DNA of 64,000 nucleotides from Planobispora longispora (GTDB lineage Bacteria > Actinomycetota > Actinomycetes > Streptosporangiales > Streptosporangiaceae): positions 124,001 through 188,000 of the forward strand of contig NZ_BOOH01000033.1 of the NCBI RefSeq assembly GCF_016863135.1, written 5' to 3'. Positions within the stretch are counted from its first letter, which is position 1. Every line of letters starts with the position of its first letter. The notes under the pieces are model-generated. The model had not been told where the DNA came from, searched no databases, and saw nothing but the letters and a program-made list of their open reading frames with translations. Position numbers and translations under genes: made by a program. Positions 1 through 64,000 of this stretch are shown here, one piece after another.

Positions 1-1
1 G

Positions 2-550
2 CTGGTACGGCTCGGCGGCATGGCCGAGCGGCTGGTCGGCGTGTGGGCGCAGCCGTACCTGAAGAAGATGGTGGAGCTGTCCGGCGAGACGGCGAACATG
101 GCCGTGCTGGAGGGCGACTTCATCGTCTACGTCGCGCAGGCGCCCTCGCCCCGGCGGCTGCGGATGTTCGCCGAGGTGGGCCGGCGGGTGCTGCCGCACA
201 GCACGGCCGTGGGCAAGGTCCTGCTGGCCGACCGGCCGGACGCCGAGGTGACCTCGCTGGTCGAGCGGACCGGGATGCCCCGGCGGACCGCCAACACGAT
301 CACCGACCTGTCCTCCATGCTCACCGAGCTGGAACGGGTGCGCGACCGCGGGTACGCGATGGACCTGGGCGAGGAGGAGCTGGGCGTGCACTGCCTGGCG
401 GTGGGGGTCCGCGACGGCTCGCGGACGGTCGCGGCGATGTCGGTCTCCGGCCCGGCCGAGCGCATCGACGCGCTCGACCGGGAGGAACTGGCCGCGGGCA
501 TGCGGAGGATCGCCCGGGACTTCGGCGCCGAGCTGGGCGGCGGCCAGTGA
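2..550 (+). CDS. IclR-family transcriptional regulator, 5' truncated by window edge
   Basis: Only the C-terminal effector-binding half is present, about 182 residues, open to the left edge of the window. The stop TGA is at 548-550. Typical IclR C-terminal landmarks are visible: GETANMAVLEGD, the HSTAVGKVLLA stretch, the RGYAMDLGEEELGVHCLAVGV segment and the closing AAMSVSGPAERI region. The winged-helix DNA-binding domain must lie upstream of base 1. It is the first of three IclR genes within 9.6 kb, so this is a regulator-rich catabolic region. Ligand and targets are unknown. Confidence 0.9.
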   Translation: MVRLGGMAERLVGVWAQPYLKKMVELSGETANMAVLEGDFIVYVAQAPSPRRLRMFAEVGRRVLPHSTAVGKVLLADRPDAEVTSLVERTGMPRRTANTITDLSSMLTELERVRDRGYAMDLGEEELGVHCLAVGVRDGSRTVAAMSVSGPAERIDALDREELAAGMRRIARDFGAELGGGQ

Positions 551-619
551 CCGCCGGTCCCGGAGACCGGGGCCGTGACCCGCGGGCTCCGAGGACGACC
601 CGCGGGCGGTGGAGATCCG

Positions 620-1564
620 TCAGCGGCCCGGCGGGGTGATGTTGAGGTCGGCGCCCTGCGGGACCGGGACCACCGTGACCTGTCCCTTCTGGATGGCCTG
701 CCAGAGGACGGCGCCGTCCTTGCCGAGGACCTTCACCAGATCCCTGATGGACTCGAGCTCGGTGCGGACCTTGGCGTTGCGCTGCGCCTGGGCGACGTTC
801 TCCGCCTTGGCGGCCTGCTCGGCGGAGAGGGCGTCCACCAGCGTCCCGGGCGGCTCGGGCTTCTGGATGGTCAGGGAGATGTCGCCGCAGTCACCGCTGC
901 CGGCGTAGTTCTGGCCGCAGAAGTAGCCGGCCCCGGCGGTCTCCTTGATGAACTGCCGTGCCAGCTCGCCGACCCGCGCCTCCCACGCCTGCTTGACCTG
1001 CGGGTCGTTGAACAGCCCGCGCCACTCGAACTCCTGCGAGGCCGCGTCGAGCGCCCGGTCCAGCGGGACCCGCATGTAGATGCCGAGCATCCGCCGCCAT
1101 CCCTCGGACTCCCCCTCCTCGTAGTAGGCGCGGAACTTCAGCCCGATCTTCTCGTGGAACTGCTGGAGCGTCTTGCACTCGGTGTTGAGCGTGAAGGTCG
1201 CCACACCCGAGACCTTCATCTCCACGTTGTCCTTGCTGACGACCGTCAGCGGCTTGGACTCGGCGTCCTCGGCGCCCGAGAAGTCGAAGGTCCGCTGGCC
1301 GAACGGGTAGGAGTAGGCGGTGTCGCCGGGGCCGAGCAGGGTGGCGCCGCTGGAGGGGTTGACGCACCGCTCGAACTCGATCGGCTCGAAGACGCCGCCC
1401 GCGTAGTGAAGGATGATCTCGTCGGGCTGGGTGCTCACCCGGGAGCACGCGCTCAGCAGCACGCTGAACACCACCACCGCGCCGACGGCCAGCGCGAACC
1501 CTCTGACCAGCAGTTTCCTTCCTCCGGACCGCTGTTCGCCGCTTTTGGACCTCTGTGCGCTCAT
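620..1564 (-). CDS. SPFH/band-7 domain lipoprotein
   Basis: This 314-residue protein has a basic N-terminus, a hydrophobic segment (about residues 19-38) and a lipobox LSAC with Cys40, so it is probably a lipid-anchored surface protein. The body looks like an SPFH/band-7 (prohibitin/stomatin-like) domain, with a VEMKVSGVATFTL core. It is followed by an Ala/Glu-rich helix around AEQAAKAENVAQAQRNAKV, typical of the post-SPFH coiled region. The ATG at 1562-1564 is preferred over the GTG two codons upstream because AAGGGG lies about 5 bases before it. It stands alone on the minus strand, convergent with the IclR fragment. SPFH proteins usually use an N-terminal membrane helix, so the lipobox is unusual. 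Function is not known. Confidence 0.75.
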   Translation of the reverse strand: MSAQRSKSGEQRSGGRKLLVRGFALAVGAVVVFSVLLSACSRVSTQPDEIILHYAGGVFEPIEFERCVNPSSGATLLGPGDTAYSYPFGQRTFDFSGAEDAESKPLTVVSKDNVEMKVSGVATFTLNTECKTLQQFHEKIGLKFRAYYEEGESEGWRRMLGIYMRVPLDRALDAASQEFEWRGLFNDPQVKQAWEARVGELARQFIKETAGAGYFCGQNYAGSGDCGDISLTIQKPEPPGTLVDALSAEQAAKAENVAQAQRNAKVRTELESIRDLVKVLGKDGAVLWQAIQKGQVTVVPVPQGADLNITPPGR

Positions 1565-1729
1565 CGCCACCCCTTGATATCCGCTTTACCAAACGCGGAT
1601 CTTAGAGGCTGTCCGCGGGACCGCGTCACGGCGAGGGTCACGGCCGGGGGCGGCGGTGAGGGGCGCGGTGAGGACGGCCGTACCGCGAGAAAGAAGATCT
1701 GCGGGAGACGTCCCTTGTAGCGTTACGGC

Positions 1730-2587
1730 ATGGGCGGCGGGGAAGCGGGCCGGGCCGCGGACAGGGCCTCCGTCCAGTCCGTGGACCGGGCGATCGAGAT
1801 CCTGGAGATCCTCGCCAGGCGCGGCCAGACCGGCGTCACCGAGCTGGCGCAGGCGCTCGGCGTGCACAAGTCGACCGCGTTCCGGCTGCTCGCCTCGCTG
1901 GAGCGGCGCGGGCTGGTGGAGCAGCGGGGCGAGCGGGGCGCCTACCGGCTCGGGTTCGGCGTCGTCCGGCTGGCCGGCGCCGCCACGGCCCAGCTCGACC
2001 TGGCCGGGGAGAGCCGGGAGATCTGCCGCCGGCTGGCGGCCGAACTCGGCGAGACCGTCAACATCGCGGTCCTGGAGGGCGGCCATGTGATCAACATCAG
2101 CCAGGTCCGGGGACCGGCCGCGATCACCGGCTACAACTGGGTCGGGCAGCGCACCCCGGTGCACGCCACCTCCAGCGGCAAGGTCCTCCTCGCCTACCGG
2201 GACTCCGCCGGCCATGCCCCCCAGGCCGCTCCCGCCGGCTCCCCCGGCCGCCTCGGCCACGCCGCCCCCGCCGATCCCGCGGGCCTGGCCGCGTACGGCC
2301 CGCTGGAGCGCTACACCCCCGACACCGTGGTCTCCCCCGCCCGGCTCGCGGCGGAGCTGGCGGAGATCAGGAAGCGCGGGTACGGCTTCACGACGGAGGA
2401 GCTGGAGGTCGGCCTGAACGCGGTGGCCGCGCCGATCCGGGGCCACGACGGCTCGGTGGTCGCCGCGGTGAGCGCCTCCGGCCCCTCCTACCGCCTCACC
2501 CCGGCCCGCATCCCCGAGGTCGGCGCGATCCTGTCCGCCGGGGCCGGGGAGATCAGCGAACGCATCGGCTTCTCCGGCCCGCTCTAG
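1730..2587 (+). CDS. IclR-family transcriptional regulator
   Basis: A full-length 285-residue IclR regulator. The N-terminal winged helix runs from about residue 15 (SVQSVDRAIEILEIL) through the recognition helix region ELAQALGVHKSTAFRLLASL. The C-terminal ligand-binding domain includes GETVNIAVLEGGHVINIS, HATSSGKVLLA and RGYGFTTEELEVGLNAVAAPI. A low-complexity Ala/Pro/Gly insertion at about residues 164-185 interrupts the loop after the SSGKVLLAY motif. Only 9 bases separate it from the downstream sensor kinase, so the two are probably co-transcribed. Target genes cannot be read from the sequence. Confidence 0.92.
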   Translation: MGGGEAGRAADRASVQSVDRAIEILEILARRGQTGVTELAQALGVHKSTAFRLLASLERRGLVEQRGERGAYRLGFGVVRLAGAATAQLDLAGESREICRRLAAELGETVNIAVLEGGHVINISQVRGPAAITGYNWVGQRTPVHATSSGKVLLAYRDSAGHAPQAAPAGSPGRLGHAAPADPAGLAAYGPLERYTPDTVVSPARLAAELAEIRKRGYGFTTEELEVGLNAVAAPIRGHDGSVVAAVSASGPSYRLTPARIPEVGAILSAGAGEISERIGFSGPL

Positions 2588-2596
2588 GCTGAGGGG

Positions 2597-3706
2597 GTGG
2601 AACGCAGGCGGGTCGAGGACGCGGCGCTGGCGGCCGGGGCGGTGCTGCTGGCGACCGTCGGGACATACGTGGCCGCGCAGGACGAGGTGCCGCCGTTCCG
2701 GGCGCTGGACGGGCGCGCCTACGTCCTGCTGGCCCTCTCGGGGCTCGTCCTGGCGGCGCGCTCGCGGTTTCCGTGGGCCGTCCTCGCCGCCACCCTGGCG
2801 GGCTGCTCGGCGCTGGTGGCGCTGAACTATCCGTACGGTCCCGTCTTCCTGACCCTGACCGTCTCCCTGTACACGGTGACCGCGCACCGGCCGGTGCCGC
2901 ACGGCGCGGCGGCGTTCCTGCTGTCCGGAACCACCCTGTTCGCGGCGGACCTCGTCGCCGGGAGCGACGCGACCGGCCCGGGCAACCTGCTGGCCTGGTA
3001 CGCCTCGATGCTCCTGCCGTACGGCATCGGCCTCGTCGTGCGGGCGAACCGGCGGGCGCTGCTGGCCACGGCCGAGGCGGAGGCGGCGCGGCGGGAACAG
3101 CAGGCGCAGCAGGAGCGGCTCGCCATCGCCCGGGAGATCCACGACGTGCTCGGCCACAGCCTCACATTGATCAACATGCGGGCGGGCGCCGCCCTGCACG
3201 CGGCCTCCCGCCGCCCCGGGCCGGACGGGGACGCCGCGGAGCCCCTGGAAGCCCTGGAGTCGATCAAGCAGATCAGCAGGGAGGCCCTGCGGGAGTTGCG
3301 GACCACCCTCGGCACGGTGCGCGAGCACGGCGCCCGGCCGGGCACGGACCGGCTGCCCGAGCTGGTCGCGTCGATGGGCGGCGCGGGGGTCGAGATCGAG
3401 CTGAACGTCGCCGGCGAGACCCCCGCCGCCGCCGGCCACGCGATCTACCGGATCGTCCAGGAGTCCCTGACCAACGTGCTGCGCCACTCCGGGGCCCGCC
3501 ACGTCGTGGTGACCGTCGACCGCTCCACCGTCACCGTCACCGATGACGGCACCGCTCCCGCGGGCCCCGCGGGCAGCGGCATCGCCGGCATGCGCGCGCG
3601 GGCCGAGGCGCTGGGCGGCACGCTCACGGCGGGCCCCCGCGCGGGCGGCGGCTTCACGGTGGAGGCGCGGCTCCCGGACGCCCTCCCCGCCCGGTCCGCT
3701 CCCTAG
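2597..3706 (+). CDS. Sensor histidine kinase, HisKA_3 type (NarL-pathway), orphan
   Basis: A 369-residue kinase with several N-terminal transmembrane helices (about residues 8-150) and a short coiled linker. The dimerisation/phosphoacceptor motif AREIHDVLGHSLTLI carries the predicted phospho-His at residue 182. A HATPase_c domain follows, with the N-box YRIVQESLTNVLRHS and the G-box GSGIAGMRARAEALGG. This architecture belongs to kinases that normally pair with NarL/LuxR response regulators. No response regulator adjoins it: the upstream gene is an IclR and the downstream gene is a TetR on the other strand. The GTG start follows a GAGGGG Shine-Dalgarno with little spacing. Confidence 0.93.
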   Translation: MERRRVEDAALAAGAVLLATVGTYVAAQDEVPPFRALDGRAYVLLALSGLVLAARSRFPWAVLAATLAGCSALVALNYPYGPVFLTLTVSLYTVTAHRPVPHGAAAFLLSGTTLFAADLVAGSDATGPGNLLAWYASMLLPYGIGLVVRANRRALLATAEAEAARREQQAQQERLAIAREIHDVLGHSLTLINMRAGAALHAASRRPGPDGDAAEPLEALESIKQISREALRELRTTLGTVREHGARPGTDRLPELVASMGGAGVEIELNVAGETPAAAGHAIYRIVQESLTNVLRHSGARHVVVTVDRSTVTVTDDGTAPAGPAGSGIAGMRARAEALGGTLTAGPRAGGGFTVEARLPDALPARSAP

Positions 3707-3736
3707 GGCGTCGTCCTCGCGAGGGCCCGCCGGCGG

Positions 3737-4594
3737 TCACGGCGCCCGCCCCTCGGGTGACCAGGGCGCGCCGCCCGGCTCCGGGGAACCGCCGGGGGAC
3801 GTGTTCCTCCTGGTCGCCTCGATCCCCTCCAGGAGGACGGCGAGGCCGGTCCCGAAGGTCTCCTCGGCGCCGCGCTCCAGGTAGGACGTGCCCTCGGCCC
3901 CGTCGTCGTACTGATCCGCCGTCTCCCTGCCGAGCCGCACCGACATCGGGAACCGTTCGGCGAAGTCGGGGGCGACCTTCTCCAGCATGCCCGCCCGGCT
4001 GACCCACCACTCCCGGTCGGACACGCCGGTCGCCGTCGCGGCCAGCCGGGACTCGGCTATCGTCTGCGCCATCCCGCGCACGAAGTGGAACAGGGCGCTG
4101 ACGACGCTCCGGAGCGTCCTGGCCGGCAGCCCGGTCTCGTAGAGGATGCCCGTGAGCGCCTCCAGGACGGCCTGCTCGTTGGGGCCCAGCACGGGGCGCG
4201 CGTAGGAGACCTGCAGCACCCACGGGTGCCGCAGGTAGAACGCCCGCAGGTCCCCGGCCCAGGCCGTCACCGCGGCCCGCCACCCCCCGTCCGGGTCGTA
4301 GCGGGTGGGCAGCTCGGCGTGCACCCGGTCGTACATCAGGTCGAGGAGCTCTCCTTTGCCGGGCACGTAGGTGTACAGGGCCATGGAGGAACGGCCGAGC
4401 CGCTCGGCCACCGCCCGCATCGACAGCCCCTCCACAGGGCCCGCGTCGGCCACCGCGATCGCCGCCTCCACGATCGCGTCGACGCTCAGCCCCGGCCGGG
4501 GCCCCGGGGCCACCCGCGTGTCCCCGGCTCCCGGCGCGGCCCACAGCAGGGCCATCGACCGCTCCGGATCACCCTGTCCGCCGAAGATCCCCAC
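3737..4594 (-). CDS. TetR-family transcriptional repressor
   Basis: A regulator of about 285 residues. The N-terminal helix-turn-helix is LSMRAVAERLGRSSMALYTYV, and a C-terminal all-helical ligand domain of the tetracycline-repressor type follows (WAGDLRAFYLRHPWVLQVSYARPVLGPNE). Two starts are plausible: GTG at 4592-4594 with AAGGAG four bases upstream, and ATG at 4553-4555 with GGAG six bases upstream. I chose the first for its stronger ribosome site. It is divergent from the alpha/beta hydrolase gene across a 106-base AT-richer spacer holding a CCGTACGG palindrome. That is the usual layout for a TetR repressor controlling itself and its neighbour. Confidence 0.9.
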   Translation of the reverse strand: MGIFGGQGDPERSMALLWAAPGAGDTRVAPGPRPGLSVDAIVEAAIAVADAGPVEGLSMRAVAERLGRSSMALYTYVPGKGELLDLMYDRVHAELPTRYDPDGGWRAAVTAWAGDLRAFYLRHPWVLQVSYARPVLGPNEQAVLEALTGILYETGLPARTLRSVVSALFHFVRGMAQTIAESRLAATATGVSDREWWVSRAGMLEKVAPDFAERFPMSVRLGRETADQYDDGAEGTSYLERGAEETFGTGLAVLLEGIEATRRNTSPGGSPEPGGAPWSPEGRAP

Positions 4595-4700
4595 AGAACT
4601 CCTTATGCCGTACGGTATTATCGTCCTTATCAATCTACAGCCTACGGAATTACCCCGCCCGCCACCCCGGCGAGTGGTTTCCCAGAGTTGGAGATGCACG
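4595..4700. promoter_or_regulatory. Divergent tetR / hydrolase promoter region with palindromic operator candidate
   Basis: This spacer is clearly AT-richer than its surroundings. It contains a perfect 8-base palindrome CCGTACGG at 4608-4615, a related half-site CCTACGG at 4641-4647, and two CCTTAT copies. Operators of this size between a TetR gene and a divergent enzyme gene are common. I could not fix -10/-35 boxes with confidence. Confidence 0.5.
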
Positions 4701-5597
4701 ATGCACGAGGCGAAACTGCACGACGGAAGCACGATCGAGGTGGAGGTCCACGGCTCGGGTCCCGCCGTGCTCCTGCCGGTCAACCCGCGGCCGGTCGAAG
4801 GACCCCGGGCCGACGAGATGCGGAAGTGGGGCGTCGACCCCGCGCTGGGCCGCTCCCTCATCGACGGTCTCCGCGACGCCTTCCGGGTGGTCGCGTTCGA
4901 CTACGAGGGCCACGTCCTGAGCACTCCCAAGCCGGACACGCTGACGCCCGCCGCCATCGCCGGCGACCTGCTCGCCGTGGCCGACGCGGCGGGCGCCGGC
5001 CGGTTCGCCTACTACGGATACTCGTGGCTGGCGCTGAGCGGCCTCCAGCTCGCCATCCGCACCGACCGCCTCTCCGCGCTCGTCATGGGCGGCTTCCCGC
5101 CGATCGGGGGGCCGTACGCGGAGATGCTGAGCGTCACCGTGGCGACCCACGAGCTGGCGAAGGCCGCCCCGGACACCGCCACTCCGGGCACTCCGGACGC
5201 CGCCGCTCCGGACGCCCCGTCCGCCCCGGCCACCGGGGAGGAGCCCGACTCCTACGACTGGTCGTCCGCGGAGGTGACGGTGTCCGAACCGCAGACCCGG
5301 CAGTTCGTCACGCTGTACCAGGCGCTGCGGGGGTTCGACGATCTGGCCGTCCAGGAGCGCGTCCGCTGCCCCCGCCTCTGCTTCGCGGGCTCGGCCGACG
5401 AGATCGTGTACGGCGAGCGCTGGGGCGACGTGCGCGTGGACATCGCCGGGCCGATCGTGAGCCGGCGCGCGGAGCTGGAGTCCCTCGGCTGGGACGTGCG
5501 GGTGCTGGACGGGCTCGATCACACTCAGGCGATGCAGGCCGCCCAGGTCCTGCCGATCCTGCGCCCGTGGCTCGTCTCCCGGGTGGACGGCGGCTGA
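4701..5597 (+). CDS. Alpha/beta-fold hydrolase
   Basis: A 298-residue protein with an alpha/beta hydrolase fold. The nucleophile elbow appears as GYSWLA, with Ser in the usual position. The acid is probably the Asp of FAGSADEIVYGE and the catalytic His is in LDHTQAM. A Pro/Ala/Thr-rich stretch (about residues 152-182) sits where the cap domain is expected. The ATG is preceded by GGAG seven bases upstream. It is divergent from the TetR gene, which probably controls it in response to a small hydrophobic ligand. The substrate is unknown. Confidence 0.85.
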   Translation: MHEAKLHDGSTIEVEVHGSGPAVLLPVNPRPVEGPRADEMRKWGVDPALGRSLIDGLRDAFRVVAFDYEGHVLSTPKPDTLTPAAIAGDLLAVADAAGAGRFAYYGYSWLALSGLQLAIRTDRLSALVMGGFPPIGGPYAEMLSVTVATHELAKAAPDTATPGTPDAAAPDAPSAPATGEEPDSYDWSSAEVTVSEPQTRQFVTLYQALRGFDDLAVQERVRCPRLCFAGSADEIVYGERWGDVRVDIAGPIVSRRAELESLGWDVRVLDGLDHTQAMQAAQVLPILRPWLVSRVDGG

Positions 5598-5676
5598 GGG
5601 ACGGCCGGATCTGCGGGTGGGACCCGGCCCCCGCCGGCGGCCGGCGGGCGGGGCCCAGTCGGGCGCGCCGCCCGTT

Positions 5677-7098
5677 TCACGAGCCGTCGAAGTCGGTGAA
5701 GTGCCGGCGGATCCAATCGACGGACCGCTTCCGGACCCGGGCGAAGTCTGCGATCTTGCGATCGGGATGCCCGCAGAGTTCATCCAGCAGGGCGAAGGCG
5801 GAGCGCACGTCCTCCGGCGGCGGCCTCCTCGCCTTCTCCTCCCATTTCGCGACCTCTCCCGCCTCCTCCAGACGCCGTTCGAGGCCGAGCACGACGCCCC
5901 TGCGCACCCTCGGCCCGCCGGACGAGAGCATCTCGTCCAGCTCGGCCCACCGGCTCTCCCCCGCCAGCCGCGCCGCCAGGCCGGCGGCGCAGCGCTCCAC
6001 CACGGCCGCCCTGCCGTCCAGGCCCGTGCGCAGCGCCGCCTCGGCGGCCGGCCTGGTCTCCGGATGGCGCATGAGACCGCCCAGGGCGAACGCGGCCTCC
6101 CGGCCGGGGTCCATCGTGAACCGCACCTGGCCCCCGTGCTCGGGCACGTGCACCGCGGTGCCGCAGGCCAGCAGCGCGGTCAGCTCCTCGACGACGCCGA
6201 GCGCCATGCCCTCCCGCCGGGCGATGTCCGCCGTGGCCCGGCAGGCGCGGTGCAGCACGAGCAGCGCGTCGTCGGCGAGCAGGCGCCGCAGCAGTTCCTC
6301 GGTCGCGGCCCGCTGCGGGTCCCCGCCCCTCAGGGCTTCCCAGACCCAGTCCCCCGGGCGGCGGCGGTAGAGCTCGACGGCCCGCCGCGCGTCTCCGCGC
6401 CGCAGATAGCCCCGCAGGGCCGAGGCGCGGTCGACGGCGGGCGGCCGCGGCTCGACGGCGGGCGGGTCTCCGTCGAAACGCGCCGATCCGACGGCGGCGC
6501 CGCCGAACGTCGCCCCGTCGAGAAGGGCCCCGGTGAAGTCGGCCCCGGTGAGATCGGCGAGGCTGAAGTCCGCCTCCCGCAGGTCGGCCCCGCGGAAGTC
6601 CGCCTCCGGCAGCCCGGCGCCCCGGAACGACGCGCGGGCCAGCCGGGCGCCGCGGAGGATCACCGCCTCGCCGGCGGCCAGATCGAAGAGCGCCTCCTCC
6701 AGGCCCGCCTCCCGGAAGTCGGCGTGCGGCAGGCGCGCCTCCCGGAAGGACGCCCGGGGAAGGTCGGCCCGCCGCCACCAGCTCATCGCGGAGTGCACGC
6801 CGTGGAAGGAGACGCCCTCGCCGGTGGCGTTCTCGAAACCGCACTGGAAGAGCGTCGCTCCGCTGAAACCGGCCCGGCCGCACCTGGCGTCGGTGAAGTC
6901 GCAGTCCATGAGGTGGGCGCCGGACAGGTTGGCTCCGGACAGGTCCGCTCCGGAGGCGTCCAGGAAGTCCGCCTCGAGCCGGGGCAGCCAGGCGCCGGCG
7001 AGGTCGAGGCCCGGCGCGGCGACGTCTTCGAGCCGGGTCCGCCCGCGGGCGGCCTTCTCGAGTTCCTCCCGCGTCACCGCGCGCCGCTCGGGAGCCAT
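5677..7098 (-). CDS. Pentapeptide-repeat protein with helical C-terminal domain
   Basis: A 473-residue protein. About residues 25-220 consist of pentapeptide repeats of the A(D/N)LXX kind (GADLSGANLSGAHLMDCDF and FRGADLREADFSLADLTGA are clear), predicting a right-handed quadrilateral beta-helix. The C-terminal 240 residues are helical and Arg/Ala/Leu-rich, resembling a HEAT-like or leucine-rich-variant scaffold, and I do not recognise a named family. The ATG at 7096-7098 is preferred because the frame upstream is not protein-like; GGAGG lies close to it. It follows the MttB-like gene on the same strand after 105 bases, so readthrough is possible. No signal peptide is seen. Confidence 0.82.
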   Translation of the reverse strand: MAPERRAVTREELEKAARGRTRLEDVAAPGLDLAGAWLPRLEADFLDASGADLSGANLSGAHLMDCDFTDARCGRAGFSGATLFQCGFENATGEGVSFHGVHSAMSWWRRADLPRASFREARLPHADFREAGLEEALFDLAAGEAVILRGARLARASFRGAGLPEADFRGADLREADFSLADLTGADFTGALLDGATFGGAAVGSARFDGDPPAVEPRPPAVDRASALRGYLRRGDARRAVELYRRRPGDWVWEALRGGDPQRAATEELLRRLLADDALLVLHRACRATADIARREGMALGVVEELTALLACGTAVHVPEHGGQVRFTMDPGREAAFALGGLMRHPETRPAAEAALRTGLDGRAAVVERCAAGLAARLAGESRWAELDEMLSSGGPRVRRGVVLGLERRLEEAGEVAKWEEKARRPPPEDVRSAFALLDELCGHPDRKIADFARVRKRSVDWIRRHFTDFDGS

Positions 7099-7203
7099 CG
7101 TCCTCCGTCCGTCTCGGGAGCGCACACGCCGGACCGCCGGGGAGGAGGGGGTCGTGACGCCACGGGCGCCGCACGCCCGTCCGGGACCCACCTTAACCCG
7201 GTC

Positions 7204-8637
7204 TCAGGCGTCGCCCAGTTCGCGGCGGCGGCGGGTCACGTAGTCCCGGAGCTCCTCGCGGATCGCGTCGTCGAGCGGCGGGAGCTCGTACTCCTGGAGC
7301 TTCGCCTGATAGACGTCCGCCGCCCGGGCCGCCGCGTCCTTGGCGCCGCGCCGCATCCAGCGCTCGTAGTTGTCGGAGGAGGACAGCAGCGGCCGGTAGA
7401 AGCAGGTGCGGAAGCGCTCCATGGTGTGCGCCGCGCCCAGGAAGTGACCGCCGTGGCCGACCTCGGCGTGGGCGTCGAAGGCCAGGGACTCCTCGGTGAT
7501 CTCCATCGGGGTGAACTCGTGCTGGAGCATGCGCAGGATCTCCACGTCCATGACGAACTTCTCGAACCCGCTGACCAGGCCGCCCTCCAGCCAGCCCGCG
7601 GCGTGCATGACCCAGTTGGCGCCCGCCAGGAAGGTCGGCAGCATCGTCATCAGCGCCTCGTAGCCGGCCTGGGCGTCGGTCGTCTGCGAGGAGGTCAGGG
7701 CGCCGCCCGAGCGCCAGGGCAGCCCGAAGCGCCGGGCGATCTGGCCGGTGCACAGAAGGCCGACGGCCGACTCGGGAGTGCCGAAGCACGGCGAGCCGGA
7801 CTGCATGTCGATGTTCGACAGGAACGAGCCGAAGATCACCGGACAGCCGGGGCGGATGAGCTGGGACAGGGCGATCCCGGTGAGCGCCTCGGCGATCTGC
7901 TGGACCAGGGTGGCCGGGACCGAGACCGGCGACATGGCGCCCATCAGCAGGAACGGGGTGAGGACGACCGGCTGGTTCGCCGCGGAGTACTCGAACTGGG
8001 CGTCCAGCATGCGGTCGTCCCAGCGCAGCGGCGAGTTGCAGTTGATCAGGGAGATGGTCGCGGGGGTCGTCTCGATGTCGCCGAGCAGGATGCGGGTCAT
8101 CGCGACGGTGTCGGCGGCGTTCGGCCCGGAGACCACGTTGCCCATGTAGACCTTGTCGGTCAGCGTCTGGAGCGCGTAGACCATGTCGAGGTGCCGGGAG
8201 TCGAGCGGGGCGTCGTTCGGCTCGCAGACCACTCCCCCGGCGGAGTCCATCTCCCCGAAGACCTGGGAGAGCTTGCAGAACCGGTGGAAGTCGTCGAGGG
8301 TCGCGTCGCGCCGCACGTCGCCCTCGCGCACGAACGGCGCGCCGTACACCGCGCCGAAGGCCATGTGGTCGCCGCCGATGCGCACGGTGTTGGCGGGGTT
8401 GCGCGCCTGGACGTCGAACTCCCGGGGAGCCTTGGCGACCTGTTCGAGGACGAACTCCGGATCGAAGAAGACGTTGTTCTCCTCGACTTTCATCCCGGCC
8501 CGGCGGAACAGCTCCAGCGCCCGGGGGGACATGAACTCCACCCCGATCTCGGAGACGATGCGCCGCCAGCCCCGGTCGAGGGTGGCCATCGCGTCGGCGG
8601 ACAGGATCTCGTAGCGGGGCATCTGGTTCAGGAACAC
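7204..8637 (-). CDS. MttB-superfamily (COG5598) non-pyrrolysine corrinoid:substrate methyltransferase
   Basis: A 477-residue member of the trimethylamine methyltransferase superfamily. It shows the expected N-terminal SEIGVEFMSPRALELFRRAG and IGGDHMAFGAVYGAPFV regions and the barrel segments LINCNSPLRWDDRMLDA and FGSFLSNIDMQSGSPCFGTP. The frame has no internal amber codon, so it is the pyrrolysine-free type. Characterised relatives of that type demethylate glycine betaine, proline betaine, carnitine or similar quaternary amines onto a corrinoid protein. I chose GTG at 8635-8637 because AAGGAG is five bases upstream; the GTG two codons earlier overlaps that site. It faces the IclR, corrinoid-protein and methyl-THF transferase genes across a palindromic operator. 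Betaine is the likely substrate class by inference from the Sox/DMGO genes in the same window. Confidence 0.92.
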   Translation of the reverse strand: MFLNQMPRYEILSADAMATLDRGWRRIVSEIGVEFMSPRALELFRRAGMKVEENNVFFDPEFVLEQVAKAPREFDVQARNPANTVRIGGDHMAFGAVYGAPFVREGDVRRDATLDDFHRFCKLSQVFGEMDSAGGVVCEPNDAPLDSRHLDMVYALQTLTDKVYMGNVVSGPNAADTVAMTRILLGDIETTPATISLINCNSPLRWDDRMLDAQFEYSAANQPVVLTPFLLMGAMSPVSVPATLVQQIAEALTGIALSQLIRPGCPVIFGSFLSNIDMQSGSPCFGTPESAVGLLCTGQIARRFGLPWRSGGALTSSQTTDAQAGYEALMTMLPTFLAGANWVMHAAGWLEGGLVSGFEKFVMDVEILRMLQHEFTPMEITEESLAFDAHAEVGHGGHFLGAAHTMERFRTCFYRPLLSSSDNYERWMRRGAKDAAARAADVYQAKLQEYELPPLDDAIREELRDYVTRRRRELGDA

Positions 8638-8704
8638 GGCCACTCCTTCTGGACCCTCGTGACCCTCTTGACCCGGATCTGCGGCCGATCTTACGCTCGT
8701 TTAA

Positions 8705-8731
8705 TGGAACTTCGGTTCCACAATATGGAAC
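8705..8731. promoter_or_regulatory. Three-half-site palindromic operator between MttB and IclR genes
   Basis: Three alternating half-sites are visible: TGGAAC at 8705-8710, GTTCCA at 8715-8720 and TGGAAC at 8726-8731. They form two overlapping perfect inverted repeats with 4- and 5-base spacers. IclR-family proteins bind short palindromes of this style, and the divergent IclR gene starts 78 bases away. It probably controls both arms of the corrinoid methyltransferase cluster. Confidence 0.7.
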
Positions 8732-8808
8732 TTCATCCGGGGCTCCGATCTGCAGGACCACGGCGCGCCGGCGCCGCGGCGAGCCCGTGACCAGCAGGGA
8801 GCACCGAC

Positions 8809-9585
8809 GTGAAGACCCCGTCCGGGACGCAGGCGATCGACCGGGCCGCGCAGCTGCTCGTCCGCGTCGTCGAGGCGGGCGAGCCCCAGCCGTTCACCGC
8901 CCTGCTCGCCGAGTCGGGGCTGCCCAAGAGCACCGCCTCCCGCCTGCTGTCGGCCCTGGAGCGGCACGGCCTGCTCCAGCGCGACCGCGACGGCGCCTTC
9001 CGGCCGGGGCCGGTGCTCGCCCGCTACGCCAGCCGGTCCGGCAGCGCCGACCTGGCCGTCACCGCCCAGCCGTACCTGGAGCGGATCGGCGGCAAGACCG
9101 GCGAGACCGTCAACCTCGCCGTGCTCAGCGGCGGCGCGGTCGAGCAGATCGCCCAGGTGGACAGCAGCTACCTGCTCGGCGCGACGAACTGGGTGGGGCT
9201 GCGGGTGCCGCTGCACTGCTCGGCGCTGGGCAAGGTCTTCCTCGCCCACGGCGCGGCCGAGCTGCCCGGGGGCCCGCTGGAGCGCCGCACCGCGCGGACC
9301 GTCACCGACCGCGAGCAGCTCGGCCGGGAACTGGCCGGGATCCGGCGGCGCGGGTACGGCGTGGCCCGCGAGGAGCTGGAACCCGGGCTGATCGCCGTGG
9401 CCGCCGCCGTACGGGGCAGGGACGGCGCGGTCATCGCGGCCCTGTCGGTCTCCGGCCCCTCGGTCCGCCTCACCCCGGACCGCGTCACCGAGACCGGCGA
9501 ACTCCTCGCCGGCGAAGCCGCCGCACTCTCCGAAGTGTTAGGAGCCCCCCTTGACCGAGCAAGAGATCCTGCAGGGCCTCTATGA
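8809..9585 (+). CDS. IclR-family regulator of the corrinoid methyltransferase cluster
   Basis: A 258-residue IclR regulator. The N-terminal winged helix is GTQAIDRAAQLLVRVVE then ESGLPKSTASRLLSALERHG. The effector domain is GETVNLAVLSGGAVEQIAQ, HCSALGKVFLA and REELEPGLIAVAAAV. The start is GTG. Its 3' end overlaps the corrinoid-protein gene by 35 bases in a different frame, and it is divergent from the MttB-like gene across the TGGAAC/GTTCCA operator. That arrangement makes it the obvious local regulator, with the methylated substrate or its product as the plausible effector (inference). Confidence 0.93.
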   Translation: MKTPSGTQAIDRAAQLLVRVVEAGEPQPFTALLAESGLPKSTASRLLSALERHGLLQRDRDGAFRPGPVLARYASRSGSADLAVTAQPYLERIGGKTGETVNLAVLSGGAVEQIAQVDSSYLLGATNWVGLRVPLHCSALGKVFLAHGAAELPGGPLERRTARTVTDREQLGRELAGIRRRGYGVAREELEPGLIAVAAAVRGRDGAVIAALSVSGPSVRLTPDRVTETGELLAGEAAALSEVLGAPLDRARDPAGPL

Positions 9586-10222
9586 CCGGACCCTCGTGGG
9601 CGACGCCCCGGCCGTCCTCGACCTGACCGACCGGGGCCTGGCCACGGGCCTGCCCCCCGAGACCATGCTGTTCGAGGCGCTGATCCCCGCCCTGGAGGAG
9701 GTCGGCGCCCGGTTCGAACGCGGCGACTTCTTCGTGCCGGAGATGCTGATCGCCGGACGGGCGATGGCGGGCGCGATGGAAGTGCTGCGCCCGCTGCTGG
9801 CCCAGACGGGCGCGGCGTCGCTGGGAAGGTTCCTGATGGGCACGGTCAAGGGCGACGTGCACGACATCGGCAAGAACCTGGTGAACATCATGCTGGAGGG
9901 CGCCGGGTTCGAGGTGATCGACCTGGGCGTGCAGGTGGCGCCGGAGAAGTTCGTGGCGGCGATCCGCGAGCACCGGCCCGACATCGTGGGCTTCTCGGCG
10001 TTCCTGACGACGACGATGCCGATGTTCAAGGCGAACATCAACGCGCTGGAGAAGGCGGGCCTGCGCGACCAGGTGATCGTGATGGTCGGCGGGGCCCCGG
10101 TCACGCAGGAGTACGCCGACGCGGTGGGCGCGGACGGCTACGCCGCCGACGCCTCCACCGCCGTCCGCCGCGCCAAGGAGCTCCTGGCCCGGCGCCGCGC
10201 CGTCGCCGGGACGCCGTCATGA
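9551..10222 (+). CDS. Corrinoid (cobalamin-binding) protein of the methyltransferase system
   Basis: A 223-residue MttC/MtbC-like protein. The N-terminal helical cap (about residues 1-85) is of the B12-binding-2 type (EEVGARFERGDFFVPEMLIAG). The C-terminal Rossmann-like B12 domain carries DVHDIGKN, the His ligand of base-off/His-on cobalamin, then FSAFLTTTMPMFK and VGGAPVTQEYADAVGADGY. It should carry the methyl group between the MttB-like enzyme and the methyl-THF transferase. The start is TTG at 9551, supported by AGGAG six bases upstream; no ATG is suitably placed. It overlaps the IclR gene and runs with the same strand as the next three module genes. Confidence 0.94.
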   Translation: MTEQEILQGLYDRTLVGDAPAVLDLTDRGLATGLPPETMLFEALIPALEEVGARFERGDFFVPEMLIAGRAMAGAMEVLRPLLAQTGAASLGRFLMGTVKGDVHDIGKNLVNIMLEGAGFEVIDLGVQVAPEKFVAAIREHRPDIVGFSAFLTTTMPMFKANINALEKAGLRDQVIVMVGGAPVTQEYADAVGADGYAADASTAVRRAKELLARRRAVAGTPS

Positions 10223-10350
10223 ACCCGGACGCCGCCGCCGACCCGGACACCGTCGAAAGCCCGGACACCGTCATGAGGCCGTACGCCGTCGCAAGCCCGG
10301 ACACCGTCACGGACCGGCCGAGGAGGTTCCCGTCGTGCACACCGTTCTGA
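10219..10350 (+). other. Repetitive 43-codon reading frame between corrinoid protein and methyl-THF transferase genes
   Basis: An ATG at 10219-10221 overlaps the TGA of the corrinoid-protein gene (ATGA). It opens a 43-codon frame ending at 10350, just inside the next gene. Its peptide is repetitive, with SPDTV-like units occurring three times (PDTVESPDTVMRPYAVASPDTV), reflecting direct repeats of AGCCCGGACACCGTC in the DNA. It may be a real translationally coupled peptide, but it could equally be a repeat expansion in a 112-base spacer. The next gene has its own GGAGG. Confidence 0.3.
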
Positions 10351-11186
10351 GGTCCCGGACCCGGGAGGTCGTCATCGGCCCCGACCGTCCGTTCTGCGTC
10401 ATCGGGGAGCGCGTCAACCCCACCGGCCGCGCGAAGTTCGCCGAGGCGCTGCGCGCGGGCGACCTCTCCCAGGTGATCGTCGACGTCCGGCGGCAGGCCG
10501 AGGCCGGGGCGCACGTTCTCGACGTGAACGCGGGTGTGCCGCTCACCGACGAGGCCGAGCTGCTCACCTCCATGATCAAGATCACCCAGGAGAACACCGA
10601 CCTGCCGCTGTGCATCGACTCCTCGGTGGTCGAGGCGCTGGCCGCGGGGCTGGCGGTCTACCAGGGCAAGGCGCTGGTCAACTCGGTGACCGGCGAGGAC
10701 GACCGGCTCGCCGAGATCCTCCCGCTGGTCAAGCGGCACGGCGCGGCGGTGATCGCGCTGGCCAACGACGAGACCGGGATCCCCGAGACCGCCGAGCAGC
10801 GGCTGGAGATCACCGGGAAGATCGTCCGGGTGGCCACGGAGGAGTACGGCATCCCGATCGAGGACATCGTCGTCGACCCGCTCGCGATGGCCGTCGGCGC
10901 CGACACCGACGCGGTGAACGTGACGCTGGAGACCATCCGGGCGATCCGCGACGCCTACGGGCTCAACATGTGCCTGGGCGCCTCCAACGTCTCCTTCGGC
11001 CTGCCGGACCGGCACGCGCTGGGCTCCGCCTTCCTGGCGATGGCCGCCGCGGCCGGGCTGACCAGCGCCATCATGAACGCGCTCGCCCCCGAGTGCGTGA
11101 CCGCCGCCCGCGCCTCCGACCTGCTGCTCGGCAAGGACCCGTGGGGCTCGAACTGGATCTCCGCCTACCGGGCCCGGCAGGGATGA
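10335..11186 (+). CDS. Methyltetrahydrofolate:corrinoid methyltransferase (pterin-binding family)
   Basis: A 283-residue pterin-binding TIM-barrel protein (MtrH/AcsE/MtgA-like). Diagnostic segments are FCVIGERVNPTGR at the N-terminus, AGAHVLDVNAGVPLTDE, LCIDSSVVEALAAGL, ALVNSVTGEDDRL and NMCLGASNVSFGLPDRHALG. It should move the methyl group from methyl-corrinoid to tetrahydrofolate, or the reverse. The GTG start at 10335 has GGAGG 8 bases upstream. Its stop overlaps the start of the RACo gene (ATGA), so translation is probably coupled. The presence of this enzyme indicates that the module feeds methyl groups into folate rather than coenzyme M. Confidence 0.95.
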   Translation: MHTVLRSRTREVVIGPDRPFCVIGERVNPTGRAKFAEALRAGDLSQVIVDVRRQAEAGAHVLDVNAGVPLTDEAELLTSMIKITQENTDLPLCIDSSVVEALAAGLAVYQGKALVNSVTGEDDRLAEILPLVKRHGAAVIALANDETGIPETAEQRLEITGKIVRVATEEYGIPIEDIVVDPLAMAVGADTDAVNVTLETIRAIRDAYGLNMCLGASNVSFGLPDRHALGSAFLAMAAAAGLTSAIMNALAPECVTAARASDLLLGKDPWGSNWISAYRARQG

Positions 11187-13150
11187 CAGCGCAGGACCCC
11201 GCGGCGCAGGACCCCGCAGCCGGGCGCGGCCCCGGAGCCGGACGGGACACCGGCCCCGTGACCGGACGGGACAGCGGGACCGGCCGGGTGCGGCTGCGCC
11301 TGCTGGCCGAGGGCAGGCCGCCCCGGGAGGTGACCGTGCCGCCGGGGGTGAGCGTGTTCGAGGCGGCGAGCTGGAACGGCGTCGCGATCGACTCGACGTG
11401 CGGCGGGCACGGGACCTGCCGCAAGTGCAAGGTCAGGGTGGCGGCCCCCGGTGCGGGGGGCGGGAACGACGGGAGTGCCCCGGACCGCGCGGACGGCACA
11501 GGGGGAGCGGGCTGCCCGGTGCCGGTCTCCCGGCTGGATCCCCGGGCGTTCACCCCGGAGCAGCTGCGCGAGGGGTGGCGGCTGGCCTGCCTCGCCCGGG
11601 CCGTCTCGGATCTGGAGGTGGAGATCCCCGCGCTGTCCACCCGTCCGAAGGCGGCGACCGTGGGGGTCGGGCGGCAGGTCATCCTCCGCCCCGCCGTGCA
11701 GAAGCGCTACGTCGAACTGGCCGAGCCGTCCCTCTCCGACCAGACCCCCGACCTGGAACGGCTCCTGGCCGCCCTGGACGACCTGGAGCCGGTGCCGGAC
11801 CTGCACGCCGTACGGGCCGCGGGAAAGACGATGCGGGCGGCGGACTTCAAGGTCACCGCCGTGGTGGTGGACGACGTCCTGATCGACGTGGAGCCCGGCG
11901 ACACGAGCGGGTCGCGCTACGGGGTGGCCTTCGACCTGGGGACGACGACGGTCGTGGCCACGCTGCTGGACCTGTCGTCGGGGACGCCGGTGGCGGTGCG
12001 CTCGATGCTCAACCTCCAGCAGCCGTACGGCGCGGACGTGATCTCCCGGATCAGCGCGACGATGCTGGACCCCTCGGCGCTGGACCGGCTGCGGGACGCG
12101 GCGCGCGAGACGCTGGACCAGCTCGCGCGGGAGGTGTGCAAGGAGGGGGACGTCTCCCCCGGGCACGTCTACGAGGTGGCGCTCGCCGGGAACGCGACCA
12201 TGGTCCATCTCGTCCTGGGCGTCGACCCCGAGCCGCTGGGGGTGGCGCCGTTCGTGATGGCCACCCGCGCGCTGCCCGCCCTGCTCGCCTCGGACCTGGG
12301 CCTGCGGTTCCATCCCCGGGCGCGGGCCGTGGTGCTGCCCGCGCCGGGGGCGTACGTGGGCGGGGACATCGTGGCCGGGGTCCTGGCCTCCGGCATGGAC
12401 CGGGACCGGCGGCTGCGCCTCTTCATCGACGTGGGCACGAACTGCGAGATCGTGCTCGGTGACGCCGACCGCCTGCTGGCCACCGCCGCCCCGGCGGGCC
12501 CGGCCTTCGAGGGCGCCCAGATCCGCTGCGGCATGCGCGCCTCGGCCGGGGCGATCGAGACCGTACGGCTGACGCCCTCGGTGGAGCTGGGCGTGATCGG
12601 CGACGTCGCACCGGCGGGGTTGTGCGGGTCGGGGCTGGTGGACGCGGTGGCGGAGCTGCTGCGGGTCGGGCTGCTGGACCGCTCGGGGCGGTTCGTCCCG
12701 GACGAGGAGGCCGTACGGCTGGCGCCGGAGCTGGCCGGGCGGCTGGCCGCGGTCGGCGGGGAGCGGGTCTTCACGCTGGCCGGGGACGTCTTCCTGTCCC
12801 AGCGGGACGTGCGCGAGCTGCAGTTCGCCAAGGCGGCGATCGCGACGGGCTGGCGGCTGCTGCTGGCGGAGCACGGCGCCGCGGAGGACGAGATCCAGCA
12901 GGTCCTGCTGGCCGGGTCCTTCGGCTCCTACCTGTCCCCGGCCTCGGCCGTCCGGATCGGCCTGGTCCCGCGGCTGGCCCTGCCCCGGATCGTCAGCGCG
13001 GGCAACGTCGCCGGGGAGGGCGCCAAGCTCGCCCTGCTCTCGGTCCAGGAACGCGCCGGGGCCCTCGCCCTCCTGGAGGAGATCCACTATGTCGAACTCT
13101 CCGACCGCCCCGACTTCAACGACCGCTTCGTCGACCTCCTCGCCTTCTGA
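11183..13150 (+). CDS. Reductive activator of corrinoid protein (RACo-like, ASKHA domain, 2Fe-2S)
   Basis: A 655-residue protein. The N-terminal ferredoxin domain has the cluster Cys motif CGGHGTCRKC (Cys73, 79, 82) and a fourth Cys at 136 in WRLACLARA. A linker and a RACo middle domain follow, then a C-terminal ASKHA/actin-like ATPase with GVAFDLGTTTVVATLLDL, LAGNATMVHLVLGVD, FIDVGTNCEIVLGD and LLAGSFGSYL. RACo uses ATP to reduce inactive Co(II)-corrinoid back to Co(I). Between Cys82 and Cys136 there is an unusually long Gly/Asp-rich insert, and residues 1-35 are a repetitive Ala/Gly/Asp tail. It starts with an ATGA overlap on the methyltransferase gene, completing a reactivatable corrinoid system. 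Confidence 0.94.
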   Translation: MTAQDPAAQDPAAGRGPGAGRDTGPVTGRDSGTGRVRLRLLAEGRPPREVTVPPGVSVFEAASWNGVAIDSTCGGHGTCRKCKVRVAAPGAGGGNDGSAPDRADGTGGAGCPVPVSRLDPRAFTPEQLREGWRLACLARAVSDLEVEIPALSTRPKAATVGVGRQVILRPAVQKRYVELAEPSLSDQTPDLERLLAALDDLEPVPDLHAVRAAGKTMRAADFKVTAVVVDDVLIDVEPGDTSGSRYGVAFDLGTTTVVATLLDLSSGTPVAVRSMLNLQQPYGADVISRISATMLDPSALDRLRDAARETLDQLAREVCKEGDVSPGHVYEVALAGNATMVHLVLGVDPEPLGVAPFVMATRALPALLASDLGLRFHPRARAVVLPAPGAYVGGDIVAGVLASGMDRDRRLRLFIDVGTNCEIVLGDADRLLATAAPAGPAFEGAQIRCGMRASAGAIETVRLTPSVELGVIGDVAPAGLCGSGLVDAVAELLRVGLLDRSGRFVPDEEAVRLAPELAGRLAAVGGERVFTLAGDVFLSQRDVRELQFAKAAIATGWRLLLAEHGAAEDEIQQVLLAGSFGSYLSPASAVRIGLVPRLALPRIVSAGNVAGEGAKLALLSVQERAGALALLEEIHYVELSDRPDFNDRFVDLLAF

Positions 13151-13787
13151 GGTGGGGGTGGTGGCGTGCGGGGCGCTGGCGGGGCACGTGCGGGACATCG
13201 CGGGGCGGCGGGGCTGGGCGGTGGAGGTCTATCCGCTCGCGCCGCTGCTGCACAACCGGCCCGCCGCCATCGCCGCCGCGGTCGAGGCGGTGATCGAGGA
13301 GGTCGGGGACAGGCACCGGCGGCTGGCGGTGGCCTACGCCGACTGCGGGACCTACGGAGCCCTCGACGAGGTGTGCGGGCGGCGCGGGCTGGTACGGCTC
13401 CGCGGCGAGCACTGCTACGACGTCTTCGCCGGGCGGGACGTGCGCGAGCTGACCGAGCAGGAGCCGGGGACGTTCTTCCTCACCGACTACCTGGTCCGCA
13501 CCTTCCGCCGCTCCGTCGTCGCCGAGCTCGGCCTCGACCGGTACCCCGGCCTCCGCGACGCCTACTTCGCCCACTACCGCCGCGTCGTCTGGCTGGCCCA
13601 GCGCCCGACCCCGGACCTGCGCGCGCGGGCCGTCCGGGCCGCCGCGGCCCTGGGCCTGCCCCTCCTGGTCCGCGAGGTGGGGGACGCGGGCCTGGAACGC
13701 GGGCTGGAGGAACTCGTGAACCCGTACCCGGGAACCGCGGAACCCGGTGAAGCCGTATCCGGGGACCTCGTAGAACAAGGTTCGTGA
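13089..13787 (+). CDS. DUF1638 protein, translationally nested in the RACo 3' end
   Basis: A 232-residue DUF1638 protein with VVACGALAGHVRDIA, YPLAPLLHNRP, LAVAYADCGTYGALDE, HCYDVFAG and GTFFLTDYLVRTF. Members of this family regularly sit beside methylamine/betaine corrinoid methyltransferases, but no biochemical role is established that I know of. The conserved Cys and His residues suggest metal or corrinoid handling. The ATG at 13089 lies 62 bases inside the RACo gene, in another frame, and has a strong GGAGGAG seven bases upstream. A GTG at 13152 lacks any such site. The C-terminus contains imprecise repeats. Confidence 0.88.
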   Translation: MSNSPTAPTSTTASSTSSPSEVGVVACGALAGHVRDIAGRRGWAVEVYPLAPLLHNRPAAIAAAVEAVIEEVGDRHRRLAVAYADCGTYGALDEVCGRRGLVRLRGEHCYDVFAGRDVRELTEQEPGTFFLTDYLVRTFRRSVVAELGLDRYPGLRDAYFAHYRRVVWLAQRPTPDLRARAVRAAAALGLPLLVREVGDAGLERGLEELVNPYPGTAEPGEAVSGDLVEQGS

Positions 13788-13993
13788 TACCGGTCTGGCC
13801 CCGCGGTCATATTCGCGCCGTCCCTCCCGTCACCCCATTGACAGGCCAGGGGACGAGGAGAAGTGTCCGGGTATATCTCCGCGAGTCTGCGCGGCCAGAC
13901 TTCCGGCGGCACGTCATCGAGCGTTCATGGGCCCTGCGATCCTCGGTGGCGCCGCCGTGCCCGAACCACGACGCGAGCGACTGGAGAGAGCGT
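13788..13993. promoter_or_regulatory. Intergenic region with a consensus-like -35 element
   Basis: This 206-base spacer precedes the metzincin gene. A perfect TTGACA occurs at 13838-13843. No convincing -10 lies 17 bases later, although TATATC occurs at 13872-13877. An open frame runs through the spacer into the metzincin gene, but its composition is not protein-like, so I treat the spacer as non-coding leader. Confidence 0.3.
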
Positions 13994-16180
13994 ATGTCCG
14001 CTCCATCCGACCCGACCCAGGGGACATCGGCGTCCCTGTCCGGCGTGACCGACCTCGAACAGCATCTGCGCGAGGAGACGGTCCAGGCCGAGGGGAGGGT
14101 TCCCGAACAGCATGAGGCGGCCGGCCTCTACCAGGAGACCCAGTGGCAGCTGACGCGCGGCAGATACCGCAGCGGGGGCCAGGGCTACCAGCTCGAACTC
14201 CGGGTGGACGTCGACGGGACCCGCCCGCAGAACCGGGTCAGCGCCGACTTCTTCTCCATCAGCGGGAGCACGGTCTCCTACTTCGGCTCCTTCATCGTGC
14301 ACTTCCCCACGGTCGCCGTCACCGCCGACCAGGTCGTCCTGGAGGGCCTGGGAATCTTCACCTTCACCGCGGGCGCCCCCCGGGTGCGCGTGACCGTTCC
14401 GCGCCGGACGACCGCGCAGCCCCAGGCCGACGCCACCGTTCAGTTCCTCACCGACTCCGGCCGGCCCGGCGCGAACTACGCCTGCGCGTTCGTCTCGCCG
14501 TACTTCCGCAGCGTGATCCTGGAGCAGGACTCGGTGACCGGGTCCGTGCCGTTCGTCTCCTACAACACCGCGGCGCTGCCCCAGCCCCCGAGCAGTCCGG
14601 CGCGCGTGCTCACGGTCGTGAAGTCCTACGCCGAGGCCGGCATCGAACTGCAGATGTCGGGCATCTCCGACATCATCACCGACGCTCCGGGCACCGACCT
14701 GCGCTGGGACGACGCCGAGCTGCACAACGCGATGGTGCAGCACTTCAGCGGTCACGCCAACGCGCCGCAGTGGAAGGTGTGGATGCTGGTCGCCAGCGCG
14801 CACACCGGCGGCTACCGCGGGATCATGTTCGACTACAACGACGCCAGCCAGCGCCAGGGCGCGGCCGTCTTCTACGACGCCATCAAGGGCGACACCCCGC
14901 AGTCCCAGCGCGCCCAGCTCCGCACCTACGTGCACGAGATCGGCCACGCCTTCAACCTGCTGCACTCCTGGCAGAAGAACCTGGCCGTGCCGCCCCAGCC
15001 GCTCGGTCCCAACGGCGGTTTCGCGGACCTGAGCTGGATGAACTACGTCCAGAACTACCGTCCCGTCTCCGGCGCCGGGGGCGAGGCCGCCTACTGGGCG
15101 GCGTTCCCGTTCCAGTTCACCGACAGCGAGCTGGTCCACCTCCGCCACGGCAACTACCGTGATGTGATCATGGGCGCGAACCCCTTCGCGACCGGCGCGG
15201 CGGAGATCTCCCCCGAGCTGTTCGAGGAGCCGGTCGAGGACCAGTCGGGCCTGGCCCTGGAGGTCCGCGCCAAGGAGACCTTCGCCTTCGGCGAGCCGGT
15301 GGTCGTCGAGCTCAAGCTCTGCACCACCGACCTGCGCGGTCGCAGCACCCACGGCCACCTGCACCCGGACACCGACTTCACGCACATCGCGATCACCCAG
15401 CCGTCCGGCCGGACGGTGCTCTACCGGCCGATGATGCGCCACTGCTCGGACGATGCGGCCACGATCCGGCTCGACGGGAACAACCCGGCGATCTACCGCA
15501 GCGCCTACATCGGCCACGGCGCCGACGGGCACTACTTCCAGCAGCCCGGTGAGTACCGCATCCGGGCCCAGTACCTGGCCGGCGACGGTTCCCGGATCGT
15601 CTCCCCGGTCTGCGTGCTCCGGGTCCGCTACCCCCTCGCGCAGGCCGACCAGGAGGTCGCCGAGCTGATGCTGGGCGAGGAGGCGGGCACGCTGCTGTCC
15701 CTGCTCGGCTCCGACTCCCCCTGCCTGACCTCGGGCAACAACGCGCTGCGCGAGGTGATCGAGCGGTACGGCGACCATCCGCTGGCGGTGTACGCCCGGA
15801 TGGCCCAGGGCATCAACGCCGAGCGCGAGTTCAAGGACATCACCGCCGACAAGGAACTGAAGATCCGCCGGCCCGACACCAAGGAGAGCATCCAGCAGCT
15901 CACCGCGGTCGCGGACGCGTCGGCGAGGGGCGAGGGCGTCGACAACATCACGCTCAACATGGTGATGCGCCGTCTGGCCCGCGCCCAGGCCAGGCAGGGC
16001 GACCTGGAGCAGGCCACCGGCACGATCGACAAGATGGTCCGCACCTTCGAGTCCAAGCAGCTGCGTCCCCCGGTGCTGGAGCAGATCCGCGGGCAGGCCG
16101 AGCGCACCAAGGCGGCGCTCCTCGCCGAGGCGGGGAAGGGCCCCACCCAGAAGAACCAGAAGAACCAGAAGAAGCAGTGA
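13994..16180 (+). CDS. Metzincin-like zinc metalloprotease with beta-sandwich and helical C-terminal regions
   Basis: A 728-residue protein with the extended zinc-binding signature HEIGHAFNLLH (His314, Glu315, His318, His324). A Met-turn-like SWMNY (Met349) lies 25 residues later, which is metzincin geometry; the usual Gly of HEXXHXXGXXH is Asn321 here. Residues 1-250 are beta-rich. After the catalytic domain, about residues 410-545 resemble an Ig-like/beta-sandwich domain, and 550-715 are helical, possibly TPR-like. No signal peptide or membrane segment is seen, which is unusual for this class. The tail is KNQKNQKKQ. The ATG at 13994 has GGAGAG upstream. The small gene that follows appears to be its partner. 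Confidence 0.75.
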   Translation: MSAPSDPTQGTSASLSGVTDLEQHLREETVQAEGRVPEQHEAAGLYQETQWQLTRGRYRSGGQGYQLELRVDVDGTRPQNRVSADFFSISGSTVSYFGSFIVHFPTVAVTADQVVLEGLGIFTFTAGAPRVRVTVPRRTTAQPQADATVQFLTDSGRPGANYACAFVSPYFRSVILEQDSVTGSVPFVSYNTAALPQPPSSPARVLTVVKSYAEAGIELQMSGISDIITDAPGTDLRWDDAELHNAMVQHFSGHANAPQWKVWMLVASAHTGGYRGIMFDYNDASQRQGAAVFYDAIKGDTPQSQRAQLRTYVHEIGHAFNLLHSWQKNLAVPPQPLGPNGGFADLSWMNYVQNYRPVSGAGGEAAYWAAFPFQFTDSELVHLRHGNYRDVIMGANPFATGAAEISPELFEEPVEDQSGLALEVRAKETFAFGEPVVVELKLCTTDLRGRSTHGHLHPDTDFTHIAITQPSGRTVLYRPMMRHCSDDAATIRLDGNNPAIYRSAYIGHGADGHYFQQPGEYRIRAQYLAGDGSRIVSPVCVLRVRYPLAQADQEVAELMLGEEAGTLLSLLGSDSPCLTSGNNALREVIERYGDHPLAVYARMAQGINAEREFKDITADKELKIRRPDTKESIQQLTAVADASARGEGVDNITLNMVMRRLARAQARQGDLEQATGTIDKMVRTFESKQLRPPVLEQIRGQAERTKAALLAEAGKGPTQKNQKNQKKQ

Positions 16181-16211
16181 CCACGGATCAGAAGAAGCAG
16201 TGGACCACGGA
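16165..16211 (+). repeat. Direct duplication of the stop-codon region
   Basis: A 22-base segment spanning the metzincin stop codon (16165-16187) is repeated at 16189-16211 with a one-base insertion that changes TGA to TGG. Inside the gene end there are also three 9-base AACCAGAAG-like repeats encoding the KNQ tail. Confidence 0.85.
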
Positions 16212-16284
16212 ACGGTGACCCGAAAAGAGGTGACATGTCCGTCACGGGTGACATGATCACCGGGAAACCGAGAAGGAAGACACC

Positions 16285-16767
16285 GTGATCCGGATAGAAC
16301 TGACCGCTCCCGGCGGGCCGTACCCCGCCGGGAAGCCGGTCCCCGTGACCGTGTCCGTCGTCAGCACGTCGGACGTGCTGCTCGTCGGCGTCCTCGACGG
16401 CTCGGAGGACGGCAGCCGCTACCCCCGTTACCGTCCCACGGTCTCGCTCGGCGGCCGGGTCGTCGCCGCCCCGCCCGCCCCGGAGGACCCCCTCGTCGGC
16501 CCCCTGCGGCTCTCCGATTTCGTCCGGCTGGCGCCCGGCGAGCCGTACGACCCCTGCACGACCCGGACGCTGGCGACCTTCGAGACCTTCGTCCCGGACG
16601 GCCCCGGCTCCTACGCCTACGAGCTGACCCTCGACACCGAGAGCGACACCCCCGAGCAGTGGCTCGGCCGCGTCGGCCAGACCGACGTCCCCGAGGTCCT
16701 GACCCTGGTCCGCGAGGTCCCCCGCCTCCGGATCACCTCCTCCCCCCTGGTCGTCGAGATCCGCTGA
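16285..16767 (+). CDS. Small beta-rich hypothetical protein, probable partner of the metzincin
   Basis: A 160-residue protein starting with GTG. It has an alternating hydrophobic pattern typical of an immunoglobulin-like beta-sandwich (MIRIELTAPGGPYPAGKPVPV, YAYELTLDTESDTPEQW, RLRITSSPLVVEIR). The opening PAGKPVPVTVSVVS resembles the intracellular Ig-like domain of the upstream metzincin (LALEVRAKETFAFGEPVVVEL). No signal peptide or Cys pair is present. It follows the protease gene by 104 bases on the same strand. I do not recognise a named family. Confidence 0.6.
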   Translation: MIRIELTAPGGPYPAGKPVPVTVSVVSTSDVLLVGVLDGSEDGSRYPRYRPTVSLGGRVVAAPPAPEDPLVGPLRLSDFVRLAPGEPYDPCTTRTLATFETFVPDGPGSYAYELTLDTESDTPEQWLGRVGQTDVPEVLTLVREVPRLRITSSPLVVEIR

Positions 16768-16990
16768 ACCGTCCGGGCGGCCGCTCCCACTCGTCCCGGG
16801 CTCGCCTCCCCGTCCACCGCGTCGGCGAAGCCCGGCACGGTGGTGCCCGTGACGCCGCCTCCGCGTGCGGCTGGTCGCGGAAGGCGATGAGAAGATGCGA
16901 TCTCCGGCGTGCGCGCCGGGAACCGGATGGCGGTGGACGGCGGAGTAGGGGGTGAGGGCGCGGACGCGCCCCGCGAAAGGACCCCTTGCG

Positions 16991-17014
16991 ATGACTGGAC
17001 GAAACGGGTGGTGA
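16991..17014 (+). other. Seven-codon leader frame overlapping the sigma-factor start
   Basis: An ATG at 16991 opens a seven-codon frame encoding MTGRNGW. Its TGA (17012-17014) overlaps the most likely GTG start (17011-17013) of the ECF sigma gene. AAAGGA lies nine bases upstream of the ATG. This could couple translation of the sigma factor to a leader peptide. It is short enough to occur by chance. Confidence 0.35.
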
Positions 17015-17601
17015 CCCTGTCGCTCCCCCAACGGGCGACGGAGCCCGCGCCGCCCCCGCCCTTCGACGACGCGGCGCTGATCGAGGCGTCGCTGGCGGAT
17101 CCCGACCGGTTCGCCGTGCTGTTCGACCGGCACGCCGACGAGATCCACCGCTACGCCGCACAGCGGCTCGACGACGTCACCGTGGCCGACGACGTGACGG
17201 CCGAGACGTTCCTCGTGGCGTTCCGCAAACGCGCCCGCTACGACCTGGCCAGGCCCGACGCCCGGCCCTGGCTGTACGGCATCGCCTCGAAGCTGATCTC
17301 CGGCCACCGCAGGGCCGAGACCCGCAGGCTCAAGGCGCTCGCCCGCCAGGCCCCGGAGCGGGCGACCGGTTTCGAGGAGCGCAGCGCGGAGCGGGTGACC
17401 GCCGACGGGCTCCGGCCCGCGCTGGCCGCCGCGCTGGCGAAGCTCGGCTCGGCGGAGCGCGAGCTGCTGCTCCTGGTCGCCTGGGCCGAGCTCAGCTACG
17501 AGGAGGCCGCCCAGGCGCTGGACATCCCGATCGGGACCGTGCGCTCCCGGCTCTCCCGCACCCGAACCAAGATCCGTCGCTCCCTGGAGTCGCGCCCATG
17601 A
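17011..17601 (+). CDS. ECF-type RNA polymerase sigma factor
   Basis: A sigma-70 family ECF factor of about 196 residues. Region 2 covers FAVLFDRHADEIHRYAAQRL and VADDVTAETFLVAFRKRARY. Region 4 covers LGSAERELLLLVAWAELSYEEAAQAL with the recognition segment IPIGTVRSRLSRTRTKIRR. The reading frame is open further upstream (to 16909), but the leading 34 residues do not look like a conserved domain. I favour the GTG at 17011 that overlaps the seven-codon leader. It is followed by a CU044_5270-type membrane protein with an ATGA overlap, a recurrent actinobacterial pairing in which the second gene probably acts as regulator or sensor. Confidence 0.93.
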   Translation: MTLSLPQRATEPAPPPPFDDAALIEASLADPDRFAVLFDRHADEIHRYAAQRLDDVTVADDVTAETFLVAFRKRARYDLARPDARPWLYGIASKLISGHRRAETRRLKALARQAPERATGFEERSAERVTADGLRPALAAALAKLGSAERELLLLVAWAELSYEEAAQALDIPIGTVRSRLSRTRTKIRRSLESRP

Positions 17602-18713
17602 ACAAGGATGAGATCCGGCTGGTGGCGGAGATCCGCCCGGACGCGCCGCCGTACGATCCCGAGGCGAAATCCGCGGCCCGGCGGGGGCTGGTCGCGGCGG
17701 CCGCCTCGAACCCGCCCGCGCGGTCGTCGTGGCGCAGGCCGCCGGTGCTGATGCTGGCCGGGGCGCTCGCGGCGGCCACGGCGGCGAGCGTGACCATCCT
17801 GGCCACCGGCTCCGGAGAAGGCCCGGAACGCGGGCCGGGGCGCGATCCGGCACGGGAGATCGTGGTGACCCTGCCGAAGCTCGCCCCCGTGTCGGCGGGC
17901 GAGGTGCTCGGCCGGGCGGCCCGGGCGGCCGTCCGGACCGACCTGGACCCGCGCGACGACCAGTTCCTCAAGGTCGAGTCGGAGACGATGTACGGAGCGT
18001 CGAGCGGCGGCGGCGTCCGCCACGACACCGGTGAGACCGTCCCCCAGTCCCGCTACCTCTACCGGACGAAGCGGGTGATCTGGCAGTCCGCCGACGGGAC
18101 CAGGGACGGCGCGCTGCGCATCGAGCACCTGGAGCCGAGGGCCTACCCCGGCTGGCCGATCCCGCAGGAGGCCCACCGGGAGGCCGGGATGGTCGAAACG
18201 CTCGCGCTGCGGGTCTGCGAGCCCCTCCCCGCGCACCTCCGCAGGGACTACGCGGCGCTGAAGCAGCTCCCCACCGACGCCGAGGGCATGCGCGCCCGCC
18301 TCTACGCGGGCGTCTCCGAGGACGACGGCAAGGAGATCTCCCCGGACGAGGTCGCCTGGGAGCGGGTGGGCGAGATGCTGCGGGAGACCTACATGCCCGC
18401 CGCGCAGCGGGCCGCGCTGTTCCGGGCCGCCGCGACGATCCCCGGGGTCGACGCGGTGGACGGCGCCGAGGACGCCGCGGGGCGCACGGGCATCGGGGTG
18501 GGCCGGACCGGACGGGACGGCGTCCGGGCGGATCTCATCTTCGATCCGGAGACCTACGAGCTGCTGGGCGAGCGCGGGGTCGTGGTGGACGAGAAGCTGG
18601 CCCAGGCCCCCGAGGGAAGCCTGGTCGCCTCCACCGCGCAGCTGTCCATCACCGTGGCGGACGGGGCTCCCGCCGTCGAGGACGAGGGCGGCGTGTCCTC
18701 GGACTGCGGCTGA
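17598..18713 (+). CDS. CU044_5270-type membrane-anchored partner of the ECF sigma factor
   Basis: A 371-residue protein with a cytosolic N-terminus of about 47 residues, one transmembrane helix (PPVLMLAGALAAATAASVTI) and a large extracytoplasmic domain with FLKVESETMYG, LYRTKRVIWQSADGTRDG and LPTDAEGMRARLY. This matches the CU044_5270 family that accompanies ECF sigma factors in actinomycetes. The start overlaps the sigma stop by ATGA. It probably senses an envelope signal and restrains the sigma factor through its short cytosolic tail, although no classical anti-sigma motif is visible, so that role is inferred. Confidence 0.85.
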   Translation: MNKDEIRLVAEIRPDAPPYDPEAKSAARRGLVAAAASNPPARSSWRRPPVLMLAGALAAATAASVTILATGSGEGPERGPGRDPAREIVVTLPKLAPVSAGEVLGRAARAAVRTDLDPRDDQFLKVESETMYGASSGGGVRHDTGETVPQSRYLYRTKRVIWQSADGTRDGALRIEHLEPRAYPGWPIPQEAHREAGMVETLALRVCEPLPAHLRRDYAALKQLPTDAEGMRARLYAGVSEDDGKEISPDEVAWERVGEMLRETYMPAAQRAALFRAAATIPGVDAVDGAEDAAGRTGIGVGRTGRDGVRADLIFDPETYELLGERGVVVDEKLAQAPEGSLVASTAQLSITVADGAPAVEDEGGVSSDCG

Positions 18714-18875
18714 GGACGGGCGGGCCGGAGCATGCCGGGGTCGCCCGCACGGGCCATCCGACCGGGCCGCCCGCGCGCGGGGCGTCCGCCGGGCGGGAGC
18801 GCCGGGGCGGCGACCTGACCCTGTTTTGGCGCGGACTTGACGGGCTCCCCTGCATCATCAGGGAAGGCCTGAGGT

Positions 18876-19250
18876 ATGAGACCGATCGACGCGATCACCG
18901 GAACCGTCCTCGCCGCCGGGACCGCCGCACTCCTGCTCGCGGGGGGCGGCGCCGTCCAGGCGACGACCGGGACGGCCGCCGCCCGGGCCGCTTCCCCCAC
19001 CACGGCCCCCAGCACGGCTCCCACCGCAGCTCCCACCAGCGCCCCCGCCGAGGAGATCACCTCGGAGAAGGCCGTGGAGATCGCCAGGCATCACGCGCCC
19101 GGGGCCGAGGTCGTCGGCGTCGAGCGCGTGCACGAGCAGGGGATCTGGACCTGGTGGGTCCGGATGGAGGAGGGAGTGTGGCGGTACGACCTCTACATCT
19201 CGACCAAGAGCGGGAGGGTCGTCAGATTGAAGATCAACTACAACTGGTGA
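18876..19250 (+). CDS. Small exported PepSY-like protein
   Basis: A 124-residue protein. It has a signal peptide (residues 1-30, cleavage near AVQA), an Ala/Pro/Thr-rich spacer, and a C-terminal PepSY-like unit: EEITSEKAVEIARHHAPGAE, then VWRYDLYISTKSGRVVRLKI. It is a paralogue of the protein encoded at 27401-27766, with the same layout and the same closing W-Y-D-x-Y motif. PepSY domains in such small exported proteins are thought to inhibit proteases or modulate two-component sensors, and an OmpR-type pair lies about 600 bases downstream. AGG with about five bases' spacing supports the ATG. Confidence 0.8.
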   Translation: MRPIDAITGTVLAAGTAALLLAGGGAVQATTGTAAARAASPTTAPSTAPTAAPTSAPAEEITSEKAVEIARHHAPGAEVVGVERVHEQGIWTWWVRMEEGVWRYDLYISTKSGRVVRLKINYNW

Positions 19251-19252
19251 CC

Positions 19253-19774
19253 TCAGTCGTGCAGCCGGTGCACCGGCGAGCCGTCCGCCGAGCACCACAC
19301 CTCGATCTTGACGTCGGTCTCGTCCGACTCGAACTCGACGCGGACGCGGGCGGCGGGGCCGCGGTCCACGTCGTCCACCCGGAAGCCCTGCGCGGGACTC
19401 CACGCCCGGAGCGTAACCAGGCCATCGTCGCACCGGGCGATCGTGCTCCCGCCCTCCGTGCCGATCACCCGGCTCCGGCCGGTGGACGGCCCGCCGGGCG
19501 GGGGCGCGGGGGTGGACGCGCCGGTGCGGGCGGGATCACCGGACGGGAGCGGGGTCTCGGGCGGGGTGGCCGCCGGGGAAGGCACGGCGGCGGGCCGGGA
19601 CGCGGACGGGGTGGTGCGGGCGAGCGCCGCGGTCACCTCGGCGGAGGAGAGGGGACGGTGCGCGGAGGCCGTCAGCGGCTCCCCCAGAAAAGTGATCACC
19701 GCGACCCCCGCCCCGGTCGCGAGGGCACCGGTGACCAGCCATCCGGCCATGACGAGAGGGAGACGCCTGCGCAT
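19253..19774 (-). CDS. Exported hypothetical protein with proline-rich linker
   Basis: A 173-residue protein with an N-terminal signal or anchor segment (MAGWLVTGALATGAGVAVITF). A Pro/Ala/Thr-rich linker follows at about residues 50-100. A small C-terminal domain contains two Cys residues (ARCDDGLVTLRAWSPAQGFRV and VKIEVWCSADGSPVHRL), probably disulphide-bonded outside the cell. It is convergent with the PepSY-like gene, with 2 bases between stops. It is divergent from the response-regulator gene, so it is a plausible target of that two-component system. I do not recognise a family name. Confidence 0.72.
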   Translation of the reverse strand: MRRRLPLVMAGWLVTGALATGAGVAVITFLGEPLTASAHRPLSSAEVTAALARTTPSASRPAAVPSPAATPPETPLPSGDPARTGASTPAPPPGGPSTGRSRVIGTEGGSTIARCDDGLVTLRAWSPAQGFRVDDVDRGPAARVRVEFESDETDVKIEVWCSADGSPVHRLHD

Positions 19775-19796
19775 GCGCCCACCCTGCCACCCTCAT

Positions 19797-19813
19797 CGCT
19801 AAGGCGGGGTTAA
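19797..19813. promoter_or_regulatory. Candidate OmpR-type direct-repeat box in the divergent promoter
   Basis: Read on the minus strand this is TTA, 8 bases, TTAGCG, a direct repeat with an 11-base period typical of OmpR/PhoB-family sites. It lies between the response-regulator gene and the divergent exported-protein gene. The same arrangement (TTA-N8-TTAGCG) recurs at 27351-27367 upstream of the second PepSY-like gene. Autoregulation by the adjacent response regulator is inferred. Confidence 0.4.
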
Positions 19814-19877
19814 GGGGCCGATAACGCGGTTCCGCGCCGGTTCCGCCATGGGCCCGGCGGGGCTAACGTGGCGGCAA

Positions 19878-20558
19878 ATGCCGAACTTGCTGCTCATCGA
19901 GGACGACCCCGCGATCCGCACCTCGCTCACGCGGGGCCTGCGCGACCGCGGCCACGCCGTGTCGTCCGCCCCCGCCGCCCTGGACGGCCTCCGCCTCGCC
20001 GTCGAGGAGCGCCCCGACCTCATCGTGCTCGACCTCGGCCTGCCCGACATGGACGGCCTGGACCTGCTGCGCATGCTCCGCGCGGTCAGCCGCGTCCCGG
20101 TGATCGTCGCCACCGCCAGGGACGGGGAGGCGCAGATGGTCGAACTGCTCGACGCGGGAGCCGACGACTACGTGGTCAAGCCGTTCAGCGCGGCCCAGAT
20201 CGACGCCCGGGTCCGGGCGGTGCTCCGGCGGTCGGGCGAGAGCCGCGCCGACAGCTCGGTGACCGTGGGCGGCCTGCGGATCGACCCGCGCAGCCGGGAG
20301 GCGACCCTGGACGGCGCGCCGCTGGACCTCAGCCCCCGGGAGTTCGACCTGCTCCATTACCTGGCGGCCCGGCCGGGCGAGGTGGTCAGCAAGCGCGAGC
20401 TGCTCACCCACGTCTGGCAGATCCCGTACGGCGGCGCGGACAAGACCGTGGACGTCCACCTCTCCTGGCTCCGCCGCAAGCTGGGCGAGACGTCCGCCGA
20501 GCCCCGCTACCTGCAGACGGTGCGCGGCGTGGGCGTACGGCTGGCCGTGCCCTCGTGA
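19878..20558 (+). CDS. OmpR-family response regulator
   Basis: A 226-residue response regulator. The receiver domain begins with LLLIEDD, has the phosphoacceptor Asp52 in IVLDLGLPDMDG, and the conserved Lys in YVVKPFSAAQI. The C-terminal winged helix includes LSPREFDLLHYLAARPGEVVS, HVWQ and VDVHLSWLRRKLG with YLQTVRGVGVRL. The ATG at 19878 (MPNLLLIEDD) is chosen because the receiver begins there; the open frame ten codons upstream adds nothing conserved. It precedes its kinase by 43 bases in the same orientation. Likely targets are the nearby exported proteins. Confidence 0.95.
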   Translation: MPNLLLIEDDPAIRTSLTRGLRDRGHAVSSAPAALDGLRLAVEERPDLIVLDLGLPDMDGLDLLRMLRAVSRVPVIVATARDGEAQMVELLDAGADDYVVKPFSAAQIDARVRAVLRRSGESRADSSVTVGGLRIDPRSREATLDGAPLDLSPREFDLLHYLAARPGEVVSKRELLTHVWQIPYGGADKTVDVHLSWLRRKLGETSAEPRYLQTVRGVGVRLAVPS

Positions 20559-20601
20559 GAACGCGCGTGAAGGATCCCGCGAAGGTCCCGGCGAGGCGGC
20601 C

Positions 20602-21945
20602 ATGAGACGCTGGCTGGCCGTGCTGGTCGCGGCGACCACCTCGCTCGTCCTCATCGCGCTGCTGATCCCGCTCGCCCTGCTCGTCCGCACCGCCGCCGAG
20701 AGCGCCGCCGTGGACCGGGCGAGCGCCGAGGCGGAGTCGGTGGCCGTCGCCGTCGGCGCCCTGGGCGCCGCGGCCCCGGACGCCGGAGCCCCCGGCACCG
20801 GTCCCGCGGACCTGGAGACCCTGCGCCTCACCGTGGAGCGGGCCGCGCACCCCGCCACGGTCTTCCTCGGCGACGGCCGGGTCGTCGGCGCCCCCGCGCC
20901 CCGGTCCGCGGCGGTCGAGCTGGCGTCGCGGGGGCGCAGCGTCACCGCGGCGGTCCCGGGCGGCAGGGAGATCCTGGTCGCGGTGGCAGGCGCGCCCGGC
21001 GGCACGGCGGTGGTCCGGGTGTTCCTCGGTGACGGCGAGCTGGCCAGGGGCGTCACGCGGGTGCAGGCCGGATTGTCGGTGCTCGGGCTGGTCCTGGTCG
21101 GGCTGGGCATCCTGGTGGCCGACCGGCTGGCCCGCGCGGTGATCCGGCCGATCTCGTCGCTGGCGAAGGTGTCGCACCGGCTCGCCGCCGGCGACATGAC
21201 CGCCAGGACCGTGCCCGGCGGCCCGCCGGAGGTCCACGCGGTCGGCCTCGCGCTCAACCACCTCGCCGGGCGCATCACCGGCCTCCTCGCCGAGGAGCGG
21301 GAGAACGCCGCCGACCTGTCCCACCGGCTGCGCACGCCGCTCACCGGACTGCGGCTGGAGGCCGAGTCCCTGTCCGACCCGGACGAGGCGGCCAGGATCG
21401 AGGCCCGGGTGGACGCCCTGGAACGGGCCGTCACAGCGGTGATCACCGAGGCCCGGCGGCGGACGCGGGAGCGGCAGGAGTGCGACGCGGTGGCGGTGGC
21501 CCGGGACCGGGTGGCGTTCTGGTCGGTGCTCGCCGAAGACCAGGGGCGGACCGTGGAACTCGATCTCGCCCCGGGCCCGATTCCCGTCGCGGTCGCCGCC
21601 GACGAACTCGCCGCCTGCGTGGACGCCCTGCTGGGCAACGTGTTCGCGCACACCGGCGAGGGGGTCTCCCTCGGCGTCCGGCTGGCGCCCGCCCCGGGCG
21701 GCGCGGTGCTGACGGTCACCGACGCCGGGCCCGGGTTCGGGACGACCGCCCCGCTGGAGCGCGGCGAGAGCGGGGCCGGATCGACCGGGCTCGGCCTGGA
21801 CATCGCCCGCCGTACGGCCGAGTCGTCGGGCGGCGCGGTCACCCTCGGCGCGTCCCCGGAGGGCGGGGCGAGCGTGTCCCTGTTCCTGGCCGCCCCCCGC
21901 CCGGCCCAGGCGCGGCCCTGCGCCAAGCCCCGTCCCGTCGTGTGA
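20602..21945 (+). CDS. Sensor histidine kinase (HisKA, OmpR-pathway)
   Basis: A 447-residue kinase with two transmembrane helices (about residues 5-28 and 155-175). They flank a short extracytoplasmic sensor of roughly 125 residues. A HAMP-like segment (AVIRPISSLAKVSHRLAAGDM) follows. The H-box DLSHRLRTPLTGLR carries phospho-His241. The HATPase_c domain ends with VTDAGPGFG and STGLGLDIARRTAESSGG. The N-box is less canonical (ACVDALLGNVFAHTGEG). It forms a two-component pair with the preceding response regulator. The ligand is unknown; cell-envelope stress is a common theme for this architecture. Confidence 0.94.
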   Translation: MRRWLAVLVAATTSLVLIALLIPLALLVRTAAESAAVDRASAEAESVAVAVGALGAAAPDAGAPGTGPADLETLRLTVERAAHPATVFLGDGRVVGAPAPRSAAVELASRGRSVTAAVPGGREILVAVAGAPGGTAVVRVFLGDGELARGVTRVQAGLSVLGLVLVGLGILVADRLARAVIRPISSLAKVSHRLAAGDMTARTVPGGPPEVHAVGLALNHLAGRITGLLAEERENAADLSHRLRTPLTGLRLEAESLSDPDEAARIEARVDALERAVTAVITEARRRTRERQECDAVAVARDRVAFWSVLAEDQGRTVELDLAPGPIPVAVAADELAACVDALLGNVFAHTGEGVSLGVRLAPAPGGAVLTVTDAGPGFGTTAPLERGESGAGSTGLGLDIARRTAESSGGAVTLGASPEGGASVSLFLAAPRPAQARPCAKPRPVV

Positions 21946-21984
21946 CGCCCGGGGCACCGCCGCCGGCGTCGCGATCCCCGCCCC

Positions 21985-22036
21985 GGTTCAGACGGACGGT
22001 TCAGGCGGGCGGTTCAGGCGGGCGGTTCAGGCGGAC
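21985..22036. repeat. Four 13-base tandem repeats over the 3' end of the MASE1 kinase gene
   Basis: Units GGTTCAGGCGGGC begin at 21985, 21998, 22011 and 22024, and the last covers the stop codon of the minus-strand kinase gene. In the kinase orientation each copy repeats CCGCCTGAACC, so three additional in-line TGA codons follow the real stop. The block fills most of the gap to the convergent kinase. Confidence 0.9.
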
Positions 22037-24066
22037 ATGGCGACGGCCTCGTCCCGGACTCGGCTGGCGGCGGGCAAGGTGAAGGCGAAGCAGGCGCCGT
22101 GGGCGTCGGCGGGGTTGTCGCGGGCGGTGATGGTGCCGCCGTGGCGTTCGACGATGCGCTTGCAGATCGTCAGGCCCAGGCCCGTGCCGGCGTAGCCGGC
22201 GGCCCGGTGGGCGCGGTGGAAGTTGCCGAAGATCGCTTCATGCTGGCCGGGCGGGATGCCGACGCCGTTGTCGCAGATCTCCACCCGGACCAGGCCGTCC
22301 GCGGTGCGGGCGGAGCGGATGGCGATGTGCGGGACGGCATCCGGCCGGGTGTATTTGAGGGCGTTGCCGACCAGGTTCTCCACCAGCTGGCGCAGCAGCA
22401 CCGGGTCGGCGTGCACGTCCTGCAGGTCGCCGACGGTGAAGCGGGGCCGGGGCCTCGCGTCCCCGGCAGGCGTGTCGGCGCGGGCGGTGATGATCTCGGT
22501 GACCAGATCGCGCAGGCGCACGTCCCGCGGTGCGAGGCTCGCGTCCCGCGCGGTGGTGTAGGCGAGCAGGTCGTTGATCAGATGGCGCATGCGGAGGGCG
22601 GCGCGGCGGATCCGGACCAGGCCGTCGGCGATGTCGGGCTGGGCCGGGTGGCGGGCGGCGACGTCGTTCACCCGGTCGGCCCAGCCGTCGATCGTGGTGA
22701 GCGGGTTGATCAGGTCGTGGGCGACGACCCCGGCGAACGCCGCCAGCTCGTCGCGGTGGCGGCGGTCCCCGGTGACGTCGCGCAGGACCACCACGGCGCG
22801 GCGGTCGGGAGGGTCACCGTCCGAGATGGGCGTGGCGTTCACGCTGACGGTGACGCCTTCGGGAACGGACCGGTCGTTCACCACCACGTCCATGTCCTGC
22901 ACGTGCTGCCCGGCCAGGGCCCGGACATGGGGCAGCTCCTCCGCGGCCAGCGGCCTGCCGTCGGGGTGGAACAGGCCGTAGTGGCCGGGATCCCGGGCGA
23001 TCGTGGAGCCGTGGCCGGCGCCCAGCAGCCGGTGGGCGGCCGAGTTGCCCAGCACCATCCGGTCCCGGGAGTCGACCACGATCACACCCTCGGCCATGGA
23101 GTCCAGGATCGTGGACAGCAGCCTGGCCTGCGCGCAGGCCTCCTGCTGGGCGGTGGTGGCCCTGCGCGTCAGCGTCTCGCGTTCGGCGCGGGTGAGGCTC
23201 AGGGCCAGTCCGACGAGGGTGACCAGGCCGATGAACGTCTGCACGACCAGGGCCCGGGCGGCGGGCCCCTCCATGACGGCCAGCGGGCCCTCACCGCGCA
23301 TGGTGAAGCCGACCGCGATCGCGCTGACGAGCAGGCTGTGCAGGGTCACGAACGTGAGGCCGCACCGCATCGCCGCCCACACCGTGAACGTCATCAACGA
23401 GAACGCCAGCGGCACGCCCTGAGTGCCGAACACCGCGCAGTAGGCCGCGACCGCCCCCGCCACCAGGGCGGCGCGCTCGGCCGGCGGCCCGGCGCCGGGC
23501 GCGGCCCGCGCCCGCCGCGCCGACCGGCCGCCGAGCGCCCCGTACAGGCTCAGCCCCGCCGAACCGACCACCACGACGCCGACCAGGTCGCGGGCCAGCC
23601 AGACGGCGGTGGCGGGCCACGACCACGATCCGGCCTGCAGCCACGCCGCAGCGGTCCCGAGGACGGCGCCGCAGGCGCCGGCCACCGCCGCGGCCAGCAC
23701 GAAGCTCCGCAGGTCGGCCAGGCCCGTGAACGGCTCGCCGCCGGCCGCCGGCCGGTGCGACCGGCCCCATAGCCGGGCGAACACCAGTGCCTGGATGACG
23801 GTGGTCGCGGTGAAGGCCGCGACCAGCGGAACGGGGTCGCCGGCGGCGAGGTTGACGGCCGCGGACGTGACCGCCAGCGCCACCAGGTCCGTCCGCAGCC
23901 GTCGCGCGTCGGGCGAGGTGGCCACCCATACCGCCATGACACCGGCGGCGGGCCAGATCAGGCTGAGATGATCGGCGTCCATGAGGGTCAACCGGCCCAC
24001 CCACTGCGCCCCCAGGTACAGGCAGGCGAACCCGGCTACGCGTCGCACCATCGCGGCCGGCGTCAT
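22027..24066 (-). CDS. MASE1-PAS histidine kinase (phytochrome-like HATPase)
   Basis: A 679-residue kinase. The N-terminal MASE1-type integral membrane sensor has about eight helices (residues 1-290; LIWPAAGVMAVWVA is characteristic). A short coiled linker is followed by a PAS domain (LLSTILDSMAEGVIVVDSRDRMVLGN). A HisKA domain carries the H-box GVVAHDLINPLTTIDGW with phospho-His at about residue 450. The HATPase_c domain has LVENLVGNALKYTR, VEICDNGVGIP and GTGLGLTICKRIVERHGG. The ATG at 24064-24066 has GGAGGG upstream. No response regulator is adjacent. The neighbouring STAS-domain gene raises the possibility of a partner-switching output, but that is speculative. Confidence 0.93.
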   Translation of the reverse strand: MTPAAMVRRVAGFACLYLGAQWVGRLTLMDADHLSLIWPAAGVMAVWVATSPDARRLRTDLVALAVTSAAVNLAAGDPVPLVAAFTATTVIQALVFARLWGRSHRPAAGGEPFTGLADLRSFVLAAAVAGACGAVLGTAAAWLQAGSWSWPATAVWLARDLVGVVVVGSAGLSLYGALGGRSARRARAAPGAGPPAERAALVAGAVAAYCAVFGTQGVPLAFSLMTFTVWAAMRCGLTFVTLHSLLVSAIAVGFTMRGEGPLAVMEGPAARALVVQTFIGLVTLVGLALSLTRAERETLTRRATTAQQEACAQARLLSTILDSMAEGVIVVDSRDRMVLGNSAAHRLLGAGHGSTIARDPGHYGLFHPDGRPLAAEELPHVRALAGQHVQDMDVVVNDRSVPEGVTVSVNATPISDGDPPDRRAVVVLRDVTGDRRHRDELAAFAGVVAHDLINPLTTIDGWADRVNDVAARHPAQPDIADGLVRIRRAALRMRHLINDLLAYTTARDASLAPRDVRLRDLVTEIITARADTPAGDARPRPRFTVGDLQDVHADPVLLRQLVENLVGNALKYTRPDAVPHIAIRSARTADGLVRVEICDNGVGIPPGQHEAIFGNFHRAHRAAGYAGTGLGLTICKRIVERHGGTITARDNPADAHGACFAFTLPAASRVRDEAVAMSA

Positions 24067-24398
24067 CGTCGGCCCTCCTTCCCGGCCCTCCCCTTCGCCG
24101 CCCGCGCGGTCCGGGCGGCCCTCGCGCGAGACCGCGCCGGTCACCGGTCGACAGCCGGCGTCCCCGGGCCGCACGTGCGCCGTCCTGACGCGGCGGGTCC
24201 GCGCCCGACCACGCATAGGGCGTTCCCGCCCTCGCCTTCATCACGGCCGATATACGGAATCTCTCCACAAAAATGGATAAATCCGTATCAATTGGTGCAT
24301 CCCGCCGGGCATGGAACCGCAGACCGCCCCCGGACGCACGGGGGCGCACACACGCCCCGGAGGCGATCAGGGGCGCCGCCGAGGAGGGGTCCCCGCCC
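24067..24398. promoter_or_regulatory. 332-base spacer: kinase promoter region with inverted repeat and a hairpin
   Basis: No gene is supported here. An AT-rich island at about 24245-24300 contains an inverted repeat ATACGGA (24252-24258) / TCCGTAT (24282-24288). It probably forms part of the promoter or operator of the minus-strand MASE1 kinase. The right-hand part holds the GC hairpin listed separately. The rest is GC-rich without recognisable signals. Confidence 0.45.
24326..24345 (-). terminator. GC-rich hairpin downstream of the STAS gene
   Basis: GCCCCCG, six-base loop, CGGGGGC: a perfect seven-pair stem lying 54 bases beyond the stop of the minus-strand STAS gene. No U-tract follows, as is usual in actinomycete terminators. 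Termination is inferred. Confidence 0.45.
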
Positions 24399-24785
24399 TC
24401 ACCGCTCGGGCGGACTCGCCAGGTTCCGCACGGCGGCGTCCGCGTCGGGATAGGTGTCCAGGTACGGGTGCAGGCCGGTCAGGACCAGCAGCCGCTGCAT
24501 GATCCCGACCGCCCCGGCCAGGGCGAAGCCGACGCCACGCCCCTGGCAGAGGTTGCGCGCGCCCATCAGCTTGCCCAGACCGGTGGAGTCGCAGAAGTCG
24601 ACCTCGGCGACATCGACCACCAGCCCGGACAGCCGGGGTTGCCGCCACAGCGGTTCCAGATACGCCTGCAGGACCGGCACGGAGTTGATGTCCAGGTTCC
24701 CGCTCAGCCGCATCACCGCGATCTCCTCGGCGGTGGTGTCGACGGCGACGACCAGCCGTCGGTTGCTGCGGGCGGGGGTGGCCAT
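24399..24785 (-). CDS. STAS-domain protein, anti-sigma factor antagonist-like
   Basis: A 128-residue single STAS domain. The hallmark VDFCDSTGLGKLMGARN places the phosphorylatable Ser at residue 67, as in SpoIIAA/RsbV anti-anti-sigma factors. The N-terminal strand pattern VVAVDTTAEEIAVMRLSGNLD is also typical. It would bind an RsbW-type anti-sigma kinase, but none is present in this window, so its partner is elsewhere. The ATG follows GGAGG with seven bases of spacing. Two 20-base direct repeats lie upstream. Confidence 0.9.
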   Translation of the reverse strand: MATPARSNRRLVVAVDTTAEEIAVMRLSGNLDINSVPVLQAYLEPLWRQPRLSGLVVDVAEVDFCDSTGLGKLMGARNLCQGRGVGFALAGAVGIMQRLLVLTGLHPYLDTYPDADAAVRNLASPPER

Positions 24786-24853
24786 GGCAGACCCTCCAGA
24801 GAAACGAAGGACTGGATTCCCTCTCCTTTACCGCTTCGATAGGTCCACTAACG

Positions 24854-24894
24854 CGTAAAAGCGACACATCTTCCCGTAAAAGTGACATTTCTTC
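24854..24894. promoter_or_regulatory. Two 20-base direct repeats upstream of the STAS gene
   Basis: CGTAAAAGCGACACATCTTC at 24854-24873 and CGTAAAAGTGACATTTCTTC at 24875-24894 differ at three positions. They repeat with a 21-base period, about two helical turns, in an otherwise very GC-rich setting. This suggests cooperative binding of a regulator on one face of the DNA upstream of the minus-strand STAS gene. Confidence 0.6.
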
Positions 24895-24923
24895 TCGGTG
24901 ATGCCATCGGCCCGGTCCCGGCG

Positions 24924-27071
24924 TCAAGAACTCGTGAGGATGACGAGTCGCTGGGTCGCCCGGGTCATCGCGACATAGCGGTCGACCGCTCCCTCGATGC
25001 CCTCGCCGAACGCCTCCGGGTCGACGAGGACGACCAGGTCGAACTCGAGCCCCTTCGTCAGCTCCGGGGCCAGCGACCGGACGCGCGGCCTCTCCTGGAA
25101 CGCGGGATCGCCGATGACGCAGGCGATTCCGTCGGCATGGGCGGCCAGCCAGGAGCCGAGGACCGTCTCCAGCTCCGAGACGGATCCGCGGACGACGGGA
25201 AGGCCGCTGCCGCGGATGGAGGTCGGCACGTTGGCGTCCGGGAGCGCGGCCCGGATGACCGGCTCGGCCTCCGCCATGATCTCCGCCGGGGTCCGGTAGT
25301 TGACGCTGAGCGGGGACAGGGTGATCCGGTCGAGCCCGACCCGCTCGAGCCGTTCCCGCCAGGACTCCGTGAACCCGTGCCTGGCCTGGGCCCGGTCCCC
25401 GACGATGGTGAAACTCCGCGACGGGCACCGCAGCAGCAGCATCTGCCACTCCGCGTCGGTCAGCTCCTGGGCCTCGTCCACGACGACGTGCGCGAACGGC
25501 CCGGCCAGCAGGTCCGGGTCGGGGGCGGGCAGCTCGGACTCGTCGACCAGATTCCGCTGGAGGTCCGCCCGGCGCAGCTGTGTCACGAGCCCTTCGCCGT
25601 CGTCGTCGGCCTCGATCAGGTTGTCGACGACCTGGGCCATGCGCTCGCGCTGGGCGGCGAGAGCGGCTTCCTGCCGGCGCCTGCGCCGTGACGCCTCCGG
25701 GTCGCCGAGCCGCTGCCGCGCCGCGTCCAGCAGCGGCAGGTCGGACACCGTCCAGGCCTGGGCCTCCTCGCGCTGCAGCTTCCGCACCTCGTCGGGGCTG
25801 AGCCAGGGGGCGCACATCCGCAGGTAGGCGGGGACCGTCCACAGGTCCCCGACGAGGTCGGCCGCCTCGATCAGCGGCCAGGCCCGGTTGAAGACGGTGA
25901 CCAGCTCCCTGTCCCGCAGCAGCGACTTGCGGAGCAGCTCCGCCGGGACGTCGCCCTCGTGCTTGTCGGCCACGATCGTGACCAGTTCCTCCCAGATCCG
26001 GTCGCGCGCCTCGTTGTGCGGGGTTCCGGGATCCGGCGCGTCGAACGCCTCGGCCCAGTCGTCGGCGCTCAGCCAGATGTCCTCCCACTGGGTCGTCACC
26101 GTCATCCCCTTGGCGGGCGGGTTCTCGTAGAACCTGACGGCCGGCTCGATCGCCTTCACCAGGTCCGCGGACGACTTCAGGCGAGCCGCCTCCGGGTCGG
26201 TCTCGATCGCCGCCGCGGCTCCCTCCGCGACGAGGTCCCGCAGGGTGCACGTCTGCACGCCCTCCTCTCCGAGGCTGGGCAGGACGTCGGCGACGTAGGC
26301 CAGGTAGGGCTGGTGCGGACCGACGAACAGCACGCCGCCCCGGTGGTGGCCGAGGCGGGGATCGGAGTAGAGCAGGTAGGCGGAGCGGTGCAGGGCGACG
26401 ACGGTCTTCCCCGTGCCGGGACCGCCGTCGACGACGAGCGCCCCGTGGGATCCCGCGCGGATGATGGCGTCCTGGTCGGCCTGGATGGTGCCCAGCACGT
26501 CTCGCATCCGGCTCGACCGGCTGCCGCCCAGGCTGGCGATGAAGGCGGACTGGTCGTCGAGCGCGGCGTGCCCTTCCAGCCCGTCCGGGGTGAACACCTC
26601 GTCCCAGTAGTCGCTGATCCGCCCGCGGGTCCAGCGGTACCTGCGGCGGCTCGCCAGGCCCATCGGGTTGGCGTGGGTGGCGCCGAAGAACGGCTCGGCC
26701 GCCGGGGAGCGCCAGTCGAGCAGCAGCCGGCGGCCCGCGCTGTCGGTGAGGCCGAGCCGTCCGACGTACACGGGCCCGGAGTCGTCCGCGCCGACCATGC
26801 GTCCCAGGCACAGGTCCAGGCCGAAGCGGCGCAGGGCGCGCAGGCGGGCGCTCAGCCGGTGGATCTCCAGGTCCCGGTCCAGCGCCTGCCGGCCCTGGCC
26901 GCCGGGCGCCATGCGCTCGGCGTCGAGGCGGCGGGACAGCTCGGCGATCGACTGCTCGAGGGATTCGGCGACGGCCGCGAAGTGCTTCTCATCATCGGAG
27001 ATCAGCGCCGGGTCGGCCTTGGGAGCGAGGTGGGCGGGAAGGTCGAACGCACCGGTGGTCTGGGTTCTCAT
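24924..27071 (-). CDS. helR: HelD/HelR-type RNA polymerase-associated helicase, putative rifamycin resistance
   Basis: A 715-residue UvrD/Rep-like ATPase of the HelD class. It has an N-terminal coiled coil (about residues 25-85), Walker A GGPGTGKT at 216-223, Walker B VVVDEAQELTDAEWQ, motif III TIVGDRAQARHG, and C-terminal motifs LSVNYRTPAEIM, KGLEFDLVVLVDPEAF and YVAMTRATQRLVIL. HelD proteins remove stalled RNA polymerase from DNA; the HelR subgroup displaces rifamycins from polymerase. A 19-base rifamycin-associated element sits 89 bases upstream of the chosen ATG (27069-27071, GGAG eight bases before), which strongly favours HelR. The open frame to 27155 would start almost on the element and is not preferred. 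Confidence 0.9.
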   Translation of the reverse strand: MRTQTTGAFDLPAHLAPKADPALISDDEKHFAAVAESLEQSIAELSRRLDAERMAPGGQGRQALDRDLEIHRLSARLRALRRFGLDLCLGRMVGADDSGPVYVGRLGLTDSAGRRLLLDWRSPAAEPFFGATHANPMGLASRRRYRWTRGRISDYWDEVFTPDGLEGHAALDDQSAFIASLGGSRSSRMRDVLGTIQADQDAIIRAGSHGALVVDGGPGTGKTVVALHRSAYLLYSDPRLGHHRGGVLFVGPHQPYLAYVADVLPSLGEEGVQTCTLRDLVAEGAAAAIETDPEAARLKSSADLVKAIEPAVRFYENPPAKGMTVTTQWEDIWLSADDWAEAFDAPDPGTPHNEARDRIWEELVTIVADKHEGDVPAELLRKSLLRDRELVTVFNRAWPLIEAADLVGDLWTVPAYLRMCAPWLSPDEVRKLQREEAQAWTVSDLPLLDAARQRLGDPEASRRRRRQEAALAAQRERMAQVVDNLIEADDDGEGLVTQLRRADLQRNLVDESELPAPDPDLLAGPFAHVVVDEAQELTDAEWQMLLLRCPSRSFTIVGDRAQARHGFTESWRERLERVGLDRITLSPLSVNYRTPAEIMAEAEPVIRAALPDANVPTSIRGSGLPVVRGSVSELETVLGSWLAAHADGIACVIGDPAFQERPRVRSLAPELTKGLEFDLVVLVDPEAFGEGIEGAVDRYVAMTRATQRLVILTSS

Positions 27072-27160
27072 GTCATCAGCTCCGATCTGAGGCCGCGTAC
27101 GGCCGTTCCCCCGTTTCCGCAGGCTGTTGAGCCCCGGCCGACGATTGTGCGGCATGCCCC

Positions 27161-27179
27161 GGGTCTTGCCGCAAGCCCC
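27161..27179 (-). promoter_or_regulatory. Rifamycin-associated element (RAE)
   Basis: On the minus strand the sequence is GGGGCTTGCGGCAAGACCC, an imperfect 9+1+9 inverted repeat with one arm mismatch. The published RAE, as I recall it, is GGGGCTTGCGGCAAGGCCC, so 18 of 19 bases agree. RAEs precede rifamycin-inactivating and HelR genes in actinomycetes and confer rifamycin-inducible expression. Its position upstream of a HelD-type gene fits that exactly. Confidence 0.85.
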
Positions 27180-27321
27180 CCGGTGCGCTATAGCTTGAGA
27201 GTGGAAGGGAGCGGTCGTCTCCCTTCTCCCCTCATCGCCCGCCGTGCGGACGCCCCCTCGCGGCCCGCCGGCGCCGCCTCGAACGCGCGCGGCCTCGATC
27301 GTTCAGGTGCTCCCGGGGGAA

Positions 27322-27367
27322 CTTCTCTCAGGGATCTCGGAGGGCTTCTCTTAGGGGAGGGTTAGCG
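27322..27367 (+). promoter_or_regulatory. Direct repeats and OmpR-like box upstream of the second PepSY-like gene
   Basis: CTTCTCTCAGGG (27322-27333) is repeated as CTTCTCTTAGGG (27345-27356), 23 bases apart. It overlaps TTA-N8-TTAGCG (27351-27367), which also occurs in the promoter region of the response regulator at 19878. The PepSY-like gene starts 34 bases downstream. Control by the OmpR-type regulator in this window is a reasonable inference. Confidence 0.4.
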
Positions 27368-27400
27368 CGGCCCTATCCCGGCCCGCGCGAGCCTTGAGCC

Positions 27401-27766
27401 ATGACGAAGACCCACATGATCTCCAAGATCGCACTCGCCGCGGCCGGAACCGTCGCCCTGCTGTCCGCCGGGAGCGGCGTGGCCCTCGCCGGGAGCGGGA
27501 GTCACCCCGCCGCCGCCTCCGCCCCGATCGCGGCGGCCGTCCCCGCCGCCGCCTCGGCTCCCGCCACGGGCATCTCGTGCGCGAAGGCCGTGAAGATCGC
27601 CAAGAAGCGGGTCCCGCGCGCCCGGGTCACCGAGGTCGAGCGGGAATGGGAGCACGGCCACCGCGTCTGCAAGGTGGAGCTGGTCCGGGGGAACTGGGAG
27701 TACGACGTCTACGTCTCCCTGCGGACCGGAAAGATCATCAAGTTCAAGAAGAAGTACGACGACTGA
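27401..27766 (+). CDS. Small exported PepSY-like protein (paralogue of the one at 18876)
   Basis: A 121-residue protein with a signal peptide (residues 1-30, cleavage near ALAGS), an Ala/Pro spacer and a PepSY-like domain: SCAKAVKIAKKRVPRARVTEV, then NWEYDVYVSLRTGKIIKFKK. Two Cys residues in the mature part (in SCAKA and VCKVEL) could form a disulphide that the paralogue lacks. It is divergent from helR, but probably independent of rifamycin control given its own repeat-containing promoter. Its precise role is unknown; inhibition of extracellular proteases or input to a sensor kinase are typical proposals. Confidence 0.8.
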   Translation: MTKTHMISKIALAAAGTVALLSAGSGVALAGSGSHPAAASAPIAAAVPAAASAPATGISCAKAVKIAKKRVPRARVTEVEREWEHGHRVCKVELVRGNWEYDVYVSLRTGKIIKFKKKYDD

Positions 27767-27813
27767 TCTCCCGACCGCACGACCGCACGACCGCACGACC
27801 TCCTGATCTCCCG
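27763..27813. repeat. Stop-region duplication plus 8-base tandem repeats
   Basis: CTGATCTCCCG, which spans the PepSY-like stop codon (27763-27773), recurs at 27803-27813. Between them the octamer CGACCGCA is repeated three times in tandem. Confidence 0.85.
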
Positions 27814-27863
27814 GCCGGCCCCGGCCCTCCGGCGATCCCGGGGCCGGCCGGGCGCCGCCGGCC

Positions 27864-28580
27864 TCAGCAGGACTTCAGCACCCGTTCCATCGCGGCCTTC
27901 TCCCCCGAGGTCACCCAGAGCTCGTACTTGAGCTTCACCGAGATCTGCCGGGAGACGTAGGGACAGCGGTAGGCGCGGCGCGGCGGCAGCCAGGTCGCCG
28001 CGTCCGCGTCGCCCTTCTGGTTGTTCAGCGGACCGTCCACGGCCAGCAGGTTCAGCGGGTCGTTGGCCAGTTCTCTGCGTTCGGCCGCGCTGAGCTGCTG
28101 GGCGCCCTTCTGCCAGGCGTCGGAGAGCGCGACCACGTGGTCGATCTGCACCTCCATGCTGCTCCGCTCGCCCCGCGTGAACTCGATGGTCTTGCCGCCG
28201 TACGGATCCTCCAGGACACCCGTGAGCACGACGCAGTCCTGGGTGCCCTTCTTGAACGTCTCGTCCTTCAGATCCCGCTTGAGGATGTCGTTGCGGGTGT
28301 CGCACCCGTTGTGGTCGACGTCCGCCCACGAGGGCCCGAATTCGTCCCGGTCGAAGCCCGTCTTCGGAGCACGGCCCTTGACCGGGAGCTTCTCCAGATC
28401 CTTGAGCGCCTCGGAGGCGGATTTGCCGCCCCCGTCCTTGCCGTTCCCCTCCCGGGAGGGGCCGCTCAGGGCCTCCCCGTCGAGACCGCACCCCGCCGAC
28501 GCCCCGGCCAGCGCGAGCGCGACCACCGCGACGGCCGCGCGTCGCCCCCGTCTCACCTGCACTTTTCCATCGACTCTCAC
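27864..28580 (-). CDS. Exported HNH nuclease-like protein (DUF1524 / GmrSD C-terminal type)
   Basis: A protein of about 238 residues. It has an N-terminal signal segment (RAAVAVVALALAGASAGC) ending in a lipobox-like Cys, a Lys/Gly-rich spacer, and a DUF1524 HNH domain. The nuclease motif is VQIDHVVALSDAW, followed by ANDPLNLLAVDGPLNNQKGD and the AAAWLPP-like DAATWLPPRRAYRCPYV. The predicted catalytic His is in IDHVV. Such proteins occur widely in actinomycetes as secreted nucleases of unknown role. The start is uncertain: GTG at 28580, or in-frame GTG codons six and eight codons later. Confidence 0.85.
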   Translation of the reverse strand: MRVDGKVQVRRGRRAAVAVVALALAGASAGCGLDGEALSGPSREGNGKDGGGKSASEALKDLEKLPVKGRAPKTGFDRDEFGPSWADVDHNGCDTRNDILKRDLKDETFKKGTQDCVVLTGVLEDPYGGKTIEFTRGERSSMEVQIDHVVALSDAWQKGAQQLSAAERRELANDPLNLLAVDGPLNNQKGDADAATWLPPRRAYRCPYVSRQISVKLKYELWVTSGEKAAMERVLKSC

Positions 28581-28734
28581 ATGATTTGGCTACCCGGAAA
28601 CGGGAAATTTACCCGAACAATCAGTCCCAGTCGTAAAAGCCCCGTCCGGTCTCCCGTCCCGGCCCGTCCGGCCTCCCGTCCCAGCTCGCCGCGGCGGATC
28701 GGGCCCGCCCGCCTCCCGCCGACCACCGCGACGT

Positions 28735-31700
28735 TCACAGCCCCTCCAGGGCGTCCAGCAGCCACTCGGCGAGGTACCCGGCGAGGGAGGAGCACACGAG
28801 GATCAGGTAGGCGTCCGGCTCGATCCGGTGCAGGACGACCGGGACGCGGGCCAGCAGGGTCCGGGTGTGCGCGCCGACGGTGAACACCGCCGGATGCAGG
28901 TCGATCCGGCAACCGGTCATGAGCACGTCCCCGGCCCGCGGCCCGGACAACCTGACGACGGCCCGCTGACCCGAGACGTCCACACCCGGCGGCCCGCCCG
29001 CGACCAGCCGCCCGCCCACGACCAGCCACCAGTCGGGCCCGAGCCGCAACCCCTTCCGTCCCCGCTCCTCCACCGGCGCTTCCCCCCGGGCCTCCCGCAT
29101 CGGCACGAGCGGGACCTCGCGGATCATCGCCCCGCAAGAGCCCGCCGCGGCGAACCGGCCGCCGAACCCCGCCAGCGCGCTCCTCGCGCCGTACCCCCTG
29201 ACGGGTTCCAGCCGGACGTCCGGAGGGTCGCCGTCACGGCGGGCGTTCTGCGGATCGTGGAAGACCGGGTCGGTCACGGTCACCGGCACCTCGCAGCCCC
29301 GACGGGCGTCGAAGGCGAAGAGCCGGTCGCCCGCCCGGACGTCGCGGATCATGGCCAGCGCGACTCCGGGATAGGCGGAGGTGACGTGGCCGAGCATCCG
29401 CCTCCCTCCGGGGGACGCGACGAGCTGGGCGCCCTCGGTGAGGACCTCGCGGGGATCGTCGGGGACGAGGCCGACCAGGCGCTTGCGACCGGGACGGGCG
29501 GTGTCGGGGCGGCTGTGGGAACGTCTGCCGACGAAGTCCGGCTTGCGCGCGGAGACGATCCACGACATCCCCAGATCCTGCGGGGTCACGGTCCCGTCGG
29601 TCTCCTGCCCGACGATCGCGAAGCCCTTCTCGGCCCGGAGCACGTGCATGGTCTCGGTCCCGTACGGCACCGCCCCCCGCTCCAGCGCGGCCTCCCACAG
29701 CGCCGCGCCGAACCACCGGGGCACGTTGATCTCGTAGGCCAGCTCACCGGAGAAACTGATCCGGAAAACCCTCCCGAATCGGCTCTCCCGGCAGGTCATG
29801 AACGGGAAGTCGGCGAAGTCGACATCGGTGACCAGCGCCTCGGCGACGGGCCTGGCCCGCGGGCCGACCACCGCGACGACCGCCCAGTGGTCGGTGACGG
29901 AGGTGAACGAGACGTCCAGGTCCGGCCACTCGGTCTGCCGCCACTCCTCCAGCCGGTCGAGCACGGCGGCGGCGTTCCCGGTCGTCGTGGTCACCAGATA
30001 GCGGTCCTCCGCCAGCCGGGTGATCACCCCGTCGTCGAGGACCATGCCGTCGGCCCCGCACATCACGCTGTACCGGCAGGAGCCGACCGGCAGCGTGGAG
30101 AGCGTGTTCGGGTACATCCGGTCGAGGAACTCCCCCGCGTCCCTCCCTACGACCTCGATCTTCCCGAGGGTGGAGGCGTCGATCGCCGCCACCCCGGTCC
30201 GCGCGGCCCGGCGCTCCCGCTCGACCGCCTCCGCCATGGACTCGCCGTCCAGCGGGAAGTAGCGGGGGCGCTTCCACTGCCCGACGTCCTCGAAGACGGC
30301 GCCGCGGGCGACGTGCAGGTCGTGCATGGCCGTGACCCGGATCGGGTCCGACAGCGCCCCGCGGTCCCGTCCCGCGAGCACCCCGAAGGCCACCGGCGTG
30401 TACGGCGGGCGGAACGTGGTCGTCCCCACCTGCCCGGGCTCCACCCCGAGCAGCGCCGCCACCACTCCCACGGCCGTCGCCCCGGACGTCTTGCCCTGCT
30501 CCGCGCCGGTCCCGGCGGTGGTGTAGCGCTTGACGTGCTCCACCGAACGCAGGCCCGCCCCGGCGGCCCGCCCGAGGTCCGCCACCGTCACGTCCCGCTG
30601 GAGATCGACGAACGCCTCCGCGTCGCCCCCGGCGCCGGGACCGTGCGCGGCCTCCGCCGTGGAATCGGACGGGTCCGGGGCCGCAGGCGCGGTTCCCGCC
30701 GCACCGGCGGGTCGATCCGGTGACGGCCGCCGGGCGGGAACCGTCCACAGGGCCGCGGGAGGGCTCTGTGCGGGCTCGTCGCACTCGGGGACGCGGAAGA
30801 CCTCCCGTTCCCGGACCCCGGCCAGCTCGGCGGCCTGGGATCCGGCGGCGAAGCCGTCGGCGACGGCGGCGGCCGTGCCGTACACGCCCCGGCACGCCCC
30901 CGCCGACCGCTCGGCCTGGGCGGACAGATGCGGGACGAACGCCTGCAGGGTCTCGTCGAACCGGAGCCGTCCCTGGGACTGGCTGAACAGCTGGACCGCC
31001 GGGTTCCAGCCGCCCGAGACGGCGAGCAGATCACAGGCGGCCGCCCGTTCTCCGGCCGCGCCGCCGATCACGGCTCCGGCGAGGGCTCCCTCCCTGTCCG
31101 CGAGCGTCCCCACGACCAGTGAGCCGTCCCGGCGGGGGTCCACGATCTCCACGATCTCGACTCCGGCGGCGGCCAGGTCGCGGGCGGCCTCGTGACCGGA
31201 GTCGGTGCAGGTGAACACCACCGCGCGGCGGCCGGGGAGCACGCCGTACCGGTTGGCGTAGGTCCGCGCGGCCGAGGCCAGCATGACGCCCGGGCGGTCG
31301 TTGCCGGGGAAGGCGACCGAGCGCTCGTGCGCCCCGGTGGCCAGCACCACCCGGCCCGCCCGGAAGTGCCACAACCGGCACCCGCCGCGCCGCTCCACGG
31401 CGACGACGTAGTTGTGGTCGTGGTAGCCGATGGCGGTGGTCCGGGACAGGACGCGGACCTCGGGAAGCGCGGCGAGGCGGGCCGCGACCGAGGAGACCCA
31501 GTCCGGCGCCGGTCCCCCGTCCAGGAGGACCCGGCTGCTCAGCAGGTCGCCGCCGGGTTCGGGCTGGTCGTCGAGGAGCACGACGCGGGCGCCCACCTCT
31601 CCGGCCGCCAGCGCCGCCGCCAGCCCGGCCGGGCCGCCGCCGACCACGAGCACGTCGCAGTGCAGGTACGCCTTGTCGTGCCGGGGCTCGCCCGGCGGCG

Positions 31701-32109
31701 CGCCCGCGCCGGGACGACCGGCCGCACCCGGCGACCTGTCCGTGCCGGGACGACCGGCCGCACCGGACGGCGCACCCGGCACGGGACGGGCGCCGCCGGG
31801 TGGGAGCGCCGGGCCGAGGCGGCCGCGGCCCCGCAGGCTCCACGCCTCCAGGCCGTCCCGCAACTCCACCGTCGTCGCCGGGACCATGGGCTCGTCCCCC
31901 ACCCGGACCAGCGCGTTCGGCTCCTCCGCCCCGGCGGTGAAGACGCCGCGCGGCCGTCCGAGGTCCACGCTCCCGCCGACGATCCGGACACCGCAGGCCA
32001 GCAGCGCCGAGGCGAGCGTGTCGCCCGGATGCCCGGTCAGCTCGCGCCCGTCGAAGGTGAAGCGCAGCACGCGCGAGCGGTCGATCCGGCCCCCGCTGTC
32101 CCGTCTCAT
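28735..32109 (-). CDS. soxA: Sarcosine oxidase alpha-gamma fusion (SoxA-SoxG)
   Basis: A 1124-residue protein. The N-terminal 2Fe-2S-like SoxA head has LASALLACGVRIVGGSVDLGR, EEPNALV and ATTVELRDGLEAWS. A Gly/Pro/Ala-rich stretch (about 100-145) follows, then the FAD/NAD fold (VLVVGGGPAGLAAAL, about 153-167), and a GcvT-type folate-binding domain (about 590-950). A SoxG domain closes the chain (about 970-1124; VRLSGPRAGDVLMTGCRIDLHP and TLLARVPVVLHRIE). SoxA and SoxG are normally separate. The FYYKTF/YEP segment expected before the FAD fold seems replaced by the low-complexity stretch. It overlaps soxD by ATGA. The complex oxidises sarcosine to glycine, passing the methyl group to folate. Confidence 0.9.
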   Translation of the reverse strand: MRRDSGGRIDRSRVLRFTFDGRELTGHPGDTLASALLACGVRIVGGSVDLGRPRGVFTAGAEEPNALVRVGDEPMVPATTVELRDGLEAWSLRGRGRLGPALPPGGARPVPGAPSGAAGRPGTDRSPGAAGRPGAGAPPGEPRHDKAYLHCDVLVVGGGPAGLAAALAAGEVGARVVLLDDQPEPGGDLLSSRVLLDGGPAPDWVSSVAARLAALPEVRVLSRTTAIGYHDHNYVVAVERRGGCRLWHFRAGRVVLATGAHERSVAFPGNDRPGVMLASAARTYANRYGVLPGRRAVVFTCTDSGHEAARDLAAAGVEIVEIVDPRRDGSLVVGTLADREGALAGAVIGGAAGERAAACDLLAVSGGWNPAVQLFSQSQGRLRFDETLQAFVPHLSAQAERSAGACRGVYGTAAAVADGFAAGSQAAELAGVREREVFRVPECDEPAQSPPAALWTVPARRPSPDRPAGAAGTAPAAPDPSDSTAEAAHGPGAGGDAEAFVDLQRDVTVADLGRAAGAGLRSVEHVKRYTTAGTGAEQGKTSGATAVGVVAALLGVEPGQVGTTTFRPPYTPVAFGVLAGRDRGALSDPIRVTAMHDLHVARGAVFEDVGQWKRPRYFPLDGESMAEAVERERRAARTGVAAIDASTLGKIEVVGRDAGEFLDRMYPNTLSTLPVGSCRYSVMCGADGMVLDDGVITRLAEDRYLVTTTTGNAAAVLDRLEEWRQTEWPDLDVSFTSVTDHWAVVAVVGPRARPVAEALVTDVDFADFPFMTCRESRFGRVFRISFSGELAYEINVPRWFGAALWEAALERGAVPYGTETMHVLRAEKGFAIVGQETDGTVTPQDLGMSWIVSARKPDFVGRRSHSRPDTARPGRKRLVGLVPDDPREVLTEGAQLVASPGGRRMLGHVTSAYPGVALAMIRDVRAGDRLFAFDARRGCEVPVTVTDPVFHDPQNARRDGDPPDVRLEPVRGYGARSALAGFGGRFAAAGSCGAMIREVPLVPMREARGEAPVEERGRKGLRLGPDWWLVVGGRLVAGGPPGVDVSGQRAVVRLSGPRAGDVLMTGCRIDLHPAVFTVGAHTRTLLARVPVVLHRIEPDAYLILVCSSLAGYLAEWLLDALEGL

Positions 32110-32381
32110 CCGAACTCCTCACGCCGTGGAGACCCCGGGTCCCGGCCGATCTCGTGGGTGACGGTGTGCCGCCGTACCGAGAACCAGGTCCGGCAGCCGT
32201 GGACGTGGAACCAGCGCTCGTGGAACCAGCCCCGCGGGTTGTCGCGCATGAACACGTATCCGGCCCATTCCTCGTCGCTCAGCGCCGCCGGGTCCTTCGG
32301 GTAGGCGATCCCGGCCTGCCCGCCGTACCGGAACTCGATCTCGTCGCGCGGGCCGCACCACGGGCACTCGATCAGCTGCAC
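32106..32381 (-). CDS. soxD: Sarcosine oxidase delta subunit
   Basis: A 91-residue protein with the SoxD signature at the N-terminus (IECPWCGPRDEIEFRYGG; the zinc-binding CPWCG) and AALSDEEWAGYVFMRDNP, HERWFHVHGCRTWF and RRHTVTHEI. SoxD contributes the zinc-binding small subunit of heterotetrameric sarcosine oxidase. The GTG start follows GGAG closely. It lies 49 bases after soxB and overlaps the soxA-soxG start by 4 bases, the usual B-D-A-G order. Confidence 0.95.
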   Translation of the reverse strand: MQLIECPWCGPRDEIEFRYGGQAGIAYPKDPAALSDEEWAGYVFMRDNPRGWFHERWFHVHGCRTWFSVRRHTVTHEIGRDPGSPRREEFG

Positions 32382-32430
32382 CGCTCCGCCACCGCCCTTC
32401 CCCTCCCGCCGTCCGGCCGTCCCGGCCGCA

Positions 32431-33642
32431 TCAGTGCGCCACCGCCGCCGCTCCGTGCTCGTCGATGAGCGCCCCCGTGGTGAACCGTTCGAGACCGAAC
32501 GGCTCGGCCAGCGGGTGCGGCCTGCCGGAGGCGATCGTGTCGGCGTAGACCCAGCCGGAGCCGGGCGTCGCCTTGAACCCGCCCGTCCCCCAGCCGGCGT
32601 TGACCAGCAGTCCGTCCACCGGGGTCGTCCCGATGATCGGGGAGGCGTCCGGGGAGACGTCCACGATCCCGGCCCAGGTGCGCACCACCCGCACCCGCTT
32701 GAAGATCGGGAACAGCTCCAGCGCGGCGGACATCTGCTCCTCGATGACGTGGAAGGACCCGCGCTGGCCGTAGGAGGTGTAGGGGTCGATGCCCGCGCCC
32801 ATGACCAGCTCGCCCTTGTGCGCCTGGCTGACGTAGACGTGCACCGCGTTGGACATGACCACGCAGTTCAGCACCGGCTCCAGCAGCTCCGAGACCAGCG
32901 CCTGGAGGGGGTGCGACTGCAGCGGCAGCCGCAGGCCCGCCCTGGCGGCCAGCACGCTGGTGTGCCCGGCCGCGGCCAGCGCGACGGTCCCGGCCGCGAT
33001 CCGTCCCAGCGAGGTCAGCACGGCCCGCACCCGGCCGCCCGTGATCTCGAACCCGGTGACCTCGCACCCCTGAATGAGATCGACTCCGAGCGCGTCGGCT
33101 CCCCGCGCGTATCCCCAGGCGACGTGGTCGTGCTTGGCGATGCCGCCGCGGCGCTGGAGGGTCGCGCCGAGCACCGGGTGGCGGGTGTGCCCGCCGACCT
33201 CGAGGATCGGGCAGAAGGCGCGCGCCTCGTCGGCGTCCAGCCACTCGGCGTCGACGCCGTTGAGCACGTTGGCGTTGACCCGCCGCCGCCCCTCGCGCAC
33301 GTCGTGCAGGCTGTGGGCGAGGTTGAGCACCCCGCGCTGGCTGAACATCAGGTCGTAGTCCAGCTCGGCGGAGAGTCCCTCCCAGAGTTTCAGGGAGTGC
33401 TCGTAGATCGCGGCGCTCTCGTCCCACAGGTAGTTCGAGCGGATGACGGTGGTGTTGCGGGCCATGTTGCCGCCCGCCAGCCAGCCCTTCTCCAGGACGG
33501 CGACGTCCGTGATCCCGTGGTTCTCCGCCAGGTAGTAGGCGGTCGCCAGGCCGTGCCCGCCGCCTCCGACGATCACCACGTCGTAGGAGGGGCGGGGGTC
33601 CGGGTTCCGCCAGAGGAAGTCGGGGTGGGCCCGCGCGCTCAC
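32431..33642 (-). CDS. soxB: Sarcosine oxidase beta subunit
   Basis: A 403-residue FAD-dependent oxidase of the DadA/SoxB type. The N-terminal dinucleotide fold is [21 protein letters not shown]. The region [19 protein letters not shown] corresponds to the covalent FMN attachment site of SoxB (His171, or His173 beside it). The C-terminal flavin-domain segment is [18 protein letters not shown] and [16 protein letters not shown]. It carries the sarcosine-oxidising flavin site. The GTG start lacks a strong ribosome site. It is preceded by 128 bases of repeat-rich spacer after the dimethylglycine oxidase gene on the same strand. Confidence 0.95.
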
Positions 33643-33682
33643 CGGGGGACCCGCCGTTCGCTCCGATCCATGACCGTCCTGT

Positions 33683-33722
33683 CGCTCGTCCGCTCGTCCG
33701 CTCGTCCGCTCGTCCGCTCGTC
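33683..33722. repeat. Five 8-base tandem repeats between dimethylglycine oxidase and soxB genes
   Basis: CGCTCGTC is repeated five times without interruption. The spacer between the array and the oxidase stop also holds degenerate copies (CTACCGCTCGTC next to the CTACCGCTTGATC of the oxidase gene end), so the array may derive from duplication of that stop region. It lies upstream of soxB in the transcription direction. Confidence 0.85.
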
Positions 33723-33770
33723 CGTCGTTCTTCCCGTCTACCGCTCGTCCCGGCTGCCCGTTCGTCCGCC

Positions 33771-36398
33771 CTACCGCTTGATCCGGGACATGGCCGGGTC
33801 GAAGAGCGGTTCGGCGGCCACCCGCGCGGGCACCCGTTCCCCGAAGTACTCCACCTCGACGGCGGTGCCCGGCGCCGCCGCGGCGGCCGGGAGCCAGGCG
33901 TAGGCGATCGCCCGGCCGAGGGTGTGCCCGTAGGCGGCGCTGGTCACGTAACCGGCCGCGCGCCCGTCGTGGAAGACCGGTTCCCCGCCCATGACGACCC
34001 GCTCGGTGAGCAGCGGCACCAGCCTGCGCGTCACCTCGCCGCCGCGGGCCCTGAGAGCTTCGAGGGCCTGCCTGCCGACGAAGTCGTCGCCGTCGTCACC
34101 GCTCTTGCCCATCCGTACGGCCCAGCCCAGCCCGGCCTCCTCCGGCCGGTGCTCCGGGGTCATGTCCACGCCCCAGAGCCGGTAGCCCTTCTCCAGCCGC
34201 AGGCTGTTGAAGGCGGCCCGGCCCCCGGCGGCGACGCCGTGCCGGCGGCCCGCCTCCCAGAGCAGGTCCCAGAGCCGCAGGCCGAGGTCGGCGGTGGTGT
34301 AGATCTCCCAGCCCAGCTCGCCGACGTACGAGAGCCGCATCATCGTCACCGGCACCTGGCCGACATAGCCCGATTTAACGGTGAAATAGCGGAAACCTTC
34401 GTTGGACAGGTCCAGATCGGTGAGCGGCTGCACCAGGTCCCGCGCCCGCGGTCCCCACACGCCGACGCAGCACGTCCCGGGGGTGACGTCCCGCACGCCC
34501 ACCCCGTCCGGCGGGGCGTGCCGGCGCAGCCAGGCGAGGTCGAGGTTGCCGTTGGCGCCGACCTGGAAGCGCTCCTCGCCCAGCCGGGCCACGGTCAGGT
34601 CGGACCTGATCCCGCCCCCGGGGTCGAGCAGCAGCGTGTAGGTGACCGCGCCGGGCGGCTTGTCCACGGCGCCGGTGGTCATGCGCCGCAGGAAGGCCGC
34701 CGCTCCCGGCCCGGTGACCTCGATGCGCTTCAGCGGCGTCATGTCGTACAGCGCCACGCGCTGCCGGGTGGCCCACGCCTCGGCGGCGGCGATCGGCGAC
34801 CAGTAGCGCGCGGCCCACTCGTCGCGCGCCGCCGCGCCGACGAACGCCTCGGCGTCGGGCGCGAGCCGTACCGGATCCTCCAGCAGCGCGGCGTTGGCCT
34901 CGAACCAGTGGGGCCGCTCCCAGCCGGCGGCCTCCAGGAAGAACGCGCCCAGTTCGCGCTGGCGCGGGTGGAACGGGCTGGTCCGCAGGGGCCGGGGCGA
35001 GTCCATCGGCTGGAGCGGGTGGACGACGTCGTAGACCTCGACGAAGTTCTGCCCGCCGCGCTCGGCGACGTAGGCGGGCGCGAGCTGGACCGGCTCGAAC
35101 CGGCTCAGCTCGCACTCGTGCAGGTCGAAAGCGGAGTGGCCGTCCACCAGCCACTCCGCCAGCGCCCTGGCCACCCCGGCCGAGTGGGTCACCCAGACCG
35201 CCTCGGCGACCCAGAACCCGGCCAGCTCCGGAGCCTCTCCGATCAGCGGGAACCCGTCGGGGGTGAAGGAGAAGATCCCGTTGACGCCCTCCTCGGGCTT
35301 GGACCCGCCGAGCGCGGGCACCAGCTCGGCCGCGTCCCGCCAGGCGGGATCGTAGTCGCCGGGGGTGAACTCCTGGACCGACGGCATGGTCGTGGCGCGG
35401 AGCGGGATCTCCTCCTGCCGGACGGGCATCGGGCGGTGGGAGTAGGAGCCGACGCCGATCCGGTCGCCGTGCTGGCGGAAGTACAGGTCGCGGTCCTGGT
35501 GCCGCAGGATGGGCAGTACGGCCTCCGCCCCGCCCTCCCCTCCGGCCCCCGCCCCGCCGCGTTCCCCGTCGGAGGACCGCACGGCCCGGCGACCGGCGGC
35601 GAGCACGGGCAGCGGCCCGGACCGGGCGTACTGATGGGCCAGCGGCAGCAGCGGCACGGTCAGCCCGGCGAGCTCCCCGATCCGCGGCCCCCAGAACCCC
35701 GCCGCGCAGACCACGAGGTCGGCGGGCAGCGTCACCCGTTCCAGGACCTCACCGCCCGCCGGGGACCCCGTGACGGCCGGAACCCGGCCCGGCCCCCGCG
35801 ACCCGGCCGCCGGGCCGCCCGTGAGCACCTCGGCGGTGACCCCGGTGACCCGTCCGCCGCGCTGATCCACCGCGACCACCCGGTGGCCCGCCAGGAAACG
35901 CGCGCCGCGCTCGATCGCCCGGCGGGCCTGGGCCTCGCCGCAGCGCACCGCGTCGGCCAGGCCGTCCGACGGGATGTGGAAGCCGCCGTGGACCAGGGAG
36001 GCGTCGAGCGGCGGCCAGAGCGCGGCGCAGCGGGCGGGATCGACCAGCTCGCTCTCGACGCCCCAGGATGCGGCCCAGCCGTGTCTTCGGTGCAGGTCGC
36101 GCCAGCGTTCGGGGGTGGTGGCGACCTCCAGGCCGCCGACCTGGGTGAAACACGGCTTTCCGTCGAGCGATAAATCGCGGTATTTCGCAACCGTGTAAAC
36201 CGCGAAATCCGTCATCGTCTTCGACGGATTGGTCTGGAAGACCAGGCCCGGCGCGTGGGAGCTGGAGCCGCCCGCGGCGAAGAGCGGCCCCTGCTCCAGG
36301 ACGGTGACGTCCGTCCAGCCCCGCACGGTGAGCTCGTCGGCGAGGGCGCAGCCCACGATGCCGGCTCCGATGATCACAACACGAGGCCGGCCCGCCAT
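33771..36398 (-). CDS. Dimethylglycine oxidase-like FAD/GcvT protein
   Basis: An 875-residue protein. The N-terminal FAD fold is [18 protein letters not shown], followed by the covalent FAD site [13 protein letters not shown] (His48). The DAO domain runs to about residue 430, with [19 protein letters not shown] linker and a C-terminal folate-binding GcvT domain follow (about 480-870: [53 protein letters not shown]). Dimethylglycine oxidase converts N,N-dimethylglycine to sarcosine, and its GcvT domain captures the released one-carbon unit as methylene-THF. Two Gly/Ala-rich insertions interrupt the FAD domain. It is followed by soxB-D-A/G, making a two-step demethylation array. Confidence 0.9.
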
Positions 36399-36420
36399 GC
36401 GCCCTCCGGGTGTTCCCTAA

Positions 36421-36447
36421 TACGCAACAATCACCGGACTACGCAAC
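36421..36447. promoter_or_regulatory. TACGCAAC direct repeats upstream of the dimethylglycine oxidase gene
   Basis: TACGCAAC occurs at 36421-36428 and 36440-36447, a 19-base period, inside an AT-richer spacer between the cupin and oxidase genes. They lie about 25 bases upstream of the oxidase start. They may be an operator for the demethylation operon; the regulator is not identified. Confidence 0.35.
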
Positions 36448-36492
36448 GAACATAAGGCGCGGCGGAACGCCGAACAAGAGGAGAACCGTCGA

Positions 36493-36867
36493 TCAGGCTC
36501 GGCCGTAGGAGTCTTCGAGGCGCTCGATGTCGTCCTCGTCGAAGTAGCCGAACGCTATCTCCAGGATCCTGGTGGCCGGGCCCGAGGAGCTGAGCCGGTG
36601 GGTCTGACCGGCGCGGATGAGAACCCGGTCACCGACCGCCGGCTCCGTCCGCACTCCGTCGATCTCGAAGACCGCGCCCGGGTCCAGGGCGACCCAGAGC
36701 TCGTCGCGGTGCTCGTGCCGCTGCAGACTGAGCCGCTGGCCGGGGGCGACGTCGATGATCTTCACGGTGGTCGGCTCGTTGAGGGTGAAACGCTCGAACC
36801 CACCCCACGGACGCTCGTCGCGCACCACGGCGCCGAGCCGGTCGACTTCCAGCAAGATGCCCTCCAT
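36493..36867 (-). CDS. Cupin protein, mannose-6-phosphate isomerase type II-like
   Basis: A 124-residue single-domain cupin. The opening RDERPWGGFERFTLNEPTTVK resembles mannose-6-phosphate isomerase type II. The metal-binding cupin motif 1 is SLQRHEHRDELWVAL (two His plus Glu) and motif 2 includes LIRAGQTHRLSS. The ATG at 36867 is preferred to the one at 36906 because GGAG precedes it. It sits between an SDR gene and the dimethylglycine oxidase gene on the same strand. Whether it acts on a sugar phosphate or on a betaine-pathway metabolite is not evident. Confidence 0.8.
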   Translation of the reverse strand: MEGILLEVDRLGAVVRDERPWGGFERFTLNEPTTVKIIDVAPGQRLSLQRHEHRDELWVALDPGAVFEIDGVRTEPAVGDRVLIRAGQTHRLSSSGPATRILEIAFGYFDEDDIERLEDSYGRA

Positions 36868-36963
36868 CTGCTCCACAATGTAAGAGAAATTTTCGCATGC
36901 GCACATGACAGATGCGCATTATTCATGCAACTAGCCGATTAATTCATGTGATCGAAATTTGAT
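36868..36963. promoter_or_regulatory. AT-rich spacer with repeated TGCGCAT and TTCATG elements
   Basis: This short spacer between the SDR stop and the cupin start is strikingly AT-rich. It holds two TGCGCA elements (near 36898 and 36913) and several TTCATG/TTCACG motifs. It is a likely promoter or operator for the cupin-oxidase-sox genes. Confidence 0.4.
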
Positions 36964-37722
36964 TCACGTGACCAGAATCCCGCCGTCGACCGGGATCACC
37001 GCGCCGGTGACGTACGATCCCGCGTCGCTCGCCAGGAAGACGGCGGCCGCCACCAGCTCGGCCGGGTCCCCGGCGCGCTTCATCAGCACCCGGTTCTCCA
37101 GCTGCCAGGCCATGTATCCCTCGGCGTACTGTTCGGTCATCTCCGAGGCGAAGAAGCCCGGCTCCAGGCAGTTGACCCGGATGCCGCGCCGCGAGGTCCA
37201 CTGCTGGGCCAGGTCGCGGGTGAGGCCGACGACCGCGGCCTTGGAGGCGCTGTAGGCGGCCTGCGGCAGGCCCGCCGTGGTCTCCCCCAGGATGCTGCCG
37301 ATGTTGACGATCGAGGAGCCGGGGCGCATGACGCGCGCACACGCCTGGGCCATCCAGTAGGTGCCGTGCAGGTTGATGTCCACGACCTGCCGGAACTGCT
37401 CGGGCGTCTCCTTGAGCGCGGGCACCGCCGTGCCGACGCCGGCGTTGTTGATCAGGACGTCCACCGCGCCCAGCTCCGCGACCGCCGCCTCCACCAGGGC
37501 CTGGCAGTCCTCGGGCCGGGTCACGTCGGTGGCGAGCGCCACGCACCGGCGGCCGGTCTCCTCCACCAGCGCCCTGGTCTCCTCCAGGCGGTCCTTGCGA
37601 CGGGCGCCGATCACGATGTCGGCTCCGGCCTCCGCCAGGCCGCGGGCGAAGGCGACGCCCAGCCCCGAGGAGGCGCCGGTGACGATGGCGACCTTGCCGT
37701 CCAGCCGGAATCGGTCCAGCAT
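36964..37722 (-). CDS. Short-chain dehydrogenase/reductase
   Basis: A classical 252-residue SDR. The cofactor motif is VAIVTGASSGLGVA, followed by VDVLINNAGVG. The catalytic residues are Ser (NIGSILGET), Tyr-x-x-x-Lys (YSASKAAVVG) and the conserved PGFF turn, with AVIPVDGGILVT at the C-terminus. An Arg pair after the second strand (IGARRKDR) suggests NADP(H). The ATG at 37720-37722 has an ideal AAGGAG six bases upstream. It leads the minus-strand array of cupin, dimethylglycine oxidase and sox genes. Its substrate is unknown. Confidence 0.93.
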   Translation of the reverse strand: MLDRFRLDGKVAIVTGASSGLGVAFARGLAEAGADIVIGARRKDRLEETRALVEETGRRCVALATDVTRPEDCQALVEAAVAELGAVDVLINNAGVGTAVPALKETPEQFRQVVDINLHGTYWMAQACARVMRPGSSIVNIGSILGETTAGLPQAAYSASKAAVVGLTRDLAQQWTSRRGIRVNCLEPGFFASEMTEQYAEGYMAWQLENRVLMKRAGDPAELVAAAVFLASDAGSYVTGAVIPVDGGILVT

Positions 37723-37894
37723 GCGAATCTCCTTCACCCGGGGAACACACCGAACGAGATTCTAGAGGCGGACGGCGCATGCCCTCGACGGCGCGCTCCC
37801 GCAGCGCACCCCCGGATCTCCGCCGTCGCGGTCGCGACGACGGAACGACCCGGGGAACGCCACGCCTCACGGCGGCCGCCCTCCTTGACGACCC

Positions 37895-37995
37895 GCTCGC
37901 CTCAGAAGCCGTACTTCCTTGACGGCATGCTCGCCTCAGAAGCCGTACTTCCTTGACGGCATGCTCGCGTCAGAGGCCGTACTCCTTGACGATGC
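37895..37995. repeat. 34-base tandem repeats over the end of the TPR gene
   Basis: Two perfect 34-base copies (37895-37928 and 37929-37962) precede a third, diverged copy (37963-37995). The third copy contains the stop codon and last codons of the minus-strand TPR gene. A partial fourth copy lies at 37881-37896. Read in the gene direction, the coding end including its stop is repeated downstream two to three times. Confidence 0.92.
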
Positions 37996-40246
37996 GCTCG
38001 TGCCGCTCGACCTCGACGTCCACGGCCTTGGCCAGTTCGAGCCAGGCCAGCGGGTGCACCCAGCGCTCGGTGGCGTCGTCGAGCACCGCGTCCAGATCGA
38101 CCGGGGTGGCGTCCGGCGGGATCGCGATCCAGCCGAACACGCCCGGCAGGGGCTCGCCCGTCGTCGGGTGGGTGACCTTGTAGTTCTCGTCGCTGTAGAC
38201 CCACATCGGCCAGCCGCGCTCGGCCATGACCTCGTTGAACTCGGTCCAGTCGGCCTCGCTCGGCGCCGCGCCGTCGAAGAACCAGCTGGTGTAGCCGCCG
38301 GGACGGAGCACGCTGACCGCCGCGAACGGCGGGATGAAGCCCTCCTGCTCGGCGGGGTCCTCCGGGACGGGCTCCAGCAGCGCGGGGTCGAAGACGACCA
38401 CGTCACCGGCGTTGTACTCCATGCCGGGCGGCTGCGGGATGGCCAGGCGGGCCGTGGCCGGGCCGGTGCGCAGGCTGAGGACCTGGCGCTGGCTGCCGTC
38501 GGGGGCGGGGAGGATGACGCGGATCAGGCCCATCTCCTCCTCGATCGGCCCCTCGGAGGACGAGAGCGGCATGCCGATCTTGGCGGCCCCGGCGCGGACG
38601 GTCTCCCAGTCCTCGGCGGCGGTCGCCATGGTGATCATCCGCCAGACGTCCTCACCCTCGATCTCCTCGGAGTCGAGGATCTCCTTCAGGATCGCGGCGC
38701 CCTTGGCGTTGTCGCCGGTCTGCTGGACGGTGCTGGCCCACAGGCGGCGCGCCTCCAGGCCCGCGCCCGCGGCGACGGCGGCCTCCGCCTCGGCCGCGGC
38801 CTGCTCCCAGCGCTCCCGCGCGCGGTGCAGGCGGGCCAGGGCCATGTGGCGCAGGGCGACGGGGAGCCGCTGGGCCATCTGCTCCAGGCGCTCGTCCTGG
38901 CGGGCCTCGATCAGCAGGCCGGTGAGGTAGGAGACGTCCTGCTCGTCGGCGGTCTCGACGGCGCCGGACTCGACCAGCATGTTCCAGTAGACGTCCGCGC
39001 CCCTGGCCGGGTAGCCGAGGAAGCCGATGGTGGTCGTGTGCCGGCGGGTGGCCTCGACGTCCTGCCCGGACAGCGGCTCCAGCCAGCCCACCCAGCGCTC
39101 GGGGTCGGCGTTGAACCCGTCGGCGGCGTCGAAGTAACCGACCAGCTCGTCCTGCGGACCGGGCGCCTCGGGGGCGGTCGTCGCGTCGGCGGCGGCGCGC
39201 AGGGCGGCGATCCGGCCGGCCACGTCGTCCGGGTTCTTCAGCTCCGCGGCGGTCGACTCGGCCAGGTCGGCCAGGGCGCGGGCCTGCCAGACACCCTGGC
39301 GGGCGACGGCGAGGTCGCCGGCGACGAGGGCGAGGTCGATGCGCGCGCGGTAGCCGCCCATCACGGCGAAGTAGTCGACCCACTGCTTGATGACGCGGCC
39401 GAGCTGCCAGCTGTTGGTGATCCGCTCCGAGCCCGCGAGCCCGCGCACGGCGTGCGCCCACTCCACCCAGACGCGGGGGTGGTCGCCGACCACGTCGAGG
39501 TCGGGCAGGGCCTCCACCGCCTCGTCCACGCGCTCCAGCGTGGCGAGCACGAACGCGCGGAGCACACCCTCGCGGTGCTGCTTGGCCACCGGGTCGTCGG
39601 GCTTGAAGCCGGCCGCGGCGTCGAGCGCGGTGAGCGCGTCCTCCGCGCGGCCGGCGGCCAGCAGCGCCCGGACGGAGGCCGCCCCCAGCTCCCAGCTCGC
39701 CTCGCGCCCGGCGGCGCCGAGCTCCGCCACGGCGGCCTCGGCGTGCGCGACGGCCTCGTCGGCGCGGCCGGCGTCGACCAGCGCGGCGACGTACTGCTCG
39801 GCGACGGCGGAGAAGGCCTGCGAAGCGGGCTCGACCCCCAGGGCCGCCAGGGCCTCGAGCCGCTCGGCCGCGTAGCCGGGGCCGTCCGTGTTGGCCTGGG
39901 CGATCGCCAGCGCGACGACGGCGCCCGGGGCGGAGGGGCAGTCACGCACGTCCTCGCGCCCGGCGAACTCCACCAGCGTCCGGGCGTCGTCGAGGGCGAC
40001 CACGCCCTGAGCGCGGTTGCCGATGCGGCCGATCAGGTGCCAGTAGCGGGCGTAGAACTCCAGCCAGGGCAGCCCCAGGTTCTCCGCCTGCTGCGCGATG
40101 GCCGGGGCCAGCACGTCGAGCTGCGCGTAGCGGCCTTCCAACGCCTGGGCGGGAACGTCGCCGATCGCCATCGCCAGACCGGTGTTCCCGGCTTCGTGCA
40201 GTTGCCGCTGGGTCTCGCCGACCCAGGACCAGATGTCCACGTCCAT
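37970..40246 (-). CDS. Large TPR-type helical-repeat protein
   Basis: A protein of about 758 residues made almost entirely of Ala-rich amphipathic helices in tetratricopeptide style (for example GRADEAVAHAEAAVAELGAAG, ARLHRARERWEQAAAEAEAAV). A distinct C-terminal beta-containing region of about 180 residues follows (VILPAPDGSQRQVLSLRTGPA, FAAVSVLRPGGYTSWFFDG, WMWVYSDENY-like). No signal or membrane segment is present. The ATG at 40246 is chosen; a TTG 12 codons upstream is also possible. It is flanked by an SDR gene and an SCO6745-like gene. Function is unknown; a scaffold role is the default reading for TPR proteins. Confidence 0.75.
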   Translation of the reverse strand: MDVDIWSWVGETQRQLHEAGNTGLAMAIGDVPAQALEGRYAQLDVLAPAIAQQAENLGLPWLEFYARYWHLIGRIGNRAQGVVALDDARTLVEFAGREDVRDCPSAPGAVVALAIAQANTDGPGYAAERLEALAALGVEPASQAFSAVAEQYVAALVDAGRADEAVAHAEAAVAELGAAGREASWELGAASVRALLAAGRAEDALTALDAAAGFKPDDPVAKQHREGVLRAFVLATLERVDEAVEALPDLDVVGDHPRVWVEWAHAVRGLAGSERITNSWQLGRVIKQWVDYFAVMGGYRARIDLALVAGDLAVARQGVWQARALADLAESTAAELKNPDDVAGRIAALRAAADATTAPEAPGPQDELVGYFDAADGFNADPERWVGWLEPLSGQDVEATRRHTTTIGFLGYPARGADVYWNMLVESGAVETADEQDVSYLTGLLIEARQDERLEQMAQRLPVALRHMALARLHRARERWEQAAAEAEAAVAAGAGLEARRLWASTVQQTGDNAKGAAILKEILDSEEIEGEDVWRMITMATAAEDWETVRAGAAKIGMPLSSSEGPIEEEMGLIRVILPAPDGSQRQVLSLRTGPATARLAIPQPPGMEYNAGDVVVFDPALLEPVPEDPAEQEGFIPPFAAVSVLRPGGYTSWFFDGAAPSEADWTEFNEVMAERGWPMWVYSDENYKVTHPTTGEPLPGVFGWIAIPPDATPVDLDAVLDDATERWVHPLAWLELAKAVDVEVERHERIVKEYGL

Positions 40247-40411
40247 GGGACGCCAGTCTGCCAGGTCGGGGAGGATGCCCAAAACGGCTCGCGCTCCCGG
40301 CCCCCGCCCGGCGGCACGCGGACCCGTCCCGGACGCCCCGCCTCCCCTTCCCGGCTCACGGGCCCGTCCCGGACGGCCCGCCCCGCCTTTCCCGCTCGCG
40401 GGCCCGCCGGA

Positions 40412-41170
40412 CTATCCCGCCTGGCCGGCCAGTCCCGTCAGCTCCACCACCTCGGCGGCCTCTTTCTCGTCCAGGACGGAGAAGGCGGGCGCCATCAGCC
40501 GGTCGGTGAGCTCCTCGGCCCGCGCCCGGCGCTCGACCAGCTCCGGGCTCGGCGCCGGGTACGGCTCCGGCCACTCGAAGAAGCGCGCCACGGCCTCCCC
40601 CGCCGAAAGCCCGAGCGGGGTGCCGTCGTGCGCGGCCAGCAGCGTGGCCTCCAGCGGCGTCACGCCCTCGGCCAGGACGGCCACCGCGTGCAGGCCGCCG
40701 CGCAGCTCACGGACCAGGTGCATGAGCTGCGTGACCCGGGCGGGGGCGTCATCGGGCAGCGGCAGCCGCCGCCAGCCGGCGAAGAGCGGGGCGCCGAGCA
40801 CGTCGGCGTTGTCCACCACCGGTTCCAGCAGCTCGGCCAGGCGCGACGCCCCGGCGAAGCCGCCGAGCCTGCGGCGGCCCCATTCGTGACAGGCCCCGGC
40901 GTAGAGCTCGACCGCCTCGTCGACCGGGAGCGACCGGCCGGCCTCCCAGTTCTCCCTGACGTGTTCGGCGGGGAAGAAAACTGTGGCCGCGAGGACCACG
41001 TCGGCGTCCACCTCGCCGAGCACCCCGCACCGGCCGCGGAAGTACATCGCCCGGGGGCTGAGGCCCGTCCGCTCGCACAGCCCCTTGACCTCTCGCGAGA
41101 TCATGAACCCGCCGCCGAGCTTCCCGATCGTCCCCTTGACCGCCGCCGCCGTCGCCTGCGAATCCGTCAT
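40412..41170 (-). CDS. SCO6745-like conserved actinobacterial protein
   Basis: A 252-residue helical protein resembling the SCO6745 family. It has REVKGLCERTGLSPRAMYFRGRCGVLGEVDADVVLAA, FFPAEHVRENWEAG, YAGACHEWGRRRLGG, DNADVLGAPLFAGWRRL and ELRGGLHAVAVLAEGVTPLEA. The family is common in actinomycetes and its function is unknown to me; some annotations mention a helix-turn-helix. It lies in the miaA-dapF neighbourhood on the same strand, 96 bases before dapF's stop. No signal peptide is present. Confidence 0.65.
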   Translation of the reverse strand: MTDSQATAAAVKGTIGKLGGGFMISREVKGLCERTGLSPRAMYFRGRCGVLGEVDADVVLAATVFFPAEHVRENWEAGRSLPVDEAVELYAGACHEWGRRRLGGFAGASRLAELLEPVVDNADVLGAPLFAGWRRLPLPDDAPARVTQLMHLVRELRGGLHAVAVLAEGVTPLEATLLAAHDGTPLGLSAGEAVARFFEWPEPYPAPSPELVERRARAEELTDRLMAPAFSVLDEKEAAEVVELTGLAGQAG

Positions 41171-41266
41171 ACCGATCCCCTCCTTCTCGGTCTACCAAAG
41201 GAACCCAGCTTCTCTCACCAGAACAACCTTCGGCAACCCGGAGTCCCCACCCTAAGGGCGAGAAGA

Positions 41267-42073
41267 TCAGAGGCCGGTCTCGCCCGAGGCCACCAGGACC
41301 GCCGGACCCGCCAGGTAGCTGGTACGGCCGTCGAGGGTGACGGTGACGGTGCCGCCGAGCACCTCGACCTCCCAGGTCCCGGTCTCCTCCCCGGCGAAGC
41401 GGGCGGCGGCCACGGCCGAGGCGACCGAACCGGTGCCGCAGGACCGCGTCTCGCCCGAGCCCCGCTCGAAGACCCGCATCACGACCCGGCGCGGGCCCAC
41501 CGGGTTGAGCAGCTCGACGTTCACCCCGTTCGGGAACGCCGCCGGGTCGAACCCGGGCTGCCGGGTCAGGTCGAGCCCGGCCACCGGGTCCTCGATGACG
41601 CACGCCAGGTGCGGGTTTCCCATGTCCACGCGGAGCCCGCCGTACTCCGCACCGGAGACGGTCGCGCGGCTCTCCCCCAGCACCCGGGGCATGCCCATGT
41701 CCACGGTCACGTCACCGGTCTCCGCCAGCCGCACCCGCTTGATCCCGCCCCGCGTCGCCACGCCGAACTCGCCGGCCGCGGCCAGCCCGGAGTCCACCAG
41801 GTAACGGGCGAAGACGCGCACCCCGTTGCCGCACATCTCGGCCACGCTGCCGTCGGCGTTGCGGTAGTCCATGAACCACTCCGCCTCGCCCGCCTGCTCC
41901 GCCGCCTCCGGGACGAGCTTGGTCCGCACCACCCGCAGCACGCCGTCCCCGCCGATCCCGGCCCTGCGGTCGCAGAGCGCCGCCACCCGCGTGCCGGGGA
42001 GCTCCAGCTCCCCTTCCGGATCGGGGAGGATGACGAAGTCGTTCTCGGTGCCGTGACCCTTGACGAAGCGCAT
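41267..42073 (-). CDS. dapF: Diaminopimelate epimerase
   Basis: A 268-residue DapF converting LL- to meso-diaminopimelate for lysine and peptidoglycan synthesis. Both catalytic Cys motifs are present: NADGSVAEMCGNGVRVFARYL and SGETRSCGTGSVASAVAAA. The N-terminal FVKGHGTENDFVIL and DMGNPHLACVIED are also diagnostic. The ATG at 42071-42073 is used; the frame is open 11 codons further without conserved sequence. It follows miaA on the same strand after 87 bases, as in other actinomycetes. Confidence 0.97.
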   Translation of the reverse strand: MRFVKGHGTENDFVILPDPEGELELPGTRVAALCDRRAGIGGDGVLRVVRTKLVPEAAEQAGEAEWFMDYRNADGSVAEMCGNGVRVFARYLVDSGLAAAGEFGVATRGGIKRVRLAETGDVTVDMGMPRVLGESRATVSGAEYGGLRVDMGNPHLACVIEDPVAGLDLTRQPGFDPAAFPNGVNVELLNPVGPRRVVMRVFERGSGETRSCGTGSVASAVAAARFAGEETGTWEVEVLGGTVTVTLDGRTSYLAGPAVLVASGETGL

Positions 42074-42160
42074 GCCCTCAACTCTATTGACGGCGACGTC
42101 GCGCATCGCGGCCCGGGGGCCGGTAACCGGCGCCCGCGCCGCGCGCGTTCCCCCGCCGGT

Positions 42161-43084
42161 TCACCGGCGCCCCTCCGCGCGGTCGAGGACCTCGGCGAGA
42201 GCCCGGTCCAGGAGGTCCGGGGCCTGCTGGGGGAGCCAGATCACCCGGGGGTCGCGGCGGAACCACGACTCCTGGCGGCGGACGAACCTGCGGGTCGCCC
42301 GGATCGTCTCCTGCCTGGCCTGCTCCTCGGTCCATTCACCGGCCAGGAAGCGCATCACCTGGGCGTAGCCGAGCGCGCGGCCGGCCGTACGGCCCTCGGC
42401 CAGGCCCCGGCCCATCAGCTCCCGCACCTCGTCCACCAGCCCGGCCGCCCACATCCGCTCCACCCGGACCGCGACCCGCTCGTCCAGCACGTCCCTGGGC
42501 ACCTCGACGCCCAGCTGCACGCTGTCGTAGACCGCGTCGTAGGACGGCATCGTGGCGGAGAACGGCCGCCCGGACAGCTCGATGACCTCCAGCGCGCGCA
42601 CGATCCTGCGGCCGTTGCCCGGCAGGATCGACCGGGCCGCCTCCGGGTCCCGCTCGCGGAGCCGCTCGTACAGCGGGGCCGGGCCGACCCGCTCCAGCTC
42701 GGCCTCCAGCCGGGCCCGGATCTCCGGGTCGGTGCCGGGGAACTCCAGCCGGTCGAGCGCGGCCCGCACGTAGAGCCCGGACCCGCCGACCAGGACCGGC
42801 ACGACCCCCCGGGCCGTCATGTCGTCCATGAGCGGCCGGACCAGCGCCTGGTACTCCGCCACGCTCGCGGTCGTGCGCACGTCCCAGACGTCCATCAGGT
42901 GGTGCGGGACCCCGCGCCGCTCCTCCATCGACAGCTTCGCCGTCCCGATGTCCATCCCCCGGTACAGCTGCATGGAGTCGGTGTTGATCACCTCTCCCCC
43001 CAGTCGGATGGCGAGGTCCACGGCCAGGTCGGACTTTCCGGCCGCGGTGGGGCCGACGACGGCGATGACGGGTAGCTGAGGCAC
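42161..43084 (-). CDS. miaA: tRNA dimethylallyltransferase
   Basis: A 307-residue MiaA, which adds the dimethylallyl group to A37 of tRNAs that read U-starting codons. It has the P-loop VVGPTAAGKSDLAVDLA, the substrate segment INTDSMQLYRGMDIGTAK, PHHLMDVWDV, VLVGGSGLYVRA and the tRNA-binding RALGYAQVMRFL and RRQESWFRRD. The start is GTG at 43082-43084. Its product is the substrate for MiaB, encoded about 4 kb away in this window. It is followed by dapF. Confidence 0.97.
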   Translation of the reverse strand: MPQLPVIAVVGPTAAGKSDLAVDLAIRLGGEVINTDSMQLYRGMDIGTAKLSMEERRGVPHHLMDVWDVRTTASVAEYQALVRPLMDDMTARGVVPVLVGGSGLYVRAALDRLEFPGTDPEIRARLEAELERVGPAPLYERLRERDPEAARSILPGNGRRIVRALEVIELSGRPFSATMPSYDAVYDSVQLGVEVPRDVLDERVAVRVERMWAAGLVDEVRELMGRGLAEGRTAGRALGYAQVMRFLAGEWTEEQARQETIRATRRFVRRQESWFRRDPRVIWLPQQAPDLLDRALAEVLDRAEGRR

Positions 43085-43110
43085 GCAGACAAGTGTCCCA
43101 GCCGGGGAGG

Positions 43111-43638
43111 TCAGCTCCAGTCGAGCATGGGCTGCAGGTATCCCTCCAGGGTCAGCAGCCACCGCTTGGACTCGACGCCCTCGCCCCCGCTGAACCCGCC
43201 CAGGCCCCCGGCCGCCACCACCCGGTGACAGGGGACGATGACCGGGATCGGGTTGGCGCCCATGATCGACCCGATGGCCCGCGCGGGGATCCCGGTCCCG
43301 CTCCGGTCGGCGAGCTCGCCGTAGGTCACCGCCTGGCCGTAGGGGACCGTCTCGTACAGCGTGCCCAGCACCGCTCGCTGCACGGACGTCGTCAGCCGCC
43401 AGTCCACCGGGACGGTGAAGACCTTCAGCCGCTCGGCGTAGTAGTCCGCGAGCTCGCCCAGCACCGGGGCCGTCCGCCCCGGATCGTCCGCCTCGGTCAG
43501 CCCGAGCCCGTCCAGCAGCCGCCCGGCGAGCCACCGCCGGTCGCCCCAGCCGGTCCCGGCCACGCCCTCCTCGGTGACGGCGACGGTCATCTCCCCCAGG
43601 GGTGTCGCAAGGCTCCCGAACGCCACGGTTCCTACCAT
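43111..43638 (-). CDS. ogt: Methylated-DNA--protein-cysteine methyltransferase
   Basis: A 175-residue alkyltransferase that removes alkyl groups from O6-alkylguanine. The active-site motif is [21 protein letters not shown] with the acceptor Cys. The recognition helix region [18 protein letters not shown] and the Arg-containing [14 protein letters not shown] are conserved. The ATG at 43636-43638 is only 7 bases from the divergent rnz start, so promoters must overlap the opposite coding sequences. AGGG lies three bases upstream of the ATG. It precedes miaA on the same strand. Confidence 0.95.
43633..43638 (+). promoter_or_regulatory. Probable -10 box of leaderless rnz
   Basis: TACCAT ends exactly 7 bases before the rnz GTG start. 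This is the spacing seen for leaderless actinobacterial transcripts. The box coincides with the ogt start codon on the other strand. Confidence 0.5.
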
Positions 43639-43645
43639 TGGCCCT

Positions 43646-44569
43646 GTGTCCCTTCGTGAGCTCGTCGTTCTCGGCACCTCCAGCGCGGTCCCTACCCGCC
43701 ACCGTAATCACAATGGATATCTCCTGCTATGGGATGGTCAGGGCTTCCTGTTCGACCCGGGTGAGGGCACCCAGCGCCAGATGACCCGGGCGGGCGTCGG
43801 CTCCCACGACATCACCTGGATCTGCGTCACCCACTTCCACGGCGACCACTGCCTCGGCGTCCCCGGCATCGTCCAGCGCATCGCCAGGGACGGCGTCGCC
43901 CATCCCGTCCAGGCCGCCTATCCGGCGAGCGGCGAGACCTTCTGGCGCCGCCTGCGCCACGCCTCCGCCTTCGCCGACACCAAGGTGATCTCCGAACGCC
44001 CGGTCTCCGGCGAGGTCGCGACCTTCGACGCGGGCCCGGTGACCCTCACCGCCCGCCCGCTCTCCCATCCCGTCGAGGCGTACGGCTACCGCCTCGACGA
44101 GCCCGACGGCCGCCGGATGCTCCCCGAGCGGCTGCGGGAGCGCGGGATCCGGGGCCCGCTCGTCGGCGAGCTCCAGCGCGCCGGGACGGTGACGGCGCCG
44201 GACGGGTCCGCCGTGCGGCTGGAGGAGTGCAGCGAGCCCCGCCCCGGCCAGAGCGCGGCCTTCGTCATGGACACCCGGCTCTGCGACGGGGTGTTCGCGC
44301 TCGCCGAGGGCGTGGACCTGCTGGTGATCGAGTCCACGTTCCTGTCCGGGGAAGCGTCCCTGGCCACCGACTACGGGCACCTGACCGCCGCCCACGCGGG
44401 CCGGGTCGCGGCCGAGTCCGGGGCCCGCCGCCTGGTCCTGACCCACATCTCCGAGCGGTACGGCGTCGACGACGAGCCCCGGTTCGTGGAGGAGGCGGGG
44501 CACTTCTTCGACGGCGACATCGTCCTGGCCCAGGATCTGGCGCGCGTCCCCGTGCCCAGGCGCGCCTGA
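43646..44569 (+). CDS. rnz: Ribonuclease Z (metallo-beta-lactamase fold)
   Basis: A 307-residue RNase Z. The beginning is [25 protein letters not shown], with [11 protein letters not shown], the metal motif [47 protein letters not shown] and LTHISERY. It trims 3' ends of CCA-less tRNA precursors. The GTG at 43646 is chosen: a TACCAT -10-like box ends 7 bases before it, and no Shine-Dalgarno is seen, so it is probably leaderless. It is divergent from ogt by 7 bases. Confidence 0.95.
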
Positions 44570-44652
44570 CGCGGCCCGTCCCCGGGCGCGCCGTGCGGCC
44601 CCGGTCGTTCCGTACGTCCCCGGTCGTTCCCGCGGCTCGGGGACGGCGGCCC

Positions 44653-45342
44653 TCAGGCGCCTGTCAGCAGGGCCACGAAGTATCCCACCCCGTACGGGGC
44701 GTCGTCGTAGAGGATCTCGCCGCGGAACGGCCCCCCGGCCCCGGCCCCGGCTCCGGCTCCGGCGAGGACCGTCAGGGCCGCCCGGCCCGCGACCCAGAGC
44801 CCGGCCGCCTCCCCGGGGTCGAGCTCGGGAGCCCCGCCCCGGGCGAGCGCGCCGACGATCGCGGCGTTGTACGGCTCGGCGCGGGGGTCGAGGTAGCCCG
44901 GCGCCTTCTCGGTCAGGCAGGCGGAGCCGTCCGCCATGACGAGGAGCGCCGCCCGCGCGTCCCCGGCGGCCAGGTCCGCGCCCAGGGCCGCGCACTCCTC
45001 CGGGGAGGCGTCGAAGGGCACCGCGTGGAAGGCGGAGGCGGTCAGGCCGCCGGCCTCCAGGAGCCGGCGGCCGACGGTGAGGGAGAGCGGCAGGATGGGC
45101 TCGCCGGCGCCGGCGCGCGCGTCCACGCCCCACGGCGCGAGGGTGCCCGCCGCGGCCGGGCCGTAGCTCCCGGCCGTCTCCGCCCCGCCGACCACCACGA
45201 CGGTCTCGGGCGCCGCCTCCGCCAGCCTTCCGACCGCGGCGGCGCAGGCCGCCCGGAGCTCGTCGAGCTCGGCCGCGGCGGCGCCGGCCAGCTCGGGGAA
45301 CAGCAGCGGAGGATGCGGGCACACGGCCGCGGCGACGATCAC
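44653..45342 (-). CDS. Class III extradiol dioxygenase (LigB-like) domain protein
   Basis: A 229-residue protein of the class III extradiol dioxygenase subunit B-like type common in actinomycetes: MIVAAAVCPHPPLLFPELAG, TVVVVGGAETAGSYGPAA, ALLVMADGSACLTEKAPGY and YNAAIVGALARG. Metal-binding His residues typical of true LigB dioxygenases are only partly visible, so catalytic activity is uncertain. An Ala/Gly alternation (AGAGAGAG) lies near residue 195. The GTG start at 45342 is used. It is convergent with rnz and sits conserved near miaA/miaB in related genomes (recollection). Confidence 0.8.
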   Translation of the reverse strand: MIVAAAVCPHPPLLFPELAGAAAAELDELRAACAAAVGRLAEAAPETVVVVGGAETAGSYGPAAAGTLAPWGVDARAGAGEPILPLSLTVGRRLLEAGGLTASAFHAVPFDASPEECAALGADLAAGDARAALLVMADGSACLTEKAPGYLDPRAEPYNAAIVGALARGGAPELDPGEAAGLWVAGRAALTVLAGAGAGAGAGGPFRGEILYDDAPYGVGYFVALLTGA

Positions 45343-45669
45343 GCCGCCAGACTAACGGAGCTCGCGGAGCCCACGGAGCCCACCGGAGCTCGGCTCACCT
45401 GCGGCGCGGCCCGGAACAGGGGTCCACCGCCCGCGTGCCGGACGGCGGGACCGGCGCACACCCGGCGACCAGCGGATGTCCGGGAGCCGGCGCAAGCCCG
45501 GGGACCGGCGTATGCCCGGGGACCGGCGTATGCCCGGGGACCGGCGTATGCCCGGCGACCGGTGCACGCCCAAGACCAGCGCACGCCCGGCGACCGGTGC
45601 ACGCCCAAGACCAGCGCACGCCCGGGGACCGGTGCACGCCCGGGGACCGGTGCGCCCACGGGCCCTCGA
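45343..45669. repeat. 327-base gene-free interval dominated by a minisatellite
   Basis: No gene is supported between the LigB-like gene and the membrane-anchored protein gene. About 213 bases consist of the 17-19-base tandem array described separately. The left 100 bases repeat GGAGC-type motifs (GAGCTCGCGGAGCCCACGGAG) and presumably hold the promoter of the LigB-like gene. Confidence 0.7.
45449..45661. repeat. Minisatellite of about twelve 17-19-base units
   Basis: Units follow the pattern ACCGGYGYAYGCCCGGGG with variants. Three identical units (ACCGGCGTATGCCCGGGG type) lie at about 45503-45556, and a 35-base higher-order unit is duplicated at about 45558-45627. Units touch without unique spacers, so this is a VNTR and not CRISPR. 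It lies directly downstream of the stop of the minus-strand membrane-protein gene. Confidence 0.9.
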
Positions 45670-46260
45670 TCAGCCCGTGGGCCCCTGCGGGGCGACGAAC
45701 CCCGCGGGGCCGTCGGCGGGCAGGCAGCAGTCCGGGGCGGCGGGCAGATCCTGCTTCTCGCCGCCCTTGCCGGAGTCGTTCTTGCCGGTGTCGGGCGTGG
45801 TCGAGTCGGAGCCCGATCCTGAGCCCTTCCTGTCCGACGTCCCGGTTCCGGAACCGGAGGTGTCGCCGTCGCCGGAGCCGCCGGACCGGTCGGCCGCGTC
45901 GGAGCCGCCGGACCGGTCGGCCGTGCCGGAGTCACCGGACCGGTCGGCGTCGACGGAGACGTTCGCGGGGTCGGACGGCTTGCCCTCGGGCTCGCCGGAC
46001 TCCCCCTCCGCCGTCGCGGGGTTCTGCGGGGCCGCCTCCTGCCCGCTCGACGGCGGCTGCGGGGCCGGGGCGGCGTCGCCGTCCATGCCCTTCATGACGG
46101 CGAACACGGCGCCTCCGCCCACGAGGGCGGCGGCGACGACGGAGACGACGGCTATGGCCGGGCCGCCCTTCCGCCGGGATCCGGGTCCGCCCGCTGGACC
46201 GGTGAGGATCTCGCGTTCTCCGGGCTGCTCGGGGTGACCCGGAGGCGGGGGGACGTGCAT
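45670..46260 (-). CDS. Single-pass membrane protein with Asp/Ser/Gly-repeat ectodomain
   Basis: A 196-residue protein. It has a cytosolic Pro-rich N-terminus (MHVPPPPGHPEQPG), one transmembrane helix (AIAVVSVVAAALVGGGAVFAV), and an acidic, disordered extracytoplasmic region with repeated DRSGGS-type units and Gly/Ser/Asp tracts. It ends with a short Cys-containing tail (DLPAAPDCCLPADG). GGGAG lies nine bases before the ATG. It is divergent from the proline-rich membrane protein at 46340, 79 bases away. I do not recognise a family; it looks like a cell-surface stalk. Confidence 0.65.
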   Translation of the reverse strand: MHVPPPPGHPEQPGEREILTGPAGGPGSRRKGGPAIAVVSVVAAALVGGGAVFAVMKGMDGDAAPAPQPPSSGQEAAPQNPATAEGESGEPEGKPSDPANVSVDADRSGDSGTADRSGGSDAADRSGGSGDGDTSGSGTGTSDRKGSGSGSDSTTPDTGKNDSGKGGEKQDLPAAPDCCLPADGPAGFVAPQGPTG

Positions 46261-46339
46261 GCGGAACAACTCCCTAGGTTTTCGACGGAAACCTCCGCGG
46301 CTTCCGAGGGTGCCGAACCACACTAGCCACAGAGGCGAA

Positions 46340-47017
46340 GTGCTTGCACGTCAATCACTAAGGGATCACGACTTGTCATACTTTCAAATACTGAAGAGAG
46401 CCTCGCGGACATATGTCCTGATCAGTGTCACAACCGCCGCCGGCGTCGCCGGAATCGGCGTATTGATCATGATGAACACCGCTCCGGATCCGGCCCCCGG
46501 AAACGGCACCTTCGAGAGCGGGAGATTCCCCGGGGACCGGCCCGTCTCATGGGACTCCTCCTGGATCTCCCCCGTCCCGGAACCCGCCTCCGCCGGGCCC
46601 GCCGGGGGGTTCCCCGCCGAACCGGCGCCGCCGGCCCGCGACCCGCTCGGGCGCGTCCTCGCCCCGGGCCCGTTCCCGCCGTCCGTCCCCCCGGTCCTCC
46701 CGCACGCGCGCGCCGTCCCGGAGAACGGGAGCGCCCCGCGAGGCCGCCTCGCCCCGCCGGTCCCCGCCGCCACGGCGGACGGGCACGGAGACGACGGCCC
46801 GCGACCGTCGCGGGCGGGCGAGCGCGGGGACGACGGTCCGCAGCCGTCGCGGGCGCCCGTCCCGCGGCCGCGTCCGGCGCCGTCCAGGATCCCGGCGCCG
46901 CGCCCTCCGGTCCCCGGCCCCGGTCAGACTCCTCGCCTGCCCGACCCGTGCGCGACCTTCGACGACTTCCGCAGGTCCTACTGCTACGCCGTGCTCGAGG
47001 AGATGACGAACCGCTGA
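46340..47017 (+). CDS. Proline-rich single-pass membrane protein
   Basis: A protein of about 225 residues. A short cytosolic N-terminus precedes a transmembrane helix (TYVLISVTTAAGVAGIGVLIM). An approximately 150-residue Pro/Ala/Arg-rich extracytoplasmic stretch follows, including a repeated HGDDGPRPSRAGERGDDGPQ unit. A conserved-looking C-terminal end with two Cys residues closes it (DPCATFDDFRRSYCYAVLEEM). GTG at 46340 has GAGG four bases upstream; an earlier ATG at 46259 would overlap the divergent gene and is not preferred. Unknown function, plausibly envelope-associated. Confidence 0.6.
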   Translation: MLARQSLRDHDLSYFQILKRASRTYVLISVTTAAGVAGIGVLIMMNTAPDPAPGNGTFESGRFPGDRPVSWDSSWISPVPEPASAGPAGGFPAEPAPPARDPLGRVLAPGPFPPSVPPVLPHARAVPENGSAPRGRLAPPVPAATADGHGDDGPRPSRAGERGDDGPQPSRAPVPRPRPAPSRIPAPRPPVPGPGQTPRLPDPCATFDDFRRSYCYAVLEEMTNR

Positions 47018-47042
47018 CGGAGGCCGCCGCGGGCCGGGGAGG

Positions 47043-48566
47043 TCAGGGGCAGGTGGAGCAGCCCGGCGCCTCCTGCCGGGCGGGGGCGGCCGGACGGCCG
47101 ATCGACGGCATGCCGAGCATGACCCCCGGCTTGCCCGCCTCGCCCGCCGGCGCGCCCTGGCGGGCCTGCCAGGCGTCGCCCGCGCGGGTGCGGCGCAGCT
47201 TGAGCACGGGGCCGTCGGCGACCAGGTGGTGCGGGGCGGCGTAGGTGACCTCCACGGTCACCATGTCACCGGGGCGCGGCTGCCCGTCCCCGCCGCCTTC
47301 GGGGCCCGGCGAGAAGTGCACCAGGCGGTTGTCGGGGGCGCGGCCGGACAGGCGGTGGGTCGCCTCGTCCTTGCGGCCCTCGCCCTCGGCCACCAGCACT
47401 TCCAGGACCCGGCCGACCTGCTTCTTGTTCTCCTCCCAGGAGATGTCGTTCTGCAGGGCGACGAGGCGCTCGTAGCGCTCCTGCACGACCTCCTTGGGGA
47501 TCTGGCCGTCCATGGTGGCGGCGGGCGTGCCGGGGCGGATGGAGTACTGGAAGGTGAAGGCGTTGGCGAAGCGCGACTCGCGCACCACGTCCAGCGTGCC
47601 CTGGAAGTCCTCCTCGGTCTCACCGGGGAAGCCCACGATGATGTCGGTGGAGATCGCCGCGTCGGGCATCGCCGCCCGGACCCGCTCGATGATGCCCAGG
47701 TAGCGCTCGGCCCGGTAGGAGCGGCGCATGGCCTTCAGGACCCGGTCGGAGCCGGACTGCAGCGGCATGTGGAGCTGGTGCATCACGTTGGGCGTCTCGG
47801 CCATGGCCGCGATGACGTCGTCGGTGAACGCCGCCGGGTGCGGGCTGGTGAAGCGCACGCGCTCCAGGCCGTCGATCTCGCCGCAGGCCCGCAGGAGCTT
47901 GCCGAAGGCGAGCCGGTCGCCGAACTCGACGCCGTAGGTGTTGACGTTCTGCCCCAGCAGGGTGATCTCCAGGACGCCCTGGTCGACGAGGGTCCGCACC
48001 TCGTTGAGGATGTCGCCGGGGCGGCGGTCCTTCTCCTTGCCGCGCAGCGACGGCACGATGCAGAAGGTGCAGGTGTTGTTGCAGCCCACGGAGATCGACA
48101 CCCACGCGGCGTAGGCGGACTCGCGCTTGGTCGGCAGCGTGCTGGGGAAGGTCTCCAGGGATTCCTTGATCTCGACCTGGGCCTCCCGCGCGATCCGGGC
48201 GCGTTCGAGCAGGACCGGCAGCGAGCCGATGTTGTGCGTGCCGAACACCACGTCGACCCAGGGCGCCCTGCGGACGATCTCGCCCTGGTCCTTCTGCGCG
48301 AGGCAGCCGCCCACGGCGATCTGCATGCCGGGGTTGCCCGCCTTCGCCGGGCGCAGGTGGCCGAGGTTGCCGTAGAGGCGGTTGTCGGCGTTCTCCCGGA
48401 CGGCGCAGGTGTTGAACACGACCACGTCGGCCGTCTCCCCCGCCGCGGCCGGGACGTAGCCGGCCTCCTCCAGGAGGCCCGACAGGCGCTCGGAGTCATG
48501 CACGTTCATCTGGCACCCGTAGGTACGAACCTCGTACGTGCGGGCGCTCTCCACGGTGACAGTCAT
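47043..48566 (-). CDS. miaB: tRNA-2-methylthio-N6-dimethylallyladenosine synthase
   Basis: A 507-residue radical SAM methylthiotransferase acting after MiaA at tRNA A37. The N-terminal UPF0004 domain binds the auxiliary 4Fe-4S cluster ([31 protein letters not shown]). The radical SAM motif is [27 protein letters not shown] domain is near residues 410-475. The C-terminal 30 residues form a Pro/Ala-rich tail ending in CSTCP, longer than usual. The ATG at 48566 is used; the open frame upstream is basic and unconserved. Confidence 0.97.
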
Positions 48567-48931
48567 CTCAACGAACAAGGGTAGGCGCTCCGCCGACTTC
48601 CGGGTACGGCTCCCGCGGAGCGCACGGAGCGTGACCGGTCCGCCGCGCCGGCGGGAACGGCGCCGCATGTGCTTCACCGCGCGTGCGGGGACCGCGCCCC
48701 GCGTGATCCGCCGTCCTCGGGGGAGACGGCGTCGCGCGTGGTCCGCCGGCCCGTTCGCGGTGCCACCAGGGGCGATTCATGAAATATCACTACATAGAAA
48801 ATTTTTTCATGATGGTCATCCGCCCAGCTCTCCCGCGCGAAACGCGGATGACCCAGCCGTTGGCCGTCCGTGATCGGATCGGTACCGCAGGGTTAGCGCG
48901 GCTTGCCCTCTTCGGAACTACGTTGTGATCT
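48567..48931. promoter_or_regulatory. 365-base spacer with AT-rich inverted repeat upstream of gluA
   Basis: No gene is supported here. An AT-rich block at 48775-48815 contains CATGAAA (48778-48784) and TTTCATG (48805-48811), a perfect 7-base inverted repeat with a 20-base spacer. TACGTT at 48919-48924 ends 7 bases before the gluA ATG, which suggests a leaderless promoter. The miaB-proximal 200 bases are GC-rich with no assignable signal. Confidence 0.5.
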
Positions 48932-49687
<756 letters not shown>

Positions 49688-49739
49688 TCCTTTCGACCGG
49701 CTGGTCACCCCAGATGAAGAAAAGGACTGAGGACAGAAC

Positions 49740-50627
49740 ATGCGAGTAATCCGTATCGGAGCCGCGCTCGTCGCCGCGAGCGCGCTCACCCTGGGCCTGG
49801 CGGCCTGCGGTGGGGACGGCGGCGACGGTGACACCGCGGCCTACACCACGGTCGCCGACAAGGCCAAGGGCGCCAAGAAGCTGATCGTCGGCACCAAGTG
49901 GGACCAGCCGAGCCTGGGCCTGAAGAAGGGCGCCGAGCCCGAGGGCTTCGACGTCGACGTCGCCAAGTACGTCGTCAAGGAACTCGCCGGCGGCGCCGAG
50001 GTGGAGATCGAGTGGAAGGAGTCCGCGTCGTCCAACCGCGAGGCGTTCCTCGCCAACGGCACCGTGGACATCATCTTCGCGACCTACTCGATCACCGACA
50101 GCCGCAAGGAGAAGGTGACGTTCGGCGGGCCGTACATCGTGGCCCACCAGGACGTCATGGTCCGGGCCGACGACACGAAGATCGCCAAGCCCCAGGACCT
50201 CGCGGGCAAGCGCATCTGCCAGGCCGCCGGCTCCAACTCCTACAAGCGGATCACCGACCCGCCGCCGGACGGCGAGCTCGACCTCGACGCCGAGCTCGTG
50301 GGCGCCGCGAACTACTCCGAGTGCGTCCAGAAGCTCGGCGGCAACAACCTCGACGCGGTGACCACCGACGACCTGATCCTGGCCGGTTTCGCCAAGCAGG
50401 CCGGCGAGGCGGGCGGGGGCTTCAAGATCCTCGGCCAGCCGTTCACCGACGAGAAGTACGGCGTCGGCCTGAAGAAGGGCGACACCAAGACGTGTGAGGC
50501 CGTCAACGCGGCCATCACCAAGATGTACCAGGACGGCACCGCCCAGAAGCTGTTCGAGAAGTGGTTCGCCGGGACCCAGGGCCTCACGGCCCCGACCGGC
50601 GCGCCGCAGTTCGAGCCCTGCGCGTAG
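49740..50627 (+). CDS. gluB: Glutamate ABC transporter substrate-binding lipoprotein
   Basis: A 295-residue solute-binding protein. The signal peptide ends in lipobox LGLAAC (Cys23), followed by a Gly/Asp linker. The periplasmic-binding fold shows KLIVGTKWDQPSLGLKKGAEPEGFD-type segments, FATYSITDSRKEKVTFGGPY (typical amino-acid-binding loop), GKRICQAAGSNSYKR and LGGNNLDAVTTDDLIL. It delivers glutamate, or a close acidic amino acid, to GluCD. It lies 52 bases after gluA. Confidence 0.95.
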   Translation: MRVIRIGAALVAASALTLGLAACGGDGGDGDTAAYTTVADKAKGAKKLIVGTKWDQPSLGLKKGAEPEGFDVDVAKYVVKELAGGAEVEIEWKESASSNREAFLANGTVDIIFATYSITDSRKEKVTFGGPYIVAHQDVMVRADDTKIAKPQDLAGKRICQAAGSNSYKRITDPPPDGELDLDAELVGAANYSECVQKLGGNNLDAVTTDDLILAGFAKQAGEAGGGFKILGQPFTDEKYGVGLKKGDTKTCEAVNAAITKMYQDGTAQKLFEKWFAGTQGLTAPTGAPQFEPCA

Positions 50628-50697
50628 TCCGGCCTCACGTGGCGGCCGGTGACCCCACCGGGGACACCGGCCGCCGCCGTCTTCGCTGTGGAGCACC

Positions 50698-51366
50698 ATG
50701 GACGATCTGATCAAATACGCCCCCGCCCTCTTCGACGGCTTCATGGAGAACGTCAAGCTCTCGTTGATGTGCGGGGTCCTCTCCCTCGTACTCGGCACGA
50801 TCCTGGTGTCGATGCGGGTCTCCCCGACACCGGTCCTGCGCGCCGCCGGGACCGTCTACGTCAACGTCGTGCGGAACACCCCGCTGACGCTCGTGCTGGC
50901 CTTCTCCGCGCTCGGCCTCAGTGACACCCTCGGCCTGGCCTTCTCGGACAAGCCCAGCAGCAACAGCTTCTGGCTGGTCGTGCTCGGACTGTCGATCTAC
51001 ACGGCCGCCTTCGTCTGCGAGGCGCTGCGCTCGGGCATCAACACGGTGCCGCTCGGACAGGCCGAGGCCGCGCGGGCCATCGGGCTCACCTTCCTGCAGT
51101 CCCTGCGGCTGATCATCCTGCCGCAGGCGTTCCGCGCGGTGATCGCCCCGCTCGGCAGCGTGATGATCGCGATGATCAAGAACACCACGGTGGCGATCGC
51201 GGGAGGCTACCTTGCGGAATCGGCGTTCGTCATGAAGGACACCTTCGACGACACGGGCGTGTCCATCCCGATCTTCCTCGGCCTCGTCCTCGCGTTCATG
51301 GCGGTGACCCTGCCGGTCGGCTTCCTCACCGGCTGGCTGGCCCGGCGGCTGGCGGTGGCGCGGTGA
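50698..51366 (+). CDS. gluC: Glutamate ABC transporter permease
   Basis: A 222-residue HisMQ-type permease with about five transmembrane helices. The EAA-loop region is EALRSGINTVPLGQAEAARAIGLTF and the segment RNTPLTLVLAFSALGL is typical of glutamate permeases. The ATG is at 50698, after a 70-base gap from gluB. Its stop overlaps the gluD GTG start (GTGA), indicating coupled translation. Confidence 0.95.
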   Translation: MDDLIKYAPALFDGFMENVKLSLMCGVLSLVLGTILVSMRVSPTPVLRAAGTVYVNVVRNTPLTLVLAFSALGLSDTLGLAFSDKPSSNSFWLVVLGLSIYTAAFVCEALRSGINTVPLGQAEAARAIGLTFLQSLRLIILPQAFRAVIAPLGSVMIAMIKNTTVAIAGGYLAESAFVMKDTFDDTGVSIPIFLGLVLAFMAVTLPVGFLTGWLARRLAVAR

Positions 51367-52256
51367 GCAGCGCCTCCGTCCTCTTCGACGCGCCGGGACC
51401 GCGCGCCCGCGCGCGCAACGCCCTCTACACGGTCGCCGGCCTGGCCGCGATCATCGCGATCCTGTACTTCATCTACGTCAAGTTCGACGAGAAGAAGCAG
51501 TGGGAGGGCAGGATCTGGCAGCCCTTCCTGGAGCCGGACACCTGGACGACGCACATCCTCCCCGGCCTGCTCGGCACCTTGCAGGCCGCGGCCCTGGCCG
51601 CGGTGCTCGCGCTCGTCTTCGGCGCCGTGTTCGGCCTGGCGAGGCTCTCCGACCACGCCTGGGTCAGGATCCCCGCCGGGGTGGTCGTCGAGGTCTTCCG
51701 GGCCATCCCGCTGCTCCTGCTGATCTTCTTCATCTTCTATCTCGCGCCGAGCGTCATGGGCGGCGGCGACTACGCCTTCATGGCGGTGGTCGCCGGCCTG
51801 ACCCTCTACAACGGGTCGGTCCTGGCCGAGGTCGTCCGGGCGGGCGTGCTGGCCGTGCCGAGAGGCCAGTCGGAGGCGGCCTACGCCATCGGCCTGCGCA
51901 AGAACCAGGTCATGCGGATGGTCCTGCTCCCCCAGGCCGTGACCGCGATGATGCCCGCGATCGTGAGCCAGCTGGTCGTGCTCCTCAAGGACACGGCGCT
52001 GGGGTACATCATCGCCTACGTGGACCTGCTGAACACGGGCTTCAAGATCCTGCCCGCGGTCTTCTTCGGGTCCCTCATCCCCGCCGCGATCGTCATCGGG
52101 GTCATCTACGTCGGCCTCAACATGGCGCTCAGCGCCCTGGCCACCTGGCTGGAGAAGCGCAGCCGACGCAGCCGCAAGACGGCGGCCCGGCCGATCGCAC
52201 CGCCCGGGGCGGCCGCGGCTGAGGGCGCGAGCGGCATCGGGGCCGCGGTGGACTGA
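51363..52256 (+). CDS. gluD: Glutamate ABC transporter permease
   Basis: A 297-residue permease with an N-terminal helix (ALYTVAGLAAIIAILYFIYV) ahead of the transport domain. The permease motif is EVVRAGVLAVPRGQSEAAYAIGL, followed by LLPQAVTAMMPAIVSQLV. It has a charged C-terminal tail rich in Arg and Ala. It pairs with GluC. It is followed by a strong hairpin at 52280-52319, closing the operon. Confidence 0.95.
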   Translation: MSSASVLFDAPGPRARARNALYTVAGLAAIIAILYFIYVKFDEKKQWEGRIWQPFLEPDTWTTHILPGLLGTLQAAALAAVLALVFGAVFGLARLSDHAWVRIPAGVVVEVFRAIPLLLLIFFIFYLAPSVMGGGDYAFMAVVAGLTLYNGSVLAEVVRAGVLAVPRGQSEAAYAIGLRKNQVMRMVLLPQAVTAMMPAIVSQLVVLLKDTALGYIIAYVDLLNTGFKILPAVFFGSLIPAAIVIGVIYVGLNMALSALATWLEKRSRRSRKTAARPIAPPGAAAAEGASGIGAAVD

Positions 52257-52279
52257 CCCGGTCCCGCCGATCCGGTCCC

Positions 52280-52319
52280 GGCGCGGGGCGGTCACCCGGA
52301 AGGGCGGCCGCCCCGCGCC
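52280..52319 (+). terminator. Strong hairpin terminating the gluABCD operon
   Basis: A perfect 12-base-pair stem, GGCGCGGGGCGG with CCGCCCCGCGCC, and a 16-base loop starts 24 bases after the gluD stop. There is no U-tract, as is common in actinomycetes. Confidence 0.65.
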
Positions 52320-52476
52320 GTTCCCGGCGACCGGGCCCCGGGAGTCCCAGAACTCCGGGAGTCGCGGAGCGCCGGGACGGCGGCGTTCCGGGGACCCGGG
52401 GAGACGACTACCGACACCCGGACACGATGAGCCCCATACCGGCGACACGGGACGGGTTATCGGGCAGGATTACGCC

Positions 52477-54405
52477 ATGTCCCCAGAGCGCGATGCCGTG
52501 GAACGCGATGCCGTGCCGTACGCCGCCTGGCCGTCTCCCATCTCCACCTCGGATGTCGCCCGCGCGGGAATGCACCTGTCCTTCCCCACCGTGCTGGGTG
52601 AGGAGGTGTGGTGGACCGAGGACCGCCCGGCCCAGGGCGGCCGGACCACGATCATGCACCGGAGCGCCGACGGCGCCCGCCGCGAGCTGCTCCCCCCTCC
52701 GTGGAGCGCCAGAACCCGCGTGCACGAGTACGGCGGGCGGTCCTACGCGGTGGTCCCCGACGAGGACTCCGGTGACGGCGGCGACGGTCCCGGCAGGAGC
52801 GTCGTCTTCGCCAACCTCTCCGACCAGCGGCTCTACCTGCTGACCCCCGGCGCCGACCCCCGGCCGATCACCCCGGAGCCCGCGGCCGAGGCCGGGCTGC
52901 GCTACGCGGACCTGCTCGTCCACGACGGCCAGGTCTGGTGCGTGCGGGAGCGGCACCACGACGACGGCAAGGTCAGCCGCTCGATCGTCTCCATCCCCCT
53001 GCACGGCGGCGCCGAGCCGCGCGAGCGGGTCGGCGGGTGCGACTTCTACGCCTCTCCGACGATCTCCCCCGACGGCGAGCACCTCGCCTACATCTGCTGG
53101 AACCACCCGCGGATGCCCTGGAACGGCACCGAGCTGCGGATCACCCGCCTGTCCGACGGCCACTCCTGGAACGTCAAGGGCGGCACCTCGGAGTCCGTGC
53201 TCGCCCCGCGGTGGCGCGACGACCGGACCCTCTACCTGATCTCCGACTGGTCGGGCTGGTGGAACCTCTACCAGATCGGGATATACGGCACGTCCTCCCA
53301 GGCCCTCCATCCCGCCGAGGAGGAGTTCGCCGGACCGCTCTGGCAGCTCGGCGGCGCGCCGTACACCGTGCTGGACGACGGGCGGCTCGCGATCCTGCAC
53401 GGCCAGGGCAACCTGAAGCTGGGCGTCCTCGACCCGGCCTCCGGGGCCCTGACCGACTTCGACGTCCCCTACGACGGGTGGGCCCCCGCCCTGGCCTCCG
53501 ACGGGCGCATGATCGTCGGCATCGGGTACGGCCCCGCGGTCCCCCGGTCGGTCGTCCGCGTCGACTCGGTGACCGGCCGGGTGGAAGGGCTCCGGCGCGA
53601 CATCGACGAACTGCCGGACGTCGCCTACCTGCCCCGCCCCGAGGCCGTGGAGATCCAGGGGCGGTTCGGCCGCCGGGTCCACGCGCTCGTGTATCCGCCG
53701 TCGAACCCCGAGGTCGCCGGGGAGGGCGCGCCGCCGTACGTCGTGGTCGCCCACGGCGGCCCCACCGGGAACAGCACGACGGCGCTGGACCTGGAGAAGG
53801 CGTTCCTCACCAGCCGCGGCATCGGCGTGATCGACGTCAACTACGGCGGCTCCACCGGCTACGGCCGCGCCTACCGCGACCGGCTGCGCGGGCAGTGGGG
53901 CGTCGTCGACGTGGAGGACTGCGTCGCCGCGGCCGAGTGGCTGGCCGAGCGGGAGCTGGCCGATCCGGCGCGCATCGCGATCCGGGGCGGCAGCGCGGGC
54001 GGCTGGACCGTCATGGCGGCCTGCGCCCAGTCCGAGGTGTTCGCCGGCGGCGTCTCCTACTACGGGGTGAGCTCCCTGGCCCCGTTCGCCGAGACCACCC
54101 ACGACTTCGAGTCCCGCTACATCGAGTGGCTGGTCGGCCCGGCCGATCCCCTCCTGTACGGCTCCCGCGAGCCCCTCGGCCAGGTCTCCGGGGTCAGCTG
54201 CCCCATGCTCCTGCTCCAGGGCCTGTCCGACCCGGTGGTCCCGCCCGCCCAGTCCCAGGCCTTCGCCGACGCCCTCGCCGAACGCGGCGTCCCCTGCACC
54301 TACCTCACCTTCGAGGGAGAGGCCCACGGCTTCCGCCGCGCCGAGACCCGCAGCGCGGCCCTGGCCACCGAGTTCGCCTTCTACCAGCAGATCTTCCGCG
54401 TCTGA
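52477..54405 (+). CDS. S9 family prolyl-oligopeptidase-like serine peptidase
   Basis: A 642-residue protein. The N-terminal part (about residues 30-380) is a WD-like beta-propeller with ISPDGEHLAYICWNHPRMPW and WRDDRTLYLISDWSGWWNLY. The C-terminal alpha/beta-hydrolase domain has GGPTGNSTTALDLEKAF, the nucleophile motif IRGGSAGGWTVMAAC (Ser506), the Asp in LLQGLSDPVVPPAQSQAF and the His in GEAHGFRR. It is a cytosolic dipeptidyl- or acylaminoacyl-peptidase type enzyme, with no signal peptide. AGGA lies seven bases before the ATG. It is convergent with rny. Confidence 0.93.
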   Translation: MSPERDAVERDAVPYAAWPSPISTSDVARAGMHLSFPTVLGEEVWWTEDRPAQGGRTTIMHRSADGARRELLPPPWSARTRVHEYGGRSYAVVPDEDSGDGGDGPGRSVVFANLSDQRLYLLTPGADPRPITPEPAAEAGLRYADLLVHDGQVWCVRERHHDDGKVSRSIVSIPLHGGAEPRERVGGCDFYASPTISPDGEHLAYICWNHPRMPWNGTELRITRLSDGHSWNVKGGTSESVLAPRWRDDRTLYLISDWSGWWNLYQIGIYGTSSQALHPAEEEFAGPLWQLGGAPYTVLDDGRLAILHGQGNLKLGVLDPASGALTDFDVPYDGWAPALASDGRMIVGIGYGPAVPRSVVRVDSVTGRVEGLRRDIDELPDVAYLPRPEAVEIQGRFGRRVHALVYPPSNPEVAGEGAPPYVVVAHGGPTGNSTTALDLEKAFLTSRGIGVIDVNYGGSTGYGRAYRDRLRGQWGVVDVEDCVAAAEWLAERELADPARIAIRGGSAGGWTVMAACAQSEVFAGGVSYYGVSSLAPFAETTHDFESRYIEWLVGPADPLLYGSREPLGQVSGVSCPMLLLQGLSDPVVPPAQSQAFADALAERGVPCTYLTFEGEAHGFRRAETRSAALATEFAFYQQIFRV

Positions 54406-54445
54406 CCCCGCCGCCGCCGACCGCCCCGCCGCGTTCCCGGCGGCG

Positions 54446-54587
54446 GCGCTGCGGCGAGGAGCACGACGACACGGCGCGTCAGACCGGCCTCGCCCGGCCA
54501 CACCCCACCCACCGACGCACCCCACCACGGCGCCGCTGCGGCGAGGAGCACGACGGCGACGGCCGGCGCCGCGGTACGGCGCGTCAG
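54446..54587. repeat. Duplicated block downstream of the rny stop
   Basis: A 22-base segment (GCTGCGGCGAGGAGCACGAC core) occurs at about 54448-54469 and 54534-54555. ACGGCGCGTCAG occurs at about 54471-54482 and 54576-54587. The second pair includes the rny stop codon, so the rny 3' flank has been duplicated. Confidence 0.8.
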
Positions 54588-56269
54588 CGGGCGAACTCGA
54601 TGGCCCGGGACTCCCGGACGACGGCGATGCGGATCTGGCCGGGGTAGGTGAGCTCCTCCTCGATGCGCTTGGCCACGTCACGGGCGATCACCGAGGCCTG
54701 GATGTCGTCGACGGAGTCGGGCTTCACCATGACCCGGATCTCGCGGCCCGCCTGCATCGCGAAGACCTTCTCCACCCCGTCGTACGACTGGGCGATCTCC
54801 TCCAGCCGTTCCAGTCGCTTGACGTAGGCCTCCAGCGACTCGCGCCGCGCGCCCGGACGGCCCCCGCTGATCGCGTCGGCGGCCTGGGTGAGGACCGCCT
54901 CGACCGTGCGGACCTCGACCTCGTTGTGGTGCGCCTCGATCGCGTGGACCACGTCCTCGTGCTCGCCGTACCGGCGGGCGATCTCCGCCCCGATCAGCGC
55001 GTGGCTGCCCTCGACCTCGTGGGTCAGCGCCTTGCCGATGTCGTGCAGCAGCGTGCAGCGCTTGAGCAACGTCTGGTCCAGTTTGAGCTCGGCCGCCATG
55101 ATTCCGGCGATGTGCGCGGACTCCACCAGATGCCCGAGCACGTTCTGCCCGTAGGAGGTGCGGTAGCGGAGCTGGCCGAGCAGGGTGACCAGCTCGGGGT
55201 GCATGTCCGTGATGCCCAGCTCCACCAGGGCGTCCTCGCCGGCGCGCACGCACAGCTCCTGGACCTCGGTCCTGCTGCGCTCGTAGGCGTCCTCGATGCG
55301 CTGCGGGTGGATGCGGCCGTCGAGGACGAGCTTCTCCAGGGTCAGCCGGGCGGTCTCGCGGCGGACCGGGTCGAAGCAGGACAGCAGCACCGCCTCGGGG
55401 GTGTCATCGATGATCAGGTTGACCCCGGTGGTCGACTCGAAGGCCCGGATGTTACGGCCCTCCCGGCCGATGATGCGGCCCTTCATCTCGTCCCCGGGCA
55501 GGTGCAGCACGCTGACGACGGACTCGGCGGTCTGTTCGGCGGCCATGCGCTGCACCGCCAAGGTGATGATCTTCGTGGCCCGCTTCTCGCCCTCCTTGCG
55601 GGCGTCGCTCTCGATCTCCCTGACGATCAGCGCCGCCTCGCGCTTGGCCTGGTTCGCGATCTCCCCGACCAGTTCGGCCCTGGCTTGAGTGCTGGTGAGC
55701 CCTGCCACCCGCTCCAGAACGGCCCTGCGCTCCTCCGCGAGCCGGTCGAGGTCCTCCCGGCGGGCGGCCAGCTCCGTCTCGGTCTCGGCGAGCTTGCGCG
55801 CCCGCTCGGCCTGGCGCCTGGCCTCCTCGTCGAGCCGCTGCTCCCGCTCGGCCAGCCGGTTCTCCCGGCGTTCCAGGTCGGAGCGGAGCTCCTTGAGCTC
55901 GTATTTGAGCACCTGGGTCTCGGCTTCGACCTCTTTGCGCATCTGCGCGGCACTCTCGGCGGCGGCCTCGGAGCGGCGCAGGATCGCCGCGGCGTCCTGC
56001 TCGGAGCGGCGGAGCGCCTCCGCGGCGTCCTGCTCGGAGCGGCGCAGGGTCTCCGCGGCCTCCTGCTCGGCCCTGTCGAGGATGCCGACCGCCTCGCGCC
56101 TGGCCGTCTCCAGTTCGGCGTGGATCTCCGCCAGTTGCTCGGGAGTGGGCCCGACCGGTCTGCCCGTCAACCCTCCGGTCCGGCGGAGCAGCATGACCAG
56201 CACGGTTATCGTCACCCCGGCGAACACCACCATGGCCCCTGCCAGCACGACGATCACAACGGGCTCCAT
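54584..56269 (-). CDS. rny: Ribonuclease Y
   Basis: A 561-residue membrane-anchored endoribonuclease that initiates mRNA decay. It has an N-terminal transmembrane helix (VVIVVLAGAMVVFAGVTITVLVM split over residues 4-26), then a long coiled coil (about residues 45-250) with tandem RRSEQDAAEAL units. A KH domain (EMKGRIIGREGRNIRAFES) follows, then an HD domain with LLHDIGKALTHEVEGSH and IEAHHNEVE. The end is IEFAR. It is slightly longer than the usual 510-520 residues because of the repeated coiled-coil units. It is located next to recX-recA, a common actinobacterial order. Confidence 0.95.
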   Translation of the reverse strand: MEPVVIVVLAGAMVVFAGVTITVLVMLLRRTGGLTGRPVGPTPEQLAEIHAELETARREAVGILDRAEQEAAETLRRSEQDAAEALRRSEQDAAAILRRSEAAAESAAQMRKEVEAETQVLKYELKELRSDLERRENRLAEREQRLDEEARRQAERARKLAETETELAARREDLDRLAEERRAVLERVAGLTSTQARAELVGEIANQAKREAALIVREIESDARKEGEKRATKIITLAVQRMAAEQTAESVVSVLHLPGDEMKGRIIGREGRNIRAFESTTGVNLIIDDTPEAVLLSCFDPVRRETARLTLEKLVLDGRIHPQRIEDAYERSRTEVQELCVRAGEDALVELGITDMHPELVTLLGQLRYRTSYGQNVLGHLVESAHIAGIMAAELKLDQTLLKRCTLLHDIGKALTHEVEGSHALIGAEIARRYGEHEDVVHAIEAHHNEVEVRTVEAVLTQAADAISGGRPGARRESLEAYVKRLERLEEIAQSYDGVEKVFAMQAGREIRVMVKPDSVDDIQASVIARDVAKRIEEELTYPGQIRIAVVRESRAIEFAR

Positions 56270-56523
56270 GCGCGCCCCACCCCTCCTCGCGTCGCCGACA
56301 TCGAGCACACGAGGGGTCACACGCACGGCACGGAAGGCCCACGCGGTGTCGCCACCAGGACAGATATCAACCCAGAACCGGCGCCGTCCCGACCCCCGTC
56401 GGCACTTCGCCCGCCCGCGCCATCAAGCCTGCATGTCCGTAGTTCACCGTTATGACAATCCGCGCTGCGCGGAGTAACTCCTCACTGCCGTCGAGGTTAA
56501 GCGTCAAACAGGTAACGAGCAAG
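56270..56523. promoter_or_regulatory. Intergenic region upstream of rny
   Basis: About 250 bases between the recX terminator and rny. It probably holds the rny promoter. TTGACG (minus strand, near 56500) and TTGTCATAACGG (near 56450) are possible elements, but I cannot pair them with convincing -10 boxes. Confidence 0.3.
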
Positions 56524-56549
56524 CAAAGACCCACGGGAGCGGGTCTTTG
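56524..56549 (-). terminator. Rho-independent terminator of recA-recX
   Basis: A nine-pair stem CAAAGACCC/GGGTCTTTG with an 8-base loop sits directly after the recX stop codon on the minus strand. It is one of the clearest hairpins in the window and could also work in the opposite direction for transcription from rny's side. Confidence 0.8.
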
Positions 56550-56551
56550 TA

Positions 56552-57418
56552 TCAGTCGAAGGGATATTCCGGATATTCCGGAGATTCAGCGCTTTCCGAC
56601 TCTTCGTTCTCGAGCGCCTCACGAATCACCCGGAAGGCCAGGCCGGGACCGTAGCCCTTGCGGGCGAGCATGCCGGCGAGCCTCCGCGTCCTCACCGCGG
56701 GCTCCAGCCCCCGGGTGGAGGGGAGCTTGCGCGCCACGAGCCTGCGGGCGGTCTCCACCTCCTGCTCGGGGTCGAGTTGCTCCACCGCCTCCTTGACGGT
56801 GTCCTCCTCCACCCCGCGCTGCCGGAGCTCCGACGCCAGGGCCCGCCGGGCCAGGCCCCGGCCGGCATGACGCGAGCTGACCCAGGCGGCGGCGAACGCC
56901 TCGTCGTCGATCAGCCCGACCTCGGAGAAACGCTCCAGCACGGCCTCGGCGGCGTCGTCCGGCACCTCGCGCTTGCGCAGCGCCTCCGCGAGCTGAGCGC
57001 GGGTGCGCGGCGACATGGTCAGCAGCCGCAGGCAGATGGCCCGCGCCACCGCCTGCGGGTCGGCCGGGGGCCCCTGACTCGCAGCCGACCCCTCCACCGG
57101 CCCGTCGGGCAGGAACCCCCCGGCGCGACGCCGGGAGGAGCGGCCGGAGCGGCCGGATCCGTCTGCGGAGGGACCTTCCGGACCTTCCGGCCCTCCAGGG
57201 AAGCCGCCCGCGGAGCCGTCCCAGGACGACTCGCCGGAACCTCCGGACCCGCTCCGGGATCGCCCGCCGGAACCTCCCGCGGACCTCCTCCCCGAACGGC
57301 TCCGGCCCCGCCGCGAACCACGGCGGCTCCCGCCGCCGGATTCGGGGAGGTCGGGCCATGCACCCCAGTCTCGCGGCCCGGCCTCACCGGCCGGACCGGA
57401 GTCGGGTCCCGTCGTCAT
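56552..57418 (-). CDS. recX: Recombination regulatory protein RecX
   Basis: A 288-residue RecX that modulates RecA filaments. The core (about residues 120-280) has three-helix repeats: AICLRLLTMSPRTRAQLAEAL, EAVLERFSEVGLIDDEAFAAAWVSSR, GRGLARRALASELRQRGV and LARKGYGPGLAFRVIREAL. The first 115 residues are an extraordinary Gly/Ser/Arg/Pro-rich, disordered extension that most RecX proteins (about 150-200 residues) lack. It starts 14 bases after recA and is followed by a terminator, so it is an SOS-operon gene. Confidence 0.94.
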   Translation of the reverse strand: MTTGPDSGPAGEAGPRDWGAWPDLPESGGGSRRGSRRGRSRSGRRSAGGSGGRSRSGSGGSGESSWDGSAGGFPGGPEGPEGPSADGSGRSGRSSRRRAGGFLPDGPVEGSAASQGPPADPQAVARAICLRLLTMSPRTRAQLAEALRKREVPDDAAEAVLERFSEVGLIDDEAFAAAWVSSRHAGRGLARRALASELRQRGVEEDTVKEAVEQLDPEQEVETARRLVARKLPSTRGLEPAVRTRRLAGMLARKGYGPGLAFRVIREALENEESESAESPEYPEYPFD

Positions 57419-57432
57419 CGCGCAGGCTCGGA

Positions 57433-58536
57433 TCAGACGTCACCCGGCTTGGCGGCCGCGGCCGCCTTGCCGCGACCGGAGGGGGCGGGAGCCGCGGGAG
57501 CCGCCGGGGCGGCGGGAGCCTGAGCCTCCGGCACGTCGACGCGGGGACCGACCCCGAGCTTCTCCTTGATCTTCTTCTCGATCTCGTTCGCCATGTCGGG
57601 GTGGTTCTTCAGGAAGTTACGGGCGTTCTCCTTGCCCTGGCCGAGCTGGTCGCCCTCGTAGGTGTACCAGGCGCCGGACTTGCGGACGAAGCCGTGCTCG
57701 ACACCCATGTCGATGAGGCCGCCCTCACGGGAGATGCCGATGCCGTACAGGATGTCGAAGTCGGCCTGGCGGAAGGGCGGGGCCATCTTGTTCTTGACGA
57801 CCTTCACCCGGGTGCGGTTGCCGACGGGCTCGGTGCCGTCCTTCAGCGTCTCGATGCGGCGCACGTCGAGACGGACCGAGGCGTAGAACTTCAGCGCCTT
57901 TCCACCGGTCGTGGTCTCGGGCGAGCCGAACATGACGCCGATCTTCTCGCGGAGCTGGTTGATGAAGATCGCGGTGGTGCCGGTGTTGTTGAGCGCGCCG
58001 GCGACCTTGCGCAGGGCCTGGGACATCAGGCGGGCCTGGAGACCGACGTGGCTGTCGCCCATCTCGCCCTCGATCTCGGCCTTGGGCACCAGGGCCGCGA
58101 CCGAGTCGATGACCAGCAGGTCGATGGCGCCGGACCGGATCAGCATGTCGGCGATCTCCAGCGCCTGCTCACCCGTGTCGGGCTGGGAGACCAGGAGCGC
58201 GTCGGTGTCGACGCCCAGCTTCTTGGCGTATTCCGGGTCGAGGGCGTGCTCGGCGTCGATGAACGCCGCGATGCCGCCCTGACGCTGCGCGCTGGCCACC
58301 GCGTGCAGCGCGACGGTGGTCTTACCGGAGGACTCCGGGCCGTAGATCTCGACGATGCGGCCGCGCGGGAAACCGCCGATTCCCAGGGCCACGTCGAGGG
58401 CGATGGATCCGGTCGGGATCACTTCGATGGGCGCGCGGGCGTCATCGCCGAGGCGCATGACGGAGCCCTTGCCGAACTGCCGCTCGATCTGGGCGAGCGC
58501 GGTCTCGAGCGCCTTCTCGCGGTCGTTAGCTGCCAT
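57433..58536 (-). CDS. recA: Recombinase RecA
   Basis: A 367-residue RecA. It has Walker A GPESSGKT (66-73), [43 protein letters not shown], the L2 region with [31 protein letters not shown]-type sequence and [16 protein letters not shown]. The C-terminus is an Ala/Pro tail. It catalyses strand exchange and LexA cleavage. The ATG at 58534-58536 is used; the open frame upstream is unconserved. The promoter carries a perfect SOS box. Confidence 0.99.
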
Positions 58537-58637
58537 TTGGGAGCCCCCTGGAGGGTTACGGGTCGGATCTGTTGCCAGAAAGCTACGGGGTGCCACCGAC
58601 ATTTTCCGGAGAGCACGCCACGAGGGCTGACACGTTC

Positions 58638-58659
58638 AATATAGCCGAACGGCTGTTCG
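58638..58659 (-). promoter_or_regulatory. LexA (SOS) box overlapping the recA promoter
   Basis: CGAACGGCTGTTCG at 58646-58659 contains GAAC-N4-GTTC, the actinobacterial LexA consensus. On the minus strand it is followed by TATATT at 58638-58643, a good -10 box. LexA binding here would block RNA polymerase, giving DNA-damage induction of recA-recX. Confidence 0.9.
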
Positions 58660-58830
58660 ATCGTTGCTCAATCGCACCACGCGCTCCACGGGCCGCCCGG
58701 TTCGCGCCCGGCGTCCCGCGGCGTCACAGAAATGACATTCCTGGGCATTCCGCTACTCGAGGTGTTACCCGCTGACCTGGGGGAACGCTGGTGTCGACAT
58801 GATTTTCGAGAGGTCTCCGAGGTAGCCGTC

Positions 58831-59118
58831 GTGACCAACACGTTCACCCAGCAGCGTCTGGCCCACCTGGAGTCCCTGGCCGCCGAGTTGCCCGACCGGG
58901 GGATGGTCAGCCGGTTGCTCGGCGGCGAAGACCCCGTGCTCTGGGTGTGGCACCCGACCAGCGGGAAGCAGACGATCGTCTTCGCCACCCCGGCCAAGGA
59001 GGGCTGGTTCTTCCTGTGGTCGCCCAACGGGCAGGAGGGCACCGGCGACCCCGGCCACGTGGCGGACTCGGTCGGCAGGCTCCTGAGGCCCGCCCCCGAG
59101 GCCGCCCCGGTCTCCTGA
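58831..59118 (+). CDS. Small conserved hypothetical protein beside recA
   Basis: A 95-residue protein with HLESLAAELPDRGMVSRLLGG, LWVWHPTSGKQTIVFAT and EGWFFLWSPNGQEG, followed by a Pro/Ala tail. Its compact alpha-beta pattern and tryptophan content look like a real folded protein. I chose GTG at 58831 because GAGG sits eight bases upstream; an ATG at 58732 would add 33 unconserved residues. It is divergent from recA, sharing the SOS-containing intergenic region, and might therefore be SOS-influenced. No family name recognised. Confidence 0.7.
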   Translation: MTNTFTQQRLAHLESLAAELPDRGMVSRLLGGEDPVLWVWHPTSGKQTIVFATPAKEGWFFLWSPNGQEGTGDPGHVADSVGRLLRPAPEAAPVS

Positions 59119-59212
59119 GGCCGCCCTGCCGAGGCCGCCCGGTCTCCTGACGTCATCCCGCGGAGGCCGCCCGGTCTCCTGGAGCCGCCCTGGCGTCGCC
59201 CCGGTCTCCCGG
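59098..59212 (+). repeat. Four copies of a stop-codon region
   Basis: A 20-21-base segment (GAGGCCGCCCCGGTCTCCTG with final A) spanning the stop of the 58831 gene recurs at 59131-59150 and 59163-59182. A degenerate copy lies at 59193-59212. The second copy preserves a TGA. Confidence 0.9.
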
Positions 59213-59247
59213 GACGGCCCGGTCCGCGGCCTTCGTCGTGGGCGCGG

Positions 59248-59442
59248 TCAGCGGAGCCGGGCGGCGACGTCCGTCACCCGGCACACCGCCGCCCAGACCT
59301 CCTTGGCCGCGATGCCGTCGGCCAGGGCCTGGACCACGGTCCGCCCGCCCAGCTCGGCGATGACGTAGTCGCGGGCCCACGACTCGGCGTAGGGGTCGCC
59401 GAAGTGCAGCTTCATCCGTCTCCAGAACTCTGACAGGCGCAT
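59248..59442 (-). CDS. DUF3046 protein
   Basis: A 64-residue protein matching DUF3046: MRLSEFWRRMKLHFGDPYAE, then SWARDYVIAELGGRTVVQAL and a VWAAVC C-terminal helix. The family is small, actinobacterial and typically found next to recA; its function is unknown. The ATG at 59440-59442 matches the family start; an upstream extension would be encoded by the tandem repeats. Confidence 0.9.
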   Translation of the reverse strand: MRLSEFWRRMKLHFGDPYAESWARDYVIAELGGRTVVQALADGIAAKEVWAAVCRVTDVAARLR

Positions 59443-59468
59443 GCCCCCAAGTATGGGGTCCCCCGGCG

Positions 59469-59552
59469 CCCCCGCCGTCCCGTCTCCGCTCACCCGCCCC
59501 CGCCGTTCCGTCTCCGCTCACCCGCCCCCGCCGTCCCGTCTCCGCTCACCCG
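59469..59552. repeat. Three 28-base tandem repeats upstream of the DUF3046 gene
   Basis: Units begin at 59469, 59497 and 59525 (pattern CCCCCGCCGTYCCGTCTCCG plus eight bases), with a partial fourth. They sit immediately upstream of the minus-strand DUF3046 start, where its promoter should be. Confidence 0.92.
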
Positions 59553-59633
59553 CCCCCGCGGATCCGGTTCTCCGGGCGCATCCGGCACGGAGTGGGCCTG
59601 GCACTCTCCTGTTCGAGGGGTGAGACTCGGAGG

Positions 59634-59852
59634 ATGCCCAATCTCCCCCTCGCCATCGCCGTCCTCCTCCTCCCGGTCCTCAGGCTGACTCCCGCCGAGA
59701 AGGCCGAGCGCCGCGCCAGACGCCGCAGGTTCCTGCTGCAACTGCGCCTCGCCGTACAGCAGGACAAGGCCGAGCGCGCCGAACGGCACGCCACGCGGAC
59801 GCAGCCGCCCAGCAGGGGGAGACCGCGCAGCCGGCGTCCGTCCCGGCGGTGA
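59634..59852 (+). CDS. Possible small basic protein
   Basis: A frame of about 72 residues with a hydrophobic start (MPNLPLAIAVLLLPVLRLTPAE) and a strongly basic remainder (KAERRARRRRFLLQLRLAVQ and an Arg/Ser/Pro tail). It could be a small membrane-associated or nucleic-acid-binding protein. GGAGG lies immediately before the ATG, too close for an ideal ribosome site. I recognise no family, and composition alone could create this frame. Confidence 0.35.
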   Translation: MPNLPLAIAVLLLPVLRLTPAEKAERRARRRRFLLQLRLAVQQDKAERAERHATRTQPPSRGRPRSRRPSRR

Positions 59853-59881
59853 GGGGCCCGCGGGTCCCTCACCCGGGCGCT

Positions 59882-60370
59882 TCAGAGCACGCGCGAGCCG
59901 TACATCTCACCGAGCGGGTCGGCGAGCAGTTCCAGACGGGCCCCGTCGGGGTCGCGGAAGTAGATCGAGGCGCCGTTCTCGATCTGGTGCGGCACGCCCG
60001 CCGCCTCCAGCTTGCCCAGCAACCGCTCCCAGGTCGACGGGTCCACCGAGATGGCGACGTGGTGGAGTCCGCCCAGGACCTCCCGGTAGGGGCCGAGGTC
60101 CAGTCCCGGGAAGTCGAAGAAGGCCAGCAGGTTGCCGTTGCCGATGTCGAAGAAGAAGTGGTTGGAGCCCTCGTAGTCGCGGTTCTCGATGATCTCCGTG
60201 AGGGGGAACTCCAGCAGGTCCTGGTAGAAGTCGATCGTCTTCTCGACATCGGAGGAGATCAGGGCGAAGTGGTGCAGGCCCCTCGCGCTGCTCGGCGGGC
60301 GGCGCGCCTGTAACCGCTCCGCCCTGATCCGCTCACGTGCCGTCTTGATGGCCGGATAGTCGATGCTCAT
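59882..60370 (-). CDS. VOC superfamily (glyoxalase/bleomycin-resistance/dioxygenase) protein
   Basis: A 162-residue VOC protein with two beta-alpha-beta-beta-beta halves. The first has GLHHFALISSDVEKTIDFYQDLL and NHFFFDIGNGNLLAFFDF. The second has GLHHVAISVDPSTWERLLGKLE, IYFRDPDGARLELLAD. His residues opening each half and Glu in LELLAD are the likely metal ligands. It follows the PLP decarboxylase gene by 77 bases on the same strand. Substrate unknown; ring-cleavage, fosfomycin-type or lactoylglutathione-like chemistry are all possible for this fold. Confidence 0.88.
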   Translation of the reverse strand: MSIDYPAIKTARERIRAERLQARRPPSSARGLHHFALISSDVEKTIDFYQDLLEFPLTEIIENRDYEGSNHFFFDIGNGNLLAFFDFPGLDLGPYREVLGGLHHVAISVDPSTWERLLGKLEAAGVPHQIENGASIYFRDPDGARLELLADPLGEMYGSRVL

Positions 60371-60447
60371 AGCTGACCCGCCGTTCAGTATGTGAACGTT
60401 CAGGTGAGCTATCTCCCTGGGTGCGGCCACCCAACCTGTCCATGTCG

Positions 60448-61785
60448 TCACGCCATGGTGTCGAGGATCTCCTCCACGATCTCCATGGACGTGCCCGGGT
60501 GCAGGAACGCGAACCTCGCGACGGTCTCGCCCTCCCAGCCGGTCGGCGTGACGAAGCCGATCTGCCCGGCGAGCAGCCGCTCCGACCAGTCGTGATAGTC
60601 CCGGCTCGTCCAGCCGGCGCGGCGGAAGAGCACGGCCGACAGCTCCGGCTCGCGGATCAGCTCCAGGTGCTCGGTGCGGTCGATCAGGTCCGCGGTCTCA
60701 CGGGCGAGCCGCAGTGCCGTCTCGATGGCCTCGGTGTAGGCGTCGGTGCCGTTGACGGCCAGGGAGAACCAGAGCGGGAGCCCTCGCGCGCGCCGGGTCA
60801 GGTGGTAGGCGTAGTCGGTGGGGTTCCACTCGTCGCCCTCGGTGTGCAGGACGTCGAGGTAGGAGGCGTCCTGGGTGTGCACGGCCCGCGCCAGGCGAGG
60901 CTCGCGGTAGAGCAGGGCCGCGCAGTCGAAGGGGGCGAACAGCCACTTGTGCGGGTCCACGATGAAGGAGTCGGCGTGTTCGATCCCGGCGTAGCGGTGC
61001 CGGACCGAGGGGGCGAACAGGCCCGCGCCGCCGTACGCGCCGTCCACGTGGAACCAGAGGTCGCGCTCACGGGCGACCTCGGCGATCCCGGCGAGGTCGT
61101 CGATGATCCCGGCGTTGGTGGTACCCGAGGTGGCGACCACGGCGATCACGTCGGACGGGTCGGGGTCGGCCTCCAGGGCGGCGCGCAGGGACGCGCCGGT
61201 GAGGCGGTGGTCCCGCGAGGGCACGACGAGGGCGTCCACGTCGATGATGCGCAGAGTGTTGGAGATCGAGGAGTGCGCCTGGTCGCTGACCGCGACGCGC
61301 AGGCGGCCCCGGGGGATGCGGCGCCGGGCGGTGTCGCGCGCGACGACGAGCGCCGACAGGTTGGCCGCCGAGCCTCCGGAGACGAAGCAGCCGCCCGCGC
61401 TCGCGGGCATCCCGGCCAGGTCCGCGAGCAGGCGGAGCACCTGGTTCTCCGCCGCGATCGCGCCGGAGGCCTCCAGCCAGGAGATGCCCTGGAGCGAGGC
61501 GCAGGAGACGACCATGTCGAACAGCAGGGCGGCCTTGGTCGGGGCCGCGGGGATGAAGGAGAGGAACCGCGGGCTGTCGGCGGAGATGACCGCCGGGGCC
61601 AACTGGTCGGCGTACAGGTCCAGGACCTTCTCCGGGTCGGTGCCCTCGGGGCTGATGATCCCCGCCAGGGCGGCCTCGAGCTTGTCCTTCACCCCGGGGT
61701 TGTCGAGGGGGACGGGATCGAGGGAGAGCCGGTCCTTCATGTAGTCGAAGACCAGGCTCGTCAGGCGCTCGTCGTAGCTGTGCAC
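60448..61785 (-). CDS. PLP-dependent group II decarboxylase (aromatic amino acid/glutamate type)
   Basis: A 445-residue decarboxylase. It has FVSGGSAANLSALVVARD, the cofactor-binding VSDQAHSSISNTLRII, ATSGTTNAGIIDDLAGIAEV, the Asp of WFHVDGAYGGAG and the PLP-lysine motif VDPHKWLFAPFDCAALLY. The beginning LSFIPAAPTKAALLFDMVVS and NPTDYAYHLTRRARGLPLW are typical of the aromatic-L-amino-acid decarboxylase group. The start is GTG at 61783-61785 without a clear ribosome site. It probably makes an aromatic amine; the exact substrate is not determinable. Confidence 0.93.
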   Translation of the reverse strand: MHSYDERLTSLVFDYMKDRLSLDPVPLDNPGVKDKLEAALAGIISPEGTDPEKVLDLYADQLAPAVISADSPRFLSFIPAAPTKAALLFDMVVSCASLQGISWLEASGAIAAENQVLRLLADLAGMPASAGGCFVSGGSAANLSALVVARDTARRRIPRGRLRVAVSDQAHSSISNTLRIIDVDALVVPSRDHRLTGASLRAALEADPDPSDVIAVVATSGTTNAGIIDDLAGIAEVARERDLWFHVDGAYGGAGLFAPSVRHRYAGIEHADSFIVDPHKWLFAPFDCAALLYREPRLARAVHTQDASYLDVLHTEGDEWNPTDYAYHLTRRARGLPLWFSLAVNGTDAYTEAIETALRLARETADLIDRTEHLELIREPELSAVLFRRAGWTSRDYHDWSERLLAGQIGFVTPTGWEGETVARFAFLHPGTSMEIVEEILDTMA

Positions 61786-61964
61786 ATGAGAAGTATGCGG
61801 ATAAAACGGGTAAAGCAGACAATCGATGTATTGGACCGTCGGCCCGGCGTTTTTAGCCTTCTCGTATAGGTCGCGCCCGGCGCGGTTCCGCCGCCCGCAT
61901 CAGGTCTCCCGCGTCAGGCCGGGTCCGGCGCCGTTCTGTCGGTGGCGCGAGGCACCATGGGACG

Positions 61965-64000
61965 GTGACCGGTTCAGCGCTCGACCACTTCACCCCGGTG
62001 ACCAGGGAATGGTTCACCGGGGCCTTCGCCTCGCCCACCGCCGCCCAGGAGGGGGCGTGGGCCTCGATCGCCCGGGGCGACAACACGCTGGTGGTCGCGC
62101 CGACCGGGTCCGGCAAGACCCTGGCCGCCTTCCTGTGGTCGCTCGACCGGCTGGCCGCCGAGCAGACGGAGGCGGCGGGGCGGGCCGGAGCGCCCGCGGG
62201 CGCGGAGCCCTCCGGACGGGCGGACGGCCGCGACGGAGGCGGGGAGCGCGAGCCGGCGAAGGGGCGCCGCCGGCGGAAGGGCGGCGCGGAGGCGGACGAG
62301 CGGCCCGGGCGGTGCCGGATCCTCTACGTCTCGCCGCTCAAGGCCCTGGCGGTGGACGTCGAGCGCAACCTGCGGGCGCCGCTGACCGGGATGCGGCAGA
62401 CCGCCCGGCGGCTGGGGCTGCCGGCGCCGGAGATCTCGGTGGCCATCCGGTCGGGCGACACCTCCGCAGAGGAGCGGCGCAGGTTCGCCGCCCGGCCCTC
62501 CGACATCCTCATCACCACCCCGGAGTCGCTGTTCCTGATCCTGACCAGCCAGGCCCGCGAGGCGCTGCGCGGCGTGGAGACGGTCATCCTCGACGAGGTG
62601 CACGCGGTGGCCGCCACCAAGCGAGGCGCGCACCTGGCGCTCAGCCTGGAGCGGCTCGACTCCCTGCTCCCCCGCCCCGCCCAGCGCGTCGGCCTGTCGG
62701 CGACCGTCCGGCCGGTGAGCGAGGTGGCCGAGTTCCTCGGCGGGCCGCGCCCGGCGGTCGTGGTGCAGCCGCCGTCGGAGAAGGAGATCGAGATCGAGGT
62801 GGTCGTCCCGATCGAGGACATGACCGAGCTCGACACCGCCCCCCGCCCCAGCCAGGACGACGACGCGTGGCTGACCGGGCAGCAGACGCGAAGGTCCATC
62901 TGGCCGCACGTCGAGGAGCGGCTCTTCGACCTGATCGGGGAGCACTCCTCGACGATCGTGTTCGCCAACTCCCGGCGGCTGGCCGAGCGGCTGTGCACCC
63001 GCCTCAACGAGCTCGCCTGGGAGCGGCGCCCGGGCGGAGACGGCCCCGGGGAGGACGTCTTCGGGACGGACGTCCCCGGCGCTCCGGTCCACTGGGCCGA
63101 GGGCTTCCCCCGGCCGCCCGCCTCGACCGCCACCCCGGCCGCGATGATGGCCCAGGCCGGGGCGAGCGCGGGGGTGGTCCCGGAGATCGTGCGGGCGCAC
63201 CACGGCTCGGTGTCCAAGGAGGAGCGCGCCCAGATCGAGGAGGCGCTCAAGTCGGGGAGGCTGCCCGCCGTGGTGGCCACCTCCAGCCTGGAGCTCGGCA
63301 TCGACATGGGCGCGGTCGACCTGGTGGCGTGCGTGGAGGCGCCGCCGAGCGTGGCCAGCGGCCTGCAGCGGATCGGCCGGGCCGGGCACCAGGTGGGCGC
63401 GGTCTCGCGGGGCGTGATCTTCCCCAAGTACCGCGGCGACCTGGTCCAGACGGCCGTGGTGGCCGAGCGCATGAAGCGGGGCGAGATCGAGGAGCTGCGC
63501 TACCCGCGCAACCCGCTCGACGTGCTCGCCCAGCAGATCGTCGCGATGACCGCTCTCGACGAGTGGACGGTCGACGAGCTGGAGACCGTGGTCCGCCGCG
63601 CCGCGCCGTACCGCACGCTGCCCCGGAGCGCGCTGGAGGCGACGCTCGACATGCTCGCCGGGCGCTACCCCAGCGAGGAGTTCGCCGAGCTGCGCCCGCG
63701 CGTCGTCTGGGACCGGGTCACCGGGACGCTCCAGGGGCGGCCGGGGTCGCAGCGGCTGGCCGTGACCAGCGGCGGGACCATCCCCGACCGGGGGCTGTAC
63801 GGCGTCTTCCTCGCCGGGGAGAAGTCCTCCCGGGTGGGCGAGCTGGACGAGGAGATGGTCTACGAGTCCCGGGCCGGGGACGTCTTCGTGCTCGGCGCGA
63901 CCTCCTGGCGGATCGAGGACATCACGGCCGACCGCGTGCTGGTCTCCCCCGCCCCGGGCAAGCCGGGCAAGCTGCCCTTCTGGCACGGCGACACGCCGGG
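61965..64000 (+). CDS. lhr: Lhr-type DEAD/DEAH ATP-dependent helicase, 3' truncated by window edge
   Basis: About 678 residues are visible and the frame is open at the right edge. Helicase motifs appear in order: Q-motif region FASPTAAQEGAWASIARG, Walker A APTGSGKT, ILYVSPLKALAVDVERNL, TTPESLFLIL, Walker B DEVH in VILDEVHAVAATKRG, GLSATVRPV, FANSRRLAERLC, ATSSLELGIDMGAVDLV and QRIGRAGHQ. This is the Lhr (large helicase-related) core, normally about 1500 residues with a C-terminal winged-helix domain. A highly charged, Gly/Arg-rich insert lies between Walker A and motif Ia. The GTG at 61965 overlaps the TGA of a three-codon ATG frame. Involved in DNA repair in mycobacteria. Confidence 0.93.
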   Translation, partial: MTGSALDHFTPVTREWFTGAFASPTAAQEGAWASIARGDNTLVVAPTGSGKTLAAFLWSLDRLAAEQTEAAGRAGAPAGAEPSGRADGRDGGGEREPAKGRRRRKGGAEADERPGRCRILYVSPLKALAVDVERNLRAPLTGMRQTARRLGLPAPEISVAIRSGDTSAEERRRFAARPSDILITTPESLFLILTSQAREALRGVETVILDEVHAVAATKRGAHLALSLERLDSLLPRPAQRVGLSATVRPVSEVAEFLGGPRPAVVVQPPSEKEIEIEVVVPIEDMTELDTAPRPSQDDDAWLTGQQTRRSIWPHVEERLFDLIGEHSSTIVFANSRRLAERLCTRLNELAWERRPGGDGPGEDVFGTDVPGAPVHWAEGFPRPPASTATPAAMMAQAGASAGVVPEIVRAHHGSVSKEERAQIEEALKSGRLPAVVATSSLELGIDMGAVDLVACVEAPPSVASGLQRIGRAGHQVGAVSRGVIFPKYRGDLVQTAVVAERMKRGEIEELRYPRNPLDVLAQQIVAMTALDEWTVDELETVVRRAAPYRTLPRSALEATLDMLAGRYPSEEFAELRPRVVWDRVTGTLQGRPGSQRLAVTSGGTIPDRGLYGVFLAGEKSSRVGELDEEMVYESRAGDVFVLGATSWRIEDITADRVLVSPAPGKPGKLPFWHGDTP

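Follow-up and report, generated by a model that had tools for sequence, protein, structure and literature searches.

How does a bacterium use a metzincin-like protein that has no evident export signal, and does the small protein encoded directly behind it act on it? This question is raised by two neighboring genes of the soil bacterium Planobispora longispora. The window, i.e. the whole stretch of 64,000 nt that we analyzed, comprises positions 124,001-188,000 of the forward strand of contig NZ_BOOH01000033.1 (assembly GCF_016863135.1); coordinates given here are window positions, and all features are on the + strand. The upstream gene (13994..16180) encodes P1, a predicted leaderless, multidomain metzincin-like protease of 728 amino acids. 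The downstream gene (16285..16767) encodes P2, its putative small Ig-like partner of 160 amino acids. An earlier note on this DNA had suggested that the two may form a protease-inhibitor or protease-adaptor pair.

Results

The gene pair

Both open reading frames have a ribosome-binding site, read by eye: GGAGAG at 13983-13988 upstream of the ATG of P1 at 13994, and AAGGAAG at 16273-16279 upstream of the GTG of P2 at 16285. The assignments draw further on a family alignment and a model for P1, and on a model and a 12-member alignment for P2. Over five species pairs, dN/dS values (NG86) were 0.25-0.54 for P1 and 0.36-0.63 for P2, and both genes look to be under selection. In the window and at 10 other loci, the two are adjacent on the same strand, with a spacing that ranges from 17 bases of overlap to 206 bases apart when start codons are chosen by judgement.

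P1 as a metzincin

P1 combines a zinc-binding motif with its glutamate, a Met-turn and, in the predicted model (pLDDT 82.2, pTM 0.83), the fold of the metzincin clan. The motif HEIGHAFNLLH (residues 314-324, 14933..14965) with the glutamate E315 and the Met-turn SWMNY (residues 347-351, 15032..15046) had both been recognized in the earlier note and are borne out. In our alignment A5 (28 sequences including the window, with identities to the window as low as 28%), H314, E315, H318, N321 and H324 of the motif are invariant, as are S347, M349 and Y351 of the Met-turn. A wider alignment of 33 sequences, which takes in more distant ones, keeps the three histidines, the glutamate and the methionine invariant and N321 in at least 90%.

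The asparagine that the note had pointed out in place of glycine proves to be the family's own motif, being present in 28/28 sequences of A5; the distant relative L068 has the usual glycine (HEIGHAMGLVH). Ulilysin, a characterized protease, carries an asparagine at the same position (HEIGHWLNLYH). Because the residue is invariant in 28 sequences and also found in ulilysin, we rule out that it marks a dead or aberrant enzyme. Judging from its sequence, P1 is probably enzymatically active.

The structural matches of the model delimit a catalytic domain at residues 170-393 (14501..15172). Its best match is the venom metalloproteinase 4j4m (Z 11.5, 162 residues, rmsd 3.6), and it also matches archaemetzincin 2x7m (Z 10.2) and ulilysin 2cki (Z 9.9). 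The catalytic domain is preceded by an all-beta N-terminal domain (residues about 53-180, 14150..14533), which opens with RGRYRSGGQGYQLELRVDVDG and is defined by model strands and alignment. The Ig-like and helical domains that the note had described as additions are present in the predicted model. The first, Ig-like or CARDB-like (residues about 415-545, 15236..15628), is supported by model strands, an hhalign comparison to P2 and Foldseek, which matched the CARDB structure 3idu to the P1 model (E 7.3e-4, matched model range not given). The second is TPR-like (residues about 550-715, 15641..16138): residues 545-728 match FKBP51 (Z 6.9, 144 residues, rmsd 4.4, below the trust level of the tool for helical folds), and TPR profile models match some P1 relatives.

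An evident signal peptide was found in none of the 55 family members by a simple Kyte-Doolittle hydropathy test with corrected starts, in which no run of 15 residues within the first 45 has a mean above 1.29. The test agrees with the earlier view that P1 has no export signal, and P1 is probably a cytoplasmic protein.

P1 scores 17.4 bits against Pfam Reprolysin_3, under the curated cut-off of 22.4; the relatives L065 and L061 exceed the Reprolysin_4 cut-off. The pappalysin (M43) profile PF05572 did not match P1 (E up to 1) and matched the relatives L005 and L067 weakly (0.095 and 0.12). Hemopexin-like repeats, suspected by eye before the relatives L005 and L065, found no support in Pfam (E up to 1).

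Two groups of metzincins invite comparison. Unicellular pappalysins (ulilysin and mirolysin, family M43) are described in the available part of the source as secreted, with a Cys-Gly pro-segment (PMC6949598). P1 shares with them the metzincin fold and, in the case of ulilysin, the asparagine in the motif, but an export signal is not evident in P1, and its residues 1-50 contain no cysteine and therefore no M43-type Cys-Gly pro-segment. P1 also shares the metzincin fold with the archaemetzincins, which are leaderless and for which no P2-like partner is known. According to the accessible text (PMC3427221), a signature of four cysteines follows on from the archaemetzincin motif; P1 lacks it.

Distribution of the pair

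The earlier note had proposed to look for the pair in other genomes. We found it: P2 is directly behind P1 in the window and in 11 of 51 fetched loci, which stem from Actinomycetota, Acidobacteriota and Bacteroidota. At 39 of the 51 loci, above all in Nonomuraea, P2 was not seen beside P1; the remaining locus (L032) ends 77 bases behind P1, so that the presence of P2 cannot be judged there. The 39 loci without visible P2 indicate that the partner is not obligatory and that most P1 proteins manage without it. Six genomes outside the genus of the window were searched for P2 by way of their loci; five have exactly one, and Ferruginibacter has one spread over two reading frames. In one genome, G035, P2 is kept where P1 is reduced to its N-terminal tip.

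P2 and its relation to P1

P2 had been taken for a small beta-sandwich protein, and its model is indeed an Ig-like sandwich (pLDDT 91.7, pTM 0.87). Loops, which make up 86 of its 160 positions, hold 18 of the 23 invariant residues. Seven of these fall into the loop GVLDGSEDGSRYP (residues 35-47, 16387..16425), the most conserved stretch and a candidate contact loop.

Sequence searches do not place P2 in a named family. For the P2 of the window, neither Pfam (E up to 1) nor NCBIfam gave a match. The 12 P2 members together yielded one Pfam match (E up to 10, HMMER filters on), to DUF3809 in a single member (E 0.19), and neither the BsuPI/IPI profile (0/12 members at E up to 10) nor any other inhibitor model matches. 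Among solved structures there was no sequence relative, only a chance match to beta-2-microglobulin (E 1.3). On these sequence and profile searches we reject membership of P2 in BsuPI or another named family.

The structural matches come with a reservation: as the tool warns, Z values below 8 may mean only a common arrangement. The best match is to residues 23-152 of the AsaP1 chain (2x3a; Z 7.9, 113 residues, rmsd 3.5), which we take to be its pro-domain; in AsaP1 the Ig-like part lies within the protease chain, whereas P2 is a separate gene product. The second structural family is the intracellular proteinase inhibitor IPI of Bacillus subtilis (3isy; Z 7.8, rmsd 3.3), of whose 117-residue chain P2 covers 111 residues. 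Sugar-binding domains follow (Z 7.4). Foldseek returned weak matches only, the best to a glycosidase (E 0.076). Emfourin and TIMP are absent from the fold-match list, an absence that excludes neither. With a metalloprotease pro-domain and a protease inhibitor as its top structural families, at Z just under 8, P2 fits the expectation for an inhibitor or adaptor.

The likeness of P2 to the Ig-like domain of P1, asserted before, is only marginal. In hhalign comparisons, this domain gave P 6e-4 locally and 1.4e-4 globally (probability 28), and the other parts of P1 gave 0.017, 0.3 and 0.6 locally and 0.05-0.93 globally.

We tentatively favor, with a confidence somewhat short of even, the reading that P1 is a cytoplasmic zinc protease of the metzincin clan and that P2 is an Ig-like protein dedicated to its regulation, most probably by reversible inhibition. 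P2 would bind P1 so as to cover its catalytic cleft or an exosite and would hold the enzyme in check, as in the protealysin-emfourin or Isp1-IPI pairs. The N-terminal tip of P1 could act as a second lock, and its Ig-like and TPR-like domains may present substrates or place the enzyme. The pair that the note had suggested is supported in part: it gains from the recurrence of the pairing and from the structural matches of P2, and loses from the 39 loci where P2 was not seen.

The same data bear on a somewhat unlikely but credible alternative, namely that P2, as an additional copy of the P1 Ig-like domain, binds P1 or its substrates and serves as adaptor, chaperone or modulator of activity. It would account for the marginal hhalign similarity and for the match list of P2, which is full of binding domains. 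It also agrees with the family tree, on which P2 changes state five times, so that it can be missing where P1 is retained. The two structural families that head the list, the AsaP1 pro-domain and the inhibitor IPI, speak against it, although they are tied with others.

The N-terminal tip of P1

P1 starts with a conserved tip, M-x(1-5)-D-P-[TN], here MSAPSDPT (13994..14017), a candidate latency segment. It is followed by a variable tether at residues 9-50 (14018..14143), which is not conserved and is predicted to be disordered (pLDDT <50 at 11-47). Residues 1-10 average pLDDT 66, although residues 1-3, like 11-47, are each below 50. The tip is present in 17 of 55 P1 rows: all 12 with P2 and five without. 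This count left out duplicates (L002, L003, L004, L007, L008, L060), fragments (L057, L059) and partial, broken or very distant rows (L062, L063, L066-L069); L047 (DPN) was assigned its state manually, and for L048 a start three codons further upstream is also possible. On the tree of family rows, the co-occurrence of tip and P2 comes down to just 2-3 independent pairs, too few for a statistical link.

Instead of conferring latency, the tip might serve as a tag for targeting or export, although this is fairly unlikely. Such an architecture, with a few conserved residues at the end of a long variable tether, is typically seen in tags, and the five P1 proteins that keep the tip without P2 point the same way. 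The neighborhoods, however, share no compartment, injection or export gene. In four genomes, moreover, the pattern MS-x-x-[ST]-DPT with ATG start, a narrow pattern that misses GTG-started P1, occurred at five places, compared to one for a control pattern. Two of the five are P1; of the others, one opens a 253-residue ORF of a different kind, another a 107-residue ORF, and the third falls within a longer ORF. A general shared tag is not evident from this search.

A more elaborate version of latency strikes us as decidedly improbable: P1 would be a doubly locked cytoplasmic enzyme, in which the tip aspartate caps the zinc and P2 provides a second lock in trans, both having been dropped in, e.g., Nonomuraea. 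The invariant aspartate would fold back on the 40-residue tether and form an aspartate switch at the N-terminus without secretion, and P2 would derive from the Ig-like domain of P1 itself. Aspartate switches are described for astacins, karilysin and fragilysin in the portion of the source at hand (PMC9629494). Control of a metzincin by a tip aspartate together with an Ig-like lock in trans was not among the papers listed by our literature searches.

Neighborhood and mobile elements

We compared the neighborhoods of P1 in ten stretches, after low-complexity filtering and removal of P1-overlapping frames. P2 is common to every pair of the seven P2-bearing representatives, and the only other neighborhood match is marginal (E 1e-5). 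The pair matched no phage records and nothing in PADLOC, a viral contig scan confirmed none of 19 stretches, and PHROGs gave one meaningless match (E 0.36). In a plasmid collection, P1 matched seven records, several of them very large replicons and all but one below 60% identity, and P2 matched none. On these searches we reject a phage, plasmid or defence origin of the pair.

Quite improbable, too, is an effector-immunity reading, in which P1 would act against other bacteria after leaving the cell by lysis or by a non-Sec route, and P2 would be the immunity protein of the producer. The toxin-like adjacent order and the patchy spread over phyla would suit such a system, and the available text on protealysin and emfourin proposes this role for them (PMC9505478). 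At 39 of 51 loci, however, P1 is kept without a visible immunity gene, the surroundings of the seven representatives have no secretion, injection or delivery gene in common, and PADLOC, phage records and viral contigs speak against it as well. That P1 and P2 are neighbors by inheritance only, without acting together, is highly improbable even though P2 was not seen beside many P1 relatives, since adjacency and order are kept in three phyla where the P2 proteins at paired loci are only 36-53% identical to that of the window and the other neighbors differ.

Discussion

The favored reading, a cytoplasmic protease with a dedicated regulator, has parallels among known pairs. Protealysin is a protease of family M4. 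In Serratia proteamaculans this intracellular metalloprotease is encoded together with the small inhibitor emfourin, which, in the part of the source available, binds it 1:1 at the active-site region (PMC9505478). P1 differs in that it belongs to the metzincins and carries beta, Ig-like and TPR-like domains, and P2 has no confident Pfam match. The Isp1-IPI pair of Bacillus subtilis is a further parallel, IPI being a suggestive structural match of P2 at Z just under 8, but Isp1 is a subtilisin homologue and P2 lacks a BsuPI profile match; according to the accessible text, IPI is ineffective against metallopeptidases (PMC3901451). In Listeria, a metzincin gene adjoins a gene for a small TIMP-like protein, an arrangement like that of P1 and P2. 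There, as the available portion of the source has it, the metzincin is secreted, its partner is a lipoprotein that it cleaves, and the locus is phage-like (PMC8235301), all of which sets the Listeria pair apart.

Literature searches for metzincins with Nonomuraea and for metalloproteases with Planobispora found nothing, and the term HExxHxxNxxH was not found among the matches listed for metzincins. A search for intracellular bacterial metzincins with tetratricopeptide domains turned up, in the parts of the literature that were accessible, nothing about the P1 family. Together, the data suggest a previously undescribed pair of protease and protease regulator.

The family-wide asparagine is a warning against calling such proteins dead from the motif alone. 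Pappalysins, astacins and the Listeria metzincin are secreted enzymes, as far as the accessible parts of the sources go (PMC6949598, PMC8235301). The archaemetzincins, being leaderless, are an exception. If the P1 family, which is spread over several phyla without an evident export signal, is what it appears to be, metzincins would also work inside bacterial cells, and P1 and P2 would be a compact pair of protease and regulator.

Gene pair and surroundings

P1, the 728-residue metzincin-like protein, is encoded on the forward strand at 13994-16180 of the window, from an ATG with GGAGAG just upstream to the stop at 16180. Its small Ig-like partner P2 (160 residues) follows on the same strand after a gap of 104 bases, at 16285-16767, with AAGGAAG upstream of a GTG start and the stop at 16767. 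A longer P1 reading frame from 13784 is unnecessary, and the ATG at 13994 with its GGAGAG is preferred. The coordinates, the motifs and the residue number E315 given in the earlier note proved correct. Upstream of P1 lies a corrinoid methyl-transfer cluster (7204-13787) encoding an MttB-type methyltransferase (PF06253, E 4e-187), a B12-binding protein, a pterin-binding enzyme, a RACo-type reactivase and a DUF1638 protein. Directly behind the pair is a gene for a sigma-70 family (ECF-like) sigma factor (16909-17601), and related ORFs are also found behind P1 in the relatives' stretches L009, L012, L014 and L035.

P1 as a predicted metzincin

Scanning a single genome for each species gave 51 P1 loci, a count that misses distant members because the search relied on a few peptide patterns. 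The loci stem chiefly from Planobispora, Planomonospora and Nonomuraea, with outliers in Streptomyces, Virgisporangium, Motilibacter, Bailinhaonella, Thermoactinospora, one acidobacterial bin and two Bacteroidota. Remoter relatives occur on records of Rhizobium, Arthrobacter, Embleya, Caballeronia, Methylobacterium and the archaeon Halocatena. The family is rare in the window's phylum (three of 396 sampled genomes, the window's own counted). The product of the gene (L064, 2674-5403) in front of the Rhizobium relative combines BNR-type repeats with a ferritin-like domain (PF12902, E 4e-51).

Among the 28 aligned P1 sequences there is no variation at the zinc ligands, the catalytic Glu, the Met-turn or Asn321. 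In a model built with 28 sequences as input (pLDDT 82.2, pTM 0.83), a disordered tether (11-47) precedes a beta domain and a metzincin domain, which are followed by an Ig-like domain and a helical TPR-like domain. Its residues 170-393 match venom metalloproteinases, ADAM8 and ADAMTS with Z 10.5-11.5, archaemetzincin with Z 10.2 and ulilysin with Z 9.9. Foldseek alone placed two other proteins above these, a beta-glucosidase and the O-glycan protease OgpA, with rmsd near 20 and low TM-scores over long alignments, and neither match is relied on. On motif, Met-turn and modelled fold we file P1 as a predicted member of the metzincin clan. It fails the M43 and the reprolysin profiles (Reprolysin_3 of Pfam scores 17.4 bits, below the cut-off of 22.4), and is therefore placed in neither family. 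Ulilysin is first among solved structures in the P1-family profile search, via HEIGHWLNLYHIW (E 0.0008, a 22-residue stretch), and cleaves casein and other substrates according to parts of PMC9445424; the Asn in place of Gly is therefore no argument against activity of the predicted enzyme.

Co-occurrence and N-terminal tip

The earlier note's expectation that the pair would recur in other genomes held for part of the family: P2 stands directly behind P1 on the same strand in the window and at 11 of 51 loci (five Planobispora/Planomonospora, Virgisporangium, Streptomyces sp. NRRL S-646, Motilibacter, Pyrinomonadaceae, Telluribacter and Ferruginibacter, where it is divided over two frames), but was not seen beside P1 at 39. 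The latter include all judgeable Nonomuraea, Bailinhaonella, Planomonospora parontospora and four Streptomyces; one Nonomuraea stretch (L032) stops 77 bases behind P1 and is not judgeable. No P2 was found elsewhere in the two genomes searched, Bailinhaonella and one of the four Streptomyces. Among sampled genomes, P2 occurs in six of 150 of the window's taxonomic family (four in its genus, two in one other), in two of 396 of its phylum (its own and G035) and in two of 296 Bacteroidota, one of them Telluribacter, on which that sample was centred. In G035 (stretch L075, 8826-9427) P2 is kept, with only an MSVLSDPT-like first part of P1 upstream in another frame, an apparent remnant of a P1 deletion with the partner retained. 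The second Bacteroidota protein, a distant relative (L090, 10016-10663), has what looks by eye like a signal peptide, and the ORFs listed near its gene include no P1; the same Ig-like fold is perhaps put to an exported use here.

We compared the neighbourhoods of seven P2-bearing representatives (the window, L043, L047, L048, L052, L054 and L055) and three P2-less stretches. P2 is common to every pair of the seven, the sole further match being one between L047 and L054 (E 1e-5) at unlike places. The P2-less Nonomuraea stretch L017 has downstream genes in common with the window, and P2-less L015 and L042 have one gene in common, about 3 kb away. Between the two Telluribacter genes (L054, 8103-8152) lies a perfect 25-base inverted repeat with no spacer, possibly a terminator or regulatory hairpin.

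All 12 P1 proteins that have P2 start with M-x(1-5)-DP[TN], as do five further ones without it; Nonomuraea P1 begins directly at the beta domain and has neither this tip nor P2. L005 (Planobispora takensis) and L065 (Embleya) have an extra, by eye repetitive, region of about 230-280 residues where the tip would be, for which no Pfam match was found. In a 55-row P1 tree, made by a quick method and with several long branches, the branches that carry the pair lie deep in the core clade, which makes tip and P2 look ancestral there; P2 changes state five times on this tree and the tip three times. Loss is our reading of the absences, and only a reading, since the root was not inferred. Residues 1-10 of the model have a mean pLDDT of 66, against values under 50 for 1-3 and 11-47, an indication that the tip rests against the folded part of P1. 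Parts of PMC9629494 describe metzincins with an Asp-bearing pro-segment placed on the zinc; that the P1 tip acts likewise is a guess.

P2 and its proposed role

The P2 model is confident (pLDDT 91.7, pTM 0.87, 12 sequences), and its best Foldseek E-value is 0.076. VIA-align 2, run on Foldseek's candidates, ranks first residues 23-152 of the metalloprotease AsaP1 (Z 7.9), which we take to be its pro-domain, then the B. subtilis intracellular proteinase inhibitor IPI (Z 7.8, 111 residues of the 117-residue chain); sugar-enzyme domains and other Ig-like domains come next, from Z 7.4 downward. Since matches within 1 Z of each other count as ties and a Z under 8 can reflect mere common arrangement, the likeness to AsaP1 and IPI is a lead, not proof. 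Pfam inhibitor models matched none of the 12 P2 members, and P2 is not filed as BsuPI because it failed that profile. Loops take up 86 of the 160 positions of P2 and hold 18 of its 23 invariant residues, seven of them in one loop, GVLDGSEDGSRYP; such clustering is as expected if the loops make contacts.

That P2 is similar in style to the Ig-like domain of P1 was marginally supported by profile comparison: this domain gave the lowest P of the four parts (local 6e-4, global 1.4e-4, versus 0.017 and 0.055 for the N-terminal, 0.3 and 0.054 for the catalytic and 0.6 and 0.93 for the helical part), but with a probability of only 28. P2 may therefore derive from P1's own Ig-like domain, or both may have a common root.

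We tentatively favour a model in which P1 would be an intracellular metzincin and P2 its regulator, acting as an inhibitor. Against this speak the majority of P1 relatives, which exist without P2, and the statement in parts of PMC3901451 that IPI is ineffective against metallopeptidases. That P2 is instead an adaptor or modulator of P1 ranks next and seems rather improbable. As a metzincin regulated by its inhibitor, the P1-P2 pair would most resemble two systems in its working, protealysin-emfourin and Isp1-IPI.
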